Counted from the stretch's first letter, positions 1 through 64,000 are shown. The stretch is 64,000 nt of DNA from Opitutaceae bacterium (GCA_028281165.1 JANQKI010000253.1:1-64000); one strand, 5' to 3'. A program made the numbers and translations. Notes: generated from the letters alone by a model not told the origin.

Positions 1-1776
1 GTCTTGCCTTTCGAGAATCGCAGTCAACGTCCTGAGGACGTCTATTTTACAGACGGGATCCATGATGATCTCTTGACCCAGATCTCCAAGATCCAGGATA
101 TCAAGACGATTTCTCGCGCCTCTGTGATGAGCTACCGAGAGTCCGCTTCCAGGATCCCCGAGATTGGCAAGGCTCTCGGCGTCGCGACGATCCTTGAAGG
201 AGGCGTGCAGCGAGCGGGCGACCAGATTCGCATGAACGTCCAGCTTATCGACGTCGCCAGCGATTCCCATTTGTGGGCCGAGACCTATACGCGGAAGTTG
301 ACCGTGGAAAACATCTTCGCGATCCAAAGCGAAATCGCCCAAACCGTTGCCCGAGAGCTTGAAGCCGCTCTCTCTCCCGACGAAAAGGCGCGTATCGAAA
401 AACTGCCTACGAAAAATCTGGCCGCTTTGGAGTTCCTCTTCAGAGCAAAGGCGGTCTCTTTCGGGGCTACGGCCAAAGGTCAGGAAGAAGCTGAGGCTTA
501 TCTTCTGCAGGCAATCGAAATGGATCCGGAATTCGCCATCCCTTACGCGGCGCTGGCCAGTATTTACTTGCGGCAAGTATTCTACAGCGGCCGCTCGCTG
601 GAGGAACAGACCGCTAAGGCCGAGGCCCTGATCCAAAAGGCCATGGCCATCGATGATCAATCCAGCCTCGCTTATCAGGCCTTGGGTACGTTGACGGAAC
701 TTGAGGCCGACTTTCCGGCGGCGGATGCCGCATTTCGAAAGGCGATCGAACTCAACCCGAATAGCGCCGAGGCCTTCTACATCTACGGGAATTTTCAGCT
801 CTGGTCCACTAGAGATCATATCAGGGCTCTCGATCTCGCGATGAAAGCTCACGAATTGGATCCCATGGGACATCATTTAATCACTCAGCTTATGATAAAC
901 GCTCAGATAGCCAATGGGCTATTCGAGGACGCTCGCCGCCATGTTAATCAATTGCTGGCCAGAAACCCTACTGATTTGGCGGCCCTTCGGGCTCTCTGCC
1001 ACCTTCATTACGAAAGCGATTTCAGGTACGACGAAATGATCCGCTATCGCTATCGAGTCATTGAACTCGATCCAGGAGTGCCTTGGGACTACATGGGGAT
1101 CGCGTTCGGCTACGGGCTCATTGGAGCGCGCGAAGAAGAATTGGCATTGATCAGGCGTGCTCTGGAGATCGCTCCCAACGCTCGAAACGCCCATTTCCTG
1201 AGAGGAATGATCCATCATCGACTAGGGGAAAAAGCGTTGGCCATCGACAGTCTGCTCAAACTGACCGACAAGGCCGAATCGTTTAGCTATGTTATCAATT
1301 GGCTCGTCGATCTTGCCGTGGAGGAAAATCGAATCGAGGAGGTGATGGAGCGCCTAGAGACCTTATTCCCGGCCGGATTTCATAATCGAAGCCAAGTTAA
1401 TCAGACCAATTTCATCACAGCCTTCGCGTACGCCCGTCTCAAAATCGCGTCTGGAGAATCGGCCGACCATCTCCTGGAATACTGCCTAGAAGAGTCTCGG
1501 AAGGGCGCTTACCTGACGTGGAATAGCAAAAGCTATCTTTGGGAGGCTCGGATCAAGCTGGCTCAGGGCAGAAAAGCCGAAGCTCTGGCGTTGATGCGCG
1601 ATTTTATCGATAGAGGAGGAGTGGACTCGAATTTGCTTTTCCACACGGACTTCGCATCGCTCGCTGGCGATCCAGAGTTCGAGGAAATGCTCTCCATCAT
1701 CGAAGAGAGAAGCGCGATTCAGCGAAAAAACCTCGCCGAGATGGTGGCTAAAGGAGAAATTCCGGCGTCATTTTGA
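1..1776 (+). CDS. TolB-like/TPR repeat protein (5' end outside window)
   Basis: Open from the first base. The first codons read V-L-P-F-E-N-R-S, which is the middle of the 'IAVLPF.N.S' strand that opens a TolB-like nucleotide-cyclase/CadC-associated domain, so the real start lies upstream and the TTG at position 4 is not a start. The visible domain (about residues 1-125) has the family's ILEG..Q, DxxLWAE and FAIQSEIA motifs. It is followed by tandem TPR units (about residues 130-540) with typical E/A-E/P spacing. In known relatives this module sits C-terminal to a DNA-binding or adenylate-cyclase/kinase domain, which is not visible here. The likely role is protein-protein scaffolding in a sensory protein. 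Family is well supported; exact function is not. Confidence 0.85.
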   Translation, partial: VLPFENRSQRPEDVYFTDGIHDDLLTQISKIQDIKTISRASVMSYRESASRIPEIGKALGVATILEGGVQRAGDQIRMNVQLIDVASDSHLWAETYTRKLTVENIFAIQSEIAQTVARELEAALSPDEKARIEKLPTKNLAALEFLFRAKAVSFGATAKGQEEAEAYLLQAIEMDPEFAIPYAALASIYLRQVFYSGRSLEEQTAKAEALIQKAMAIDDQSSLAYQALGTLTELEADFPAADAAFRKAIELNPNSAEAFYIYGNFQLWSTRDHIRALDLAMKAHELDPMGHHLITQLMINAQIANGLFEDARRHVNQLLARNPTDLAALRALCHLHYESDFRYDEMIRYRYRVIELDPGVPWDYMGIAFGYGLIGAREEELALIRRALEIAPNARNAHFLRGMIHHRLGEKALAIDSLLKLTDKAESFSYVINWLVDLAVEENRIEEVMERLETLFPAGFHNRSQVNQTNFITAFAYARLKIASGESADHLLEYCLEESRKGAYLTWNSKSYLWEARIKLAQGRKAEALALMRDFIDRGGVDSNLLFHTDFASLAGDPEFEEMLSIIEERSAIQRKNLAEMVAKGEIPASF

Positions 1777-1866
1777 GCTGTAGTTGGATAGTGACCTTTT
1801 GAAAGGATGCCTGGCTGGCCGTCTAATGCCGATTCCCAAATGGTTTGATTAAATTGAACCTCAACT

Positions 1867-1891
1867 CGGAACGTCTCAGACGTTCCGCTAC
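1867..1891 (-). repeat. REP-like palindrome with GTAG head
   Basis: A perfect 10-bp inverted repeat (CGGAACGTCT / AGACGTTCCG) with a one-base centre. Read on the - strand it is immediately preceded by GTAG (1888-1891). A GTAG tetranucleotide 5' of a hairpin is the hallmark of REP elements mobilised by TnpA-REP/RAYT transposases. Confidence 0.6.
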
Positions 1892-1927
1892 CATCTTCGC
1901 TTATACTAAGCTACACCGCGTCAAGAC

Positions 1928-1985
1928 GTAGCGGCATGACTGCCTGTCCTGAGCTTTGTCGAAGGGAGTCATGCCGAAAAGCTAC
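1928..1985 (+). repeat. REP-like inverted repeat with GTAG head
   Basis: GTAG (1928-1931) leads directly into CGGCATGACT (1932-1941), whose exact complement lies at 1967-1976. GCTAC (1981-1985) then closes the outer arm. The loop contains the CCTGAGC...GTCGAAGG sequence that I know as a recurrent intergenic repeat core in many environmental genomes. It could fold as a long hairpin. Confidence 0.6.
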
Positions 1986-2066
1986 CACTCGAATATTATC
2001 AAACCTTTTGAGAGATGATATAAGGTTCCGCCTTCGGTTTCATTTCTTTAGAAAAAGCCGCTTCAA

Positions 2067-2104
2067 AGAGCGTTTATTTGAAATTCTTTCGCGTTAAACG
2101 CTCT
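2067..2104. repeat. 10-bp inverted repeat
   Basis: AGAGCGTTTA (2067-2076) and TAAACGCTCT (2095-2104) are exact complements around an 18-base spacer, 131 bases upstream of the next gene. No U-tract follows, so it is not an obvious terminator. Confidence 0.4.
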
Positions 2105-2234
2105 GCAAAACGCTTGGCAAACGCATCGGTTGCTACGGTTGCGTCATAAGTTCCTGAGCTTGGTATCCGCCAGTCTAAAACGACCTTAGCCTCGGCCATC
2201 AGGAGAACCTAAGTAACCCTAAATCTAACTGACA

Positions 2235-2714
2235 ATGAAGAATAATCGACACAACTCGAATGAATTGAAGCGCAACCCAGCTTTGGCAACTTATCAATGG
2301 TGCCTGCTTGCCCTATTCGCTATCGCCGAGCTTGCCATCGCGGCCGATGCCGGCCCTGCGAAATCGCGACGCTTTGATGAACCGGTCATCCGTATCGAAA
2401 AAGGCATGACCAAGACCGAGGTTCTGTCTCTGCTCAAAAAGCCGGACAAGAAGCAGCGTCTCGACGCGTTTGAAAAAAAGGAGAAGTGGACCTATTTGAT
2501 TCTGCGAGGCTATAAGGAAACGATGGTCGACGCTGGACCGCTTGGCGGCGGCTTCAGCTATAGCCACTCTCCCGATCTGCCGGGAAGCGAATTGAATCCG
2601 CGCTATGTTCGACAATGGGAGCGACATGTCGATGTGATCGAGCTTCACTTTCTTGAAGGACGTGTCGCCTCGTGGAAAAAGCAGCGGAAAATCAAACGAG
2701 GAATAAACCACTAG
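2235..2714 (+). CDS. Exported BamE/SmpA-like small protein
   Basis: The 159-residue protein has a basic N-terminus, then a hydrophobic stretch (about residues 23-37) ending in A-A-D-A, which fits a signal peptide or anchor. The mature part has 'I..GMTK.EVLSLL.KPDKK' followed by an aromatic 'WTYLI' strand, the pattern of the SmpA/OmlA (BamE-like) fold found in small envelope proteins. There is no lipobox cysteine. It stands alone between palindromes and is convergent with the permease gene, 23 bases away. The family call comes from motif resemblance only; the partner is unknown. Confidence 0.65.
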   Translation: MKNNRHNSNELKRNPALATYQWCLLALFAIAELAIAADAGPAKSRRFDEPVIRIEKGMTKTEVLSLLKKPDKKQRLDAFEKKEKWTYLILRGYKETMVDAGPLGGGFSYSHSPDLPGSELNPRYVRQWERHVDVIELHFLEGRVASWKKQRKIKRGINH

Positions 2715-2737
2715 CCCTCTTCGAAGTCTGGTTAGGC

Positions 2738-5344
2738 CTACTCGCCGCGCAGGGCCAGCGAGGGAGCGATGCGGGTCGCCCGGTAGGCGGGAGCCCAGCA
2801 GGCCAGTAGTCCTACCATTCCCAACACGAACGCGACCATTGCAAATGAAACGCCATCAAATTCCGATACGCCGTAGAGCATATTGCTGAGGAATCGTGAC
2901 AGGCCTAGCGAAGCTAAAAGTCCAATCAGCAAGCCAATGCTAGCTAATCTCAAGCCGCTAGAAAGAATTAGGTTTCGGACTGTTTGCGGCAATGCTCCGA
3001 TGGCCATGCGTATGCCGATTTCCTGGGTTCTCTGTCTTACGGTGTAACTAAGAACTCCATACAGTCCAACGGCGGCTAAAACGAGGGCCAGAGCCGATAG
3101 GATAGCCAGCAATTGCATCAGAAGTCTTTCGTTGGAGATGGTTCTTTCGAAAAGGGCATCGTAAGGTCTTATGTTTTGGGGTGGTAAGTTTGGATCAATC
3201 TCGCCTAATTCTTTGCGAATGGCATTCGCCAGCGACATAGGGTTGCCTTTTGTCTTAAGAACAAACCAATAGGAGCGTTGGGGTTCTTGCGAGATCGGCA
3301 CATAGAGCTGCTTGCGAGCTGTATTCGTCAAACCGAATTGGTCTACATGCCCGACCACGCCAACAATCCTTTTCCACGCGCTTGGATCGGATGGAGGCCC
3401 CATTCCAATTACAATGCGTTTTCCAATCGGATCGCTATCGGGTAGTACTTGCTGAGCGAATTTGCTGTCGATGATGGCGACCGGTTCGCTATTGCCTGTA
3501 TCGAACTCGTTGAATGTACGCCCCTTGATCAGCCGTAGGCCTACCGTTTCGGCGAAATTGGGTCCGACCCAAAACCGTGATGCGCTGACAAGATCGGTAG
3601 GATCTGGCAAGGGGGTTCCATCGATGTAGTACGGATTATTGGTGTCTCCCGTAAGGGGAAGCGGGTTAACCACTCCCGCATCTATCACTCCTGGTAATGT
3701 AGCTAGACGTTCTAATGCGAGATTAACAATTTGAATACGTTTTTCCCCTTCGTCATAGTCAGAGCCTGCTAGTCTCCAGGAGAAGGTAAGTCTTTTTTCA
3801 ACATTGAAACCTGGATCGGACTTATAGAGGTTTGCCGTTGTTCTGAGCATGAGTCCCGCTCCAACCAGCAATGCTGCGGTCAGGGCGAATTCAGTCACAA
3901 TTAGGACTGACTTCCACTTTCGCCCTTGTGGCGACTCGCTTGTTCTCGATCCCGAGTTTAAGGCTTCCCGTTGAGATAGGCGGGCGGCTTGGCGAAAAGG
4001 GCCTATGCCGAACAGTAGACTAGTCGCCAAACTTATAAATAAAAGGTACACTAGAGTGGATGCGTCCATTTGGACCTCGCTTATGCGCGGCAAATGCTGA
4101 CCGAAAATATCCTTAAGCCAGCGAATCGACAGTAAGGCTAGCGCAACTCCAGCAACGCCTCCTAGAAGGCCCAGCGACAAGCTCTCGACTGTGAGTTGCC
4201 CTAGGACTTGCAGCTTGCTTGCTCCAAGCGATGCTCGGACACCAAACTCCTCTCGACGTCCATGGGACCTTGCTAACTGCATGTTAGCTACATTAACGCA
4301 AGCGATGAGCAGTAGAAATCCAGAGGCGGCGAGCAAGGCGACCAAAGCGGGTTTCGACTTGCTGAAAAGGCGCTCTTCGAGTGACTGCAGTGAAACGGTC
4401 CAGCCTGTATTGGTGTCTGGATACTGAGTTTCAAGCCGAGAGGCGATGCTTACCATATCGGTTCGAGCAGTCTCAATATCAACGCCCGGTTTCAATCGAG
4501 CGATAACTTTAAATCCCGGGTGGCTTCCGCGATTGGTGAATCGTTCGGCTTTTCGTCCCAGAGGTGTGAATACGTCTTGGTTATCTAAAGGGTAATGATC
4601 GGGCACTACGCCAATTACGGTGAAAAGCTGTCCGGTCAAATTGATTGTTTCCCCTAAAACCGCTTCGCTCGCTCCAAATTTTTGCCGCCAAAGTCGTTCG
4701 CCCAGCAAAGCTGTCGCTTCAGAGCTCGGTTGGTCATCGCTATGGCTAAAAAGGCGACCAATCAAAGGTTCTATGTCAAAGGCTTCTAGATATTCATGAG
4801 TAACTGCCGAGCCGGTTAGGCGTAGAGCTCCTTCGCTATCGAGCAGATTGTATCCTTCCCTTCGGTACAGAGAGAAAGATGAAAAACTGTTTTGCTGATC
4901 ATGCCAATCTCTGAAATTGGGATATGAAACTGAAAAACCGCTGAATTCTTCATGCCAATCTTCTATGAACACCAACTGATTGGGATCGGGAAAATTCAGT
5001 GACCTGAACAGTACAGCGTTTGCTAGCGAATAGATGGCCGTGTTGGCTCCAACCCCCAAGGCGAGCGTCATTACGGCGATGAGAGTGAATCCTTTATTCC
5101 TGAGCATCTGTCTGCCTGTCAATCGTAAGTGACGAACGATATTTTCGAGGAATCTCCGGTGCCATACGTCGCGACATTCCTCTTTGTGGAATTCAATATT
5201 GCCAAATTCTCTTAAGGCTTTTTTACGAGCTTCCTCGTGGGGCATGCCACTTGCTTTGAGTTCTTCGATGTGAGCCTCGAGATGGAAACGCATTTCCTTG
5301 TTCATGCGTTTCTCAAAGCTAGTTAGTCGTAACTGATTTTTCAT
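2738..5344 (-). CDS. ADOP-type FtsX/MacB-like ABC permease
   Basis: An 868-residue membrane protein of the 'acidobacterial duplicated orphan permease' type. It has an N-terminal cytoplasmic segment (about 1-75, with the 'EARKKALREFGN' motif), a transmembrane helix at about 80-105 (ALGVGANTAIYS), a large periplasmic MacB-like domain, three FtsX helices around 335-450, then a second copy of the unit with helices at about 480 and 755-860 (R.QEIGIRMAIGA). No ATPase is encoded next to it. The ATG at 5344 is chosen because GGAGG lies just upstream; an in-frame TTG at 5359 overlaps that Shine-Dalgarno and is rejected. The PadR gene lies upstream on the same strand, as is usual for this family. The substrate cannot be inferred. 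Confidence 0.9.
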   Translation of the reverse strand: MKNQLRLTSFEKRMNKEMRFHLEAHIEELKASGMPHEEARKKALREFGNIEFHKEECRDVWHRRFLENIVRHLRLTGRQMLRNKGFTLIAVMTLALGVGANTAIYSLANAVLFRSLNFPDPNQLVFIEDWHEEFSGFSVSYPNFRDWHDQQNSFSSFSLYRREGYNLLDSEGALRLTGSAVTHEYLEAFDIEPLIGRLFSHSDDQPSSEATALLGERLWRQKFGASEAVLGETINLTGQLFTVIGVVPDHYPLDNQDVFTPLGRKAERFTNRGSHPGFKVIARLKPGVDIETARTDMVSIASRLETQYPDTNTGWTVSLQSLEERLFSKSKPALVALLAASGFLLLIACVNVANMQLARSHGRREEFGVRASLGASKLQVLGQLTVESLSLGLLGGVAGVALALLSIRWLKDIFGQHLPRISEVQMDASTLVYLLFISLATSLLFGIGPFRQAARLSQREALNSGSRTSESPQGRKWKSVLIVTEFALTAALLVGAGLMLRTTANLYKSDPGFNVEKRLTFSWRLAGSDYDEGEKRIQIVNLALERLATLPGVIDAGVVNPLPLTGDTNNPYYIDGTPLPDPTDLVSASRFWVGPNFAETVGLRLIKGRTFNEFDTGNSEPVAIIDSKFAQQVLPDSDPIGKRIVIGMGPPSDPSAWKRIVGVVGHVDQFGLTNTARKQLYVPISQEPQRSYWFVLKTKGNPMSLANAIRKELGEIDPNLPPQNIRPYDALFERTISNERLLMQLLAILSALALVLAAVGLYGVLSYTVRQRTQEIGIRMAIGALPQTVRNLILSSGLRLASIGLLIGLLASLGLSRFLSNMLYGVSEFDGVSFAMVAFVLGMVGLLACWAPAYRATRIAPSLALRGE

Positions 5345-5371
5345 GACAATTCCCTCCAATGAATATTTAAA

Positions 5372-5571
5372 AACCGCGAATGAATGCTAATGCATGCCTA
5401 TCCGAATATTGGAATTGGAATCCATTCGCATTAATTGGCGGTTGAAATTCCTATTTTATTTGTTGAACCACAGAGGGCGCGAAGAACACAGAGATGCCGT
5501 ATGTCATTGTTGAGAATCTAATTATTTTGCGGATTCTGTGTTTTGCTTTTTCGCTTTGCTCAGTGGCGGTT
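5372..5571. repeat. Two inverted-repeat pairs between padR and the permease
   Basis: An AACCGC-headed 20-mer at 5372-5391 is complementary (17 of 20) to 5424-5443. A second AACC-headed segment rich in ACAGAG/GCGAAG (5466-5493) is partly complementary to 5535-5571. Both resemble the AACCGC/AACCACAGAG-type intergenic repeats seen widely in environmental bacteria. They separate the regulator from the permease and may affect transcript folding. Confidence 0.45.
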
Positions 5572-5576
5572 GCAAA

Positions 5577-5909
5577 TTAGTCCGAGTGCAGCACCGCTTC
5601 GACGGCAGCGGAGAAATCGCGCCAGTTGGCTGTTTGCGAGTCCAGTTGCTTTCTTCCTTTGGAAAGGAGCTTGTAGAAGCGCGCTTCCCGTCCTTTTTCA
5701 GAGATGGCCTCGTAGCTTTTCACGAACCCTTTTTTCTCCAGACGATAAAGCGCGGGGTAGAGCGAGCCTACGTTCAGGCTAAAGGTTCCGTTCGAGATTT
5801 GTTTAAGCCTTTTGGCAATGCCCCAACCGTGACGATCCTCTGTGACAAGAGCCTTCAGAATAAGCATTTCCAATGCGCCAAGTAGCAGGTTGTTCGATTT
5901 ATTTCCCAT
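5577..5909 (-). CDS. PadR-family transcriptional regulator
   Basis: 110 residues, the usual length of a short PadR regulator. The N-terminal winged helix contains 'LLGALEMLILKAL', 'HGWGIAKRL' and 'GSLYPALYRLEKKGFV', the classic PadR DNA-recognition signature, followed by a short C-terminal dimerisation helix. An AAGGA Shine-Dalgarno precedes the ATG. It lies upstream of and co-oriented with the ADOP permease, which it probably represses. PadR proteins usually respond to a small ligand or stress; none is evident here. Confidence 0.93.
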   Translation of the reverse strand: MGNKSNNLLLGALEMLILKALVTEDRHGWGIAKRLKQISNGTFSLNVGSLYPALYRLEKKGFVKSYEAISEKGREARFYKLLSKGRKQLDSQTANWRDFSAAVEAVLHSD

Positions 5910-5935
5910 AATTTCCTTGAATATTTAGTTATTCG

Positions 5936-5956
5936 ATATTTCGATATTCGAAATAT
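5936..5956. promoter_or_regulatory. Candidate PadR operator
   Basis: A perfect 9-bp inverted repeat (ATATTTCGA / TCGAAATAT) with a 3-bp centre, starting 27 bases upstream of the PadR start codon. AT-rich palindromes at this position are the usual autoregulatory sites of PadR proteins. The assignment rests on position and symmetry only. Confidence 0.5.
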
Positions 5957-6114
5957 TAATGTCAATCGGAAATTTATGGATAGTACACAGTAGGCAAGAG
6001 ATCCTCAGCTTGCGTAGAAAATATTTCGGTCAGCGTAGAACCATTTGCAGACCTTAATCAGGTTAGCTTGCTTTAACGTTGGAGAGTTGTCGGGAATATA
6101 GGTGAGTTTGTGTT

Positions 6115-7863
6115 ATGAAAACGGTATTCAAATTATTGTTCGTCTCGTTTTTGGCTTTTAAAGAGGTTGTTTTCGCCAGTTCGATAGACACTCCTCAGGT
6201 GAAATGGAAATTCGAGACAGGAGCTTCGATTCGTGGGACGGCTATATTGGATGGCGGAAGGTTGTATTTCGGAAATTCGGAGGGGAGTATTTATTGTTTG
6301 GATGCGGAAAGTTCTGACCAGATTTGGAAATTCGAGACAGGATCGACGATAACATCTCAGCCGGCTATTGCGGGCCAATTACTGCTTGTTTCCAGTAGAG
6401 GGAATCGACTGTATGCGTTGAGCAAGGATACCGGAGAAGTATCTTGGTCATTTAAATTGGAGAATCCGAAACCTCACGTTTACGGTTGGGATTACTTTGA
6501 TGCCAGCCCGTTGGTTACAAAGGATTTCATTCTGATCAGTTCGGGTAATAACACTCTCTACAGCCTAAGTCACTATGGCGAAGTCCAATGGCAGTTCGAG
6601 GCGGGAGACAAGATTCGGGCGACGCCGCTGGCTGTTGGAGACGACCTATTCGTTCCGAGTTATAATGGAATTGTCTATAGACTTTCCTTAAGCGATGGCC
6701 AGTTGAAAGGAGAATTCGAGACAAATGGTATAAAGTTTTACGATACGGTAAATTTCTGGGATCGTACCGCCATAACGGCAAGACCCGCTTTAAAGGATGG
6801 CGTGCTAGTAATCGGGTCTCGAGACGGACGTCTTTATGGATTCGATACGGGAACCATGGAGAAAAAATGGCATGTGACTTATGGCGCTTCTTGGACAGGT
6901 AGTTCTCCTGTCATTGATGATGAAGCGGTTTACATAGGATGGTCGGATGCCTTGCTCGTCACTGCGGTTAATTTTAAGACCGGCGAGGAGATCTGGAAAA
7001 CGAAGACGGGAGCGCGGATGTTTTCCACTCCCGTTTTTGACGGAGAAAACCTTTACCTGGGTTCCTTCAATGGAAAAATCTACTGTTTGAACAAGGAGCA
7101 TGGCGAGATTGTTTGGGAATATCAGACGGAAGCGCCCGTTGTTTCGTCTCCTCAGCTTGTCGATGGTGTTCTGTATGTAGGAAACGACGACGGCAGCTTC
7201 TACGCTTTCGAGAATGCGGGAGATTCGTTCAAGACTGTCTATCAGCCCGTTGAAGCTAAGCCAAAGTGGCTCTTCGCCTCCGAGCAGATTACACCTTATT
7301 TAGAAAACAAAGGCTTCCAGAGATTGGATACAACGAACTTGAAGTCTTTTCTTCTGAACCGGATTGCTGACGGAAAGCCAAGTGTAGTGGTTTTTCCACA
7401 TTCGAGCATTCCTGAAGAGGTAGCGGGCTCCGAAGCTGAGGATAGCGTATTCAAAAAGTACATGGAAGCTGGAGGAAGAATCGTATGGCTTAATGGCCTG
7501 CCCAACTGGTGGAGTTTTGATGAGAACAGGAAGTTTAGCGGCCATGATCCCTCTTTTGCCGAATCCCTTTTGAATGTGGAGTTGGATATTCATTTCGACT
7601 TTGCATTGTACTACTCGAAGGCTACCGAGGAGGGCCTCGCTTGGGGCCTGCCCAGGTCCTTTCAATCGCAAAGCTCCTTATTCGCTGATACTGAAGGCAT
7701 CATTCCGCTAGCCTACACGGAGCTCGGCCGCTTGGCGGCCTTTTATAAGCCTTTTGGCGAACGACCTTATGCCGGATTTGTGTTCTTGAGATCCTGGAAG
7801 GCCACGGAGACTACGAAACACGATCTTGAGCTCATCAAAACGGTCGCCGAATTTGGGCTCTAA
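6115..7863 (+). CDS. Exported PQQ-like beta-propeller protein with C-terminal amidotransferase-like domain
   Basis: 582 residues with an N-terminal signal peptide (about 1-22). Residues 25-370 are successive PQQ/BamB-type blades, recognised by repeated 'G.LYFG...G.IYCLD...G...WKFET' units. The remaining part (about 380-580) leaves the propeller pattern; 'SVVVFPHSSIPEE', 'YMEAGGRIVWLNGLP' and 'AAFYKPFGERPYAGFVFLR' suggest a class I amidotransferase/ThuA-like Rossmann domain. The propeller is probably a periplasmic scaffold or ligand-binding domain; no PQQ-dehydrogenase catalytic residues were recognised. The gene stands alone, with an AGGTGAG Shine-Dalgarno-like sequence upstream and a strong hairpin at its end. 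Confidence 0.8.
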   Translation: MKTVFKLLFVSFLAFKEVVFASSIDTPQVKWKFETGASIRGTAILDGGRLYFGNSEGSIYCLDAESSDQIWKFETGSTITSQPAIAGQLLLVSSRGNRLYALSKDTGEVSWSFKLENPKPHVYGWDYFDASPLVTKDFILISSGNNTLYSLSHYGEVQWQFEAGDKIRATPLAVGDDLFVPSYNGIVYRLSLSDGQLKGEFETNGIKFYDTVNFWDRTAITARPALKDGVLVIGSRDGRLYGFDTGTMEKKWHVTYGASWTGSSPVIDDEAVYIGWSDALLVTAVNFKTGEEIWKTKTGARMFSTPVFDGENLYLGSFNGKIYCLNKEHGEIVWEYQTEAPVVSSPQLVDGVLYVGNDDGSFYAFENAGDSFKTVYQPVEAKPKWLFASEQITPYLENKGFQRLDTTNLKSFLLNRIADGKPSVVVFPHSSIPEEVAGSEAEDSVFKKYMEAGGRIVWLNGLPNWWSFDENRKFSGHDPSFAESLLNVELDIHFDFALYYSKATEEGLAWGLPRSFQSQSSLFADTEGIIPLAYTELGRLAAFYKPFGERPYAGFVFLRSWKATETTKHDLELIKTVAEFGL

Positions 7864-7894
7864 TACCCCATGCAAATCTTTTTGCATGGGGTAT
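7863..7894 (+). terminator. Strong hairpin directly after the propeller gene
   Basis: A perfect 14-bp stem (7863-7876 with 7881-7894) and a TCTT loop begin at the last base of the stop codon. No run of T follows, so it could be a stabilising 3' hairpin or a non-canonical terminator. Confidence 0.55.
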
Positions 7895-8084
7895 AAATCG
7901 TAATGATATCCTAATCCTCGTTGTAGGCAGCTTCTCTGAATTGAACTCCTGAGATGATGCGCTCACCAACCATTTCAGTCTTTCTTATCTAGAGAGTATC
8001 TTCCAAAACTTTTTCTATCGTTCAATATCGTTGCGATGAGATGAGCGGCAACGTCATGGCTATGGCCGCCTTTGATTTGGATTC

Positions 8085-8801
8085 TTACTTTGCTTCTTCT
8101 TTTGCCCGGTCGAGTCCTTTGGCTAACATTTTGGCCCAACTGGAAAAGGCGGCGCGCGCATCCCTGATGTTGGTGCTTTGCGACCTTGGGATTCTCCAAC
8201 TGAACGAGTCTCCCATATCTCTTTTTCGATCCACGCCTCGGGCGAGAATTTGACCGCTTACGGAATCGAAGAGTTCGATTACCAGCGTTGCCTCTCCTGA
8301 GCCCTCAGCGTAAACTTGTCCCCACAACCCAGCGGTGTTATTTGGGTCTGGCGCTGTGATATCGAGGTCAATTATTTGAGCTCTCACAATCAGAACATCT
8401 TCACCTGTGGTATGAACTACGGGATAGCCTTTATCTTCCAGAACATCGGTGAACTCATCCAGGAACAGGCTCTTTCCCCGTTCAATGATGGTTTCCAGAT
8501 CGGATGCTGACAGGCGGTCCATCATAGGGCGGTTGGCATTGATGTCCCTTTGCCAGCCTTTCCTGAAGGCGATTGTGGGTTCCAGGAGAATAATTTTTTC
8601 ATAACCTTTTAGATCAGCTCCTGGAGCGACATAAACAGCATCTGCTTTTGAGTCATTTAGCCGTACAAGACCATCGTGGGTTGTCTCAGGAAGAGCAGGT
8701 TTTTTGGCTGATACTGGAATCATCGTTGCTGCAAGCATTGAGATGATGGCCAGGGCGTTAATGGCTATGCCTGTTTTTCTATTCAATTTTAAGAAGCGCA
8801 T
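8085..8801 (-). CDS. DUF3313-like exported protein
   Basis: 238 residues. The signal peptide ends near A-K-K (about residue 33). The mature protein follows the DUF3313 pattern: 'DGLVRL', 'ADAVYVAPGADLKGYEKIIL', 'VAFRKGWQRD'-like (here IAFRKGWQRD) and a late 'RAQIIDLDITAPDP' strand. DUF3313 proteins are envelope proteins of unknown function, often lipoproteins; the lipobox Cys is absent here, so a soluble periplasmic form is more likely. It lies downstream of, and in the same direction as, the serine hydrolase gene, but 390 bases away. Confidence 0.75.
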   Translation of the reverse strand: MRFLKLNRKTGIAINALAIISMLAATMIPVSAKKPALPETTHDGLVRLNDSKADAVYVAPGADLKGYEKIILLEPTIAFRKGWQRDINANRPMMDRLSASDLETIIERGKSLFLDEFTDVLEDKGYPVVHTTGEDVLIVRAQIIDLDITAPDPNNTAGLWGQVYAEGSGEATLVIELFDSVSGQILARGVDRKRDMGDSFSWRIPRSQSTNIRDARAAFSSWAKMLAKGLDRAKEEAK

Positions 8802-9190
8802 ATGATTTCTTTGATTGAGTGTTTTGGGGATCTATTTGTTTCATCAAGCCACCACCGTTTGAAGTCGTTCCGGCATCATTCCGATCGATTTTATTCCCTG
8901 GTTGACCGGCTTGACAGTGTGTTCTGACGAAACTCTTAGACTGCCCTTGCGTTGGATTTACGTAGTCTTTCTAGCGGGCCTGCCGTTAGTTGAAAAGCAG
9001 TTTCGAAATTAGTTTGACGCCCTAGTGATTCAAAATTGGGACAGGCGAATTTCTTCTCATCGATGCATTGATGATGAAAGGGTCTGTCAGACTGAATTGT
9101 GTTGGTTAGAGAGCGGTAGTCTCTTTTGAATGGATCAATGAGCTTCATTTGCGCAAACACCTCACTTCCAAAGATCTCGTTTGCTCCTTT
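8802..9190. other. Intergenic region, no supported gene
   Basis: A 74-codon open frame (9160-8936, - strand) starts with GTG, has no Shine-Dalgarno and no recognisable family, so I do not call it. No clear terminator or promoter is seen in this stretch. Confidence 0.5.
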
Positions 9191-10519
9191 TTATCCCTTC
9201 GTAATCAAATACTCTGCCACCGCTTGATAGGCGGGCAATGAGGTAGGATCGATCCTGGCGTTCTTCGCGGTTGGAAAGGATGCCAAGCGCACGATGACCA
9301 TTTCAGCCAAGGGATCGACGTAGATGGTTTGTCCATGCACCCCGCGCGCAGCGAAAGCTCCGTGTTTATTGTGAAACATCCACCACATGCTACGATAGCT
9401 GCCGCCTGGTAAAGTCGTGTATCCAGCCTTGGCAAAAGCGTTTTTATCGCCGCCGGCCCGAATCTGTTCGACCACCGCTTCCGGGAATAGCCTTTGCCCG
9501 TTGATCTCGCCGCCATTCAGCATCAACAGACCGATGCGTCCGAGGTCTCTCAGGCCCGCGCTCAGTCCGCCCCCGGCAAATGGGGTTCCCTTAGCATCGA
9601 CGGTCATATATCCATCTTGTTCCGCCCCTATCTTGCTCCAGATCCTCTCTGACAGAAGTTCTGTCAGGTCTTTGCCGGTTACCCGCGAAACAATCCATCC
9701 GAGCGCATCGGTATTGATGGTTTTATAACCGAACGCCTCACCGTGGTTCCCATTCTGTCGGACGGTTTGGAGATACTCAAAATAACCATTCGGCCCGCTA
9801 TAGTCGTTTGGTTTGGGCAGCGGGCTTGCCGCCTTCGAATAAATCCAGATATCGGCATCGGGATCGGAGTAATCCTCGCTGTAATCCAGGGCTGTGGTCA
9901 TATCCATGACTTGTCGCACGGTAGCGCTTCCGAATGCGCTGCCCTTGAGTTCAGGAACGATGGAGGAAACGAGGGTTGTGTCGTCCAGTTGTCCTTCGGC
10001 TACGAGAATCTCTGCCAGTAGTCCCGTCATGGATTTGGTCATCGACATGGCGGCATGTTTGCCGAGCTCATCGAGTGAACCAAAATACGCTTCGTAGATT
10101 ACCCGTCCTTTGTGAAGGATAAGCATTCCATCGGTGTAGTTCGCTGATAGGGATTCCTTCCAGGTCATCGATTGGTCAACGCCTGTAGGCGTGAAGCTTA
10201 TGCCATCTATCTTGTCATCGAGGGAATAGGCGAGCGGGATAGGAGCGCCGATACCGCGACTGACCTGTTTGGTCGGCAACAATTCTCGGATATGGCTGAC
10301 CGTCCAGCGCAACTTGGGAAAACTGAAGTAGTCCGATTCCGGCTGCATGATTAGTTTCTCCGCTGGGGGAGGAAAGCCTGTCATCCAACCAAGCTTTCTT
10401 GGGTCCGATGCTTCCGAAGACAAGGGCGCGCCGGATTCGGCAAAGGTTTGATTGAACATCCACAGGATGGCAACCGACGTCACCAAGGTCCGATTCACTC
10501 TCTGGCTTACTTTAAACAT
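9191..10519 (-). CDS. Beta-lactamase-fold serine hydrolase, NylB-like
   Basis: 442 residues with a signal peptide (about 1-27, ending T-F-A). The class C beta-lactamase fold is shown by the S-x-x-K motif 'SMTK', the 'FGYKTINTDALGW' block in the place of the Y-x-N motif, and the late 'RGVHGQTIYVDP' block in place of K-T-G. These three blocks together match the 6-aminohexanoate-dimer hydrolase (NylB)/esterase branch better than AmpC or DD-peptidases. The likely reaction is hydrolysis of an ester or amide in the periplasm; the substrate is unknown. A 12-base gap separates it from the upstream membrane-protein gene, so the two probably form an operon. Confidence 0.85.
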   Translation of the reverse strand: MFKVSQRVNRTLVTSVAILWMFNQTFAESGAPLSSEASDPRKLGWMTGFPPPAEKLIMQPESDYFSFPKLRWTVSHIRELLPTKQVSRGIGAPIPLAYSLDDKIDGISFTPTGVDQSMTWKESLSANYTDGMLILHKGRVIYEAYFGSLDELGKHAAMSMTKSMTGLLAEILVAEGQLDDTTLVSSIVPELKGSAFGSATVRQVMDMTTALDYSEDYSDPDADIWIYSKAASPLPKPNDYSGPNGYFEYLQTVRQNGNHGEAFGYKTINTDALGWIVSRVTGKDLTELLSERIWSKIGAEQDGYMTVDAKGTPFAGGGLSAGLRDLGRIGLLMLNGGEINGQRLFPEAVVEQIRAGGDKNAFAKAGYTTLPGGSYRSMWWMFHNKHGAFAARGVHGQTIYVDPLAEMVIVRLASFPTAKNARIDPTSLPAYQAVAEYLITKG

Positions 10520-10531
10520 GGCTTTTCTATC

Positions 10532-11161
10532 TTAAGGGGTGGTCTTGCTGTTCCTGCTTTTGACGAGCTTCATTTCGCCACTGCTATCCCTTTCAATAAC
10601 AAGGTCCTTTTCGAGTAGCGTGGCATTATTTCTCATTATGCTGATACGGACTTCGTAATTGCTTAACTCTTTTTCTGGGGTGACCGCCATCAGCTCCAAC
10701 ATCCCTTTCATTCCCGAGGTTGGATGAGCAAACGGGTATCTGACTCCAGGCTGGTTTGTAGCCAGAAGATTGCTCATCGCCACGGCAATCACTTCGCGTT
10801 CTTTCGCTGACAATTTGACGGAACCTCCAAGCGAACTGGCAAGCACGGAAACCAGTGAAAAAGGGGCTTTAACAACGCCGGTTACGACTCCGGTAACCGC
10901 TCCTTCGCCGGCTTGCTTGCCCGTCTCCCGGCTGTTTGCCACCAAGGCGACAATATCTTCGATATATATGGGAATGTCTTCGCGTAACTGCTGCGCTTCC
11001 TCGAGAATAGAAGGAATAGAGGTTCGCAGCGATTTCACCTCCGAAATCATAGCAGGGGCTTGGTCGTTCAATCGGTCGATGACCACAGCAAGATAGACGA
11101 AAGAAAGAGCCAGCGCCGTAATGCTGATGGACAAGAGGAAGGTGGTGAGTTCTTTTTTCAT
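10532..11161 (-). CDS. Membrane-anchored protein of unknown function
   Basis: 209 residues. One N-terminal membrane helix (about 7-28) is followed by a helical stretch (about 32-80, possible coiled coil), a Gly/Val-rich segment with 'GAVTGVVTGVVKAPFSLV' (about 88-105), which may associate with the membrane, and a C-terminal alpha/beta part with no motif I recognise. It starts the two-gene - strand unit that ends with the NylB-like hydrolase, so a shared envelope role is plausible but unproven. Confidence 0.65.
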   Translation of the reverse strand: MKKELTTFLLSISITALALSFVYLAVVIDRLNDQAPAMISEVKSLRTSIPSILEEAQQLREDIPIYIEDIVALVANSRETGKQAGEGAVTGVVTGVVKAPFSLVSVLASSLGGSVKLSAKEREVIAVAMSNLLATNQPGVRYPFAHPTSGMKGMLELMAVTPEKELSNYEVRISIMRNNATLLEKDLVIERDSSGEMKLVKSRNSKTTP

Positions 11162-11327
11162 CGACAGGGGGGAGTATCTTGAATGAGCGCTACCCTATGG
11201 ATAGGTTCAACATAACCCCAGGGTGGTGGCAATAAATTCCGATACAAACTCCCGTTTCAGATGATCGAAAAGTGATCCATATTGCCCTTGATGTAACTTC
11301 CTAACTTACCGAAGCAAGCGGCTCTGT

Positions 11328-11644
11328 TTGGGTAATTCGATCGCTATGATAGAAATTACCCAACTAACCCCTACTTCCGCGAATTATTCAAAATCAACCC
11401 AGGATTCAGGAAAAGAGACGCCTGATCGATACGAAGCCTACCCGGATATGCAACCCGGAGTTTGGATGCATCTGAAAATCGGGATCAAGAGAGAGAGGGT
11501 GGATTTTACGCTAACAATATGCATGAGCCTGTATTGATTGTGAATGATCTAAAGCATGGCGGCATTCATAGTGGGAATGTCGGTATTTGGTCTTACACTA
11601 CGACTGAGACGTATTTCGCTAATCTAACAGTGGTTACGCATTAG
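11328..11644 (+). pseudogene. Frameshifted remnant of a DUF1080-like domain protein
   Basis: Two overlapping frames together spell the C-terminal half of a DUF1080-like/3-keto-disaccharide hydrolase or concanavalin-like domain. The first frame gives 'PDRYEAYPDMQPGVWMHLKI'. The other, from about 11495, gives 'GFYANNMHEPVLIVNDLKHG' and then 'GIWSYTTTETYFANLTV' before a stop. The frame changes in the GAGAGAGAGGG tract near 11490-11500. No N-terminal half or start codon with a Shine-Dalgarno is present. It reads as a decayed fragment just upstream of a carbohydrate-active gene. Confidence 0.6.
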
Positions 11645-11768
11645 CGATTCAGTCCTATCTGGATTTTCGCTTTTTAAAGTGCAGTTTAAATCTTGTCGGT
11701 TAGCTTCAGTGTGTAAATTGAAGCTGGAGTTTTATCCATTAGCTTCCATAAACCTGTTACGATTCTCT

Positions 11769-14375
11769 ATGGCAAAGAATGTGACGCTCCTTCTATTTGG
11801 ATTGCTGGGCAGCATAGCTTTTCCTCTCCGCGCTAGCTTGTATGAGGTAAATGAGTACGGCGCGACTGGCGATGGGGTGGCAGATGATACGGAGGCGATT
11901 CAATCTACCATCGATGCCGCTTACGAGGCGGGTGGCGGTCATGTTTTGGTGACGCCTGGCGATTACGTTGTCGGACCGCTGCATCTGAAAAGCAACATCA
12001 CGTTTGAAATCCAAGCTGGGGCGACACTTTGGTGCACCGAGAACATTGGAGCCTTCTATAGGATTGGCCGTGAGCTCACGTCGCGAGAAATTAGCGATTG
12101 GAAAGGGCTACACACGGATTTCCAGATGATAAACGGAGATGGTCTCAAGAACGTATCCATTGTAGGGAAGGGGACGATTAATGGTCGTGGATCTTCGCAA
12201 TGGTGGGGCAAGCAGAAGATTCGCCCTTATGTTATCCGGATTCGGGATTCGGAGAAAGTTTCATTCGAGGACGTGACGGTTCGAGAGTCGCCGTTCCATT
12301 CCTTCAATTTTTCGAACACAGAAGGGCTCTTGGTTCGAGGCGTCGTTTTGCGAAACGATCCCCGTAGTCCGAATACAGACGGTCTTCATGTTTTCAACTG
12401 TCGTCGGGTCCGCATCGCCCAAGTCGATTTCGACACAGGAGACGATTGCCTCCTCACACCGGGTTCGGAGGATGTAGTCGTTACGAACTCACGCTTCAGG
12501 ACGACCTGGGGCGTGTGGTGGCCAAGTCGCGAATGTAGGCGTATTTCCATTACGAATTGCGTGGTGGATTGCCAAATGCTGATCAAGGACTTTCGACATG
12601 CGGAAGACGTCGTGATTTCCGGGATTGTCGCGACGGGTCCAGGTCGGCTTTTTTCCAGCTATGGAGGCCCGCTAAAGAATGTGTTGATTAGCGATGTAAT
12701 AGCCAATGGCTGGTCGCAAGGGGGCTGGTTTATCAATGGGGAGAACATCACTTTGGATAATGTGCATATCATCCGCCAACCGGGCAGTGGTAACGATTTT
12801 CTTAAGAACGGTTTTTCCTTCAAGGATGTGAGGGGATTAGCATTGCGGAACGTGTCTATCGAGAATGTTGAATCGGGCTCGGCTCTCTATTGTGAAAATG
12901 TGGCTGATCTTGAAGTTGCTGGTTTCCAAAGTACGGGAGTGCCAGACACTGAACCTGTCATTTCATTAAGCAATGTATCCACTGTTCGCTTGCATGGAAA
13001 TCAAGGTACGCCTGGTAGCGTTTTCGCTCGTATCGAAGGCTTGGATTCAAATGACATTCGCTATGTTGGGAATGATTTGAATGGAGCGAGAATCGAGATT
13101 GACGACGGAATTCTTAAGGATTCAGTCCAGCAAGCGAAGGCAGTTGTCGTATCGTTTGACGCCCCGCGTAGCTTGGTGGCTGATGAAGCCTTTTCCGTAA
13201 AGGCTAGAGTCGCAAGCGATGACGTTTTCGCCGGGGCTTTTCCGCTCGCTTTATTGATCGATAATGAAATTGTATCCAATAAATGGGTATGGATGGAGCC
13301 TGGAGAAGAACGGGAAATTGAGTTGAAAGGTCCTCCTATGTATGTAGCAAAACGCTACGAGATAGGGGTTGTCAATCTCCCGGCCAAGAGAGTTTGGTTG
13401 GAGGGAAGACCGGCTCGACTAGCGGTTAGGGATGTCAAGCTAGACCTTTGGGATCGAATCATTCCCATAGGAAAAGAGGTTTCAATCAAGGCCACTGTTC
13501 AGAATGCGGGCAGTAATGCGGCTTCGCTACCCGTGTCGTTGAAGGATGGCGACGCGATTTCTCATGAAAAACTATTGAAGTTGGAGCCTGGAGAACAAGC
13601 TGACGTTTCCTTTGCTTTCAGTTCCAGCTCTGCTGGCTCTCGCCAGCTTTTCATCAACGATCAATGGAGCTCGTATTTGAAAGTGTATGACGGAGCAGAG
13701 GACTCCATTTTCTTGCATTACGATTTTAATAGTCTGGAAGATGATAAACTGGTTGATTCCTCGGGGTTGGGTTTCCATGGAATGGCCAAGTCAAATGAGG
13801 GTGGCGCTCCGCCTCGATTGAAAGCAGGTGTTGCTGGTCAGGCGCTTCAATTCAATGGGGAATCCGCTTTCGCCGAAACCCCACGCATGTTGTTTTCTTT
13901 CCCGATGACAATCTCGCTCTGGGCTCAAGCTGGATCTTTGACGCCCTCTAGCACCGCAGGTCGGCAGATGATACTCTACGCTAGCGAGCCGATGGGAAAT
14001 GATGGATACGGTCCAGAGCCGGAGATCCACTTTATGCGAGCGGCAGGGGATACTTTCACTTTTTGGACAAACGAGGGTGCTCGACGACTCGACTTGAGAT
14101 ATCCGATAGGCAGCGAGTCGGATTGGCAGCATATCGTTGTTGTCTATGATGAAGAATCCCGAATGTACATCGATGGTAAGGAAGTCAGCGTTCAGCAAGG
14201 TATTCGCTCTCCGATGACAGAAAGCTATGCGGACCGGATTTACATCGGTCGGCCCAATGTTGACTATTTGCGCTATTTCAATGGAGCCTTGGACGAGCTT
14301 ACGTTTTTCCGCGAAGCATTAAACTCGGAGCAAGTGGAAAAACTATACCAAAGCTACCATCCTAACCAACGATAG
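11769..14375 (+). CDS. Exported GH28-like (polygalacturonase-fold) protein with C-terminal LamG domain
   Basis: 868 residues from the ATG at 11769, chosen because a good signal peptide follows (LLLFGLLGSIAFPLRA). The pectate-lyase-3/GH28 beta-helix (about 25-440) opens with 'YGATGDGVADDTEAIQ' and has the GH28 'NTDG' (D204) and 'GDDC' (D225, D226) motifs. The GHG histidine motif is missing: the equivalent stretch reads T-W-G-V-W-W near 245-251. The R-I-K motif is reduced to L-I-K. A Ig/CARDB-like segment (about 460-640) and a LamG/concanavalin domain (about 650-868) follow. It probably binds or cleaves an extracellular polysaccharide; the altered catalytic site makes classic polygalacturonase activity uncertain. 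Confidence 0.85.
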   Translation: MAKNVTLLLFGLLGSIAFPLRASLYEVNEYGATGDGVADDTEAIQSTIDAAYEAGGGHVLVTPGDYVVGPLHLKSNITFEIQAGATLWCTENIGAFYRIGRELTSREISDWKGLHTDFQMINGDGLKNVSIVGKGTINGRGSSQWWGKQKIRPYVIRIRDSEKVSFEDVTVRESPFHSFNFSNTEGLLVRGVVLRNDPRSPNTDGLHVFNCRRVRIAQVDFDTGDDCLLTPGSEDVVVTNSRFRTTWGVWWPSRECRRISITNCVVDCQMLIKDFRHAEDVVISGIVATGPGRLFSSYGGPLKNVLISDVIANGWSQGGWFINGENITLDNVHIIRQPGSGNDFLKNGFSFKDVRGLALRNVSIENVESGSALYCENVADLEVAGFQSTGVPDTEPVISLSNVSTVRLHGNQGTPGSVFARIEGLDSNDIRYVGNDLNGARIEIDDGILKDSVQQAKAVVVSFDAPRSLVADEAFSVKARVASDDVFAGAFPLALLIDNEIVSNKWVWMEPGEEREIELKGPPMYVAKRYEIGVVNLPAKRVWLEGRPARLAVRDVKLDLWDRIIPIGKEVSIKATVQNAGSNAASLPVSLKDGDAISHEKLLKLEPGEQADVSFAFSSSSAGSRQLFINDQWSSYLKVYDGAEDSIFLHYDFNSLEDDKLVDSSGLGFHGMAKSNEGGAPPRLKAGVAGQALQFNGESAFAETPRMLFSFPMTISLWAQAGSLTPSSTAGRQMILYASEPMGNDGYGPEPEIHFMRAAGDTFTFWTNEGARRLDLRYPIGSESDWQHIVVVYDEESRMYIDGKEVSVQQGIRSPMTESYADRIYIGRPNVDYLRYFNGALDELTFFREALNSEQVEKLYQSYHPNQR

Positions 14376-14384
14376 GATTTTATC

Positions 14385-14756
14385 ATGCCGATTCTCGAAG
14401 TTGAGTTTCTGAAACGAGTTTCTTCTGACGAGCCTGACAAGGCTACGGTGCAGAAGCTGGCTGATGCCGCGGGAAAGATCTTCGGGACTGGACCTGGTCG
14501 CACCTGGGTGAAAATGAAACCATTATCGATCGAGCACTACGCTGAAAACGACTGCCAACTGCCGGATGATGCGCGTCCGATTATGGTGACGATTCTTAAA
14601 TCGAAAACGCCGGACGGCGAGGAGCTTGAGCGAGAAGTCACTCGATTAACGGAAGCTTTTGCTGAGATTCTGGATCGCCCGACTGAAAACATACATCTCA
14701 AATATGAACCTGAAGGCGCGGGTAGAGTAGCCTTTGGAGGGAAACTGGTAGAGTGA
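14385..14756 (+). CDS. Tautomerase/MIF-like protein
   Basis: 123 residues starting M-P-I-L-E-V. Proline 2, which becomes the N-terminal base after Met removal, is the catalytic residue of the tautomerase superfamily. The length and the second half ('RPIMVTILKSKTPDGEELEREVTRL', 'TENIHLKYEP', 'GRVAFGGKL') fit the fused two-unit, MIF-like size rather than the 60-residue 4-oxalocrotonate tautomerase. It lies 9 bases after the GH28-like gene, so cotranscription is likely and a role in processing a sugar-acid breakdown product is possible. Confidence 0.7.
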   Translation: MPILEVEFLKRVSSDEPDKATVQKLADAAGKIFGTGPGRTWVKMKPLSIEHYAENDCQLPDDARPIMVTILKSKTPDGEELEREVTRLTEAFAEILDRPTENIHLKYEPEGAGRVAFGGKLVE

Positions 14757-14778
14757 ATTCATTGGCAAAGCTTCTGAT

Positions 14779-14797
14779 CGTCGATCAGCGATCGACG
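14779..14797. repeat. Short hairpin after the tautomerase gene
   Basis: CGTCGATC and GATCGACG pair around AGC, 23 bases after the stop codon. There is no T-run, so a terminator role is only possible. Confidence 0.35.
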
Positions 14798-14926
14798 CTA
14801 TAAAGATCGCCTGCAGACCGGCTTCGAATGTAGCAAGCGATCATTTATAATTAGGAATCAAGGCTGAAGGTCAGATACATTTTCCGAGTCTTGACAGGTC
14901 AGGACCTCTCTTGGCCTAATCCGCCG

Positions 14927-16051
14927 ATGCGCTTTGAATTCATTAGCGGCTTGCGAGGTATCGCGATTCTCGGCGTTTTGTATCATCATCTCTTCTACCG
15001 ATTTACACCGCCTGGGTATGGCAAGATTTCGCTGGGAGGCTTTGACTTTCTTCCGTTGAGTTTTCTTTCGAACGGTTGGCTTGGAGTGAATCTGTTTTTC
15101 GCATTATCGGGTTTCGTTTTGGCCTATCCGTATTTTTCCGGCAGGCGATCTATGGATACGGTTTCGGATGCCAAGCAGTTTTATCGCCGCCGCTGCAAGA
15201 GGCTCTTTCCGCTCTATTTCTTTAGCGTAGTGGTTTGTATGATATGGATATCGCCCTTTGTGAATAGCGAGCATCCTTGGAAGGACCTGTTTTTGATGAG
15301 TACCTTCACCTACGTTTTCACTATCGAAATGTTTGGGCCGAGCTATAATTGGATCCTCTGGTCCCTGGCCATTGAAGTATGGTTCAGCGCTGTATTTCCT
15401 TTTCTATTACTGGGAATCAGAAAGTGGGGGATGCTCAAAAACGCGCTGGGCGTTTTCCTGGTCGCGCTTCTGGTTCGTGTTTGGGGAAACAGCGAGGCTT
15501 TCAGCTATATGGGGAACCCCTACATCAATCCAGTCAAGGATAGTTTCATCGGTCGCTTGGATGATTTCATGGTAGGCATCCTTTGCGCGTGGCTGGGGGT
15601 CAGGAACGGGGCTCGTTTCATTTCCAGCCGGAATGCTATGGCGTACCTCGGACTTTCTGTGATTCTGTTTTGGATCGTTGCCATGTTGTGGGATTACGTA
15701 TTGCTGGAACAACTCACCCTTGCTTGGCGACCCTACCTTAGTCTGATTGTCAATGCATCCATATTTCTGGCTATTATTTCGCTATATCGGATGGAGAATC
15801 CGATGAGGAAATACATATTCGAAAGTCGGATACTGACTTGGCCAGGAGCCATGTCCTACTCACTATACATTTGGCATGGCGTAACCATCGCTTGGATTAT
15901 TCAAGGCCAATGGACTTTTGAACGCGTATCGATTTATTTGTTTCTCATCGCTGCTCTGTCCACTCTGAGCTATCGCTACATCGAATTCGGCAGCGTCAAG
16001 ACATGGCGAACTTTGTTCTTCCCTTCCGATAGGGATGGCAAAGAAAAGTAG
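14927..16051 (+). CDS. Acyltransferase family 3 membrane protein (OafA-like)
   Basis: About 374 residues with roughly ten membrane helices. The N-terminal 'FISGLRGIAILGVLYHH' is the acyltransferase-3 signature containing the catalytic-site His; 'GVNLFFALSGFVL' and 'FYRRRCKRLFPLYFF' follow as expected. The family moves acetyl or other acyl groups from a cytoplasmic donor to surface sugars. The ATG at 14927 puts the signature at the usual distance from the N-terminus; an in-frame TTG at 14891 is an alternative, and neither has a clear Shine-Dalgarno. The acceptor (O-antigen, peptidoglycan or exopolysaccharide) cannot be told from context. Confidence 0.88.
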   Translation: MRFEFISGLRGIAILGVLYHHLFYRFTPPGYGKISLGGFDFLPLSFLSNGWLGVNLFFALSGFVLAYPYFSGRRSMDTVSDAKQFYRRRCKRLFPLYFFSVVVCMIWISPFVNSEHPWKDLFLMSTFTYVFTIEMFGPSYNWILWSLAIEVWFSAVFPFLLLGIRKWGMLKNALGVFLVALLVRVWGNSEAFSYMGNPYINPVKDSFIGRLDDFMVGILCAWLGVRNGARFISSRNAMAYLGLSVILFWIVAMLWDYVLLEQLTLAWRPYLSLIVNASIFLAIISLYRMENPMRKYIFESRILTWPGAMSYSLYIWHGVTIAWIIQGQWTFERVSIYLFLIAALSTLSYRYIEFGSVKTWRTLFFPSDRDGKEK

Positions 16052-16123
16052 TTGTTCGGGTAATACTAGATTTAGGAAACGATAAGTCTCAAGTTCTGGA
16101 GGAGCCAATGCTCTCATCCCACA

Positions 16124-16489
16124 AAGCGCCTAGGCGTCAAGTTAAGTCGTATTAATTTTATAATCAATATGATAGATCCTGTTCCCGCGAAGCGAGGATC
16201 TGATTCCGAGAGGAATCACTGTTCATTCAATTATGCTAGTTGAGTAATTTAACATCGCTCCTTCGTCGCTGGATCTCGCTTCGCGAGAACAGTTCCGAGG
16301 CGCAGCCGACAAGACCGGGCCCGCAGGGAGCCGGAACATGTCCCCGCCACGGCGGGGACAGCAGGATCTAAATAGGCAACGCGAATAAAAGCTTCGATTG
16401 CACGTCGAAAACCGAGATGATAATGCCTTAAGAATCCCTGACTTGTTGAACATAAGATTGATAGAAGTTAAGTTGACGCCTAGGCGCTT
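16124..16489. mobile_element. MITE-like element with terminal inverted repeats
   Basis: The 17-base end AAGCGCCTAGGCGTCAA (16124-16140) is repeated exactly inverted at 16473-16489. After one mismatch TTAA is shared, and weaker similarity continues for about 15 more bases. The inside is non-coding and palindromic: CTGTTC.CGCGAAGCGAG at 16179-16200 has its inverted copy at 16271-16292, and TGTCCCCGCC/GGCGGGGACA forms a hairpin at 16339-16360. Size, ends and lack of coding fit a non-autonomous mobile element. No target-site duplication could be confirmed. Confidence 0.55.
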
Positions 16490-16506
16490 GGCGGGACTAC
16501 ATTGTG

Positions 16507-16526
16507 CCATGGTCGTGAGACCATGG
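16507..16526. repeat. Perfect 8-bp hairpin
   Basis: CCATGGTC and GACCATGG around GTGA, between the MITE-like element and the REPIN. Confidence 0.5.
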
Positions 16527-16534
16527 ATAAAAGG

Positions 16535-16603
16535 GTAGGGAGGCATGTCCTCATGCCTCCGTTTATTTACGTTGATCGGAGGCTTGGGGACAAGCCTCCC
16601 TAC
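16535..16603. repeat. REPIN: two inverted GTAG-headed REP hairpins
   Basis: The left REP is GTAG (16535-16538) followed by the hairpin GGAGGCATG-TCCT-CATGCCTCC (16539-16560). The right REP, inverted, is the hairpin GGAGGCTTG-GGGA-CAAGCCTCC (16578-16599) followed by CTAC (16600-16603). Two REPs of the same family in opposite orientation define a REPIN, the form thought to be mobilised by RAYT transposases. No RAYT gene is in the window. Confidence 0.75.
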
Positions 16604-16656
16604 CAAGAATGGAGCTACTATTGCAGGCATTGAAACATGCCCGTTGTTAGTACCCG

Positions 16657-17547
16657 CTAAAACAAATCGAGCTGTTCCTCTTTCACGGTTTCTTGGAGAC
16701 CTTCGCTGGCCAGCTTTGGGAATTCAGGGAGGAGGGGATTAAGCTTCCGCAATTGTTCATGCAAAGTCTTTGCCACGAACGGCGCTAAGGTCTTGTTGGC
16801 CGCATGAGAAAAAATGTAGGGATGCTTGTCCTCGAGTATCCATTTGTTTATGATAGGCGCCCATTCTTTGATCCAGGGCATGTTTTGCTCCATAGTATTC
16901 CGACAAACCAGTCTCAGAAAAGGTCGAGGACCAATGGCGGTCTTTCGAACGGGCATCTTTGGTTTACGTGACTGAGCGCTTTCTTCGTAAGCATCTTCTG
17001 GTTCAGCAGAAAAGAGTGGCCGACTGTCGAAAATCACCTTGCTGATCCCTAGCTTTTCAAGCAGGTCGTCCAATCTTTCTTCATTATCTCCCTGATCAAA
17101 CCAGCTAACATGTCTTGCTTCGACTGCATATTCGAAATCCTTGGGAAGCGAATTGAGAAAATTGGCTAGTGTATCGAAATGATTGATATTGAAGGAAGGA
17201 GGCAGTTGAAGATAGGACGGACCCAATTTGTCTCCATGCTGAAGAGCCTCCAGCGCTTTGAAAAACGCTTTGGATTCTTCTTGGCAGCTCTGCAGTCTTC
17301 TCTCGTGCGAAACGGACTTTGGGAATTTAGGCGCAAAGCGAAAGCCGTCGCTCGATTCCGCCATCCACTTCTCTATGGTTGAAAGGGGAGGAAGAGCGTA
17401 GAAAAGCGTATTGGCTTCTACGGCACTGAAGACCTTTGAGTACACATGGAGCAGTTGGCTGTGATCCGTTTTTGAAGGAAAGACAGGACCAATCCAATCG
17501 TTGTGCGCCCAAGCGGGGCAGCCTGTGTAGTAGGGATGAGTTTGAAT
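16657..17547 (-). CDS. DUF72 (YecE-like) family protein with unclear start
   Basis: A TIM-barrel-like DUF72 protein. It has 'VEANTLFYALP', 'FRFAPKFPKSVSHE', 'LGPSYLQLPPSF', 'YAVEARHVSWF' and 'RLVCRN' in family order. The conserved N-terminus 'GCPAWAHNDWIG' is encoded upstream of the first standard start (GTG 17445), in the same frame up to a stop at 17554-17556, with no ATG/GTG/TTG on the way. Only ATT (17547) or ATA could serve. The 5' edge runs into an AT-rich repeat (17544-17574), so the native start may have been lost or displaced. The biochemical function of DUF72 is unknown. If translated only from GTG 17445 it would lack the first strand. Confidence 0.8.
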   Translation of the reverse strand: MQTHPYYTGCPAWAHNDWIGPVFPSKTDHSQLLHVYSKVFSAVEANTLFYALPPLSTIEKWMAESSDGFRFAPKFPKSVSHERRLQSCQEESKAFFKALEALQHGDKLGPSYLQLPPSFNINHFDTLANFLNSLPKDFEYAVEARHVSWFDQGDNEERLDDLLEKLGISKVIFDSRPLFSAEPEDAYEESAQSRKPKMPVRKTAIGPRPFLRLVCRNTMEQNMPWIKEWAPIINKWILEDKHPYIFSHAANKTLAPFVAKTLHEQLRKLNPLLPEFPKLASEGLQETVKEEQLDLF

Positions 17548-17574
17548 TATGAATTAGGAGTTAGGAATTATGAA
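17544..17574. repeat. AT-rich direct repeat abutting the DUF72 5' end
   Basis: GAATTATGAA occurs at 17544-17553 and 17565-17574 with TTAGGA twice between (17554 and 17561). This resembles the ATTAGGAATTATGAA-type repeats scattered in many bacterial genomes. Confidence 0.5.
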
Positions 17575-17612
17575 AGCAGGAGAAACTGTAGAGTCTGGAC
17601 GCATAGGAGTTT

Positions 17613-18059
17613 CTATTTTCCGTAGACTTTTTCGGGATCGAAGAGTGGTTCGCCTCCATCGAAAACGAGTTGTCCTGTCTCCATATCTAGCTTGCGGTAG
17701 AAACAGGACTTGTATCCGTTGTGGCAGGACGCTCCTTTCTCGCCAATATCGGCTTTTACAAGGATGACGTCTTGGTCGCAATCCGTTCTCAATTCCTTGA
17801 GCCATTGGACTTGGCCCGATGATTCGCCTTTAACCCAGAGCTTGTTGCGTGAGCGGCTAAAGTAGGTCACTTTGCCGGTTTCGATTGTGTGTTCGAGCGC
17901 GTCTTTGTTCATGAAAGCGAACATCAGTACCTTGTTCGTGTGGACGTCCGTTGTGATGCAGGGGATAAGTCCGCCTTCGTCGAATTTCGGCTGTAGACTC
18001 AGTCCCTTTTCAATCTCGGCTTTGCTTGAACCGCGTTCGTGTAGACAGCTCTTTGACAT
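17613..18059 (-). CDS. hisI: Phosphoribosyl-AMP cyclohydrolase
   Basis: 148 residues from the ATG at 18059; an in-frame TTG at 18074 is less likely. HisI opens the purine ring of PR-AMP to give ProFAR in histidine biosynthesis, in the cytoplasm. All signatures are present: 'VLMFAFMNKDAL', 'TYFSRSRNKLWVKGESSG', the metal-binding 'TDCDQD' and the zinc-binding 'ASCHNGYKSCFYR'. It is a single-domain form without the HisE pyrophosphohydrolase, so hisE must be elsewhere. No other his genes are in the window. Confidence 0.96.
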   Translation of the reverse strand: MSKSCLHERGSSKAEIEKGLSLQPKFDEGGLIPCITTDVHTNKVLMFAFMNKDALEHTIETGKVTYFSRSRNKLWVKGESSGQVQWLKELRTDCDQDVILVKADIGEKGASCHNGYKSCFYRKLDMETGQLVFDGGEPLFDPEKVYGK

Positions 18060-18163
18060 AGTCGGGAGAATCAAGGACAGGCTTTGTCTCTTGTAAAGAG
18101 CTTTGTTGGAGTGCGGAATCGAGTAATCGCTTAAATAAACGGAGCTCGAAATCTGGCGTCCTG

Positions 18164-18865
18164 TTACTGGCTCAATATAGGTATGAGTTCTTCGAGTTTC
18201 GAAATGGAGATGGCTCCATTGTCCAACTCGCTGGGTTGATTACTAATCAATGCCGCTTGGCAGCCAGCGTTTTGAGCTCCGATTAGGTCATGCTTCAGGC
18301 TATCTCCCACATGCAGCAGCTGATGTGGGCTTACTCCCAGTTTATCCAGGGCGTATTGAAAGATACGGGGATCCGGCTTTTCGAAACCGATTTCGCTAGA
18401 AATGAAAATATGCTCGAAGAAGGATTTGTATCCAGATTCCGCTACGACAGCGCGTAAGCGTTTATCCCAATTGGAAAGAATGGCCAATTGATAGCCAGCT
18501 TTCTTGAGAGATAGAAGTGTCTCGCTTGCGTCTTCCGCTGCTTGCCATCGATGGCCGTGACCAAACTCCAGCCAGAGTTCCTCGAACATCGCGTCGAATC
18601 GATCTCCGGCAGGTTCCAATCCGACTAGTGTTTCTGCAACAATCTGTCGCCAGTAGTACTTCTCTTTTTCCTCGCCATCGAGAATTTCCTGATTTTTGGA
18701 AACGCAGGAAAAAGCTCTGCGAAAGCCTGCCTCCAGATCCTCTTCCGCATAATCGAGTCCATATCTAAGCATGACTTCTCGATAGACAGCTCCCACCGAC
18801 GGGTGGGGGCGGAATAAAGTGTGCCCTGCATCGAAGGTGATGGCTTTGATGGAAGATATACTCAT
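18164..18865 (-). CDS. HAD-superfamily hydrolase (HDHD3-like)
   Basis: 233 residues from the ATG at 18865; the frame is open further upstream but those residues precede the conserved 'AITFDAGHTLF' strand and overlap a repeat. Motif I is D-A-G-H-T, so the second Asp of the usual DxDxT is Gly, as in the HDHD3/REG-2-like branch. Motif II lies in 'LAILSNWD', the motif III Lys in 'GFEKPDPRIF' and motif IV in 'LLHVGDSLKHDLIGA'. A helical cap (about 20-90) sits between. It is probably a small-molecule phosphatase; the missing Asp may change or weaken activity. Confidence 0.85.
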   Translation of the reverse strand: MSISSIKAITFDAGHTLFRPHPSVGAVYREVMLRYGLDYAEEDLEAGFRRAFSCVSKNQEILDGEEKEKYYWRQIVAETLVGLEPAGDRFDAMFEELWLEFGHGHRWQAAEDASETLLSLKKAGYQLAILSNWDKRLRAVVAESGYKSFFEHIFISSEIGFEKPDPRIFQYALDKLGVSPHQLLHVGDSLKHDLIGAQNAGCQAALISNQPSELDNGAISISKLEELIPILSQ

Positions 18866-18887
18866 AAAGACAGTGAGATGGCTCCAT

Positions 18888-19428
18888 TTGAATATCGAAT
18901 AGCGAACAAGGAACCGCAGAGAGAGGAAGGGCATTAAAGTTAAGCTTGAGGAAATCGGGATTCCAAGGTCTGTTTAACTTTCCAACTCTAGACAATGACT
19001 AAAGCTAACGATTTCGATCTGGAGGATCGACTTGTCGAATTTGCCACTCGGATTATCTTTATGGTAGAATCATTACCCGATAATCGGGCTGGTAAGCGCA
19101 TTGCAGGACAGCTTATTCGCTCCGGAACGTCTCCAGCTCCTAACTACGGAGAAGCTCAAAGTGCGGAATCCAGTAAAGACTTCATTCATAAAATGAAGAT
19201 AGCTTTAAAAGAACTCCGCGAAACGAATATCTGGCTAAAGATTATCGATAAAAAAAGCTATTATTCGAAGGAGCGACTGTCCCCAATCTTAGGCGAATGT
19301 AACGAACTTATTTCGATCTTCGTGAAAAGCATTCAAACAGCAGAGAGAAATTTGCAAAATAAGAGAAGCTGATACACTGCAAGAAACTTTATCCTTTTGC
19401 GGTTCCTTGTTCGATATTCGATATTCAA
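18888..19428. mobile_element. Inverted-repeat-bounded element carrying a four-helix-bundle gene
   Basis: A 31-base sequence beginning TTGAATATCGAATA and ending GGAACCGCA lies at 18888-18918. Its inverted copy lies at 19398-19428 with a single mismatch. The only gene between them encodes an S23-type four-helix-bundle protein. The pair could form a 31-bp stem in RNA, the same organisation as intervening sequences (IVS) found in 23S rRNA, but here in an intergenic spot between the HAD and DUF971 genes. I infer a small selfish or mobile unit. Confidence 0.6.
18995..19372 (+). CDS. Four-helix-bundle protein (S23/23S rRNA IVP family)
   Basis: 125 all-helical residues with the family's signature features: 'LEDRLVEFATRII', 'AGKRIAGQLIRSGTSPAPNYGEAQSAES..DFIHKMKIALKELRET' and a last helix 'LGECNELISIFVKSI'. 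These proteins form homopentamers; relatives are encoded within 23S rRNA intervening sequences, and Avd of diversity-generating retroelements shares the fold. No reverse transcriptase is nearby, so Avd is unlikely. The inverted repeats around the gene (18888-18918, 19398-19428) support an IVS-like origin. Molecular role unknown. Confidence 0.9.
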   Translation: MTKANDFDLEDRLVEFATRIIFMVESLPDNRAGKRIAGQLIRSGTSPAPNYGEAQSAESSKDFIHKMKIALKELRETNIWLKIIDKKSYYSKERLSPILGECNELISIFVKSIQTAERNLQNKRS

Positions 19429-19434
19429 TCCAAC

Positions 19435-19734
19435 TCACCCGCCGCCCAACTCCTTGAGTAGTTCGAATCCATAGATCCCGGTGCTGTGGCCGTCGCTGAA
19501 GTGGAAGCGGATGGCGTAGTTGCCTACATATTCCCACTCGTTCACGGTTACTCCTGAATAGTCGATGTTGGTTTCGCCGCCGTATTGGGTGCCGAAAATG
19601 TCTCTTTCGCCTTTAGTCGAAGCGCTAGGCGAGGCGGCCCTGAGGGCAGAGCTCTTGATATAGCCTTCGCTGCCGTCTTCCCAAAGAATGGCGATTTCGT
19701 CTCCGATGAGTTGAACGTCTTTTGGTTTTAGCAT
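19435..19734 (-). CDS. DUF971 family protein
   Basis: 99 residues with the complete DUF971 pattern: 'I.W.DGSEG.I....LR', and near the C-terminus 'EWEYVGNYAIRFHFSDGHSTGIYGFELLKEL'. This fold equals the N-terminal domain of gamma-butyrobetaine hydroxylase and often accompanies iron-sulfur or metabolic genes. The usual CPCA cysteine pair after LR is not present here (A-A-S-P-S-A-S instead), so metal binding is doubtful. Function unknown. Confidence 0.88.
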   Translation of the reverse strand: MLKPKDVQLIGDEIAILWEDGSEGYIKSSALRAASPSASTKGERDIFGTQYGGETNIDYSGVTVNEWEYVGNYAIRFHFSDGHSTGIYGFELLKELGGG

Positions 19735-19806
19735 CTTACACGGAGGTTAGCCGAGCTGTTCGATACGAGAAGGAAAAAGCAGCCGGTTTGCGGAAGTATT
19801 TAGAAG

Positions 19807-19866
19807 GTAGGAGCGGCTTTACGCCGCGATTCTTCGGATCACATCGCGGCGTAAAGCCGCTCCTAC
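19807..19866. repeat. REPIN: GTAGGAGCGGC-type perfect 24-bp inverted repeat
   Basis: GTAG plus a 20-base arm (19807-19830) is exactly inverted at 19843-19866, with a 12-base spacer. Each arm also contains its own small hairpin (GCGGC-TTTAC-GCCGC), so the unit is two REPs facing each other. The family differs in sequence from the element at 16535-16603 but shares the GTAG head. Confidence 0.75.
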
Positions 19867-19944
19867 ATTTAGCTGGAAACGCCGACTTCATTCCAACCGC
19901 GCTGTAAAACGAAAGCTAAACTCTTAACGGGCTCTGTTTACCAG

Positions 19945-20011
19945 TGGGAGAACTGGGGGGCTCGTATGGTAGAAAGGGTTGACAAGTGGGAGAAAGTGGG
20001 AAGTTTTGGAG
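19945..20011 (+). promoter_or_regulatory. MraZ-box array and probable dcw promoter
   Basis: TGGGA at 19987, TGGGA at 19997 and TGGAG at 20007 are spaced exactly 10 bases apart, the TGGGN-N5 direct-repeat arrangement bound by MraZ in other bacteria. A further TGGGA/TGGGG pair lies at 19945 and 19954. TTGACA (19979-19984) overlaps the array and could be a -35 element; no good -10 was found at the right spacing (AGTTTT at 20002). The position, 35-60 bases ahead of mraZ, implies autorepression of the cluster. Confidence 0.7.
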
Positions 20012-20045
20012 CAACGAACCATTTTGAACTTTCGGGAAATCGCTC

Positions 20046-20516
20046 ATGAGCCCAGCCAGCAAGCCTCAGTTCGTTGGAAACCACCGACGAAGTCTGGATT
20101 CGAAGAATCGTCTCACGATTCCTTCGATCTGGCGTTTTGATGGCGACACTAAGGAGAGCGGTCTGGAAACGGGATTGAAAACGCTGGCGATTCCAGACCC
20201 AAAGGGCTGCATTGTGGTTTTGCCGCCTGTCCAGGTGGCGAAGATCTACGACGACATCACCAACCGCTCTATTCCTGAAGAGGAGATTCGGCAGTATCGA
20301 GACGTCTTGCTTCCTCAAGCGGCTGAAATCGGTTGCGACAAGCAAGGGCGAATCATGCTTCCTCAGCATTTTCTCGAACTCGTGGAGATCAAGAAGGACG
20401 CTGTGCTTGTCGGCAGCTTAACCAATTACCGTATTTGGAGCCCCAAGCGCTGGGCAGAAGTAGAAGCTTCTAACAAAGCTCTGCTCGGCCAGGTCATTAA
20501 CCGAGCCATCTTCTAG
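20046..20516 (+). CDS. mraZ: Transcriptional regulator MraZ
   Basis: 156 residues with two SpoVT/AbrB-like half-barrels: 'FVGNHRRSLDSKNRLTIPSIWR' near the N-terminus and 'GCDKQGRIMLPQHF' about residues 97-110. MraZ is a ring-forming DNA-binding protein that represses the division and cell wall cluster it heads. The DxK/QGR loop in each half supplies DNA contacts. It is the first gene after the TGGGA box array, so autoregulation is strongly suggested. Slightly diverged in the first repeat (SKNR instead of the common xKGR). Confidence 0.95.
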   Translation: MSPASKPQFVGNHRRSLDSKNRLTIPSIWRFDGDTKESGLETGLKTLAIPDPKGCIVVLPPVQVAKIYDDITNRSIPEEEIRQYRDVLLPQAAEIGCDKQGRIMLPQHFLELVEIKKDAVLVGSLTNYRIWSPKRWAEVEASNKALLGQVINRAIF

Positions 20517-20524
20517 TTACTGCC

Positions 20525-20818
20525 ATGAGTACACCCGATAAACCAAAATCATCCATACTTTCCGCCATCATGAAGGCTGCTGGGCTCAGGAGGCGCCGGC
20601 AGGATCCTCTGCATCGATTGTCGCTTTTCGGAATGGGGGGAACCATTGGACGGGGAGACATTCGCCACTGTTCAACTTGGGATATTGGAGACTCGACTCC
20701 CGGAAATGCCGTTGAGAGACAAGACATTAGCGAAGTTGTGAATGTGCGTCGCCAAGAATCGAATACGAAATGGGCGACAGAAAAAAAGAACCATTTTAAT
20801 GATATCATGCATCGATAG
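20525..20818 (+). CDS. Hypothetical protein between mraZ and rsmH
   Basis: 97 codons, starting 8 bases after mraZ and ending 19 bases before rsmH. The N-terminus is basic (KAAGLRRRRQ); there is no hydrophobic segment and no family I recognise. It has no clear Shine-Dalgarno. The gapless fit between two cluster genes on the same strand is the only support, so it may be a real small division-cluster gene or just a leader region for rsmH. Confidence 0.4.
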   Translation: MSTPDKPKSSILSAIMKAAGLRRRRQDPLHRLSLFGMGGTIGRGDIRHCSTWDIGDSTPGNAVERQDISEVVNVRRQESNTKWATEKKNHFNDIMHR

Positions 20819-20837
20819 TCTAGTAGGTGTCGCGCCA

Positions 20838-21758
20838 ATGAGTGGACACATGCCAGTTCTTGCCGAGGAAGTGATGGAACTCCTTCGTCCGCAAGAGGGT
20901 GGACTTTATCTTGATGCAACCTTCGGTGGTGGAGGACATGCCACCCGGATTCTCGAAGCGGCCCAAACGAAGGTTGTGGCTTTGGATCAGGATCCACAGG
21001 CGGAAGAACGAGCCGCGTCATTAGAATCTCGTTACGGCGACAGGTTTATTTTTCGCCGCATGAATTTCACTAATCTCGATCAGCTGGAAGAGGGTCCCTT
21101 CGATGGCATCCTATTCGACTTCGGAGTTTCCTCCTATCAGCTCGACGAGTCCGAGAGGGGATTCTCCTTCCGTGGAGCGGCCCCACTCGATATGAGAATG
21201 AATCCGGCTTCCGGACCTTCCGCTCGAGATTGGATCGCGTCGGCAAGTCGCGAACAATTGACTCGGGCGATTCGGGATTTCGGAGAAGAAAAAAACTGGC
21301 GTAGAATCGTCGATGCCATCATCGACGCGCGCGGCGCATCCCAGCTCAGCACCACCACGGAGTTATCCGATCTTATCCTATCCTGCACTCCTGCTCGGCT
21401 GCGCTTCGGTTCGAAAATTCATCCCGCTACGAAAACCTTTCAAGGGATTCGCATCGCGGTGAATGACGAACTCTCCGCCATTGAGACCGGTCTGCCCTCC
21501 GCTTTCGCCAAGCTTAAGCCTGGCGGCGTCCTTTGCGTGATCAGCTTCCATTCTCTGGAAGATCGCATCGCCAAGAGGCTTTTCCGCAAGTGGGCAGGAC
21601 GACCTGAAGGAGCAACCGATCATCGACCGCAAGACATGCGAGAAGTGAAAGCCGAGCTTCTGAATCGACGACCTATAATGGCCAGCGACAGGGAGGTCGC
21701 TGACAATGCGCGGAGTCGTTCCGCCAAACTACGAGGACTAAGGAAGGTCGCGTCATAA
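20838..21758 (+). CDS. rsmH: 16S rRNA (cytosine1402-N4)-methyltransferase
   Basis: 306 residues from the ATG at 20838, giving the family's usual 'HMPVLAEEVMELL' start; the frame is open 96 bases further upstream but those codons overlap the preceding small ORF. SAM-binding motifs: 'YLDATFGGGGHATRIL' and 'VVALDQDPQA'. Later blocks 'GILFDFGVSSYQLDESERGFSF', 'PLDMRMN', 'TFQGIRIAVNDEL' and 'ISFHSLEDRIAKR' complete the RsmH signature. It methylates N4 of C1402 in the ribosomal decoding centre. As the second known dcw gene (mraW) it sits in its usual place. Confidence 0.97.
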   Translation: MSGHMPVLAEEVMELLRPQEGGLYLDATFGGGGHATRILEAAQTKVVALDQDPQAEERAASLESRYGDRFIFRRMNFTNLDQLEEGPFDGILFDFGVSSYQLDESERGFSFRGAAPLDMRMNPASGPSARDWIASASREQLTRAIRDFGEEKNWRRIVDAIIDARGASQLSTTTELSDLILSCTPARLRFGSKIHPATKTFQGIRIAVNDELSAIETGLPSAFAKLKPGGVLCVISFHSLEDRIAKRLFRKWAGRPEGATDHRPQDMREVKAELLNRRPIMASDREVADNARSRSAKLRGLRKVAS

Positions 21759-21795
21759 AATGATAAATACACATAGAATAAGGAGTAGCAGGAAA

Positions 21796-21999
21796 ATGAA
21801 AAATCGCAGCACACTAAAGTCGATCTTGAATCGTCAATTCGTATCCCTTGGAACCTACATGCCTCTCAAGAGTGGTCTTTTCGACTGCCGCAAGGAGGAA
21901 AATCTGGGTTCTAGCTCAAGTACCGTATCCTTCAAGCCATTCGAGCACACTTATCCTCTGATGAAGGAAGTGGATTCGATCCCTATCGAGACTAGATGA
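21796..21999 (+). CDS. Small hypothetical protein between rsmH and ftsL
   Basis: 67 codons from the ATG at 21796, which has GGAG and AGGA sequences upstream; an in-frame ATG at 21760 just after the rsmH stop lacks one. The stop codon overlaps the ftsL start (ATGA), which suggests translational coupling and that the frame is real. The sequence is polar with a basic N-terminus, no membrane segment and no known motif. Possibly a lineage-specific division-cluster protein. Confidence 0.5.
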   Translation: MKNRSTLKSILNRQFVSLGTYMPLKSGLFDCRKEENLGSSSSTVSFKPFEHTYPLMKEVDSIPIETR

Positions 22000-22391
22000 A
22001 AAGAAAAGCCAAGAGCAGCGCGGCTAGCCGCATACTCAATCGCATCATCGCGCTTTCGTTGACGCTTCTGTTTTTGATAGCGGCATTTGGAGCCGGTGTC
22101 GTTAAACTGCGCCACCAAACATCGAATACAGCGAATCGCATTAAGATGATCGAGGAGGAAATGGCAGTCCAGCAACGCGAATTGGCCGATCTAGGTATTC
22201 GGCTTTCTCGAACGATGTCTCAGGATTACTTAATGCGAAAGAACGATCTGTTTGGGTTGCATTTGGAGAAACCAAGCTATGCCCAGATCGTCAGGGTTTC
22301 TGAAGAGGAGGCGGAGACGCGCCTGCTCAATAAGACTTCGCAGGACTCGTTCACCGCTTACCTTTCCCTTTACAATCCATTGGCCGAGTAA
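21996..22391 (+). CDS. ftsL: FtsL-like divisome protein
   Basis: 131 residues: basic cytoplasmic tail, one membrane helix (about 18-38), then a coiled coil (about 44-72, 'NTANRIKMIEEEMAVQQRELADLGIRLS') and a short periplasmic tail. FtsL sequences are poorly conserved, but this topology and the position between rsmH and ftsI are diagnostic. FtsL forms a complex with FtsB and FtsQ that activates FtsWI. It overlaps the preceding small gene by 4 bases and ends 6 bases before ftsI. Confidence 0.8.
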   Translation: MKRKAKSSAASRILNRIIALSLTLLFLIAAFGAGVVKLRHQTSNTANRIKMIEEEMAVQQRELADLGIRLSRTMSQDYLMRKNDLFGLHLEKPSYAQIVRVSEEEAETRLLNKTSQDSFTAYLSLYNPLAE

Positions 22392-22397
22392 GCGAGG

Positions 22398-24215
22398 ATG
22401 GCGAAGAAAGGCTTTGTCCCTGGTATAAGAGTTTGGATACTCGGCTTTTGCATCCTTCTTGGATACGGAGCGGTTGGAATGCGGCTGGTGGAGTTGCATG
22501 TCGATCGTCGTCCGGCCGTGGTGGAGGAAATCCAACGGGGGCGTTATCGGACCATAGAGCTCGAGCCTCGTAGGGGCGATATCTTCCTGTCTCGCAACGG
22601 CTTGGATTCTGATGCGATGGAGCTCGTGGCGACGAGTCAGGTTTATTTTGAAGTGGGAGTGGATCCCGCTCTCATCGATTTCAAGGATTTGAACAAGCTT
22701 TCGCGCGTTTCCGATCTGCTTGGTATTCCTATCGCTCAGGTGGAAGAAGCTTTTGGAGTAAGAAATGGGCGTATTGTCAGGCGAACGACCGAGTTGGGAA
22801 ATCGTTGGAAGCTTTTACGCAAGAATGTAGAGGAGTCGATTTACAACAAACTTAAGTCGCTTAAGGTTGATGGGGTGTATGGGTATAGCAGTTACAGTCG
22901 AGTCTATCCGAAAAACGAATTAGCTGCCCATGTAGTGGGTTTAACAAGACAAGACGGCTTGGCGGTGTCGGGAGTGGAGAATCATTTCGATTTTTTTCTA
23001 AGAGGCCAAAAAGGCTGGAAGGAGGTGGAGTTGCGCGGGGGCCGGGAGATGGCGCAATTCCGTCGAAGGGAGGCGCCCGCTCAGGAAGGTTTGAATGTGG
23101 CGCTTTCCATCGACTCCTTCGTTCAGCAGGTAGTCGAGGAAGAGCTGGCTTGGATCGGCAGGACGCTTAAGCCGAAATGGGCTTCGATTGTCGTTTCAGA
23201 ACCGTATTCCGGCTTTTTGCTAGCTCTGGCCAATTTTCCATCTTACGATCCGAATCAGTATTCTGAATACAAAATTGACTATTTAAGAAATAGGGCCATT
23301 ACCGATCCAGTCGAGCCAGGTTCTACTTTCAAGATCGTAGCGGCTTCGGGGGCTCTTGAAGAGCAGGTTGTCGAAACCTGGTCTACTTTCGATTGCAGTA
23401 AAGATAGAATTGTAACGCCCAGTGGATACATCGCCAGGCTGCCCGGGGATTCGCATCATAATGGGGTTCTTTCTGTTGAGGAGATCGTGGCCAAGTCCTC
23501 CAATCGGGGGGCTGCCCACCTGGCGGTACAGTTGGGCGAGGAAACCTTCTACAAATATGTTAAGCGATTCGGTTTTGGAGAACCTGCCGGACTGAATATC
23601 GGTCAAGAGTCGCGTGGCATGTTGGAACCGGTTAATCGGTGGAGTCGCTTGACGATTACCCAGATGCCGATGGGTCACGAGGTTGCGGCGACTCCCTTGC
23701 AAATCCATTACGCCATGGCGGCTGTCGCTAACGGGGGCATTTTGATGCGACCGCAAACCGTTCTTCGCATCTTCGACGCGGAAGGCGAAGCCGAGGTCGA
23801 ATACGGTCCGATCGCCAGACGCCGCGTGGTTTCTTCCGAAACGGCTCGTACCATGTCGAATCTGCTAGAAAAAACCGCGTCTCCGGATGGAACCGCCAAA
23901 ACAGCGTCCATACCAGGATACCGAATTGCGGGTAAAACCGGCACTTCCCAGAAGTTTATCGATGGCGCTTTTTCGCACACCCATCACATAGGATCATTCT
24001 CCGGCTTTTTCCCGGCCAATGATCCCCAGCTGGTGATAACGATTGTTGTGGATGATGCTCAGGTACCGGGAGTTGCGTATGGAAGTCGGGTGGCAGCTCC
24101 CTCGTTCAAACGGATAGCGGAATTGCTAATTCCCTACTATGGAATCCCCATTTCGCAAAGTTCTCAGGAGTATGTCTTGGGCATGAACCAGCTCAACGAG
24201 CAAACGAGGAACTGA
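22398..24215 (+). CDS. ftsI: Septal peptidoglycan transpeptidase FtsI (PBP3)
   Basis: 605 residues. A single N-terminal membrane helix (about 10-30), the PBP dimerisation domain with 'LEPRRGDIFLSRNG', then the transpeptidase domain with the serine-acylation motif S309-T-F-K312, S367-S-N369 and K513-T-G515. It cross-links septal peptidoglycan with the partner glycosyltransferase FtsW encoded downstream. No PASTA repeats are present. Length and motif spacing are normal for FtsI. Confidence 0.96.
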   Translation: MAKKGFVPGIRVWILGFCILLGYGAVGMRLVELHVDRRPAVVEEIQRGRYRTIELEPRRGDIFLSRNGLDSDAMELVATSQVYFEVGVDPALIDFKDLNKLSRVSDLLGIPIAQVEEAFGVRNGRIVRRTTELGNRWKLLRKNVEESIYNKLKSLKVDGVYGYSSYSRVYPKNELAAHVVGLTRQDGLAVSGVENHFDFFLRGQKGWKEVELRGGREMAQFRRREAPAQEGLNVALSIDSFVQQVVEEELAWIGRTLKPKWASIVVSEPYSGFLLALANFPSYDPNQYSEYKIDYLRNRAITDPVEPGSTFKIVAASGALEEQVVETWSTFDCSKDRIVTPSGYIARLPGDSHHNGVLSVEEIVAKSSNRGAAHLAVQLGEETFYKYVKRFGFGEPAGLNIGQESRGMLEPVNRWSRLTITQMPMGHEVAATPLQIHYAMAAVANGGILMRPQTVLRIFDAEGEAEVEYGPIARRRVVSSETARTMSNLLEKTASPDGTAKTASIPGYRIAGKTGTSQKFIDGAFSHTHHIGSFSGFFPANDPQLVITIVVDDAQVPGVAYGSRVAAPSFKRIAELLIPYYGIPISQSSQEYVLGMNQLNEQTRN

Positions 24216-24300
24216 TTGGAAATACGCAATGCCCACCGTTTTAGGAAACCAATCAGTCCAGCGTACTGTCGGTCGCAGAATAGGAAGACGATTCCAAACC

Positions 24301-25803
24301 ATGAATCCTGAGGGTAAAAAGCTAAGCCAATTGCTAAAAGGGACGGGGGCCAAGATCGAGAAAAGCGGCTTCGACCCCGTCATCACGCGTATCGCTATCG
24401 ACAGCCGACGTGTCACTCCTGGCTGTCTCTTTTTTGCCCTTCCCGGGCATCGTCGTGACGGAAGTTCCTTTATCGATGAAGCCTTGTCTCGCGGAGCGGT
24501 TGCTGTGGTTTCAACCAAGGCTAAGCGTCTGGGGTCGCCCAAGGCGGTTTTCGCCAACACGGAGGATCCAAGACGAACGCTTTCCAAGGTGGCTCGAGAT
24601 TTTTACGATTATCCTGACCAAGCCCTGGAGCTGATTGGAGTGACGGGTACTAATGGGAAAACAACTGTTTCCTACCTGCTTAAGCATTTTCTTTCTCTGG
24701 GCGAAAAACGTACTGGATGTCTGGGTACGATCGGTTACGATCTAGTTGAGAGGGCGCTTCCCTCTTTTCGTACGACGCCTGAAGCTCACGATCTGGCTGA
24801 ACTTTTGTCGCAAATGATCGGATACGGTTGTCAAAGGGCGGTGATGGAAGTGAGTTCGCACGGGATTGATCAATTTCGCGTTTCCGAATTGGAATTCGAT
24901 GTAGCTTTGTTTCTCAATCTGACGCGCGACCACCTGGATTACCATGGAGATATGGAGTCCTACTTTGCGGTAAAGCGGCGCTTCTTCACGGGAGAAATCG
25001 GACCTATTCCGAAATTCAGTATCGTTAATATCGACGATTCCTACGGACAGCGATTGGCAAACGATCTCGAAGGTAGGGAAGGATTGATAACCTTTGGAGA
25101 GAGCTCTGCTGCTCACGTGCGCTTCAGTGATTTGCGACTAGAACAAGGACGTTCCTTTTTCAAGGTCCACTGGAATGGAGAATCAATCGACGTCGAGTCT
25201 CCACTGATTGGCAACTATAATGTCAGCAATCTTCTAGCCGCTCTGGCAGCTGTTTATGCTTTGGGAGAGAACGTGAGCGATTGTGTGGATAGCTTGGCAT
25301 CCTTTTCAGGCATTCCAGGCCGTATGGAAAAAATGGATGCAGGTCAGTCTTTTATGATTGTAGTGGACTATGCTCATACAGACGATGCTCTGAGGCATGC
25401 TTTGACCATGCTGCGAGAGATCACTCCTGGAAGCCTGAAAGTCGTGTTTGGTTGCGGCGGAGATAGAGATCGTGGCAAGCGGGTGACCATGACAAAGGCG
25501 GCTTTGGAGCTTGCGGATCATAGTTGGGCCACGGCGGACAATCCGCGCAGCGAATCTCAAGAAAGCATTTTCGAGGATATGAAGAAAGGCGTCGATGACG
25601 CCTCTAAGATAGATTTCATTACGGATCGGAGGCGAGCTATTGAGCTAGCCATTAAAAGCGCAACGGAGGGAGACTGTATTCTGATTGCCGGAAAGGGGCA
25701 CGAGTCGTTCCAAGAATTTGGAGACACGGTTGTTCCATTCGATGATCGACAGGTTGCAAGGGAGCTACTGGATCTAATTAAACTAGGGCAGGGCAGTTTG
25801 TAA
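24301..25803 (+). CDS. murE: UDP-MurNAc-tripeptide synthetase (meso-DAP adding)
   Basis: 500 residues from the ATG at 24301; an alternative ATG at 24229 would add 24 residues before the conserved 'LSQLL' start. The Mur ligase order is complete: N-terminal UDP-binding part with 'IDSRRVTPGCLFFALPG', ATP loop 'GVTGTNGKTT' (K120), central 'LNLTRDHLDYHG', and C-terminal 'VVDYAHTDDAL' and 'VFGCGGDRDRGKR'. The D413-N-P-R416 motif marks meso-diaminopimelate specificity, so the organism should have Gram-negative-type DAP peptidoglycan. Confidence 0.96.
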   Translation: MNPEGKKLSQLLKGTGAKIEKSGFDPVITRIAIDSRRVTPGCLFFALPGHRRDGSSFIDEALSRGAVAVVSTKAKRLGSPKAVFANTEDPRRTLSKVARDFYDYPDQALELIGVTGTNGKTTVSYLLKHFLSLGEKRTGCLGTIGYDLVERALPSFRTTPEAHDLAELLSQMIGYGCQRAVMEVSSHGIDQFRVSELEFDVALFLNLTRDHLDYHGDMESYFAVKRRFFTGEIGPIPKFSIVNIDDSYGQRLANDLEGREGLITFGESSAAHVRFSDLRLEQGRSFFKVHWNGESIDVESPLIGNYNVSNLLAALAAVYALGENVSDCVDSLASFSGIPGRMEKMDAGQSFMIVVDYAHTDDALRHALTMLREITPGSLKVVFGCGGDRDRGKRVTMTKAALELADHSWATADNPRSESQESIFEDMKKGVDDASKIDFITDRRRAIELAIKSATEGDCILIAGKGHESFQEFGDTVVPFDDRQVARELLDLIKLGQGSL

Positions 25804-25806
25804 TCG

Positions 25807-27192
25807 ATGGCGGTCTTCGAGGCAGATCAATTAGCGGACTGGAGTTCGGGAAGTTGGAGCGAAAAGTCTCCAGAACGTCCTATTTCTGGATTTTCCCATG
25901 ACTCGCGAAAAGTCGAGGAAGGCGATCTCTTTATTGCCATCAAGACCGAGGAACGGGATGGTCATGATTACCTGAACCACGCGGCTGAAGAGGGAGCCGC
26001 AGGAGCCTTGGTAAGCGAACATCGACTTGACGCTTCTCTACCTCAGCTCAAGGTTGAGGATACGCTAAAGGCGCTGCGGGACTGCGCTACGGCGTATCGG
26101 AAGACTTGGGACGCTGAAGTAATTGGCATAACGGGTAGTTGTGGAAAGACGACGGCTAAGAATCTGCTTTCCGTTTTGCTGGGGGACGAACCGGAGGTTC
26201 ACAGTACAGAGGCCAATCTGAATAATACGATTGGCGTTCCGCTTACTCTATTGCGCGCGGATTCCCAGCGCTGCCGGTTTGCGGTTATCGAAGCTGGAAT
26301 CAACCAGACTGGGGAGATGGAACAAATGGCGGATTGCATAAAACCCTCTCTTGCTGTATTCACTTCAATAGGACCATCTCATCTTGAGGGGTTGGGAGAT
26401 GAAGAGACCATCGCTGTCGAAAAGGGAGAGTTGGCCAAGACCGGTTCAACGCGCAAGGCCTTCTTGGGTGATACCTGCCAACCTTACCGAGATTCTCTTT
26501 TCGAAGGTCTCAGAGTTTCAGTAAATCTATCCAAAGATCTAAAAGAAGAATGGGACTATCAGGTCCAGTTCGACGATGGCGGCTCCGATCTTTCGGTCGT
26601 GATGAGCGATCAAGTCGAAAACTTCCGCTATCATGGACAAGGAAGCGGTCTTGCTTGCAACGTAACGCTGGCCATAGCCGTGGCGTGTGAGCTCGGCATA
26701 TCCAACGATTTAATACGAAAGCGTCTTCTTCAATGGAAGCCAGGCAATATGCGTGGCGAATGGGTTGAAATAGGTCCTACTCGAATCTTTCTCGACTGCT
26801 ACAACGCGAATCCCCTGTCGATGCGGGATGCGCTTGAATCTTTCATTGTCATGTCAGTTGGAGATCGGCCTCGTCTATTTATCCTCGGAAGTATGGAGGA
26901 ACTAGGCGGGGCCGCTCCTTTATGGCACCGCAGGCTTGGCCAAGAATTGCCAAAGCGTTCTCAGGATTCCGTCTTGCTGGTGGGCGAGCATGGCGAGTCT
27001 GTTTATCAAGGCATGAAAGATTCGGGTAATGATTTTTCTAACACGATTTTGCTGGATTCGATTCAAGATTTTGCGGATAGCGATTTTCAGTTCGAGGGCG
27101 ATATTTTCGTGAAGGGAAGCCGTAAGCATCGCTTGGAGGAAATTCTTCAGTATGTCGAAAGCTGGTCGTCAGCGAAGGAGGGGAAATGCTAA
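25807..27192 (+). CDS. murF: UDP-MurNAc-tripeptide:D-Ala-D-Ala ligase
   Basis: 461 residues. MurF adds D-Ala-D-Ala to complete the UDP-MurNAc-pentapeptide. Evidence: 'ISGFSHDSRKVEEGDLFIAIK', ATP loop 'GITGSCGKTTAKNLL', 'NLNNTIGVPLTLL' and 'VIEAGINQTGEMEQM', and the C-terminal 'FLDCYNANPLSM', 'FILGSMEELG'. The loop reads GSCGKT, a variant of the usual GSxGKT. It starts 3 bases after murE and overlaps mraY by 7 bases. Confidence 0.95.
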   Translation: MAVFEADQLADWSSGSWSEKSPERPISGFSHDSRKVEEGDLFIAIKTEERDGHDYLNHAAEEGAAGALVSEHRLDASLPQLKVEDTLKALRDCATAYRKTWDAEVIGITGSCGKTTAKNLLSVLLGDEPEVHSTEANLNNTIGVPLTLLRADSQRCRFAVIEAGINQTGEMEQMADCIKPSLAVFTSIGPSHLEGLGDEETIAVEKGELAKTGSTRKAFLGDTCQPYRDSLFEGLRVSVNLSKDLKEEWDYQVQFDDGGSDLSVVMSDQVENFRYHGQGSGLACNVTLAIAVACELGISNDLIRKRLLQWKPGNMRGEWVEIGPTRIFLDCYNANPLSMRDALESFIVMSVGDRPRLFILGSMEELGGAAPLWHRRLGQELPKRSQDSVLLVGEHGESVYQGMKDSGNDFSNTILLDSIQDFADSDFQFEGDIFVKGSRKHRLEEILQYVESWSSAKEGKC

Positions 27193-28286
27193 GCTATCTA
27201 GCTGAATACGAGGAGATCTTTGGACCCTTCCGCTTGCTGCGCTTCATAACCTTAAGGGCGATCTTGGCTTCGGGCACGGCGTTGTTTATTGGATACATTC
27301 TCGGTCCATGGATTATCGCTAAGCTTCGTCAGTTCAGCTTTCAGCAAAGTTTCAGAGACAAGTCCGAAGTCGGTCAACTGGCTGATCTGCATTCAGGCAA
27401 GAAGAACACGCCAACCATGGGGGGCGTACTAATCTGTATCTCCCTAACGACCAGTGTCCTTCTTTGGGCTCAGCCAAACGTTTGGACGCTCACCGCTCTC
27501 TTTGTTTATCTTAGCCTCACGGTTCTCGGATTTCTGGACGATTTCCTTAAGGTCTCGAAGAAGAATAGCAAAGGCGTTTCCTCTCGCTACAAGCTCGCAT
27601 GGCAGGGCGGAACAACCGCTTTGACGCTTTTAATCTTGCTGTCTCATCCCCAGAGCGCTCCTGAGATTCAAGAGCTATGGGTGCCGTTTATCAAAACGCC
27701 GGTCATCCAACAGATGCCAATCTGGTTTCTTTTCGGTTTCATGCTTTTGGTACTTCTCGGTTCGAGTAATGGAATGAACCTTACAGATGGGGTTGATGGT
27801 CTGGCGATTGGCTGTTCTTTGTCTGTCGCCCTGGTTTACGCTATTATGGCTTATGCTACGGGAAACGTGATCTTCTCCGAGTATCTGCTTATTTCATACG
27901 TCTCGGGGGTTGGCGAATTGACCGTAGTGTGTACGGCTCTGGTTGGAGCAAGCTTGGCATTCTTATGGTTCAATTGTCATCCGGCAGAAGTCTTCATGGG
28001 CGATACCGGCTCACTGGCCCTTGGGGGTTTGGTTGGCATCATAGCCTTTATGGTACATCAGCCATTTACTTTGATTATCGTTGGCGGCATCTTTGTCATC
28101 GAAACTATGTCGGTCATTCTTCAAGTCGCTTCTTATAAAATGCGAGGCAAACGGATCTTTCGCATGGCTCCCATCCACCATCACTTCGAATTGAAAGGAT
28201 GGCCGGAGTCGAAAGTTGTCGTCAGATTTTGGATACTTTCTTTGATTTTCGCTATAGCTGGATTGGGGACCTTGAAACTGAGATGA
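27186..28286 (+). CDS. mraY: Phospho-MurNAc-pentapeptide translocase MraY
   Basis: 366 residues with ten predicted membrane helices. It transfers phospho-MurNAc-pentapeptide to undecaprenyl phosphate, making lipid I at the inner membrane. Signatures: 'HSGKKNTPTMGG', 'GFLDDFLKV' (the Asp pair of the active site), 'NLTDGVDGLA', 'EVFMGDTGSLALGG' and the 'MAPIHHHFELKGWPE' loop. The start overlaps murF and the stop overlaps the murD start (ATGA). Confidence 0.97.
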   Translation: MLSYLAEYEEIFGPFRLLRFITLRAILASGTALFIGYILGPWIIAKLRQFSFQQSFRDKSEVGQLADLHSGKKNTPTMGGVLICISLTTSVLLWAQPNVWTLTALFVYLSLTVLGFLDDFLKVSKKNSKGVSSRYKLAWQGGTTALTLLILLSHPQSAPEIQELWVPFIKTPVIQQMPIWFLFGFMLLVLLGSSNGMNLTDGVDGLAIGCSLSVALVYAIMAYATGNVIFSEYLLISYVSGVGELTVVCTALVGASLAFLWFNCHPAEVFMGDTGSLALGGLVGIIAFMVHQPFTLIIVGGIFVIETMSVILQVASYKMRGKRIFRMAPIHHHFELKGWPESKVVVRFWILSLIFAIAGLGTLKLR

Positions 28287-29587
28287 GGGAGCAGGCTTTG
28301 CAGATACCGGAATGGCTGGACCATTTTCTCGAAAAACCCGTAGCGGTTTTAGGGGTCGGTGTTAGCGGCAAGGCTGCCAGCTCGCTTTTACGAAAACTAG
28401 GAGCGGAGACAGTTTTATATGACGAGGCTGCTAGTGATGGTTGCGCATCGAAATTCTCTTCAGAAGCCGCTGAGCGACATAAGCTGGTGATTCACAGTCC
28501 TGGATTTGCCATAGATCATCCTTGGCTGGAGACCGCTAGAAAAGCAGGGTGTTTGCTTCTTACGGAGTTTGATTTGGGAGCTGTTTTTTGGAATGGTCCG
28601 ATCATTGCGGTAACGGGAACCAATGGCAAAACGACGCTAGTCGAATTTCTCAGCGTCGCGTTTCGTTGCGCTGGCATTGAGGCCTACGTGGCGGGGAATA
28701 TCGGGATCCCGCTTTCCCAACTTTTGGGCGATGGCTACAATCGCGAAGCCATAGCGATTTGCGAAGTCAGCTCATTCCAGGCGGCCTGCTCGCAAAAGCT
28801 GGAGCCCGATTATGTTCTGTGGACTAATTTTGCGGAAGATCACCTCGATCGGCATGCTTCGTTGGAAGCTTATTTTCGCAGCAAGTATAGGCTAGTCGAG
28901 CAGATGAGGAGCGATGTGCTTCTGTATGGCGAGAGTGTTCGAAAATACGGTCAACGCTTTGGTTTGAGGCTACCGCAGTCAGGTTTGGTCACTGATGACT
29001 TGTTGTCCGAAGAACTGGGTATTGCCGGTACTTGTTTCTCAACTCTGCCCGAAAAGAAGAACTATTTGATGGCAAGAGCCTTATGGCCGCGTATGGGACT
29101 GGAAGAAGAAAAGATTATCGAGGCGGCCCACGCTTTTCGGAAGAGTCCGCATCGAATGGAGCTTGTTCGCAGCTTGGATGGCATATCTTTTTGGGACGAT
29201 TCCAAGGCGACTAATTATCATGCCGTCCTTGGGGGCATGGATCGCTTCTCTCAACCGGTAATCTGGATAGGAGGGGGCAAGAGCAAAGGTGGCGATGTCG
29301 CTCGTTTTGCCGAAGGCTTAGCCGATCATGTGAGCGAGGCTCACGTGATTGGGGAGACAAAAGAAATGCTTGGCGACGATTTAAGAGCCAAGGGTGTAGA
29401 AACCCATCTTCATGATACTGTTGAGGAAGCGACTCGCGAGGCGTTTGCAAATGCTACGACTGGGGATAATATTCTACTTAGTCCTGGCTTCGCCAGCCAC
29501 GATATGTTTGAAGGATACTCTCACAGAGGCGATGTTTTTAAGAAAGCGGTCAATAGCTTGAGAGCTAAGGAATTTCGTCGAAATTAA
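28283..29587 (+). CDS. murD: UDP-MurNAc-L-Ala:D-Glu ligase
   Basis: 434 residues from the ATG at 28283, which overlaps the mraY stop. Motifs: N-terminal Rossmann 'VAVLGVGVSGKAASSLL', ATP loop 'AVTGTNGKTTLVEFL', 'SSFQ..CSQKLEPDY...TNFAEDHLDRH' and C-terminal 'WDDSKATNYHAVLGGM', 'IWIGGGKSKG' and 'LLSPGFASHDMFEGYSHRGDVF'. It adds D-glutamate in the cytoplasmic pathway between MurC and MurE. Confidence 0.96.
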   Translation: MREQALQIPEWLDHFLEKPVAVLGVGVSGKAASSLLRKLGAETVLYDEAASDGCASKFSSEAAERHKLVIHSPGFAIDHPWLETARKAGCLLLTEFDLGAVFWNGPIIAVTGTNGKTTLVEFLSVAFRCAGIEAYVAGNIGIPLSQLLGDGYNREAIAICEVSSFQAACSQKLEPDYVLWTNFAEDHLDRHASLEAYFRSKYRLVEQMRSDVLLYGESVRKYGQRFGLRLPQSGLVTDDLLSEELGIAGTCFSTLPEKKNYLMARALWPRMGLEEEKIIEAAHAFRKSPHRMELVRSLDGISFWDDSKATNYHAVLGGMDRFSQPVIWIGGGKSKGGDVARFAEGLADHVSEAHVIGETKEMLGDDLRAKGVETHLHDTVEEATREAFANATTGDNILLSPGFASHDMFEGYSHRGDVFKKAVNSLRAKEFRRN

Positions 29588-29611
29588 CTTTAGGTAAGCG
29601 GAAGGCATACA

Positions 29612-30748
29612 ATGAATTTCATCAGATTTGGTATTATCGCACTCATTCATATCGTTATTCTAGGAGGCATCTATTTGCTGAGTGGAATTGGCAAGAAAAG
29701 CGGGGAAACGAATTCAATGGCGGGAGCGAATGGATTGGTCACTTGGTCCAATCAAGATCCCGACGCGGACAAGCCTGTAGTGACCGGATCAGCAGGGCAG
29801 CCTTTCGACCAAAGAGCTGGCGACCTGACGGGCTACAACGCTGGCGACCCCGTTAGGGTGGCAAAGCCTTCTCCTACTATGAACATAACTAGTGGAGAGA
29901 GATTCGAGCCAACCAGGCCTAGCGGTACCAGTTCTGCTGGAACCTCAACGTCAGATGAAACCGTCCTGCAACCGATTCAAAACGACTACTCTTCTCCTTC
30001 GCTTTCCGAGCCCATGAAGCCCGTTCCGGAAGTAATTCAGTACACCATCCGGAGTGGCGACAGCTTGTGGGGCATTTCTCGCCGTTTTGGCGTGTCCACT
30101 AAGGAAATCCAAGCAGCTAATCCTGGCTTGAGAGCCAGTTCGCTCCAAATCAATAAAGTATTGAATATTCCACGACGCAAGGATTACCTGACGGCTGATT
30201 TGGATGTAGCTTCAGGCGCTGGGCAGGCTCAGTTAGACAGTTCTATTTATGTCGTTAAGAAGGGCGATTCGCTTTCACGCATTGCCGCCCGTCAAGGGGT
30301 TACTGTCACGGCCCTCAAACAAGCTAACAATTTATCCAACGATATGATTCGTATCGACCAAAAACTGCGTATTCCGCAATCAAGTTCTCGACCGAATCTG
30401 AGCAGCAGTCAGTTCAACGGCTTTCGTATCGTCGTGGAGGCAGGCGATAATTTGCAAAAGATAGCTACGCGCTACAATGTAGACGTAAAAGATCTGATGG
30501 CGTTGAATCGTATCCAGAATCCGAATCGCATCCGTATTGGTCAATCCATACTGATTCCTAATTTACGATCGCAACCAAAAATCGAGCAACCGACGACTTC
30601 CCGGGTAACGACAAATCAATTACAACAACCCTCCGTTCAGCAGCCCCAGCAAATCATTCGGCCTGAGCCGACGATTCCCGAGGTAATCGATGTGGTACCT
30701 GAAGAAGGAGACGTCATCGAAGAGCCTGTTATACCGATAGAAGAATAG
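29612..30748 (+). CDS. LysM-domain envelope protein
   Basis: 378 residues. An N-terminal membrane helix (about 5-25) and a low-complexity Ser/Pro/Thr linker lead to three LysM repeats at about residues 143-187, 210-256 and 272-318, each with the 'Y.V..GDSL..IA..' pattern and ending in 'IP'. The C-terminus is Gln/Pro/Glu rich. LysM binds the glycan strands of peptidoglycan. There is no peptidase or amidase domain, so it may be an anchoring or regulatory protein. It lies inside the dcw cluster, 12 bases ahead of ftsW, suggesting a division role. Confidence 0.88.
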   Translation: MNFIRFGIIALIHIVILGGIYLLSGIGKKSGETNSMAGANGLVTWSNQDPDADKPVVTGSAGQPFDQRAGDLTGYNAGDPVRVAKPSPTMNITSGERFEPTRPSGTSSAGTSTSDETVLQPIQNDYSSPSLSEPMKPVPEVIQYTIRSGDSLWGISRRFGVSTKEIQAANPGLRASSLQINKVLNIPRRKDYLTADLDVASGAGQAQLDSSIYVVKKGDSLSRIAARQGVTVTALKQANNLSNDMIRIDQKLRIPQSSSRPNLSSSQFNGFRIVVEAGDNLQKIATRYNVDVKDLMALNRIQNPNRIRIGQSILIPNLRSQPKIEQPTTSRVTTNQLQQPSVQQPQQIIRPEPTIPEVIDVVPEEGDVIEEPVIPIEE

Positions 30749-30759
30749 GACAGCCAAGC

Positions 30760-31923
30760 ATGAGCAGACACGTTGCGCAGAAACATTCATCTGGTTTAAC
30801 GTTTCTGACTCCCGCCATGGGAGTGCTTATTTGCGCAATCGTTCTGTCAGTCGTGGGAGCGATCGTTTTGCTCAGCGCCAGTCTTCCTTTGGATGAGGGC
30901 GCTCCCTATCGATTTATCGAAAAGCAGGCGAGCTGGATCGCAATTACGTTTGTAGTGGGGCTATTTGTATTAAAAGTGAATCTCGAATGGGCTCGTAAGT
31001 TTATTTGGTTTGGCTACGCGCTTTGTCTCGTTGGATTGTCTCTCGTTTTAGTAGATGGCATTGGTAAGGAGATTAATGGAAGTAAAAGCTGGATACGCTT
31101 TGGGGATATCGGCTTTCAAGTGGCGGAATTTGCTAAGCTGGGATTGGTTTTCGCCTTGGCCCATTACTTTAGTTTGATCCGAAAGGATACGAGGAGCTTT
31201 TGGAAAGGTTTTGTCGCTCCTTGTATTCTTATCGGCCTAGTCGTTGGTTTGATTCTACTGCAAACCGACTTAGGAACGGCTCTCATTATTTCCCTAGCCT
31301 GTCTTTGCATTCTTTTTCTGGCGGGAACGCGGATCTGGTATCTTTTCCCCTCGGCTTTTCTTGGAATTGTCGGAGCGACCGGTCTGGTTAAGTTCGATAC
31401 AGAAAGATGGAGTCGGCTTACCGCTTTTCTTGACATGGAAGGTCAGAAGGCTGGCGATGCCTACCAAATTTGGCAGGCTATTATAGCTTTCGGCGCTGGG
31501 GGAGTGACTGGTGTAGGTTTGGGAAATGGTCGTCAGCAACTCCGCTTTCTCCCAGAGGCTCATAATGATTTTATTTTCGCCGTTGTTGGCGAGGAATTGG
31601 GCCTTGTTGCAACGCTTGTGATTGTCATCGTTTTCTCAATACTCTTCATCGCCGGTTTTATGCACCTACGCTATGCCCCAAACACTTATCAGTACCTGCT
31701 TGCGGCTGGCTGTTTGTTGACCATCAGCATTCAGGCCATAGTGAATTTGGGGGTCGTAACCGGTCTTTTACCAACAACGGGTCTGCCTCTCCCATTCATT
31801 AGCTATGGCGGGTCTAACTTTCTCGTGATGGGGATATGCGTCGCCATCCTTATCAATACGAGCCTAGCTTGGGGGAAGCCGGTGCTTAAAGATTCGAAAC
31901 GCAAGCTGCGAGAGTTAAATTAA
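30760..31923 (+). CDS. ftsW: Septal peptidoglycan glycosyltransferase FtsW
   Basis: 387 residues with about ten membrane helices (SEDS family). Signatures: 'INGSKSWIRFGDIGFQVAEFAKLGLV', 'LILLQTDLGTALI', 'GAGGVTGVGLGNGRQQLRFLPEAHNDFIFAVVGEELGL' and 'LPTTGLPLPFISYGGSNFLV'. It polymerises lipid II at the septum together with FtsI. The stop TAA overlaps the ATG of murG by one base. Confidence 0.96.
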   Translation: MSRHVAQKHSSGLTFLTPAMGVLICAIVLSVVGAIVLLSASLPLDEGAPYRFIEKQASWIAITFVVGLFVLKVNLEWARKFIWFGYALCLVGLSLVLVDGIGKEINGSKSWIRFGDIGFQVAEFAKLGLVFALAHYFSLIRKDTRSFWKGFVAPCILIGLVVGLILLQTDLGTALIISLACLCILFLAGTRIWYLFPSAFLGIVGATGLVKFDTERWSRLTAFLDMEGQKAGDAYQIWQAIIAFGAGGVTGVGLGNGRQQLRFLPEAHNDFIFAVVGEELGLVATLVIVIVFSILFIAGFMHLRYAPNTYQYLLAAGCLLTISIQAIVNLGVVTGLLPTTGLPLPFISYGGSNFLVMGICVAILINTSLAWGKPVLKDSKRKLRELN

Positions 31924-33062
31924 TGAGGAAAGCCCTGATCGCATGCGGTGGTACGGGCGGGCATCTCTCTCCAGGCATAGCCTTGGCCGAAGAGATGATA
32001 TCCCGCGGTTGGCAGTGCGAACTGCTCATCAGCACTAAGCAAGTCGATTCGCGATTGGCTCGGAAGTATTCATCACTTGATTACACGGCCATACCTGGGA
32101 GCGCCCCTTCTTTGAATCCGGCTCGTTTCGCGCGTTTTTGTTATGATTTGATTCAGGGCTTTGCGCGTTGCATCATGATCATACGTCAAACGAAACCGAA
32201 TGTGGTGATTGGCTTTGGCGGGTTTCTATCTATGTCCGCTCTCTTTGCCGGGAGGGTTTCCGGTTTGCCTGTAGCGATTCATGATTCGAACCGAATTGCA
32301 GGCAGAGTTACACGCACGGTCAGTCTGTTTGCCCACCGACTTTACCTTCCCGAGGGAGTAAGCATCAAAACGGCTCACTCAAGTCGAATCCGATCGATTG
32401 GCGTTCCTATTCGCCGCGAGATACATCCGATCTCGCGAAACAGAGCTAAGCGGCACTTAGGTTTAGATCCCGCCATGAAACTCTTGGTAGTCTTTGGCGG
32501 GAGTCAGGGAGCTAGCGCTCTGAATGAATGGGTAAAGAAGAACATCGACTCGTTGGCCCAGGAGGAAATCCAAGTTTACTGCCTCATGGGTTTGAGCGGA
32601 GGTAGCAATTCCGAGTTTACGTATCGATCTCGCAAGGGAGCCTTGGTCAAATCCATATTCCGCCAATTTAGCGATGAAATGGGAATCCTGCTTTCCGCTG
32701 CTGATCTTGTGATCTCTCGAGCAGGAACGGGCAGCTTAACGGAGATCGCTCGTTGTCGGGCTCCAGCCATCACGATACCGTATCCATTCGCTGCTGACAA
32801 TCACCAGTATTACAATGCGCGGCACTTCGAAATGCACGGTTGCGGTATTCTCATAGAACAAGAATACCTCGATAGTTTGCTGGACGAAGTCAAAGACACG
32901 ATCTACAATGACTGGCTGCTGCAGCGCTTTCGGGAGAATCTCTCCAGAATGGACGACTTCGAAGCGCAAACGAAAATTGCAAAGGATCTGGAAGAACTCG
33001 TTCTTGAGATGGAGAAAAAGGCCGCCTCTGCCCATGCTGGGAAAGAGAGCGTGTCATCCTGA
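31923..33062 (+). CDS. murG: Lipid II synthase MurG (GlcNAc transferase)
   Basis: 379 residues. GT28 fold: N-terminal 'ALIACGGTGGHLSPGIALAEEM' (GGxxGH), 'VVIGFGGFLSMSALFAG', 'IHDSNRIAGRVTR', C-terminal 'LLVVFGGSQGASALNEWV', 'LISRAGTGSLTEIARCRAPAITIPYPFAADNHQYYNAR'. It adds GlcNAc to lipid I at the cytoplasmic face. Linked to ftsW by a one-base overlap. The tail after residue 360 is a short Lys/Ala-rich extension. Confidence 0.96.
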   Translation: MRKALIACGGTGGHLSPGIALAEEMISRGWQCELLISTKQVDSRLARKYSSLDYTAIPGSAPSLNPARFARFCYDLIQGFARCIMIIRQTKPNVVIGFGGFLSMSALFAGRVSGLPVAIHDSNRIAGRVTRTVSLFAHRLYLPEGVSIKTAHSSRIRSIGVPIRREIHPISRNRAKRHLGLDPAMKLLVVFGGSQGASALNEWVKKNIDSLAQEEIQVYCLMGLSGGSNSEFTYRSRKGALVKSIFRQFSDEMGILLSAADLVISRAGTGSLTEIARCRAPAITIPYPFAADNHQYYNARHFEMHGCGILIEQEYLDSLLDEVKDTIYNDWLLQRFRENLSRMDDFEAQTKIAKDLEELVLEMEKKAASAHAGKESVSS

Positions 33063-33065
33063 TTA

Positions 33066-35357
33066 ATGGATTCTCTACCTTGCAGAGTTCACTGTATTGG
33101 AGCAGCTGGAGCAGGACTGCTCCCTTTGGCGATTTGCTTGAAACAGAAGGGCCATATCGTCTCCGCAGAAGATGACGACTTCACTGATGATGCAAGGAAG
33201 ATCCTAACGGATGCTGGCATCGGTATCGTGGATACATTTGATGTTCCAGAGGAGAATGGCCTGGTCGTTCATTCTTCCGCGGTAAAAAATGATCACGCTT
33301 CTCTGCAGAAAGCTATCTCCATGGGATGGAGTGTGATGCGACGCGGGGAATGTCTTGCCGCATTAGTTGAGGGCAAGAGCTTGGTCGCGATCGTTGGATC
33401 GCATGGAAAGTCGACTACTTGCGGAATGCTGATCGATCTGTTTTCGTATTTGAAAATCGAATTCAGCTACTGTCTTGGAGCTCTTTTCGACGCTGAGCGA
33501 AGCCCGGGACATTGGAGCGACGCGGGATTGCTAATTGCAGAGATCGACGAAAGCGACGGCACCATCGAAGGCTTTGATCCCGAGGTGACGCTCATCTTAA
33601 ATGCTGACTTTGATCATCATAATCGATATGCGTCATACTCTGATTATCTGGATGTATTCAAAAAACTGTGTCATCGAACAACAAAGTCGGTTATCTCCTT
33701 GGAATCTCTTAAAAGCATTTTGGAGGATTCGATCAACCCTGATGTTCGATCTTTATGGATACAAGACGAACCGGGGAATAGTTGGAACCGAAAAACGGTT
33801 GCCCCCTCTTTTTCGTCTCTAAGCGCAAACCTTGAGTCGGATTCCTGGAATGGCCATGTCAATCGTTCTGGTGATTTTAATCTGATTAATGCCATCTTCG
33901 GTTTGGCAGCCACAAGCGAATTTGCGAAATTGAGTGATCTGCCTGATTGTATTGAATTTTCGGATTTGAAGCGTAGGCAATCTGGCCAGTACTTGTCTCC
34001 ATCTTTGAGGATCGTTGACGACTACGCTCATCATCCTGACGAAATAGGGCCGTTTTTGAACAGTCTGGAACTAGCTGAGGATGAGGAGCTGCACGTCGTG
34101 TTCCAACCCCATCGCTATTCTCGGACTTATCATCTCAAAAACGAATTTGCCCAAAGCCTTTCAAAAAGCGATTTCTTGTATTTAGTTGATGTATACGCCT
34201 TTGATGAAGAACCTTTGAGTAATGATGTGGATGAATCTCTTCATGAAGTTTGCGTTGCTGAAAATATAGCGTGCCAAAGAGTAGAAAATACAGAAAGCTT
34301 ATTCGGAACTCTGTCTAGTCGCTCAAGAGAACATTCGATGCTGGTAGTGTTTTTGGGGGCTGGCTCTACTCATCAAGTCGCAGAAGAGATCGCCGATCGT
34401 TTTGCTGAGGGCGATCATCGATGGGGATCTTTATATCGTGGTTTAGGTCGAGTGGCTACCATGCAGTCTCGAATCATTGGTGATGAACCGCTTGCGACTA
34501 AGACAACCTTGAGAGTAGGTGGTCCTGCTGAGCTTTATTTCGAACCGAGCAATCGACGAGAGCTTCAAGCTGTATTCAAAATTAGCAAGACGATTGGAAG
34601 ATCCGTCTTTCCATTAGGAAGGGGATCGAACCTAGTGGTGCCGGATAAAGGCGTAAGGGGATTGGTTGTACGGCTGTCGCACCCCTTTTGGCGGCAATGC
34701 GCTGCGGTTGACGAGAAGCGAATCAAAGTAGGAGCCGGCGTTCGCATTAAGGAGCTTTGTGGATACGCCATTCGTCAGGGTCTAAAGGGTTTCGAGTTTC
34801 TGGAAGGCATACCCGGAAGTGTTGGCGGGGCCCTACGTATGAATGCTGGAGCGATGGGTGGCTGGATGTTCGATGTGGTGGAAAGCGTGACGTTTTTGAC
34901 GAAAGATGGCGCCATTCATGAGGCGCCGTCCGCCGAATTGAATGTTGGATACCGGCGATGTGATGAATTGGTTGATGCAATCGCCATTGAAGCGGTTTTA
35001 GTGTCTGTGGAATCGGGTCATAAGCAAGACGACTTGCGCCGATCGATCGACGTGTATCAGCAAAAGCGAAAAGAGTCTCAGCCACGAGATCCGAGCGCTG
35101 GTTGCATATTCAAGAATCCAGGCCAGGACTCAGCCGGGCGGATCATCGAGGAGCTGGGATTGAAAGGAGCGGCTGTTGGTGGCGCTGAAATTAGCCAGGT
35201 ACACGGAAATTTTATCGTGAATACAGGCGGCGCGAAAAGCGAAGATGTAATAGAATTGGTAAAACTTGTGAGGAGAGAGGCTTTGAACCGAATGCAAGTT
35301 GAACTTGAACCTGAAGCTCTCTTGTATGGTCAGGAATGGAAGGACGCCCTCAGTTGA
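33066..35357 (+). CDS. murC/murB: MurC-MurB fusion (UDP-MurNAc:L-Ala ligase / UDP-MurNAc dehydrogenase)
   Basis: 763 residues. The MurC half (about 1-445) has 'VHCIGAAGAGLLPLA', ATP loop 'VGSHGKSTT' (T to S relative to common GTHGKTTT), 'LNADFDHHNRY' and 'RIVDDYAHHPDEI'. The MurB half (about 460-763) has 'EPLATKTTLRVGGPAELYF', the FAD loop 'FPLGRGSNLVVPD', 'LEGIPGSVGGALRMNAGAMGG' and 'SAGCIFKNP'. Cys680 occupies the place of the proton-donating Ser of E. coli MurB. The fusion couples two successive early steps of precursor synthesis; such fusions are known in Verrucomicrobia. No frameshift separates the halves. Confidence 0.95.
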   Translation: MDSLPCRVHCIGAAGAGLLPLAICLKQKGHIVSAEDDDFTDDARKILTDAGIGIVDTFDVPEENGLVVHSSAVKNDHASLQKAISMGWSVMRRGECLAALVEGKSLVAIVGSHGKSTTCGMLIDLFSYLKIEFSYCLGALFDAERSPGHWSDAGLLIAEIDESDGTIEGFDPEVTLILNADFDHHNRYASYSDYLDVFKKLCHRTTKSVISLESLKSILEDSINPDVRSLWIQDEPGNSWNRKTVAPSFSSLSANLESDSWNGHVNRSGDFNLINAIFGLAATSEFAKLSDLPDCIEFSDLKRRQSGQYLSPSLRIVDDYAHHPDEIGPFLNSLELAEDEELHVVFQPHRYSRTYHLKNEFAQSLSKSDFLYLVDVYAFDEEPLSNDVDESLHEVCVAENIACQRVENTESLFGTLSSRSREHSMLVVFLGAGSTHQVAEEIADRFAEGDHRWGSLYRGLGRVATMQSRIIGDEPLATKTTLRVGGPAELYFEPSNRRELQAVFKISKTIGRSVFPLGRGSNLVVPDKGVRGLVVRLSHPFWRQCAAVDEKRIKVGAGVRIKELCGYAIRQGLKGFEFLEGIPGSVGGALRMNAGAMGGWMFDVVESVTFLTKDGAIHEAPSAELNVGYRRCDELVDAIAIEAVLVSVESGHKQDDLRRSIDVYQQKRKESQPRDPSAGCIFKNPGQDSAGRIIEELGLKGAAVGGAEISQVHGNFIVNTGGAKSEDVIELVKLVRREALNRMQVELEPEALLYGQEWKDALS

Positions 35358-36295
35358 AAAGCTCGCCTACGATTGCTGTGTTGTATGGAGGCATTTCCGG
35401 CGAGCGTGAGGTCTCTCTCGGGTCTGGTAAAGCTGCGATGGAGGCCTTTTCTCGCCTTTTCGATGTGGAGCTTTTCAAGGTGAACGAGGGCAGGTTGCCT
35501 GATAGCCTTGACCCTGAGAAACATGTCGTATTTTCAACCCTTCATGGCGTATTCGGCGAAGACGGACAGGTCCAAAGATTGATGGATTCCGCTGGGGTCG
35601 CCTATGCTGGTTGCGATGCGGCAAGTAGCGAACTGACTTTTGACAAGGTAAGGACTAAGCGAATACTGGCGGATGTCGGGGTAACCGTTCTCGAGCAGAT
35701 CGTTTTTGATAAAACCTGCATTCCGAATGCTGAAGCGGCTCTCCGCGTCTTGGGTGGAAGCGTTGTTTTAAAGCCGCGTTGTCAGGGCAGCAGTCTTGGA
35801 CTTTCCTTTTTGAGCGATGAAGCCTCTTTGTCCGAGAGACTAGCTAATCTGGAGTTTGATCGCTGGATCATGGAGCCGAAAGTGGAAGGAAGAGAGGTTA
35901 CGATTGGCGTGCTGCAAGGACATCCCTTGGAAATCGTGGAAATAAAGCCTAAGTCAGGAGAATTTGATTACAACAGCAAGTACACGAAGGGCTTAACTGA
36001 TTATTTGGTTCCCGCTCCTTTGGAACCGAACCTAACTAAGCAGATAAAGGAGATGGCTAGCCTCTCGTACAAAGCGTGCGGTTGCAGAGATTTCGTGAGG
36101 GTAGATTTTATGATAGACAAGAAGGGGCGCCCCAGTGTTCTCGAACTTAATACGCTCCCTGGCCTGAAGGAAACCAGTCTTCTACCCATGTCAGCTCAAG
36201 CTTTAGGAATGGATTTCGAGAGCTTGCTGGCGAAGCTTGTGGAGCCGGCCTTCCAGCGTTTTAACCAATTGTATCCAATTTACCAAGATGCCTAG
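35336..36295 (+). CDS. ddl: D-alanine:D-alanine ligase
   Basis: 319 residues; the start overlaps the end of murC/B by 22 bases. ATP-grasp ligase: 'IAVLYGGISGEREVSLGSG', 'FSTLHGVFGEDGQVQRL', 'YAGCDAASSELTFDKVRTK', 'VLKPRCQGSSLGLSF', 'FVRVDFMIDKKGRPSVLELNTLPGL'. It makes the D-Ala-D-Ala that MurF attaches. The conserved sequence begins about residue 11, so an internal TTG (35354) could be an alternative start. Confidence 0.95.
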   Translation: MEGRPQLKSSPTIAVLYGGISGEREVSLGSGKAAMEAFSRLFDVELFKVNEGRLPDSLDPEKHVVFSTLHGVFGEDGQVQRLMDSAGVAYAGCDAASSELTFDKVRTKRILADVGVTVLEQIVFDKTCIPNAEAALRVLGGSVVLKPRCQGSSLGLSFLSDEASLSERLANLEFDRWIMEPKVEGREVTIGVLQGHPLEIVEIKPKSGEFDYNSKYTKGLTDYLVPAPLEPNLTKQIKEMASLSYKACGCRDFVRVDFMIDKKGRPSVLELNTLPGLKETSLLPMSAQALGMDFESLLAKLVEPAFQRFNQLYPIYQDA

Positions 36296-37187
36296 AACTG
36301 GAAATCAAAGCAAACGCAAGTCGAGCAGAACCTGGAGAGACATTTCGCAGGGCGTTAAGCCTAAATCGATGAGCTCCGCTGCCTGGAAACGCATGCAGCT
36401 TGGGCGTGTCAAGAAGATTGGCGCTATTCTTGTTTTGGCTTTGGCTCTGCTTGCTGGATTTCGATTCGCTACTAATGTCGAACAGGGGCCGCTTTTGCTG
36501 AGTCAAGCAGGTAAGACGTTACCGGTTCGATATGTGCAAACGCAGAGCGATGGGGTTTTGGACAGGGAATGGATTCTTGGTCAACTCGGGCTTGATCAAC
36601 TCGGTGGCGATTTGCTTAAGATTGATATTACTAGTGTTCGGCGAAAGCTGGAAGACAGCGCTCAAGTCAGGAAAGCGCAAATCGAGAAACGTTTTCCTGA
36701 AACCTTGTTCGTTTCCGTTGAAGAACGCGAGCCGATTGCTAGAATAGTCGCGAGGAGCCTGCAGGGAAACCGATTGCAGCTGCTCGTCGATGCAGAGGGT
36801 GTCGTGTATGAAGGAATTGGTTACGATTCGAAGCTGATCGCCTCATTGCCATACTTGGATATTGAAGGACTTAAGAAAGAGGATGGCAAATTTGCCAAAC
36901 TGGAGGGCCTTGATGAAGTGGGAGAGCTTTTAAACGAAGCGAAGACGATCGCCCCCCATCTTTATCGTACTTGGAAAGTGGTTTCACTTAGAGAATCGCC
37001 TAACATTATCGTGAAGAGCCGCAATGTTAAAGAAGCTCGTTTCGAACCGAAGAATTATCGTAGTCAGCTGGTAAAACTAGACTACATCATAGATTACAAT
37101 CGCAGTCGAATGATGAATCGTGTATCCAAAATCGACTTAACTTTGGGTTCGCAAGTTCCAGTAAAGGCGGCTGTATTCACTCATTGA
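36288..37187 (+). CDS. ftsQ: Cell division protein FtsQ
   Basis: 299 residues from the ATG at 36288, overlapping ddl by 8 bases; the frame upstream of it only shadows ddl. A basic cytoplasmic tail, one membrane helix (about 43-60), then a POTRA domain (about 72-150: 'ILGQLGLDQLGGDLLKID...VRRKLEDSAQVRKAQIEKRFPETLFVSVEEREPIARI') and the FtsQ beta domain. FtsQ recruits FtsL/FtsB to the septum. Typical position between ddl and ftsA. Confidence 0.92.
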   Translation: MPRTGNQSKRKSSRTWRDISQGVKPKSMSSAAWKRMQLGRVKKIGAILVLALALLAGFRFATNVEQGPLLLSQAGKTLPVRYVQTQSDGVLDREWILGQLGLDQLGGDLLKIDITSVRRKLEDSAQVRKAQIEKRFPETLFVSVEEREPIARIVARSLQGNRLQLLVDAEGVVYEGIGYDSKLIASLPYLDIEGLKKEDGKFAKLEGLDEVGELLNEAKTIAPHLYRTWKVVSLRESPNIIVKSRNVKEARFEPKNYRSQLVKLDYIIDYNRSRMMNRVSKIDLTLGSQVPVKAAVFTH

Positions 37188-37225
37188 ATGCTTAATTTTT
37201 ATAATCCCACAACTTACAGATAAGC

Positions 37226-38437
37226 GTGTATAAATCAAAAGTCATTGCGGGCGTTGATATTGGCACTAGCAAGGTGGCTGTCTTGCTGGGCGAAATACAA
37301 GAAGGCAAGAGCTTGAACGTCATCGGGTTTGGAGATTGCTCATCCAGAGGCGTTCAGAAGGGAGAAATCGTCGATTTCTACGAGGCGAGCGATTGCGCTC
37401 ATGCGGCGATTCTCGCTGCCGAGAATCAGGCTAAGGTGAAAATTGACGGCGTCTACCTAGCCTTGAGTGGCGGGCATATCACTGGTCGGCCGAGTGTCGC
37501 TGCGGTTAATGTCACCTCTCCAGACGGACGAGTCACCAGAGAGGATATGGAGCATGTTTCGGCTATGGCCAAAGACCGAGACTTGCCTGAAAATTGTACG
37601 GTGATCCATCATTTGAGGCGACCCTACAGTCTGGATGGTCGAGCAGTCGAGCAGCCTATTGCGATGGAAGGCGAGCGATTGGAGGCCAACTATTGGACGG
37701 TCTACGGCGATGATCGCATCATAAGTGACGCCATCCATATTATTAATGATTTCAACCTTCATGTGGACGATGTGGTTCTTTCCGGGCTGGCTTCAAGCGT
37801 GGCGGTTGCGTCGATGGAAGAGAAAAAGAATGGCGTTCTGGTGATCGATATAGGGAAAGGGTCGACAGACTACGCTGTATTCATGGGGGGTCGATGCATG
37901 TCTGCTGGTTGCGTGCCTGTTGGTGGTGATCATATATCAAATGATCTTAGTATTGGATTACGGATACGCTTAAAGCAAGCGGACAGTTTGAAGCACCGTT
38001 ATGGGTCGGCCATAGTAGAGCATAAGGACAAGAGCGAAAAGGTTTGGCTGAACAATGATTTGGAAATAGGGGACCGACTGGTTCCACTATGGAGTATTGA
38101 AAAAATTATAGAACTTCGCACGAGAGAATTGCTCGATGTGGTACGCAAAAAACTAGGAGCTTTGGCGAGACCGGAACGCTTGCCCGCGGGTGTTATTCTT
38201 TGTGGCGGTACGTCTCAACTAAAGAATATCGATCGGTGTGCCGCTAATGTATTCGAAACGCGAGCGCGAATTGGCGATAACGGAGCCAAAGCTTCTGAAG
38301 AGTTGAGGGATTCGCAATACAGTGTGGCTTTAGGCTTATTGCATTACGGTCTGCATTTCCAGAGCCAACAGGAGCAAAGCGGTCATCAAGGCAGGGGAAT
38401 TATGGGTCGCATCAAGGGAATGTTTCAAAAGGTTTAA
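37226..38437 (+). CDS. ftsA: Cell division actin homologue FtsA
   Basis: 403 residues from a GTG start; no in-frame ATG lies upstream. The actin-fold signatures 'IAGVDIGTSKVAVLLGE', the 1C (SHS2) domain with 'VYLALSGGHITG', 'VLVIDIGKGSTDYAVF', 'GGDHISNDL' and 'GVILCGGTSQLKNID' are present, with a C-terminal amphipathic 'GRIKGMFQKV' membrane-targeting helix. It tethers FtsZ to the membrane. Two bases separate it from ftsZ. Confidence 0.95.
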   Translation: MYKSKVIAGVDIGTSKVAVLLGEIQEGKSLNVIGFGDCSSRGVQKGEIVDFYEASDCAHAAILAAENQAKVKIDGVYLALSGGHITGRPSVAAVNVTSPDGRVTREDMEHVSAMAKDRDLPENCTVIHHLRRPYSLDGRAVEQPIAMEGERLEANYWTVYGDDRIISDAIHIINDFNLHVDDVVLSGLASSVAVASMEEKKNGVLVIDIGKGSTDYAVFMGGRCMSAGCVPVGGDHISNDLSIGLRIRLKQADSLKHRYGSAIVEHKDKSEKVWLNNDLEIGDRLVPLWSIEKIIELRTRELLDVVRKKLGALARPERLPAGVILCGGTSQLKNIDRCAANVFETRARIGDNGAKASEELRDSQYSVALGLLHYGLHFQSQQEQSGHQGRGIMGRIKGMFQKV

Positions 38438-38439
38438 CA

Positions 38440-39672
38440 ATGATTGAAGAACCCGAATTATTTGAGCGAGAAGACGGAAATATTCGTATGAAGGTTGTCG
38501 GTGTCGGTGGCGCTGGCTCCAATATGGTCGACAGGCTCATGCTGTCGAATCCTCCTGGAGTGCATCTTACCGTTTTGAACACGGACCAGCAGGCGTTGGC
38601 CAATTCGCCTGTTTTAGATAAGTATTGTATTGGAACATCGATTACAGGAGGTCTTGGAGCAGGTGGCGAATGGGAAGTCGGTCGAGAGGCGGCATTAGCG
38701 GATAAGTCGTTGTTGGAGGAAATTTGTCAGGATGTAGACTTGCTGTTCATCACCGCTGGCCTTGGCGGAGGCACAGGAACTGGTGTGGCCCCAGTGTTGG
38801 CCGATGTTGCTGCTAAGTCGGGCGCATTGGTAATTTCATTTGTCGCTCTGCCGTTTACTGTCGAGAGAGCAAAGCGCTCTCAGATTGCCCAGAATGGTCT
38901 AGAACAGTTGAGAGATGTATGCAGCGCGGTGATACCGCTGCCAAATGATCTGCTTATTCAGGAAAGCGATTCCGAAGCCTCTTTGCTCGATGCTTTTGGG
39001 CAGGCTGACGCGTGGGTGGAAAAAGCTATAAAGTCCATTTGGTCGATGATGCACAAGACGGGTTTAATCAATTTGGATTTTTCCCAACTGCGCCAAGCCT
39101 TCTCGCAACGAGCTGGAAAAACCTTGTTCGGATTAGGTGAAGGCGAGGGTGAAAAGGCTGTCGATGAAGCCATAGCGAATCTTAAACTCTGTCCGTTGTT
39201 GCACACTCCGGAGTTTTCCAAAGAGGCCGAGCGGTTGCTCATTAACATCATAGGTGGACCCAGTCTTGGATTGGGTGATGTTAAGCGTATCATGAATACC
39301 ATTACTGATGAATTTGGTAAAGAGGCAAACGTAGTGATGGGTTCGGTGATCGATGATGCGATCAAGGATCGCATAGAAATCTGTGTCATAGGGACGAGCG
39401 ACATCAGAGCTGGTAGTCCTTATCTCACTCGTCGTCCGTCTAAGAGCAAAAGCGAAAATACGTTAAAACCTGCTGAGAACAAAACCGAAGAAAAGCCTCC
39501 GAAGATCAAAAAGATTACCCACGCGCGTTCCATAAAAACGCAACAAGACGAGTTTGCCTTCAACAACAGCGATCCTAAGGGCGAGTTCGAGAATAGCGTT
39601 GGCGCGATTTTCGAGGGGCAAGATTTGGATACGCCTACCTATTATCGTAGAGGAGTGAAAATCCCTCTTTAG
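38440..39672 (+). CDS. ftsZ: Cell division GTPase FtsZ
   Basis: 410 residues. The GTPase core has '[15 protein letters not shown]', 'LNTDQQALA', the tubulin signature '[12 protein letters not shown]' and the T7 loop '[10 protein letters not shown]'. The usual GAGANPE motif reads G-A-G-G-E-W-E, a divergence I associate with Verrucomicrobia/Planctomycetes-side FtsZ. A charged linker (about 325-395) ends in '[11 protein letters not shown]', a plausible C-terminal FtsA-binding peptide. Its stop codon overlaps the stop of the convergent kinase gene. Confidence 0.95.
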
Positions 39673-41165
39673 CCGGACTTCGCTTGCCGAGAAGCTTCTG
39701 GGAAAATCGGCAGAGTTAGCGTTACGATTGCGCCGGATTTATCTTTTCGGTTCGCGATGCTGCATGTTCCGCCAGCTCCCCATATATTCGCTGCTATGAG
39801 AGACAGGCCAAGACCCATGCCGCGAACCTCGCCGGTACGATAGCGATCCGCTTGCCAGTAAGGTTTCCACGCGTTGGCTAGTTCTTCTTCCAGGATGGGG
39901 TCTCCATCATTTTCAAAAGTGAGAATAGCCGTGTCTCCTGTATTAAAAACTTGGATGCTCCATGTAAGAGATGGTGATCCTTTTGGATGAAACTTGACCG
40001 AATTCTCGATGATTTCTCGTATACAGGTTTCGAATCTTATGGGCGAGATGTGGGTTACCCAGGATTCTTTGTCTCCAAGATCCGTCAAAAGGCAGAAAGG
40101 AACGCCATCTTCGTCTCCAATTGATCTTAGCTGTTCTTCGAGTTCCTGCAGGCTGGTTGTCTCCCTTCTTCCGTTGAGAGAATTCGATTCCAAGAATTTC
40201 AGAATAGAATCTATGTCGTATTCCAGTCGATCGATTCCCTTCTTTTGCAAGTCGCTCACCTTGCGGAAGAGACCGCTCGTTTCCGCGTTTGCCGAAACTC
40301 CCATCATTTGCTGAGCCGCTTTTAGAGAATTTAAGGGTGTGAGGAGTTTATGCGACATCATACGGGAAAACGTGTGTTTTTCCTGAAAGGACATCATGCT
40401 CGCCGTGATGTCTTCGAGCCTGAGCATCTTTAGGCCGGGGGTCATTTTTTGCAGACTGAGGATGGTTGCTTTGATCCATCTGGCAGATTTCCCTCCCTTT
40501 TTCGGGCTAACTAGAATGAAGGGTTCTGGGCTTACTGTTTCTTTCTCAAGCGACATTTTCCAAATTGATTCGATATCTACCGGCTTGGATGTATATCGCT
40601 TCTTGATGACTTTGAAGAACGAAGGCTTTTCGTCTGCCTCGATTTCGCTCAGGCCTAATATTTCGCAAGCCCGATCATTGGTGAAGGTGATCAGATCTTT
40701 TTCATTGAGAATAATGTATCCAAATTGCGAATGCTTGACGACCCATTCGAACTTCTGACGCTCTCCCCACAGTTTGCGATAGCGATTCAGTCGAGCTATT
40801 CCTTTAACTCGAGATCTCAACTCGATTTTGTTGATGGGTTTGGTCAGAAAATCATCCGCTCCCGCTTCAATCCCTTTCATCATAGAATCATCGTCATCCA
40901 AACCGGTGATCATGATTATCGGAACCTCCGCGATATCGGCATCCGCTCGAATTTCTTCGCAAACTTCGTATCCATTTTTTCCCGGCATCATCACATCCAG
41001 AAGAATCAGATCTGGATAATCGGTTTTGGCGATTTCCATGGCTTCCGCCCCGTTGCTGGCAACAAGCAGCTTGTAGCCTTGAGAGGTCAGCAATCCTTCG
41101 ATTGATCGACGGGCCCCGGTGTTATCGTCGACAATCAGAACAGTAGTATTTTCTGGTTCCGACAT
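39669..41165 (-). CDS. Receiver-histidine kinase hybrid
   Basis: 498 residues with the receiver first: 'VLIVDDNTGARRSIEGLL', phosphoacceptor in 'DLILLDVMMPGKNG', and the switch Lys in 'FLTKPI' (about 1-125). A PAS-like segment (about 140-260) follows, then a kinase core with H-box 'MMSHKLLTPLNSL', N-box 'IIENSVKFHP' and G-box 'GMGLGLSLIAANIWGAGG'. There is no membrane helix, so it acts in the cytoplasm. The receiver-PAS-kinase order resembles intermediates in phosphorelays. The 3' end overlaps ftsZ by 4 bases head to head. Input signal and partner unknown. Confidence 0.88.
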   Translation of the reverse strand: MSEPENTTVLIVDDNTGARRSIEGLLTSQGYKLLVASNGAEAMEIAKTDYPDLILLDVMMPGKNGYEVCEEIRADADIAEVPIIMITGLDDDDSMMKGIEAGADDFLTKPINKIELRSRVKGIARLNRYRKLWGERQKFEWVVKHSQFGYIILNEKDLITFTNDRACEILGLSEIEADEKPSFFKVIKKRYTSKPVDIESIWKMSLEKETVSPEPFILVSPKKGGKSARWIKATILSLQKMTPGLKMLRLEDITASMMSFQEKHTFSRMMSHKLLTPLNSLKAAQQMMGVSANAETSGLFRKVSDLQKKGIDRLEYDIDSILKFLESNSLNGRRETTSLQELEEQLRSIGDEDGVPFCLLTDLGDKESWVTHISPIRFETCIREIIENSVKFHPKGSPSLTWSIQVFNTGDTAILTFENDGDPILEEELANAWKPYWQADRYRTGEVRGMGLGLSLIAANIWGAGGTCSIANRKDKSGAIVTLTLPIFPEASRQAKSG

Positions 41166-41864
41166 ATCGCTATAGTCTTTGATGGATCGCTTGCTTTAGG
41201 TTCCTTCTAGTTAACGGCTTGGGAAACGTGTTTCGATTCCCAGGTCGCTTGCGGCAGGTACGATTTCAGGTTCTAATTGGTCGAAATAAGCGCTTAATTC
41301 GCTTGGACTGTTATCTATCGCCACGGCCAAAGAAGCTTTGGGTATAGAAGTGCGCGCATCGGCAAGGCTAAGGAGAGATTCCTTGCTTTGTCGAGTCTCT
41401 TGGGAAGTCCAACGAGGGCGACGTTTGCGAAAATGAAAACACCTTTCTCTTGGAGAGGATTTCCCTGAGAAGGCTCGAAAGCGCCTGAGTGATGAGGCTT
41501 GTTTTATGCAGTCTGAGCTCAAGTTTGCTCTGGGGTTCTTAACACAAGAAAGGGCGTCTTGTTTGAGGCTGTAATGAATCCTATCTGCGTTCTAGCTTTT
41601 GATAGGGGAACATATGGTGAAATGCGGATTCTTCAAACGAGATGAGTTAAGATACTTCGAAAATCTGCTAGTTTTTTGCCGGTTTCCTGCGCATGCGGGC
41701 TTCCCCTAAGCTCGTTCTCCATGGCAGTGATCCAGCCGTGACTGTATGTTTATTAAGTTATTTCCAAGATTATCCCAACTTTTAGGTGAAATCGCTCAAA
41801 AAAAAGAATGGGCTTCCATGCGATTTTACTCCAATACCTTACAAACATCTTTTTTATCGCGACT
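41166..41864. other. Intergenic region between divergent genes
   Basis: About 700 bases. A 103-codon - strand frame (41522-41211) begins with TTG, has no Shine-Dalgarno and no recognisable family. A 19-codon extension of the DinB-like frame (from 41808) is also open. I see no tRNA, clear hairpin or promoter. Confidence 0.45.
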
Positions 41865-42374
41865 ATGATAGCTTTGATTCGCGCAAATTGCGAATTCCTG
41901 AGACAGGGAATTGAGCTCCTCGAAAAGCACCAGAATTCGACTTACGTTAACTCGAATCCATCGACCTTCGGATCAAGCATCGGAGCCCACATGAGGCATG
42001 TGTTGGATCATTACGGGTCATTCTTAAAGGGTGTAGCTGGGGGTGTTGTAGATTATGACGACAGGGTTAGGGACACTGTAGTCGAGAAGGATGTCTCAGC
42101 CGCTATTGATCGTATCAAAGAAATTTCCGCTGAATTGACCGAGCTTGAGCAAATGGCCGATTTGCCGGTCGGAGTCATGGTCAGCGCTTCGGCCACAGAT
42201 GAGGAGGAAAAATCGAATTCTTCCTTTGGGCGAGAGCTTCAATTTCTGGTGTCTCACACCGTTCATCATTACGCGCTGATTGCGATCGCGAGTCGTATGC
42301 AGGGGATTGCTCCGGACTCTACGTTTGGAGTCGCTCCATCTACGCTGAAATACCTTCAAGCTACCGCTTCCTAA
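41865..42374 (+). CDS. DinB-like family protein
   Basis: 169 residues from the ATG at 41865; an upstream ATG (41808) would add a hydrophobic segment not expected in the family. Four-helix DinB/YfiT-like fold with three His in the usual places: 'SIGAHMRHVLDHY' and 'FLVSHTVHHYALI', which normally bind a divalent metal. These proteins act as thiol-dependent transferases or are of unknown role. It overlaps the NRDE gene by one base (TAATG), so the two are translated together. Confidence 0.78.
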   Translation: MIALIRANCEFLRQGIELLEKHQNSTYVNSNPSTFGSSIGAHMRHVLDHYGSFLKGVAGGVVDYDDRVRDTVVEKDVSAAIDRIKEISAELTELEQMADLPVGVMVSASATDEEEKSNSSFGRELQFLVSHTVHHYALIAIASRMQGIAPDSTFGVAPSTLKYLQATAS

Positions 42375-43090
42375 TGTGCACAGTTAGCTGGCGTTCGCTT
42401 GAGAGCGGCTATCAGCTGATTTTCAATCGCGATGAGCAAAGAACTAGGTCAAAAGCTCGCCTTCCTGCTGTTTGCGCTTCGAAAAACGTTTCCTATCTTG
42501 CTCCTTTGGATCCCGAAGGTGGAGGGACTTGGATAGTAGTAAACGAGGTTGGTTTTTGCGTGTTTCTATTGAACTATTATGCGGCTCAAGTGCAGGCAGC
42601 TTTTCCAAGCATGCCTCAGAGTCGTGGAAGTCTGCCGGTGGCTTTTGCCCACCATGGCAAAGTCTCCGAGGCGGTGGAAGAGATTCAGATTAAGAATTTG
42701 GAAGCTTATCGACCCTTTATCGTAGGATTCGTCGATGGCAATGGAGCATCGGCATCATTTGCCTGGAATGGTGATCAACTGTTGGAATGGACTCGAGAAA
42801 AGCCGTTTATCACCACTTCTTCGTTTAAAGCGCAATCGGTTCAAGCGTATCGAGAAAATCTTTACGATACCATTTTAGGAAACTCTGAGGATCTTTTGGA
42901 ATTACATTTTAGCGAAGCTCATCAAAATAAGGCCTTTAATCCTCTGATGTCTCGTCCCGATGCGAAAACACATTGCGTATCGGTCATCGAGGTACAGCAA
43001 AGCGAGATTCGCTACCAATACTATGATCTGATGGGCTCCGGTTTTGATACTCCTGAAGTTCGGATTTTAAGCCGATCTGGAGATCGCTAG
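42374..43090 (+). CDS. NRDE (TANGO2-like) family protein
   Basis: 238 residues starting M-C-T-V-S-W, with the family motif 'FNRDEQRTRSKA' and 'DPEGGGTWIVVNE'. Cys2 at the mature N-terminus is the expected Ntn-hydrolase-type residue. TANGO2/NRDE proteins have been linked to haem or lipid handling in eukaryotes; the bacterial role is unsettled. The tight pairing with the DinB-like gene suggests a shared, uncharacterised pathway. Confidence 0.88.
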   Translation: MCTVSWRSLESGYQLIFNRDEQRTRSKARLPAVCASKNVSYLAPLDPEGGGTWIVVNEVGFCVFLLNYYAAQVQAAFPSMPQSRGSLPVAFAHHGKVSEAVEEIQIKNLEAYRPFIVGFVDGNGASASFAWNGDQLLEWTREKPFITTSSFKAQSVQAYRENLYDTILGNSEDLLELHFSEAHQNKAFNPLMSRPDAKTHCVSVIEVQQSEIRYQYYDLMGSGFDTPEVRILSRSGDR

Positions 43091-43147
43091 ATCGAGCTTC
43101 GAAGTGTAGTGAAATATTTGCGACGCTCTGCCGCTTGGAAAGCCAGT

Positions 43148-43885
43148 TTATTTTGCAGGAGTTGATTCTGGAGCGGCAATCTCGGGAGGAGGCGCGTTTA
43201 TTATGCCCCTTTTAACGAACTTCACTACTTCGTCATCGCTTTTCAATTCGATATCCATGCTGGTGACCGTGTCCTCCCCGATGTAATCCGTAGCGGAGGC
43301 GATAAGGATGGGCATGTATTCGCGTAGATTGTCGCCTTTGTCGTCATTGACGACGCGTACATTCCAAATTTGCTGCGGAGGAGCGTCTCCAGCCTGGCCG
43401 ATCATGTTTTCCTTGGCGGTCAGTTCCAGGTATTTCTCGACTACAGTTTGCGTAACGACCTTTGTTTCGTAAGTGCTGATTTCGGTAATGCGACTGCCGC
43501 CTGACAAGCCGACTCCCCGGTTCAAGCCCCCGGTGCCTAATCCAACGCTGGATGGTCGATCGATAATCTTGGCTTCTTGGCGGGGAGCTTTCATTCCAAA
43601 GTCAACCTCGATCATCATATCCGCTTCCATCGGATCGACTGCCTCGTACATGCCCTTTCCGGATAGAGCTGTCTTTATCCACTCAACAGTTTCTTGGTAT
43701 CTTAAATCTGTTGTATCCGTGTCTGGATCACTGGGAACGATCACGTAGGAATCCGATTCAGCCACGGTTTTTGGATTATTGATCGCATCTACTTTCATTT
43801 CATAAGTCGAATTGCAGCCTGCCACCAATGAAGCTATCACGATTAGTGACAACGTTAGGGACGTAGCTGTTGTAGATGACTTCAT
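43148..43885 (-). CDS. DUF4136-like lipoprotein, copy 2
   Basis: 245 residues with a lipoprotein signal peptide (lipobox L-V-A-G-C, Cys about residue 24). The mature part has 'DAINNPKTVAESDSYVIVP', 'QETVEWIKTALSGKGMYEAVDP..ADMMIEVDFGM' and a C-terminal 'YLPI'-like (EYMPILIASATDYIGEDT) segment. The pattern of an Lp_ domain with a small alpha/beta fold resembles DUF4136. It is a clear paralogue of the next gene upstream (43% or more by eye over most of the length), so the pair arose by tandem duplication. Envelope-localised; function unknown. Confidence 0.75.
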   Translation of the reverse strand: MKSSTTATSLTLSLIVIASLVAGCNSTYEMKVDAINNPKTVAESDSYVIVPSDPDTDTTDLRYQETVEWIKTALSGKGMYEAVDPMEADMMIEVDFGMKAPRQEAKIIDRPSSVGLGTGGLNRGVGLSGGSRITEISTYETKVVTQTVVEKYLELTAKENMIGQAGDAPPQQIWNVRVVNDDKGDNLREYMPILIASATDYIGEDTVTSMDIELKSDDEVVKFVKRGIINAPPPEIAAPESTPAK

Positions 43886-44036
43886 GAAATGCGTTTTTCT
43901 AAGCTCCTTCTAGAGGACGATGTCTACCTCGAAAGGATTGCCCTTGGAACGAAAATAGTCAAGCGCAGGCGGTAGCAGAACTGTCTAGAAGTAGATTTCC
44001 GTTTACCTCTTCGAAAAGCAAGATTTTGGCCAAATC

Positions 44037-44816
44037 TCAAATACCTGCCTCGTATGGAGAAGATGTATCAAGTTGAGCTTGCTGACTCTCGTCTAAGCCT
44101 TGCTTAACAAATCTAACGGCTTCGTCGTCCGATTTGAGTCTAACTTTCTTTTTAGGTGGCGTGTCCTCTCCAATATAATCAGTTGCCGAAGCAGCCATAA
44201 TCGGTAGATATTCGCGAAGGTCGTCGTTCTCATCCCCATTGCGAACACTGACGCTCCAAATTTCTTGCGCCGGCCGGTCTCCGGTCTCTTCCAGCAGATT
44301 TTCCTTTGCCGTTAGTTCCAGATACTTCTCGTTAACGATTACGGAAATCAAACGCTCCTCGTAGCCAATCAGTTCTCGGTGACGTTGGCCGGGCACTCGT
44401 ACTTGGTAGGTTATGACTTGGCCTGTTTTTGGATCCCTCGTGGAAACCGTCTGAATTCGATCCGGTTCCTGAATAGTTGCGAACACGGGTTCCTCGATGA
44501 CCTTGAATTCGCGTCTTGGCGGTTCCATCCCGTAGTCGACCTCGATAACCATGTCGGCTGCTAGTGGATCGTGCGCCTCGTACATGCCTTTCCCGGAAAG
44601 AGCTGTCTTCACCCACTCGATGGTCTCCTGATGTCTTAAATCATTCACGTCCGTATCAGGATCTCGGGGTACAATCACGTAGGATTCGGCATCTTGAGCT
44701 TGAGGATTCCTAACAGCGTCTACCTCCATTTCGTAGGTAGTGTTGCAACCGAAAAGAAACAGCCCCAAAAAGGAACCGGCGAGTAGCTTGGGGTAAGTAA
44801 GGGAGTCTTTTTTCAT
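44037..44816 (-). CDS. DUF4136-like lipoprotein, copy 1
   Basis: 259 residues, lipobox L-F-G-C (Cys about residue 24). It shares 'NTTYEMEVDAVRNP', 'SYVIVPRDPDTDVNDLRHQETIEWVKTALSGKGMYEA', 'KYLELTAKENLLEETGD' and 'PIMAASATDYIGEDT' with the neighbouring copy. It differs by an extra stretch in the middle ('TVSTRDPKTGQVITYQVRVPGQRH') that the other lacks. The two genes are 151 bases apart, same strand. Likely outer-membrane lipoproteins acting together or in alternation. Confidence 0.75.
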   Translation of the reverse strand: MKKDSLTYPKLLAGSFLGLFLFGCNTTYEMEVDAVRNPQAQDAESYVIVPRDPDTDVNDLRHQETIEWVKTALSGKGMYEAHDPLAADMVIEVDYGMEPPRREFKVIEEPVFATIQEPDRIQTVSTRDPKTGQVITYQVRVPGQRHRELIGYEERLISVIVNEKYLELTAKENLLEETGDRPAQEIWSVSVRNGDENDDLREYLPIMAASATDYIGEDTPPKKKVRLKSDDEAVRFVKQGLDESQQAQLDTSSPYEAGI

Positions 44817-44848
44817 CGGGAGAGGTTGGGGGCAGGTGTTCTCCTTAT

Positions 44849-45451
44849 CTAGATTTCGCTCGAAAGACTCAGGTCGGAACTAGCAGTGCCTTCCAGTTCT
44901 TCCAGTTCTCTTCTCAATCTCTCGGCTTCTTCCAACGCATCACGTTCACGTTGCTCCATTTCATCTAGTGTTTTCTTGCGCTCCAAGGCCGCTGCCTTCT
45001 TGGCCTGAAGAGCCTTGAGGTCTGCTTCGGCGCTTTCGGCGCGAGCTGTCATCTCGTCGAGCTCTGTATCGGTAATTCTAAAGCCTTCCGCGATATCCAG
45101 TTCCTCTTGAATTTGGGCTTTCTCTTTTTCCTGAGATCTTTTCTGAACCGCAATCGCCTGACTATAAGCTCTTTGCTGCGCTAGCTCATTCTGTCTTTTC
45201 GCTTCCTTGCTTTGCTGGATGGCCCCGATAGTAGCCCCAACGATGGCTCCGGCTGCTCCGGCTGCTGCTATTGTACCGGTGTCGCCGCCTGCCAGGGCCC
45301 CTGCTCCTGCTCCGACCAGCGCGCCGGTTCCTCCTCCCTTCACTGTTTTTGAAGTAGCAGGACCTGCACAGCCCCATTGGAACGCCAAAATTGTCACGGA
45401 AACAATTGCTGCTACCGTATTCCTTAGTACTAAAGCCCTGTTCATACCCAT
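44849..45451 (-). CDS. Glycine-zipper/coiled-coil lipoprotein
   Basis: 200 residues. The signal peptide ends in a lipobox-like Q-W-G-C (Cys about residue 28). A glycine-zipper segment (about 38-78: G-A-L-V-G-A-G-A-G-A-L-A-G-G and a second half) is followed by a long charged coiled coil (about 80-190). The YMGG/SmpA-type glycine zippers are membrane-inserting; the coiled coil could reach into the periplasm. The gene is divergent from the stator-like operon with 217 bases between, where promoters for both must lie. Confidence 0.75.
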   Translation of the reverse strand: MGMNRALVLRNTVAAIVSVTILAFQWGCAGPATSKTVKGGGTGALVGAGAGALAGGDTGTIAAAGAAGAIVGATIGAIQQSKEAKRQNELAQQRAYSQAIAVQKRSQEKEKAQIQEELDIAEGFRITDTELDEMTARAESAEADLKALQAKKAAALERKKTLDEMEQRERDALEEAERLRRELEELEGTASSDLSLSSEI

Positions 45452-45668
45452 ATTAACTACGCAATCGCCTTTATGATTGGATTCGTTGTAACGGTGGTCA
45501 TCGCAACTTTTTTGCTGACCATCGAAAATGTGCTTTGTTTCTGCAAATTTGCAATGTCGAAAATCGTTTGAAGGTTGCCCATAATTTAGGAACAGAGGCT
45601 GGATCTAACGGTTTTAGCGTGTACAATAGTTGAATCCCCCTATCATACGATAACGTAACAGATACCAC

Positions 45669-46520
45669 ATGAAGAACAAAGGGTTTTTCTCCCAAGATTT
45701 TATCGTCCAGGTAGTCGGGCTGGTTTTCTCCATAGTCTTCGTATATTCAATATACAGTAACTACATTTGGCCTAAGGCTCAAAACATCGAGATAACCACA
45801 CGACTGCAGGCAAGTCAGAACCCGGAAGCGCCGATCGAGACGAATCGATCCATTGCTGTCATCTTAAAGAACCACGAGCAGATGTTTTGTCTGATGCTCA
45901 TGCTTTGGGCGTGCATCATTATTGGATACAAATTTTTTCGAGTGCATGGCGAGCAGTCCATGCAAGGCTACCAGTTCCTCAACATTTCGCGAGGCGAGCG
46001 TATTATTCCCGAGGAAGCTCTGATTCATCACAAAGACGTTGAAGGTCAGATGCGTCGAAATGGTCGATTGCGAAACAAGATTCTGCCGGACGTGATTCTG
46101 GCAGCCCTTCATCGCTTCGATTCCACGCAGTCAATTCAAGACGCCTCGCATGCCGTTCAAGAGCGCACGGCTATGGCTTATGAGCAACTGGAGTCCGACT
46201 TGTCCCTCGTACGCTACATTGCCTGGGCCATTCCGTCCGTTGGATTTATTGGAACAGTGCGTGGTATCGGTGAAGCCCTTTCTCATGCGGACAAGGCAAT
46301 TAAGCTTGGCGATATCAGCGATGTAACAGCGAGTTTGGGTCTGGCTTTCAATTCTACGCTGATTGCTCTCGTGCTCAGTATCGTACTCATGTTTTTCGTT
46401 CATCTGCTTCAGTCGAAGCAGGAGCACTTGCTGATAGATCTGGAGGACTTCGCCACCAAGAAGGTTGTTGGGATGATGAAGAAACCCGAAAGCGAAGAAA
46501 GCAAGATTTCCTTTACCTGA
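45669..46520 (+). CDS. MotA/TolQ/ExbB-type proton-channel protein
   Basis: 283 residues with four predicted membrane helices: about 8-30, 65-87, and the conserved pair at about 175-197 and 215-245. The pore motif 'PSVGFIGTVRGIGEAL' and the later 'TASLGLAFNSTLIALVLSIVLMFFVHLL' are the TolQ/ExbB/MotA signature, with the channel-lining Thr/Ser. The cytoplasmic loop (about 90-170) is long. Such proteins pentamerise around a dimer of ExbD/MotB-like subunits and let protons through to drive movement. The two vWA proteins encoded downstream supply the matching subunit. First gene of a four-gene operon. Confidence 0.88.
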   Translation: MKNKGFFSQDFIVQVVGLVFSIVFVYSIYSNYIWPKAQNIEITTRLQASQNPEAPIETNRSIAVILKNHEQMFCLMLMLWACIIIGYKFFRVHGEQSMQGYQFLNISRGERIIPEEALIHHKDVEGQMRRNGRLRNKILPDVILAALHRFDSTQSIQDASHAVQERTAMAYEQLESDLSLVRYIAWAIPSVGFIGTVRGIGEALSHADKAIKLGDISDVTASLGLAFNSTLIALVLSIVLMFFVHLLQSKQEHLLIDLEDFATKKVVGMMKKPESEESKISFT

Positions 46521-46534
46521 GTATCCATTGAATA

Positions 46535-48007
46535 ATGACGACTTTAGGACTTGAGTTAAGCGACGTTGGGATCCACGCCGTAGTGATTGAAGGGGATGGC
46601 TCCTCTCGGACTCTGAATCTGGGAGCGGATTCCGAACGTTATCCGGCGTTCGCATGCGTGAAAGACGGAGGACTTGTCTTTGGGCCCGAGGCGCAGGAGC
46701 TTTCCATGGTTTATCCGAGGCGCGCTTGCTCTGAGTTCATCGATGATCTTTCTTTTCAGGCTACTGTCTTGGAAGGTTACCGAGGTCGTTTCACGTATTC
46801 GCAACTTGCCTACAAGTTTTTTGAGCAGCTCGTAGCTCGAGTGCGCGAGGAGGTAGAGAATATCGATCATACCGTATTGGCTGTTCCAGGACATTTCCTT
46901 GAATCTAATGAGAAGTCCGAGGAACGTCTGGGCTTGCTGCTGGGGATCTTCAACGACCTTGATATTCCGTTCGCTGGAATTCTCGATATGGCAGCGGCCT
47001 CGCTTTACAGCGAAGGGCTTTGGCATGTGCCCGAGGGGGAGTGCATTTTCCATGTGGACCTTCTCTTGCATGCCACGCATATCTCTGTTTTCCACAAGCA
47101 AGCTGGATTGAAGCGAGTCTACTTCGCTCGGCTGCCCCAGCATGGCTTTGGTAAAATGCAAGAGCGTTTTGCAGGAGCTTTGGCGAACCGATTTCTTCAG
47201 CAGACTTCCTTTGACGTCAAAATAGATCGAAAAATCGAGAGAGCTTTTCACGCCCAGACTCGCGATATGCTTTTGCAACTAGGCCGAGTGGGCGAGGCTA
47301 GTCTCGAAGTGTCCACTCGAGAGAAATCGCGGCAGATGACGATCTCCAAAGAGATTGTAGCCATCGATCTGGCGCCGCAGGTCAAGATTCTAACGCAAAT
47401 GCTGCTTCGGGCGGTTAACGACTTCGCTGGCAAGGATGAGTCTATCCAGATCTGCTTATCGGAGAGAGCAGCAGCTATTCAGGGCTTAAAGGAATCGATC
47501 ATTTCTCAAGGGATTGGCCAAGTTAACGAGCTTCCTTTGGAAAGCGCGGCTTTTGGGGCTGCCAATTACGGCAAGAGCTGGGAGGCGGTCGACAACGTTG
47601 AGGAAATCAGAGTTGAAACCGGCATCGATCTGGAAGGCATTTCTGACGGCTCTGCTAATGGTGGCGTTTCGCAACAGTTGGGTGTGGCGCGTTTGCTAAA
47701 GGAAGGCAGATCGCTCAATCCAACTCATATTGTCTGCGATGGATTGGCCTATGAGCTTTCTAAAGAGGAATTCGTTTTAGGGGTAGGGGAAAGCGAGGAT
47801 TATGATCTCATGGTGGATCGGCATGAAGGAAGCGCTCCATTCGAGCTTTGTCGTGTCCTGAAAATCGAAGATCGTTGGGTGCTTTCAGATTCGAAAAACG
47901 ACGTGATCGATGCGAGTTCAAGGTCGGGAATCAAAGGAGGAGATTCCTTGCAAGTGACGATTTTAGGACGAACGAAGAATCTACTATTCGTTCATTGTCT
48001 CGTGTAA
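46535..48007 (+). CDS. Hsp70/actin-fold protein with FHA-like C-terminal domain
   Basis: 490 residues. Residues 1-380 follow the Hsp70/actin ATPase plan: 'LGLELSDVGIHAVVI' (phosphate-1-like), 'YPAFACVKDGGLVFGPEAQ', 'DHTVLAVPGHFLES', 'DLDIPFAGILDMAAASLYSEG' and a late 'LPLESAAFGAANYG'. The canonical Gly-rich phosphate-2 loop is weak (F-H-V-D-L-L-L-H), so ATP hydrolysis is uncertain. Residues about 405-490 ('FVLGVGESEDYDLMVDRHEGSAP..LCRVLKIEDRWVLSDSK') look like an FHA domain, which would bind phosphothreonine peptides. It lies 14 bases after the channel gene and ahead of the two vWA genes. A cytoplasmic regulator or assembly factor of the channel complex is my inference. Confidence 0.72.
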   Translation: MTTLGLELSDVGIHAVVIEGDGSSRTLNLGADSERYPAFACVKDGGLVFGPEAQELSMVYPRRACSEFIDDLSFQATVLEGYRGRFTYSQLAYKFFEQLVARVREEVENIDHTVLAVPGHFLESNEKSEERLGLLLGIFNDLDIPFAGILDMAAASLYSEGLWHVPEGECIFHVDLLLHATHISVFHKQAGLKRVYFARLPQHGFGKMQERFAGALANRFLQQTSFDVKIDRKIERAFHAQTRDMLLQLGRVGEASLEVSTREKSRQMTISKEIVAIDLAPQVKILTQMLLRAVNDFAGKDESIQICLSERAAAIQGLKESIISQGIGQVNELPLESAAFGAANYGKSWEAVDNVEEIRVETGIDLEGISDGSANGGVSQQLGVARLLKEGRSLNPTHIVCDGLAYELSKEEFVLGVGESEDYDLMVDRHEGSAPFELCRVLKIEDRWVLSDSKNDVIDASSRSGIKGGDSLQVTILGRTKNLLFVHCLV

Positions 48008-48037
48008 CATAAATTTAATTACAACTAATTTGAAATC

Positions 48038-49102
48038 TTGAAATTCAAACGAAAAGACACGGAGATTTTCAGCCTTTCCTTTTTGGATTGCGTTTGCTGC
48101 GGCTTTGGAGCCGTGCTCCTGCTTTTTGTGATAACCGCCAGCCGCAAGGCGGACACCCAGCTAGAGTTGAGGGCTCAGATCGATATCATCATCGGTCAAA
48201 TGGAGGATGAGATCGATAAGAAGAATATTACCATCGCCAATCTTCGCAGGTCGCTAACCATTGAGCGAAAGCGCAATCAGGATTCGATCATCACGCTGAA
48301 GGAAAAGAATAAGCTGAAGACCGAATTGGATGAAGAGCTTTCGTTGCTTCTAGCCAAACTGATGTCCTTGGAGGAGGCTCTTGGCAAGCTGATGAAAGAC
48401 AAGGAGAACATGCCAACTCAGGAAGAGGAACCTCCTCTTCCGATTCCCAACGAGGAGAAGCGACAGTATTTGACGGGATTCGATATGCTTGGGGACAACG
48501 TGCTTTTTCTCATCGAAGCTTCAGGTGGTATGACTAGCGATACTCAGGCTGAAGCCCAAGAGTTCATTGGCGCCGAAGATGACGAGAAGAGAAAGGCTCC
48601 CAAGTGGTCTCGCGTAAAGAAGGCCATGCAGTGGTTGATTGGAAATTTGAAGTTGGAATCCAACTACAAAGTCGTATTTTTCAATAATGAAATTCATGCC
48701 GTCACCACGAGATCAGGACAAGAGTGGTTCGATCCATCAGATCCAGATCTGACGGAAGAAGTGCTTGAAGAGATTGACAAGTTTGTGCCCAACGATGGCG
48801 CGAATCTCGAACGCGCTTTTGTAATGGTAAATGAGATGCCGATTGAGCCAGACCGGGTTATTCTGATCGTGGATGGACTGCCAACCCAAGCTGATTCCTA
48901 CGATGCTCCTTCCGCGCTCGAAGATCATGACCGCATGAATATGTTTCGCATTGCCAGGAAGGCTCTGACTACCCCGATTCCCATAAATACGTTACTCTTC
49001 CCCATGAAGGGCGACCCTGCGGCCGCCGTTCATTACTGGCGTCTTTCAGACGAAAATGGAGGAGCCATGGTTTGTCCCTCCAGGACTTGGCCGGATATCT
49101 GA
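48038..49102 (+). CDS. Membrane-anchored coiled-coil vWA protein (degenerate MIDAS)
   Basis: 354 residues from a TTG start (no ATG covers the membrane segment). A membrane helix at about 11-33 contains 'FSLSFLDCVCCGFGA', with Asp17 at the place of the proton-binding Asp of ExbD/TolR/MotB. A coiled coil (about 40-125) and a Pro/Glu linker lead to a vWA domain (about 150-350). The metal-site motif DxSxS reads E160-A-S-G-G, so metal binding is doubtful; 'VILIVDGLPTQAD' is intact. It probably pairs with the downstream paralogue and with the MotA-like protein. The 3' end is one base from the next start codon. Confidence 0.75.
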   Translation: MKFKRKDTEIFSLSFLDCVCCGFGAVLLLFVITASRKADTQLELRAQIDIIIGQMEDEIDKKNITIANLRRSLTIERKRNQDSIITLKEKNKLKTELDEELSLLLAKLMSLEEALGKLMKDKENMPTQEEEPPLPIPNEEKRQYLTGFDMLGDNVLFLIEASGGMTSDTQAEAQEFIGAEDDEKRKAPKWSRVKKAMQWLIGNLKLESNYKVVFFNNEIHAVTTRSGQEWFDPSDPDLTEEVLEEIDKFVPNDGANLERAFVMVNEMPIEPDRVILIVDGLPTQADSYDAPSALEDHDRMNMFRIARKALTTPIPINTLLFPMKGDPAAAVHYWRLSDENGGAMVCPSRTWPDI

Positions 49103-49103
49103 G

Positions 49104-50204
49104 ATGAATAAGAAAAAGCGAAAGAATAACGTATTCAGTCTTTCATTTCTCGACTGTATTTGCTGCGGGTTCGGGGCTATTATCTTATTGTTCATCGTAT
49201 CCATGGGAGTGAAGGCTAAGGAAATCAGCGAGCTGCGTGAAGCTCTGGAGCGTATCATTCAGCAAAGACTCTTGCAGGTTAGCGAATTCGAAATGCAGAC
49301 TGAAGAGCTCTCGATCTTATTAGCTATTGAGACCGAAAAGCGGAAGAAGGTCGAGGATGAGATCTCCTCTTTGGAAGCGATGATTGCCGAGCTCAAGAAT
49401 CAGATTCAGGACAAGAAGTTCAGCGAGGATAAAATGCTTGTCGATTTGGACGAGCTTAAGAAGGAACTGGCGGTTCTGCAGGTCGATATCGATATCGAAC
49501 AAAAGCAAATCGAGCCAACTCCAGTTGGAGTTCCGGTCGAGAGCAACTATATCGCTTTCGTTATCGATACTTCTGGCAGTATGCGTGATTCCAGTACGGG
49601 GATGATTTGGAGTTACGTTGTACAGAAATTCGAGGAAACCGTACAATCCTATCCCGAAGTCAAAGGTATTCAACTTTTGGATGCGGATGGACACTTCATC
49701 ATGGGACGAGGCATGCGGCGCAAATGGATGGACGATTCCCCGGAAACCAGAAACCTAATGGTGCGTTCCGTTCGGCTTTATCCCTATGAGAGCGATAGCA
49801 ACCCCATGCCAGGAGTCGTGAGAGCTATCCGCACTCTCGCCGAACCTGAGAACGAGGAAATGAAGATGGGAATCTATATCTTCGGGGACGAGTTTGCCGG
49901 GCGAAACTCGGATGCGATTCTCAATACTATTGATAGGATCAATAAGAACAAGGATGGCGATCGCATCGTGCGTATCAATGCCATCGGATTTCCCAACATG
50001 ATTCGGCAAGCTCTCTCCTTGAGCCAATCCGGTTTGCGGTTCGCTTCGCTTATGCGACGCTTAACGTTCGATAACGATGGAGCTTTCGTCGCTTTGGAAC
50101 GTCAATCCCTGATGGAAATCGAAAAAGAGAATCGAGATAGATACCCTCGCCTTCCTCCAAGGCAGCCTACCGGACCATCCATTATCTTTGGTCCTGGAAT
50201 TTAA
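49104..50204 (+). CDS. Membrane-anchored coiled-coil vWA protein (intact MIDAS)
   Basis: 366 residues from the ATG at 49104, one base after the previous stop; an earlier in-frame start (49056) only overlaps that gene. The same layout as the upstream gene: basic tail, membrane helix with 'FSLSFLDCICCGFGA' and Asp17 in the same register, coiled coil (about 38-135) and a vWA domain (about 148-350). Here the MIDAS motif D155-T-S-G-S159 is intact, with 'GIYIFGDEF' later. Tail ends in Pro/Arg/Ile-rich residues. Predicted as an ExbD/MotB-type partner whose vWA arm engages a periplasmic ligand in a metal-dependent way. Confidence 0.78.
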   Translation: MNKKKRKNNVFSLSFLDCICCGFGAIILLFIVSMGVKAKEISELREALERIIQQRLLQVSEFEMQTEELSILLAIETEKRKKVEDEISSLEAMIAELKNQIQDKKFSEDKMLVDLDELKKELAVLQVDIDIEQKQIEPTPVGVPVESNYIAFVIDTSGSMRDSSTGMIWSYVVQKFEETVQSYPEVKGIQLLDADGHFIMGRGMRRKWMDDSPETRNLMVRSVRLYPYESDSNPMPGVVRAIRTLAEPENEEMKMGIYIFGDEFAGRNSDAILNTIDRINKNKDGDRIVRINAIGFPNMIRQALSLSQSGLRFASLMRRLTFDNDGAFVALERQSLMEIEKENRDRYPRLPPRQPTGPSIIFGPGI

Positions 50205-50298
50205 AGGCCGCAGCTTGCTTTTCCTGTTGGGGTAAATGGTTTTGCTGATGCATCCTCTTGCCTAAATCGCGACAAGAGTGTGTTCTCATACGAAATTC

Positions 50299-50835
50299 AT
50301 GAGTCCCAAGAATATACTTGTTTGGAGCTTCAGTCTTTTCTCCTTCCTTCTCGTGGCCTTGCTAGGCTTCGGTCTCATCCTCCCCAGCGATTATAAAATT
50401 GAGCGGGAAATAGCGATCAGCTCCTCTTCTGACGAAGTTCATAAATTCGTCGGCGATCTATCTCAATGGGATAAATGGACGCCTTGGAAAGAAGCTGACC
50501 CTACCTTGAAAATTACTTTGGGCGACCAAGTAAAAGGTGTTGGAGCTTCTCAATCCTGGCGAGGGAAAGACGGTGCGGGGCGTCTCGTATTCATAAAGAG
50601 CGATCCCGAGGAAGGTGTGGCTTTTGAAATGCAATTCAACAACGACACCAACAAGACGTTAGGCTCCGTTTCGTATCGAGGCAACAATGACGATGTAATC
50701 GTCACCTGGACGATGCAGGGCGGTTTGGATATTCCGATTATTGGGCCCTATTTCGCGCTTATGATCGGTTCGAACGCGGGCCCGATGTTCGATAAAGGCT
50801 TGGCCAATTTAAAGAGAGTGGTGGAAAATTCCTAG
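50299..50835 (+). CDS. SRPBCC (START-like) family protein
   Basis: 178 residues from the ATG at 50299; a GTG at 50278 is a weaker alternative. An N-terminal membrane helix (about 6-28), then a START/polyketide-cyclase-like domain: 'IEREIAISSSSDEVHKFVGDLSQWDKWTPW', 'GVGASQSWRG', 'VTWTMQGGLDIPIIGPYFALM' and 'GPMFDKGLANLKRVVE'. These helix-grip proteins bind hydrophobic ligands. It follows the vWA operon by 95 bases on the same strand and could be cotranscribed, but nothing ties it functionally. Confidence 0.85.
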   Translation: MSPKNILVWSFSLFSFLLVALLGFGLILPSDYKIEREIAISSSSDEVHKFVGDLSQWDKWTPWKEADPTLKITLGDQVKGVGASQSWRGKDGAGRLVFIKSDPEEGVAFEMQFNNDTNKTLGSVSYRGNNDDVIVTWTMQGGLDIPIIGPYFALMIGSNAGPMFDKGLANLKRVVENS

Positions 50836-50838
50836 ATT

Positions 50839-52062
50839 CTATCTTTCCGAGAACGCATTCATCTTCGCCCGTAGTAAAGGCTTAAGCAAGTAGTCTAGAA
50901 TGCTTTTCTTGCCGGTCAGTATGTCTACTTCAACTACCATGCCAGGAATTATAGACAATTCCTCGTCATTGTTTCTCAAAGACCTATCTCCAGTCCGTAC
51001 TTTTATCTGATAAAAGCTCTCACCCTGTTCATTGGTAAATGTATCCGCGCTGATCTGTTCCACCGTTCCATCAAGTCCGCCGTAAATGGAAAAATCGTAA
51101 GCCGTAAGCTTAACGGTAGCTTTTTGTTTCGGTCTAATAAAAGCAATGTCCGACGGGTTTATGTTGGCTTCGACCAGCAATGAACCCTCCAGAGGCACAA
51201 TTTCAACAATGGGAGCTCCTGGCTGGATGACGCCTCCTATGGTGTTGATGTGAACCTTGTTGATCGTGCCGTAAACGGGTGAGCGAATAGTGGCTCGTTT
51301 AACTTTGTCCTCGTAGGCCCCGATGCTTTCCTCCAGCTGCTCTAATTTAGAGCTGGTCTCATTTCGCCGCGCCATGACTTCGTTCATGTAGTCGGCTCGA
51401 ATCTTCAACAACTCGCCTTCTAGATCGTTTACTGCTGTCTCAAGACGGAGCAGCTCTACACGAGAAACGACGCCAGTCTCAGCTAGCGGCTTTGTAATGT
51501 CCAATTCACTACGTTTTAGTTCGAGGCTTTTTGAAAGGTATTCCTCGTTTCGTATCAGATTGGTTCGCCTGGTGTTGAAGAGAGTCGTTTCGCTTTTTAC
51601 CAAATCCTGCCGATTGTCCAAAATGATCTGCGGAAAATCGATCGATTCGCTCTCGCTCGCTTCCGCATTGAGTCTTGCGACTTTTGCCAGCAAGTTGTCG
51701 TAACCCGCCTTGTTTTCGCGGTAGTTGGCCGAGAAGGCTGTATCATCGATCAACAACAGGACTTGTCCCTCTTCTACAGTTTGCCCTTCTTCGATATAGA
51801 TATCCGATAGAATGCCGCCTTCAAGACTCTGCACGATTTTTGTGGATCCAGAGGGGATGACCTTCCCTTGACCTCGTGTTACTTCATTAACCTTGGCATT
51901 TGCAGCCCAAATTATGAATACAACTACGAAGGCGGTTATAGCGAACAGCAGTATATTCGCATAGGGCATCTTTTCCTCGAGAAAGGCCGCCTTGCAATCA
52001 GCAATAAAGTCGAGATCCTCCGTTTGGACCTTACCGTTTTCTTCTTTCACTTCCTGACTCAT
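50839..52062 (-). CDS. HlyD-type periplasmic adaptor of type I secretion
   Basis: 407 residues. Membrane helix (about 35-57), 'GQGKVIPSGSTKIVQSLEGGILSDIYIEEGQTVEEGQVLLLID', a long alpha-helical hairpin (about 120-270), a lipoyl/barrel part 'ATIRSPVYGTINKVHINTIGGVIQPGAPIVEIVPLE' and C-terminal 'VEVDILTGKKSILDYLLKPLLRAKMNAFSER', the typical end of LapC/HlyD adaptors. It links the inner-membrane ABC transporter to TolC. The start overlaps the ABC stop (ATGA). Confidence 0.94.
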   Translation of the reverse strand: MSQEVKEENGKVQTEDLDFIADCKAAFLEEKMPYANILLFAITAFVVVFIIWAANAKVNEVTRGQGKVIPSGSTKIVQSLEGGILSDIYIEEGQTVEEGQVLLLIDDTAFSANYRENKAGYDNLLAKVARLNAEASESESIDFPQIILDNRQDLVKSETTLFNTRRTNLIRNEEYLSKSLELKRSELDITKPLAETGVVSRVELLRLETAVNDLEGELLKIRADYMNEVMARRNETSSKLEQLEESIGAYEDKVKRATIRSPVYGTINKVHINTIGGVIQPGAPIVEIVPLEGSLLVEANINPSDIAFIRPKQKATVKLTAYDFSIYGGLDGTVEQISADTFTNEQGESFYQIKVRTGDRSLRNNDEELSIIPGMVVEVDILTGKKSILDYLLKPLLRAKMNAFSER

Positions 52063-54293
52063 CAGTTTCTTCCTGCCGCCGCGCCTGAAAGCTGGCGCAT
52101 GACGTCTGTTTTCGGCCCATCAGCTGCAATTTTGCCTTGATCCATCACGATGATACGATCGACCAGCTTCAGCATCGAGGGCTTGTGAGTAGAGATGATC
52201 AACGTGCGGTTACCCTCTTTAGCATAATCGTCGATCTGGTTAATGAATTCGCGCTCGGCGTTGGCGTCCATCGAACTGGTGGGCTCGTCCATCACTAGAA
52301 GAGGAGGTTTCGCCAGTAGAGCTCGGGAAATATTCACCGCTTGCCGTTGGCCTCCAGAAAGAAGATCCCCGCGTTCTCCAACCGGAGCATCGTAGCCAAG
52401 TGGGTGCTTTGATGCGAAGCGCTCCACGCCTCCTCTATTGGCGGCCTCGATCATAGCTTCTTCATCCAGCCAAGGAGCGCCCATCATGATGTTGTCCTTC
52501 AAGTTTCCATAGAAGAGAATGTTCTCTTGGCCGATGTATCCAATTCTTCGGCGCACCTCTGCCGGATCCATTTGACGAATGTCTGTACCATTTATTAAGA
52601 CCATCCCTTCTGATGGCTGGTAGAAGCCTAGGGCTAGCTTTAGCATAGTGCTTTTACCCGAGCCTACACGACCGAGAACGGCTACTTTTTCGCCAGGCTC
52701 GATTTTAAAGTTCGCGTTGCGTAGAGCGGGCGCTGATTCTTTATTGTAGGCGAAGGCGACTTCCTGGAATTCGAGACTCGGCTCGAAATTGGACTTTCGA
52801 ATGTAATTCCTGTTTTCTTCTCTTTCCTGCGGAAGACTGATCATTTCGTTCAACCCTCGAAGGGAAACCAGCGACTGTTGCAGACGAGATAGCAGAGCGG
52901 CAACTTGACCGATGGGAGCCATGGCTCGACCTGTCAAGATTGTGCAGCCGATCAGAGCTCCCATGCTCATCTCTCCAGCTTGTATCCGATAAACGGAAAC
53001 AACTACAATTACCACGGTTGTCATCTGAGTGATGAACATGGTAAAGTTGGTAGCCAGAGAGGAATAGCGACGCGAGCTGGCTTCGCTTTTCGCCATTTTG
53101 CCTAGGCATTCTTCCATGCGCCTTTGGAATTGACCTGAAGCGGAGAGCCCGCGAATGACTTCAAGGCCATTGATGGCCTCTACGAGGACGGCATGCTTCT
53201 GAGCGGAAGATCCGTGGGCCATTTCGGCGGCTTTCCTAAGAGGAACACGCATCATTGCTCCTGTGATGAGTATCACACTTATGGATGCTAATGGGATGAT
53301 CGCTATCCAACCCGCGATAAAACTCATGAAGCAGAGAAAGAGAACGACGAATGGCAGATCAATGATTGTGGTCATCGAGGCCGAGGTGAAGAATTCGCGT
53401 AAGCTCTCGTAACCTTTGACTTGATTGGCAAAACTTCCGGCAGACCCTGGCTTATTCTTCATCTTTATGCCTAGAATTCGCTGGAAGATGAAACTGGACA
53501 TGAGAACGTCAGCGTTCTTGCCTGCCTTGTCTATCAGTGTGCCTCGAAGAGATTTAAGGATGAAGTCAAACACATAGACGACACTGATGCCTGTGGCCAA
53601 CACCCAGAGCGTATCGGTCGCGTTATTCGGTATCACTCGATCGTATACGTTCATGATGAACAGTGTGCCGGCTACCGCGAATACATTGATGAATACCGCT
53701 GCGATGATTACGTTCGCGTAGATTTTCTTGTACTTCCAAAGAGTACCCCAAAACCAGTTTTTGGAATCAATAGAATCGGATGATGTTTTAGCTCTGTCGT
53801 CGAAATTGAATTCCGGCTTGATGAAGATGGCGTGTCCCTCGTAGTCCTTCGAGAGTTCATCAATGCTAGCGACTCTTTCGCCCGTTCCCGTCTCAGGAAG
53901 CACTATGCGTAGCTTCCCGTCTTCAGTTTTTCCTACCAACAGGGCGGCTTGATTCTCCTTAAGCAAGATAGCGCAGGGAAAAACCAGCACGGGAATTTTA
54001 TTCAGAGGGCGTTTAACGATTCTCGCAGAGAAACCCGCGTTAGCGGCTGCTCTGAGAAAAAGTCGGGGGGTGAGCTTGTTATCGACTAGTGGAAGACCAG
54101 AAATGAGCATGTCACTCGAAAGCTGGCGATCGTGCAGCTTGCCAAGCAAAAGCAGACAGTTAAGCAGCGGATCGTCTTGATGGAAGTCCGATTCTTGCAA
54201 GTCGGCTACTAGTCGATTGGAAGGCTCTTCTTCCAACGACCCAGCAGGTAGCCTCGAAGTGGGAGTAGCTTCTTTATGTTGTTCGGTTATCAT
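52062..54293 (-). CDS. Type I secretion ABC transporter (LapB-like)
   Basis: 743 residues. An N-terminal C39-like domain (about 40-160) lacks the catalytic Cys, the non-cleaving form seen in RTX-adhesin exporters. The transmembrane domain (about 185-460) and ATPase domain follow with Walker A 'GRVGSGKST', signature 'LLSGGQRQAVNISRAL' and Walker B 'PLLVMDEPTSSMD'. It exports large proteins with C-terminal secretion signals in one step. No RTX or adhesin gene is within the window, so the substrate is elsewhere. Confidence 0.94.
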   Translation of the reverse strand: MITEQHKEATPTSRLPAGSLEEEPSNRLVADLQESDFHQDDPLLNCLLLLGKLHDRQLSSDMLISGLPLVDNKLTPRLFLRAAANAGFSARIVKRPLNKIPVLVFPCAILLKENQAALLVGKTEDGKLRIVLPETGTGERVASIDELSKDYEGHAIFIKPEFNFDDRAKTSSDSIDSKNWFWGTLWKYKKIYANVIIAAVFINVFAVAGTLFIMNVYDRVIPNNATDTLWVLATGISVVYVFDFILKSLRGTLIDKAGKNADVLMSSFIFQRILGIKMKNKPGSAGSFANQVKGYESLREFFTSASMTTIIDLPFVVLFLCFMSFIAGWIAIIPLASISVILITGAMMRVPLRKAAEMAHGSSAQKHAVLVEAINGLEVIRGLSASGQFQRRMEECLGKMAKSEASSRRYSSLATNFTMFITQMTTVVIVVVSVYRIQAGEMSMGALIGCTILTGRAMAPIGQVAALLSRLQQSLVSLRGLNEMISLPQEREENRNYIRKSNFEPSLEFQEVAFAYNKESAPALRNANFKIEPGEKVAVLGRVGSGKSTMLKLALGFYQPSEGMVLINGTDIRQMDPAEVRRRIGYIGQENILFYGNLKDNIMMGAPWLDEEAMIEAANRGGVERFASKHPLGYDAPVGERGDLLSGGQRQAVNISRALLAKPPLLVMDEPTSSMDANAEREFINQIDDYAKEGNRTLIISTHKPSMLKLVDRIIVMDQGKIAADGPKTDVMRQLSGAAAGRN

Positions 54294-55174
54294 CAGAGGT
54301 TACTGGTCAAATCGATGATGTTCTCATGTAGCTCTTCCATTTCGCGGAGCTTTCTTTCCATCTCTTTTCGCTTTGTAATGTCCTGGATCGTGCCTTCCAG
54401 GAATACTGGCTTTTCTGGATCGTCTTGAATTTTCCAAACGTTCATATCGGCTTCCAACATTGAGCCGTCTTTGCGATGAAAAGCGGCTTCGAACTGTTCG
54501 CTTTCATTGACCATCTCCCTCAATTGAACAGTACGAGTTTGCCGTGTATTCACATCGTGGATCTCTGGAACGAGAACTTCCACGCTTTGCATGAACTCTG
54601 TGGGATTCTCAAATCCGAATGCGTTGGCCAATCTTCGATTCGCGTCGAGTAGCGTGCCGTTTTCCGAACAGCGGAAGATTCCGATGTGGGCATTCTCGAA
54701 AAATCCTCGATACTGCGCCTCGCTTTCCTTTAGAGCGCCTTCCAGGCGTTTGTTTTCACGACGATTGGAGGCTTCCTCCAAGTGGCTCTTTATAGCCGGT
54801 ACAAGGCGAGCTGTATTGCCTTTCATGATATAATCATGAGCTCCCATCTTCATGAGATCTACGGCCGTTTCCTCGCCAATTTTGCCTGAAACCAAGATGA
54901 AAGGAATGTCGAGCTCATGCTCCTGGAAAACCTTCAAGGCCCTCGTTCCATCGAAATCCGGCATCTGGTAGTCGGAAATGATGATGTCCCATTTTCTCTC
55001 CGAGAGGGCGCTGTGCATCTCCTCTTCCGTTTCCACTCTGTCATGGATAACAGTGTATCCATTTTTCTTTAACAAATTAGCGATGAATTTAGCCTCGATC
55101 TTGGAATCCTCCACGATGAGGACCTTCAATTCGGGCTTTTCTTGGGGCAGCGCGTTGTGGTTCGACTTTTCCAT
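54293..55174 (-). CDS. Response-regulator receiver-PAS protein
   Basis: 293 residues from the ATG at 55174; a GTG at 55201 overlapping the tolC stop is an alternative. Receiver domain (about 15-135): 'VLIVEDSKIEAKFIANLL', 'DIIISDYQMPDFDGTRAL' (phosphoacceptor Asp), 'PFILVSGKIGEE', 'DYIMKGN' with the switch Lys. A PAS domain with PAC segment follows (about 155-275: 'GFFENAHIGIFRC', 'FRKDGS'-like, 'EGTIQDITKRKEMERKL'), then the protein stops with 'LHENIIDLTSNL' just where a kinase or cyclase domain would begin. It sits inside the secretion operon, overlapping the ABC gene by one base. Confidence 0.85.
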   Translation of the reverse strand: MEKSNHNALPQEKPELKVLIVEDSKIEAKFIANLLKKNGYTVIHDRVETEEEMHSALSERKWDIIISDYQMPDFDGTRALKVFQEHELDIPFILVSGKIGEETAVDLMKMGAHDYIMKGNTARLVPAIKSHLEEASNRRENKRLEGALKESEAQYRGFFENAHIGIFRCSENGTLLDANRRLANAFGFENPTEFMQSVEVLVPEIHDVNTRQTRTVQLREMVNESEQFEAAFHRKDGSMLEADMNVWKIQDDPEKPVFLEGTIQDITKRKEMERKLREMEELHENIIDLTSNL

Positions 55175-55197
55175 TTCAATTTGGCTATAAAATTTGA

Positions 55198-56508
55198 TCA
55201 CTGAACAAGAAGCGCTTCGAGCAGATCTCCTGAAGCAGCTAGAGCTCTATAGGCGGCTTGGAGGCGATTGTATCGCTCTTCGGCAACAGATGATTTTGCT
55301 GACAGAAGCTCGTTTTCGACATCGAGCACGTTTATAAGAGCTCTTTGGCCTAACTCGAATTGCTTGCGATAAGCTGAGACAACCGACTCCATTGAGCTCA
55401 TGTAGTCCTTTAATTGATACAGTCTTTCTTCTGATGTCTGGAGATTGCTTAGGGCGCTCAAGAAATCCGATTGAGCAACGAGATGAGCGTAGTTGAGATC
55501 GAATCTGGCCTTTTGATAGAGCGAGTTGGCTCTCCTTAATTCCGCGCTCCGACTGCCTCCATCGAATAGGTCCATAGAGAAAACGACAAAGGCTGCTGCT
55601 TCCTCTCTAGGTCCGAGTCTTTTCGAATCGCTAGCATCGCCTTGAGCTAACAAACTGAATGTAGGTGAATAAGCGCTACGAGAAACACTTACTTTGGCAT
55701 CCGAGGCGGCGAGATTGGCTTCGGCTAGACTTATGGCAGGATTGCGGCTTAGATCGACCTCGTCGATTGAAACGGGCAGGGCCCATTCCGGAAATTCGGG
55801 TTCGGTCAACTCCAACGGGTCTTCTCCCGTAAGCTCCTTGTAGTTGATGATAGCCAGATCTAGCTGGCGGCGACGGTTCTCCAGAGTGGCTTCCGCCATT
55901 GCCAATCGAGCCTGCACTAGATCGACATCCGCTTTGGGCCCAGCTCCGCTAGCGAATTTCCGATTCATTTTTTCTAAAGCGTCTTGATGGCCGAAAACGT
56001 TTTCGTTCGCGTAGCCAATCAGTTCTTGGTACCGGATAATGTCTACATAGGTGTTGGCCAGATTCAGAACCAGATTTTGCTTTAGATCGTCAATGGCTCT
56101 GATACTCGATTGATAGTTGTATTCAGCTTCGCGGATACGATTGCGCGTCGCTCCTCCATCGAAAACCAACTGATTGGCGGATATCGAAGCATCGCCCCGT
56201 TCTCCAAGCTGTTTTCCCGATACGCCGAAATTATTGAAATGCTCTTCGCCGCCTTTGGCGTTGAAGGCTAATGCGGGGCGTAGTCTGCTTCTTTCGAACC
56301 GAATCGTATTGAATTCCGCTTCCGAACGAGACGTTTCGCTTTTCAGTCGCGGGTGATAGTCAAGAAGACCCATTATCGCGTCGCTCAAAGTTTGGCCGGA
56401 GAGGCTTTGAGCGCTCAGTAAAAGTACGCAAATACACGCCCACCAATGGCGACCTGGCGCGATTGTGGGATTAATGCGTGGACGTGGGCTATGTGGTTTT
56501 GTTTTCAG
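55198..56508 (-). CDS. tolC: TolC-family outer-membrane channel, start codon unclear
   Basis: TolC-type protein: tandem outer-membrane-efflux repeats, e.g. 'LSDAIMGLLDYHPRL', 'FDGGATRNRIREAEYNYQSS', 'KFASGAGPKADVDLVQARLAMAEATLENRRRQLDLA' and 'LFDGGSRSAELRRANS'. The first standard start (TTG 56388) lies after the signal peptide: upstream in frame the codons give 'WWACICVLLLSAQSLSGQ', an obvious signal peptide, and the frame stays open to a stop at 56521-56523 with no ATG, GTG or TTG. CTG at 56508, with GGGA upstream, is the best guess. It completes the type I system with HlyD and the ABC transporter. Confidence 0.85.
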   Translation of the reverse strand: MKTKPHSPRPRINPTIAPGRHWWACICVLLLSAQSLSGQTLSDAIMGLLDYHPRLKSETSRSEAEFNTIRFERSRLRPALAFNAKGGEEHFNNFGVSGKQLGERGDASISANQLVFDGGATRNRIREAEYNYQSSIRAIDDLKQNLVLNLANTYVDIIRYQELIGYANENVFGHQDALEKMNRKFASGAGPKADVDLVQARLAMAEATLENRRRQLDLAIINYKELTGEDPLELTEPEFPEWALPVSIDEVDLSRNPAISLAEANLAASDAKVSVSRSAYSPTFSLLAQGDASDSKRLGPREEAAAFVVFSMDLFDGGSRSAELRRANSLYQKARFDLNYAHLVAQSDFLSALSNLQTSEERLYQLKDYMSSMESVVSAYRKQFELGQRALINVLDVENELLSAKSSVAEERYNRLQAAYRALAASGDLLEALLVQ

Positions 56509-56661
56509 CGTAGTCCCGATTTAGGCGATAATCACTATTATCGCTTGGAATTAGCTGAACTTAAGCCACTGCCATTTCTTGATGGGCGAATTCTAAGGGA
56601 GGTGAGGGAAACTGCCTAATTTCGCATCTTTGAGATACCTGAAATCGATTGCTCCTTTGAT

Positions 56662-57636
56662 TTAGGCTGAAGCGATGACTGCTTTGACAACGGCTTCGTG
56701 AATTTTGGGAGAAGTTGCGACAATTCCTTTGTTCGTTTTTAGTGTTCGCCCTCTCGAAAAATCCAAAGAATTGCCTAATGTGTCTGAAATCCTGCCACCT
56801 GCTTCTTGCAAGATAATGTAGCCTGCGGCGTGATCCCAAATTTTTTCCTCGTATCCTGGTCTTGTCGGAAGTCTTAGGTAGACCGATGCCTGCCCTCGAG
56901 ACACTACAGCGTACTTGCATTGACTGTCCATTCGGAAAGGCTCGGCTTTGGTCCCGAGGAGATCCGCGATCTTCTGCGCTCGATCATGCTTAGTGTGCCC
57001 TGATTCTACTGATTCGCAAAAGGAGGCGAGCGATGGATCCTCAATACCGTCTGCCTTTATCACCCGAGAGTCTTCGATTTCATTCAGGGGCGCTTGGAAT
57101 GCGCCCTGTCCTTTAACGGCAAATAGCAAACAACCTTTTTGCCCGTCATCTAAAGAAAGATTTGGGCATCCTAGAACGCCAAGCTGAACCTCTCCCTCGA
57201 CTATCAATGCCAAAGCGATCGCATACTGATCGCCTCTGAGAAACCCCTTTGTCCCGTCTATCGGGTCCAGTGTCCAGAATCTCCCTTGGTCTCCTCCTTT
57301 ATTTCCACCTCTGCTAATGGCATCCAGGATTACTTTCTGGTCCATGTCTGTATCGACTTCTTGGACATGCTTTGCAATGCGTTGAAGAAGTTCGGCGTTC
57401 TCGGGTTTAATTAGGTCGCCTGTGTCTTCTTCGCCTACCGCTGGATCTTCAGGAAAAAGCTTGCCCAGTGTATTCAGTACGAGAGCCTGGGCTCCAAAGT
57501 CAGCGACGGTTACGGGAGACTTGTCGTTTTTATCAAGAGTTTCCTGGCTTGATAGACCTTTTTGAGTGGCCGAACAAAGTTGGCTTGCGAGCTGGACCGC
57601 CTGTTTCGCTACCGCGAGTTCCTTTTCTAGAGGCAT
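56662..57636 (-). CDS. 3'(2'),5'-bisphosphate nucleotidase (HAL2/SAL1-like)
   Basis: 324 residues of the inositol-monophosphatase superfamily. Metal-binding motifs 'VGEEDT', 'WTLDPIDGTKGF' and 'WDHAAGYIILQEAGG' are intact. The 'FLRGDQYAIALALIVEG' block matches the eukaryote-like HAL2/SAL1 branch, which hydrolyses PAP (3'-phosphoadenosine 5'-phosphate), more than bacterial CysQ. It would recycle PAP from sulfate assimilation or sulfation; cysK lies about 4 kb away but is not in the same unit. Divergent from the exonuclease gene. Confidence 0.9.
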   Translation of the reverse strand: MPLEKELAVAKQAVQLASQLCSATQKGLSSQETLDKNDKSPVTVADFGAQALVLNTLGKLFPEDPAVGEEDTGDLIKPENAELLQRIAKHVQEVDTDMDQKVILDAISRGGNKGGDQGRFWTLDPIDGTKGFLRGDQYAIALALIVEGEVQLGVLGCPNLSLDDGQKGCLLFAVKGQGAFQAPLNEIEDSRVIKADGIEDPSLASFCESVESGHTKHDRAQKIADLLGTKAEPFRMDSQCKYAVVSRGQASVYLRLPTRPGYEEKIWDHAAGYIILQEAGGRISDTLGNSLDFSRGRTLKTNKGIVATSPKIHEAVVKAVIASA

Positions 57637-57722
57637 AATGAAATCAGTAAATCGCTAATAATCTCTGCAAGCTTTAACTTATCTTCTTAACTTCAGTTTG
57701 AATTTCCTGCTAGCGTATCGAC

Positions 57723-58574
57723 GTGCTTAAGACAATTGAACCATGTCTCTTTTCTTTCGATCTGGAATGGGTCCCCGATCCTGCCTCAGCGGAGATTCTT
57801 CACGGAGTTAATTTAGAGGGACCCCAGTCCTTCGAGTCTGCAATGCGGTGTCTTTGGCGAGACGCTGGAGCCACTGAAGAGCAGCCCCAGCCTTACCTTA
57901 AAACCGTTCTTTGTCGTATCGTTTCCGTTGCGGGCGTTTTTCGAGAAGTTTCCATGGGCGATGTAAACCTAAAACTGGTTTCGTTGCCTTCTGATCCCAA
58001 TGATCCAGAAAAACGCAACGAGCGGGTCATTCTTCATGCTCTCCTCAAGTCCATTGGCGCTCGGAAGCCTCAGCTAGTTGGCTATAATTCTCACAATGCG
58101 GATGTTCCAATAATCGTTCAGCGATCCATTGCGCATGGTCTATTCGGCGAAGGTATGGGAGAGAGACCGAACAAGCCTTGGGAAGGCGTGGACTACTTTA
58201 GCACATCGAGCGATTTCAATATCGATCTCGCTCCGATGGTTGGCAGGTACGCTCAAACGCCCAAGCTTCATGAAATCGCCAGTCTTTCAGGAATTCCTGG
58301 AAAAGTGGATACGGATGGTGGAAATGTGCCCAATTTATGGTTGCAGGGCAATTACAAGGCAATTGTCGACTACAACGAATTCGATGCCCTCACGACTCAT
58401 TTACTCTGGGCCCGTATCGCCCATTTCTCCGGCCTTCTTGGCGATCAGGCTTACGCTCATGAGCAAAAGCTTGTAAGAAATTTAGCGATACAAGAGTCGG
58501 AAAAAGGGAAAAAGCATTTCGAGCGCTATTTGGAAGAATGGGATCGGCTTAAGAAATTGATCGAGAATCGCTAA
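57723..58574 (+). CDS. Predicted 3'-5' exonuclease (PolB exonuclease-like)
   Basis: 283 residues from a GTG start. DnaQ/DEDD fold: Exo I 'FSFDLEWVPD' (D-x-E), Exo II 'LVGYNSHNADVPIIVQRS' (N..D) and Exo III 'IVDYNEFDALTTHLL' (Y..D). These blocks and the length match the stand-alone family related to the exonuclease domain of PolB-type polymerases. The insert 'NKPWEGVDYFSTSSDFNIDL' lies where the family carries a variable loop. Probably DNA repair or processing; no partner nearby. Confidence 0.85.
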   Translation: MLKTIEPCLFSFDLEWVPDPASAEILHGVNLEGPQSFESAMRCLWRDAGATEEQPQPYLKTVLCRIVSVAGVFREVSMGDVNLKLVSLPSDPNDPEKRNERVILHALLKSIGARKPQLVGYNSHNADVPIIVQRSIAHGLFGEGMGERPNKPWEGVDYFSTSSDFNIDLAPMVGRYAQTPKLHEIASLSGIPGKVDTDGGNVPNLWLQGNYKAIVDYNEFDALTTHLLWARIAHFSGLLGDQAYAHEQKLVRNLAIQESEKGKKHFERYLEEWDRLKKLIENR

Positions 58575-58601
58575 GTCTCAATTGCTCTTGGCCCTATCGA
58601 A

Positions 58602-60836
58602 TTAAAGTCCAAGCTGCTTTTTCTCTATTTTCTCTTTTTGTATTTCGCTTTTCGGTTGGCGAAATAGAGCGACTCTGAAACCGATGCTGCTGCTATTAGC
58701 ATCTGGGCTGTACCAATTACGATTCGCGGTGCGGCAAGCATAAGGATTATTGCTCCAGCAACCGCCGCGTACTGCGCGTACTTTACTCGCATCGGAGTTT
58801 ACCATGTCAGTGAGGATGCTAGTGAAGAAATCGTCGTTGCGGTCTTTGCACCATTCCCAGACGTTTCCGTGCATATCGTAGAAGCCCCATGGGTTTGGCT
58901 TCTTCGATCCAACCTTGTGCGTTTGAGCGTTGCTGTTGGCTGCGTACCATCCGAATTTCGATAGGTGCTCCTCTCCATCGCCATAGCTGAACATTGTATT
59001 GGTTCCAGCACGACAAGCATAGACCCATTCTATCTCACCAGGTAGTCTGAATTGATAATCGTCATCTAGGTCATCGGGTATGAGACTGTTTAATTCCTGA
59101 CAAAATCTTTGGGCATCGTACCACGATACTTGCTCAACAGGCAGGTCCTTTTCGCTATCCGATTTAAAAAAGCTAGGGTTGAACTCCATTATGGATTGGA
59201 AGACGCGTTGAGTAACAGGAAATTGGCCAAGCCAATAGCCTTCCTTTATTTCGACTACTATAGGCGATTTGCGATGCCCAATTGTAAACGATCCTGGCTC
59301 TACCCAAAGCATATCCAGAAACACATCTTCATCTATACCGAAGGAGACGGGCAAGCCGACTGTTGGCGTATCCGGAATCGCTCCCGTTGTAATGGCTTGA
59401 TCAAATCGCGCTCCTTCCAAAAGGCATTTCTTGAAGTTTACTTCGCTCAAATCCGCATCCTGAAAATTCGCGTTTCGCAAGTCTGCTCCTTCAATAACGG
59501 CTCCTTTAAGATCAGCTGCCTCGAAACCGAAAGTCGAAAGCTGGAGATCGCGCATGATAAGCTTTTTGTCCTTCAAGTCCTCATCCATGCCACGACCCTT
59601 TACAATGAAATCGATCATTTTATTGGTCGCGAAATCCGGTACCACGATCTCTTTTTCATCACTCGAATCAAAAATGCTTTGCACTGCTAGAAAATCGCGA
59701 AACGTTTGATGGATGAAGCGATAATGCGTTTGGCCTGCTTGATCCCGAAAACGATGCAGGAGAGCGCTCGGCAAAAACTCAACGGCTCTCAATGGAATAT
59801 TGTTCTGTATTGAAATAAAGGATTCAATTGCAATGTTTTCGGGAATTGATTCTAATCCCTCCTTTACCATTAAAAGGGCGATTTGCTTTACGGCATTGTA
59901 TAACGACTCGATGGATACATTAAGGTTTTCCTTTTCGTGAGCTTCCTCTTCACGTATCAGCCATTGAATGACAGCCGTTTCGATGATGGAATATTCATCG
60001 TTTGCTGGCTCGTCGCTTTTCATTAGATCTTCGATGAGCGACAGCATTTGCGGACGAAAACGCAGTTTGCCCATCGACTCCACTCGGGAGTAGGCGAGTT
60101 CACTCTTGGCTCGTCGCGCGATCTTATCCTTCCAGTTGCGCTTGAAACGCTTCTCAAGGTAAGCCGAGACTTGGTCCTCGTCGAAATCGAGAAGCATCAT
60201 GGTTGGGCAATCGAACTCTCCGATTTTGCCCTCCTCTTCGTCCAATTCGGGATTCTTGATGTTTTGGAGAAAATAGCGATTTTGGCAGGAAATAAAAACG
60301 CGCAGAAAACCGCGCGTTGCTTCGAGCAGTTCAAGAAGTCTCTGTCTGGCGTTTCCTTTGGCTAATGGATCCTCGTCTAAGCCGTCTAGAAGGATCACTG
60401 TTTCCATTTCCTTCTCGATTAATTTGATTTTGCCGATCGCATCCTGACCAAGGGAAATGAATTCGCAGCGATAAGGAACTGGGCGGTGCTCCGTTGCGTG
60501 AGCGAGTTTGAGCATAGTCAGGAGCGACGTCTTTCCCGTGCCTGAGTCGCCCAAGACAAGCATCTGTCGTCCTCCTGCCTTCGAGGGATCAACGCCATTG
60601 CCTAGGAATAGATTAATAGCATCGAAGGCTAGGCACGGTTCTTTGCCATTATTGTCGGTATGGTCTTTGTAGCGACAACGCGGTTCTACATAGTTTCGTA
60701 AGAATGACTCAGGATCTCGTAAAATGGCATCGATTTGCGAGCCCTGGGATGCCCCTCGCTTGCGTGATTTGCGCAAGCTTTCCTCGATAGGCTTTAGCCA
60801 CTCGGCAGAGATGTAGGTTTCAACCATTTCCGACAT
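58602..60836 (-). CDS. NACHT-like NTPase with pentapeptide repeats and FGE-sulfatase domain
   Basis: 744 residues. STAND/NACHT-type NTPase core (about 88-390): Walker A G96-DSGTGKT (to 103), Walker B 'VILLDGLDED' (147-156), then helical winged region with 'HYRFIHQTFRDFLAVQSIF' (371-389). Pentapeptide repeats follow at about 439-478 (ADLKGA, ADLRNA, ADLSEV, CLLEGA). A formylglycine-generating-enzyme/SUMF1-like domain closes (about 505-725: 'MLWVEPGSFTIG', 'PVEQVSWYDAQRFC', 'FRLPGEIEWVYACRAG', 'GFYDMHGNVWEWC', 'VRGGCWSNN', 'GFRVAL'). NACHT proteins with sensor tails include antiphage and signalling proteins. It stands alone, 403 bases from cysK. The trigger and any effector action are unknown. 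Confidence 0.85.
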   Translation of the reverse strand: MSEMVETYISAEWLKPIEESLRKSRKRGASQGSQIDAILRDPESFLRNYVEPRCRYKDHTDNNGKEPCLAFDAINLFLGNGVDPSKAGGRQMLVLGDSGTGKTSLLTMLKLAHATEHRPVPYRCEFISLGQDAIGKIKLIEKEMETVILLDGLDEDPLAKGNARQRLLELLEATRGFLRVFISCQNRYFLQNIKNPELDEEEGKIGEFDCPTMMLLDFDEDQVSAYLEKRFKRNWKDKIARRAKSELAYSRVESMGKLRFRPQMLSLIEDLMKSDEPANDEYSIIETAVIQWLIREEEAHEKENLNVSIESLYNAVKQIALLMVKEGLESIPENIAIESFISIQNNIPLRAVEFLPSALLHRFRDQAGQTHYRFIHQTFRDFLAVQSIFDSSDEKEIVVPDFATNKMIDFIVKGRGMDEDLKDKKLIMRDLQLSTFGFEAADLKGAVIEGADLRNANFQDADLSEVNFKKCLLEGARFDQAITTGAIPDTPTVGLPVSFGIDEDVFLDMLWVEPGSFTIGHRKSPIVVEIKEGYWLGQFPVTQRVFQSIMEFNPSFFKSDSEKDLPVEQVSWYDAQRFCQELNSLIPDDLDDDYQFRLPGEIEWVYACRAGTNTMFSYGDGEEHLSKFGWYAANSNAQTHKVGSKKPNPWGFYDMHGNVWEWCKDRNDDFFTSILTDMVNSDASKVRAVRGGCWSNNPYACRTANRNWYSPDANSSSIGFRVALFRQPKSEIQKEKIEKKQLGL

Positions 60837-61239
60837 TTTTCGCTTCGAGATCTCCCAAAGCGAATGGTCGTTGAGTACTCCTTGGTCGATCCATTATCGG
60901 AATATCGGCCTAAAAAAGAGCCTATGAAGCGACAAATGCTCAAGCCCAGTGGAGAAATCACCCCATCATCTACTCATTTTCTCTCGTGCATTCGAAACTA
61001 ATCGGCTTTCTCGCACGTATGGCTTGGAAGAAGACAAACGGTTCTAGTCTTAGGCAGCCGCCTCGATTCTGATTGAAAACAACCTTTAGATGGGCAACTT
61101 CGAAAGTCGATCTGGTCTCGCTGGCCAACGTTCTTATCGAGTCTAGAATTCGTTTCTTTCAATGCGTTTTCTGCGATTCTAACCTCCTAATATTCAACGA
61201 TTTTCTATTCATCATCTTTCAACCTTAAACATAGTTAAA
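60837..61239. other. Intergenic region between divergent genes
   Basis: About 400 bases without a gene. AT-rich near the cysK end. I see no tRNA, strong hairpin or recognised regulatory motif; promoters for the two divergent genes should be here. Confidence 0.5.
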
Positions 61240-62196
61240 ATGGCTAAAGCGTATCCCAATATCACAGCAACGATTGGCAACACACCACTGGTAAAACTGA
61301 ATCATCTCGCTGAAGGTCTCGACGCCGAGATTTACGTGAAATGCGAGTTTTTCAATCCGCTCGCTAGCGTGAAAGATCGGATTGGAAACGCGATGATTGA
61401 AGCGGCGGAAAAAGATGGGCGACTGAAGCCAAATAGCGTGGTTGTCGAGCCTACTTCGGGCAACACGGGCATTGCTTTGGCCTTTGTTTGCGCGGCCAAA
61501 GGCTATCGGCTTCTTTTAACTATGCCCGAAACGATGTCTATGGAGCGACGAGTCCTCCTGAACATGCTCGGCGCGGAAATCGTGTTGACCCCTGGACCGA
61601 AGGGAATGCCTGGAGCGATTGCTCGAGCCAAAGAGCTGATGGATCAGCATGGCGATAAGGCTTTTATGCCTCAGCAGTTCGAAAACGCGGCTAATCCTGA
61701 AATCCATCGCCGAACGACAGCTGAGGAGATTTGGGAAGGCATGGAGGGGAACATCGATGCCTTTGTCACCGGTGTAGGAACAGGTGGAACGATAACGGGA
61801 GTTTCGGAAGTGATTAAAAGTCGTCGCGAGATGCTGACCGTTGCGGTTGAGCCGAGCAACAGTCCGGTTATTTCCGGAGGTCAGCCGGGGCCGCACAAGA
61901 TTCAGGGTATTGGGGCCGGTTTCGTTCCTAAAAACTGCAACACCGATATCATCGACGATGTGATCACTGTCACCAACGAAGACGCTTTCGAGACGGCTCA
62001 AGATACTGCCTTAAGGGAGGGGATCAGCGTCGGTATCTCTTCTGGGGCTACGATTTGGGCGGCTATTGAATTGGCGAAGCGGCCCGAAATGGCAGGAAAG
62101 CGGATTGTTACCGTAGCCGCTAGTTGTGGCGAGCGCTACATCAGCACGCCTCTCGGCGAGCGAGCTCGTGGCGAAGTGGCAACGGCGACAGCCTAG
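61240..62196 (+). CDS. cysK: Cysteine synthase A
   Basis: 318 residues. PLP-dependent O-acetylserine sulfhydrylase: '[12 protein letters not shown]', PLP-binding Lys in '[14 protein letters not shown]', '[22 protein letters not shown]', '[16 protein letters not shown]', '[15 protein letters not shown]' and '[15 protein letters not shown]'. It makes L-cysteine from O-acetylserine and sulfide. Alone in its transcription unit, with an intrinsic terminator 24 bases after the stop. Start ATG is preceded by no strong Shine-Dalgarno. Confidence 0.96.
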
Positions 62197-62219
62197 ACAA
62201 AAGCAAGTTTCATTTTCCT

Positions 62220-62255
62220 AACGAAGCTTCTCTCTGATTGGGCGGCTTCGTTTTT
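62220..62255 (+). terminator. Intrinsic terminator of cysK
   Basis: AACGAAGC (62220-62227) pairs with GCTTCGTT (62245-62252) around a 17-base loop, and a run of five T starts within the stem end (62251-62255). Confidence 0.75.
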
Positions 62256-62378
62256 GTATCCTTTATCGGAGACCTTTGCTTGTGGACGTTCATTCAAGCC
62301 TCATCAAACATTAAGATTGATACAATTATTGCTTTATTCTATTTATCTGATAAGATAAGCGCAAAATTGAATTAGTAA

Positions 62379-63257
62379 ATGAGACTGATTGAAAATTCGG
62401 TATCTGTAGACGGAGGTGCCAGTTCGTTTACAGCATATCCTATTGATAGAAAATCACTTATAGAATCTCTTCATAGGCATAATCAGTTTGAGTTGGTTTT
62501 CTTGGATAAAGGAGAGCTTTTTCTCCAAATAGAGGCTGAGGACATTAAGTTGGGACCTGGTTCCGTTGCGTGTGTTGGCCCAAAAACGCTACATCTTTGG
62601 GAATTTTTGAGGGTGGGAAATGGATCGGAAACCATCGACGGTTTCGTCATCCATTTTGGTTCGCAATTGGTTCCTTCTGGCATCCTCCAATTGCCTGAAG
62701 CCAGCCTGGTAAATCGCTTTATTCGCGACGCTCGAAAAGGCCTAACCCTCAATGCTACCGACCGGGATCGGATAAGAGCTAGAATGCGTTCCATCGTGGC
62801 AGCTCGCGGCATGTTGAAGATTGCGAGACTTCACGTCCTGCTAGAGTTATTAGCCGTTCAGCCAGACCGGCAAGTCGTTGGAAATGAGATAGATAAACGT
62901 GAGAAAAAGGGAATGAAAGCCGCTCGTCTGAACTCTGTTAAACGGTTTCTAGATCGCAATAGCGGCAGGCCGATTAAGCGTATCGATGCCGCCAATTATC
63001 TCGGAATGGAGGAGAACGCTTTCTCGCGTTTTTTTCATGAAGCAAGTGGCCAGTCTTTCGTTGATTTTTTGGCTACGATCCGTATCCAAAAAGCGGCTCG
63101 CCTTTTGGTGGCGCGCAGGGGCTTTCCGGTTACTGAAATCGCTCGGCTATGCGGCTACCGAAATCAAAGCGCCTTCAATCGGCAGTTCCTCAAACGATTA
63201 GGCTCAACACCGTCGGCATTCCGAAAATCGGCTGATCTCGAGCCTTTGGAGCCGTAG
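62379..63257 (+). CDS. AraC-family transcriptional regulator
   Basis: 292 residues. An N-terminal cupin-like sensing domain (about 1-130: 'HRHNQFELVFLDKGELFLQI', 'LGPGSVACVGPKTLH') and a C-terminal AraC double helix-turn-helix (about 185-285: 'IKRIDAANYLGMEENAFSRFFHEASGQSFVDFLATIRIQKAARLL' and 'FPVTEIARLCGYRNQSAFNRQFLKRLGSTPSAFRK'). It likely responds to a sugar or similar small molecule. The target is not obvious: leuC follows 84 bases later but is not a usual AraC target. Confidence 0.92.
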   Translation: MRLIENSVSVDGGASSFTAYPIDRKSLIESLHRHNQFELVFLDKGELFLQIEAEDIKLGPGSVACVGPKTLHLWEFLRVGNGSETIDGFVIHFGSQLVPSGILQLPEASLVNRFIRDARKGLTLNATDRDRIRARMRSIVAARGMLKIARLHVLLELLAVQPDRQVVGNEIDKREKKGMKAARLNSVKRFLDRNSGRPIKRIDAANYLGMEENAFSRFFHEASGQSFVDFLATIRIQKAARLLVARRGFPVTEIARLCGYRNQSAFNRQFLKRLGSTPSAFRKSADLEPLEP

Positions 63258-63341
63258 ATTCGATTCTTCTGATTTTTCCGCTTTCGGATTGCGATGGAAC
63301 CATTGCCGTCCGACTTTCCGTTCCTCGAAACAATCCTAGTT

Positions 63342-64000
63342 ATGCAAAAATCTTTATTCGAAAAAGTATGGGATGCTCATGCTGTTCGCGAGTTGGCGAA
63401 TGGTCAGACCCAACTGCTGATCGGGACGCACTTGATTCACGAAGTGACAAGTCCGCAGGCCTTTGGAATGCTAAGAGATCTCGGTCTCAAGGTAGCTTAC
63501 CCTCATCGTACCTTTGCCACGGTAGACCACATTGTACCCACAGATCAACGACAAGAGCCCTTTGCCGATCCTTTGGCTGATGCCATGATTCGCGAGCTGC
63601 GCAAGAACTGCGAGGAATTCGGCATTACCTTTTTCGATCTTCCCTCTGGCAAGCAAGGCATCGTTCACGTGGTCGGTCCAGAACAAGGTATTACGCAACC
63701 GGGCACAACCATTGCCTGTGGCGATTCGCATACATCTACCCATGGCGCTTTTGGGGCGATCGCTTTCGGCATCGGCACCACGCAAATTCGCGACTTGCTG
63801 GCCACGCAAACAATGGCCTTGGCAAAATTGAAGGTAAGGCGAATCAATGTTAACGGAGAACTTCGTCCGGGCGTTTACGCTAAGGATGTAATATTGCACA
63901 TCATTCGCCAGCTTGGCGTCAAGGGAGGCACTGGTTTCGCGTATGAATATGGTGGAGACGTTTTTGATAACTTCTCTATGGAAGAACGCATGACCGTTTG
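63342..64000 (+). CDS. leuC: 3-isopropylmalate dehydratase large subunit (3' end outside window)
   Basis: The first 219 codons are visible and the frame runs off the end. LeuC, with LeuD, isomerises 2-isopropylmalate to 3-isopropylmalate in leucine synthesis using a [4Fe-4S] cluster. Seen: '[14 protein letters not shown]', '[20 protein letters not shown]', '[14 protein letters not shown]', '[49 protein letters not shown]'. The aconitase-family C-G-D-S-H-T-S motif is intact. The cluster cysteines nearer the C-terminus are not in view. Confidence 0.95.

What the first reader, a model, noticed from the sequence alone, without database searches (positions are those of the whole stretch)
45669..50204. 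Candidate new proton-driven envelope system: MotA/ExbB-like channel, Hsp70/FHA-like protein and two vWA-tipped MotB/ExbD-like subunits
Seen: four adjacent + strand genes (gaps of 14, 30 and 1 bases). The first has the TolQ/ExbB/MotA pore motif. The last two share a single membrane helix with F-S-L-S-F-L-D-C and Asp17 in identical register, then a coiled coil, then vWA. Known: ExbD, TolR, MotB and ZorB each use one helix with a conserved Asp as proton partner of a MotA-like pentamer. Inference: these two are the heterodimeric partner, with vWA replacing the usual peptidoglycan-binding arm, and the actin-fold/FHA protein as a phospho-dependent regulator. I know no named system with this set.
Basis: partly seen in the sequence, partly recalled or inferred. 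Interest (0 to 1): 0.85.

Follow-up and report, generated by a model that had tools for sequence, protein, structure and literature searches.

The report
Proton-motor cassette with twin vWA axle
Four neighbouring genes very probably encode an ion-driven membrane motor of the flagellar-stator/TolQ-ExbB kind whose axle is made of two different adhesion-domain (vWA) proteins, with an Hsp70-shaped cytoplasmic partner; the motor idea was already proposed from genome data in 2025 but has never been tested, and the Hsp70-shaped partner and the outer-membrane neighbours are added here.

Summary
In detail: four tandem + strand genes (45669-50204; gaps 14, 30 and 1 bases) encode a MotA/TolQ/ExbB channel, an Hsp70-fold protein and two single-helix coiled-coil vWA proteins with Asp17 in the same register. 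The set is real and old. Of 103 sampled loci from Verrucomicrobiota, Gammaproteobacteria, deltaproteobacteria and Acidobacteriota, 80 carry the full order channel-Hsp70-vWA-vWA; most others are cut by contig ends. The helix Asp is present in all 205 vWA copies examined, the two pore threonines in all 90 channels. In 150 family genomes the Hsp70-like gene and the vWA pair co-occur (52 both, 96 neither, 2 single). Most likely mechanism: a pentameric channel turned by ion flow around a vWA-A/vWA-B heterodimer with periplasmic heads, and the Hsp70-like protein as cytoplasmic regulator. The core reading is not new: Mol Biol Evol 2025 msaf138 proposed paired transpore-helix vWA proteins with a TolQ-like pentamer. 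Corrections: the FHA domain is degenerate in this genome, and the Hsp70 lacks ATPase motifs. Added here: the conserved Hsp70/FHA subunit, TPR and PEGA-FGE neighbours, and lipoprotein neighbours. No complex was modelled or tested.

The parts
45669..46520 (+). P0001: MotA/TolQ/ExbB-type channel subunit with an extra N-terminal transmembrane helix
   Evidence: PF01618 E 2.7e-15; TolQ E 4e-7; aligned with E. coli TolQ/ExbB/MotA
46254..46256 (+). P0001 Thr196 (GTVRGI, third membrane helix), aligned with the TolQ/ExbB GTV threonine
   Evidence: GTVRGI in 90/90 cassette channels; alignment
46356..46358 (+). P0001 Thr230 (FNST, fourth membrane helix), aligned with the TolQ/ExbB ATAIGL threonine
   Evidence: FNST in 87/90, FN[TA]T in the other 3; alignment
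46535..48007 (+). P0002: Hsp70-NBD-fold protein with C-terminal FHA-like domain, predicted cytoplasmic
   Evidence: AF2 pLDDT 82; Foldseek DnaK E about 1e-18; VIA Z 34 to Ssz1/Hsp70
47681..47998 (+). P0002 C-terminal beta domain: degenerate FHA-like domain
   Evidence: aligned with canonical FHA (PF00498 E 1.6e-13 best) in relatives; no hit in the window copy
48038..49102 (+). P0003 (vWA-A): membrane helix, coiled coil, vWA head with non-canonical MIDAS (EASGGM)
   Evidence: AF2 model helix 10-123 and alpha/beta domain 154-354; Foldseek vWA domains E down to 1e-7
48086..48088 (+). Asp17 codon of P0003, predicted ion-carrying residue
   Evidence: Asp in 102/102 family members (motif variants read by eye in the same output)
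49104..50204 (+). P0004 (vWA-B): membrane helix, coiled coil, vWA head with intact DxSxS (DTSGSM)
   Evidence: profile match to P0003 family, prob 100, E 3e-38; DxSxSM in 102/103 family members
49152..49154 (+). Asp17 codon of P0004, predicted ion-carrying residue
   Evidence: Asp in 103/103 family members
44849..45451 (-). Divergent glycine-zipper lipoprotein, conserved neighbour and candidate outer-membrane partner
   Evidence: homologue beside the cassette in 52 of 103 loci, and beside the Hsp70-less cassettes L208, L209
44037..44816 (-). DUF4136-like lipoprotein, conserved neighbour
   Evidence: PF13590 E 2.2e-3, below the curated cut-off; cluster in 44 loci
43148..43885 (-). DUF4136-like lipoprotein, paralogue of the preceding one
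   Evidence: PF13590 E 4.6e-5, below the curated cut-off; same cluster

Best explanation
The four genes encode an ion-driven (probably proton) inner-membrane motor of the 5:2 class. P0001 forms the pentameric ring. P0003 and P0004, paralogues with the same membrane helix, form the two-helix axle, most likely as a 1:1 heterodimer; their Asp17 residues take and release the ion opposite the ring threonines Thr196 and Thr230, so that ring and axle turn against each other. The axle continues as a coiled coil into the periplasm and ends in two vWA heads: the P0004 head keeps the metal (MIDAS) motif, the P0003 head does not in this lineage. The heads would pull on, or transiently bind, an envelope partner, with the neighbouring glycine-zipper and DUF4136-like lipoproteins as first candidates. 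P0002, an Hsp70-shaped protein without ATPase motifs, would sit on the cytoplasmic side and gate or assemble the motor. Shown: sequences, folds of P0002 and P0003, conservation, synteny, co-occurrence. Inferred: pentamer, heterodimer, rotation, ion, lipoprotein partner, role of P0002.
For: Channel family and pore residues. Helix Asp in 205/205 vWA copies. vWA fold and long helix. Order channel-Hsp70-vWA-vWA in 80 of 103 loci over Verrucomicrobiota, Gammaproteobacteria, deltaproteobacteria and Acidobacteriota. Co-occurrence of P0002 and P0004 in 150 family genomes: 52 both, 96 neither, 2 single. The vWA genes occur as two different paralogues, with the MIDAS motif kept in vWA-B (102/103) but altered in about 60% of vWA-A, which argues for a heteromer. 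No ExbD gene by the cassette. Independent published AF3 model of what appears to be the same family with the helix in the pore.
Against: No complex was predicted or tested here. Profile comparison found no detectable homology between the vWA helix and ExbD helices. Twelve ExbD hits elsewhere in the genome could in principle serve the channel in trans. A few lineages lack the Hsp70-like gene (4 intact channel-vWA-vWA loci), so it is not part of the minimal core. No function or phenotype is known.
Confidence: 0.65

Rival explanations
1. The vWA proteins are side-binding force transducers of TolA/TonB type, attached to the rim of a ring whose axle is an ordinary ExbD/TolR supplied in trans.
For: A different vWA family of that kind has been proposed (PMC12204202); the genome holds 12 ExbD hits.
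Against: No His or SHLS motif in either helix; invariant Asp in 205/205 copies; no ExbD gene beside the cassette; in the published survey the paired vWA family also lacks tolR/exbD.
Confidence: 0.1
2. P0003 and P0004 form homodimers in two alternative motors sharing one ring (pairing is likewise unresolved for AglR with AglQ and AglS in Myxococcus), not a heterodimer.
For: AglR with AglQ/AglS is a precedent of one ring gene and two axle genes whose pairing is unresolved (PMC9389320).
Against: Both genes are kept side by side in nearly every locus, and the MIDAS motif is altered in vWA-A only, which fits a fixed pair better.
Confidence: 0.13
3. The complex is not a motor but a gated ion channel or sensor: the vWA heads detect an envelope ligand and the Hsp70/FHA protein passes the signal on in the cytoplasm.
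For: Common cytoplasmic Hsp70/FHA partner; canonical FHA in several relatives; MIDAS-type ligand motif in vWA-B.
Against: Pore threonines and helix Asp match those of force-generating relatives; the Hsp70-like gene is missing in some lineages while ring and axle stay.
Confidence: 0.12

Closest known systems
Transpore-helix (TPH) vWA proteins with a TolQ-like pentamer (Mol Biol Evol 2025, msaf138, PMC12204202; in silico only)
   Same: TolQ-like gene, no tolR/exbD, two different vWA genes with an Asp-bearing helix, Thr ring, Proteobacteria and Verrucomicrobia
   Different: That text does not mention an Hsp70/FHA gene, PEGA-FGE or lipoprotein neighbours for this family; direct homology with its Idiomarina reference was not tested here
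TolQ-TolR and ExbB-ExbD
   Same: Ring family (PF01618), pore threonines, Asp near the cytoplasmic end of a single axle helix
   Different: Axle is two vWA paralogues without an ExbD domain; ring subunit has an extra N-terminal helix; no TolA/TonB gene in the cassette
MotA-MotB
   Same: Ring family and the general two-part design
   Different: No OmpA/peptidoglycan-binding domain on the axle; E. coli MotA lacks the GTV threonine motif in the alignment
Zorya (ZorA-ZorB)
   Same: Ring subunit weakly matches ZorA models (E 2e-5)
   Different: No ZorB or other Zorya protein among the four
AglR-AglQ-AglS of Myxococcus gliding
   Same: One ring gene with two axle genes (PMC9389320)
   Different: AglQ and AglS carry TolR-like peptidoglycan-binding domains, not vWA
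Ssz1 and other atypical Hsp70s
   Same: P0002 fold (VIA Z 34.3 to Ssz1)
   Different: C-terminal FHA-like domain instead of a substrate-binding domain; phosphate-loop motifs missing

Membership tests
MotA/TolQ/ExbB channel family (PF01618) | Profile match over the curated cut-off | tested here: met
   56.7 bits against a cut-off of 22.9, E 2.7e-15
MotA/TolQ/ExbB channel family (PF01618) | Pore threonines of the TolQ/ExbB type in the last two helices | tested here: met
   Thr196 and Thr230 align with E. coli TolQ/ExbB; conserved in 90/90
ExbD/TolR (PF02472) for P0003 and P0004 | Profile match | tested here: not met
   No hit up to E 1; helix profiles no better than reversed controls
ExbD/TolR/MotB-like axle (works like) | Single membrane helix with conserved Asp near its cytoplasmic end | tested here: met
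   Asp in 205/205; one hydrophobic region in each protein; the in/out orientation is inferred from charges
TPH-vWA motor of msaf138 | TolQ-like gene beside two different vWA genes, no tolR/exbD | tested here: met
   absence of exbD was tested genome-wide only for the window's genome
TPH-vWA motor of msaf138 | Sequence homology with the Idiomarina reference proteins | not tested
5:2 rotary motor | Pentamer around a dimer | not testable with these tools
   No multimer prediction available
vWA domain proteins | vWA fold | tested here: met
   P0003 by AF2 and Foldseek; P0004 by motif, weak VWA_2 hit and profile match to P0003, not folded
Hsp70 | Nucleotide-binding-domain fold | tested here: met
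   VIA Z 32-34 over about 340 residues
Hsp70 | Phosphate-loop motifs for ATP hydrolysis | tested here: not met
   DLGT-like motif absent in 92/92, GGGT motif absent in 91/92 (motif search)
FHA domain (phosphopeptide binding) in P0002 | PF00498 match and SRxH motif | tested here: not met
   No hit in P0002; PF00498 hits in 5 of 17 aligned members
Zorya | ZorB and accessory proteins beside ZorA | tested here: not met
   Only weak ZorA hits, on the channel

The most novel reading that the evidence does not exclude
A trans-envelope ion motor with an obligate asymmetric (1:1) vWA axle, only one head of which holds a metal-dependent ligand site in this lineage, switched from the cytoplasm by a dedicated non-ATPase Hsp70/FHA protein and acting on a dedicated outer-membrane lipoprotein.
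Probability: 0.35. Interest if true: 0.78.

Novelty: new member of a known kind. Interest (0 to 1): 0.52.

Why it matters
If right, this is a widespread but unstudied ion-driven machine, present in roughly 7% of sampled genomes of a gammaproteobacterial class and in a third of sampled genomes of the window's own family. It would be a motor whose axle itself carries adhesion-type heads, and one in which a heterodimeric axle can be tested directly. A dedicated Hsp70-shaped cytoplasmic partner would be unusual for this motor class.

Tried and rejected
Plasmid and viral relatives: none found for P0004 in plasmids or P0002 in viral contigs. Anti-phage defence system: only weak ZorA matches, no other Zorya parts. 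Helix homology with ExbD by hhalign on N-terminal profiles: not above reversed controls. Known-structure relatives of P0003/P0004 by sequence: mostly coiled-coil chance matches and weak vWA. A PEGA-FGE partner in the window genome: the only strong FGE hit, window 58602-60836 (-), is a NACHT-pentapeptide-FGE protein, a different architecture. Coevolution between ring and axle helix was not attempted because the helix is nearly invariant. The VIA-align list for P0002 tested residues 1-351 only; the C-terminal domain was judged from the sequences of relatives. MoxR-vWA and GTPase-Hsp70 conflict systems (eLife 2020): no MotA/TolQ/ExbB in that paper, not pursued.

Full report
What is there. The four ORFs exist as described, on one strand with gaps of 14, 30 and 1 bases. 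P0001 is a MotA/TolQ/ExbB channel (PF01618 E 2.7e-15). P0002 has no Pfam hit, but its AF2 model (pLDDT 82) is an Hsp70 nucleotide-binding domain: Foldseek DnaK E about 1e-18, VIA Z 34.3 to Ssz1 over 348 residues. P0003 models as a 114-residue helix (membrane segment plus coiled coil) and a vWA domain. P0004 was not folded; it has the vWA signature DTSGSM, a weak VWA_2 hit, and its family profile matches that of P0003 over 230 columns with E 3e-38. Codon-position differences against a same-genus relative show strong purifying selection on all four.

Is it a system. Relatives were gathered by whole-genome search and by a GTDB scan (557 matching stretches encode a relative of the vWA-B query, a lower bound). 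Of 103 loci examined, 80 have channel-Hsp70-vWA-vWA in that order and most of the rest are cut by contig ends. A second, distant paralogous cassette in two genomes keeps the same four-gene plan. In 150 genomes of the window's family, the P0002 and P0004 families are both present in 52, both absent in 96 and single in 2; one single is a genome 75% complete, the other a match at a contig end. These genomes are related, so the co-occurrence is not a count of independent events. Four intact loci have ring and axle genes but no recognisable Hsp70-like gene, so the minimal core is ring plus two vWA genes. Frequency by sampled group: 53 of 150 in the family, 18 strong matches of 289 in the phylum, about 18 of 274 in the class of Parahaliea, 3 of 148 in the phylum of L124 and 1 of 149 in that of L117, the last two counts including the genome that served as centre.

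Motor signatures. The helix Asp is present in 102 of 102 vWA-A and 103 of 103 vWA-B proteins (the last case resolved). The channel's GTVRGI is in 90 of 90 and FN[STA]T in 90 of 90; in an alignment with E. coli TolQ, ExbB and MotA (loci) both threonines fall on the TolQ/ExbB threonines of the last two helices, which are described as the essential ring lining the pore in that family (PMC12204202). Cassette channels form one clade apart from the genome's own ExbB paralogues and E. coli homologues, with moderate support 0.75. The genome has 12 ExbD and 16 MotA_ExbB hits in all; the nearest ExbB/ExbD pair is about 16 kb downstream, outside the window. Profile comparison of the helix with ExbD found nothing above reversed controls, so the axle assignment rests on motif, position and context, not on demonstrated homology.

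Asymmetry of the two heads. vWA-B keeps DxSxSM in 102 of 103 loci. vWA-A has DxSxSM in 37, RxSxSM in 39 and ExSx[GS]M in 22; the window copy reads EASGGM. This asymmetry and the steady presence of both genes favour a heterodimer, as inference.

The Hsp70-like protein. The Hsp70 phosphate motifs are absent in 92 of 92 (first loop) and 91 of 92 (second loop) by motif search. The C-terminal domain is a canonical FHA domain in several deltaproteobacterial and gammaproteobacterial relatives (PF00498 E down to 1.6e-13) and degenerate in the window. A phosphopeptide switch is therefore plausible for some relatives but not supported here.

Neighbours. In Opitutae, divergent lipoprotein genes (glycine-zipper; DUF4136-like) flank the cassette in 52 and 44 loci, and the glycine-zipper gene also flanks two cassettes without the Hsp70-like gene. 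In other phyla a TPR gene and a membrane protein with PEGA repeats and an FGE-sulfatase-like domain usually stand upstream, and lipoproteins and an M48-like peptidase gene downstream in many Gammaproteobacteria. These are candidates for envelope partners, by proximity only.

Prior work. PMC12204202 (Mol Biol Evol, June 2025) describes a family of vWA proteins in heterologous pairs beside tolQ-like genes without tolR/exbD, with a transpore helix, a conserved Asp and an AF3 model inside the pentamer. The description fits this cassette closely, though the reference proteins were not compared here. Its text has no mention of Hsp70 or DnaK, and its one FHA hit is the name FhaC. No other paper in the held library was found that joins these parts. 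The finding is therefore a new member of a known, untested kind, with added components.

Noticed in passing
window 58602-60836 (-): NACHT/AAA-like protein with pentapeptide repeats and a C-terminal FGE-sulfatase domain, an architecture reminiscent of conflict-system NTPases.
   Followed up: partly
L042 and L043 (genomes G126, G008): A second, distant paralogous cassette with the same four-gene plan, plus PEGA-FGE and other genes upstream.
   Followed up: partly
loci L111-L131, L198-L207, L217: Extended operon in Proteobacteria and others: TPR - PEGA/FGE - small protein - channel - Hsp70/FHA - vWA - vWA - two lipoproteins - M48-like peptidase, with variations.
   Followed up: partly
window 50839-56388 (-): Run of HlyD-like, ABC-transporter, response-regulator and TolC-like ORFs just downstream, looking like a type I secretion set (read from the translations).
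   Followed up: no
window 49104-50204 (+), C-terminus of P0004: Close relatives share a proline-rich tail with a PSIIxGP-like sequence that more distant members lack.
   Followed up: no
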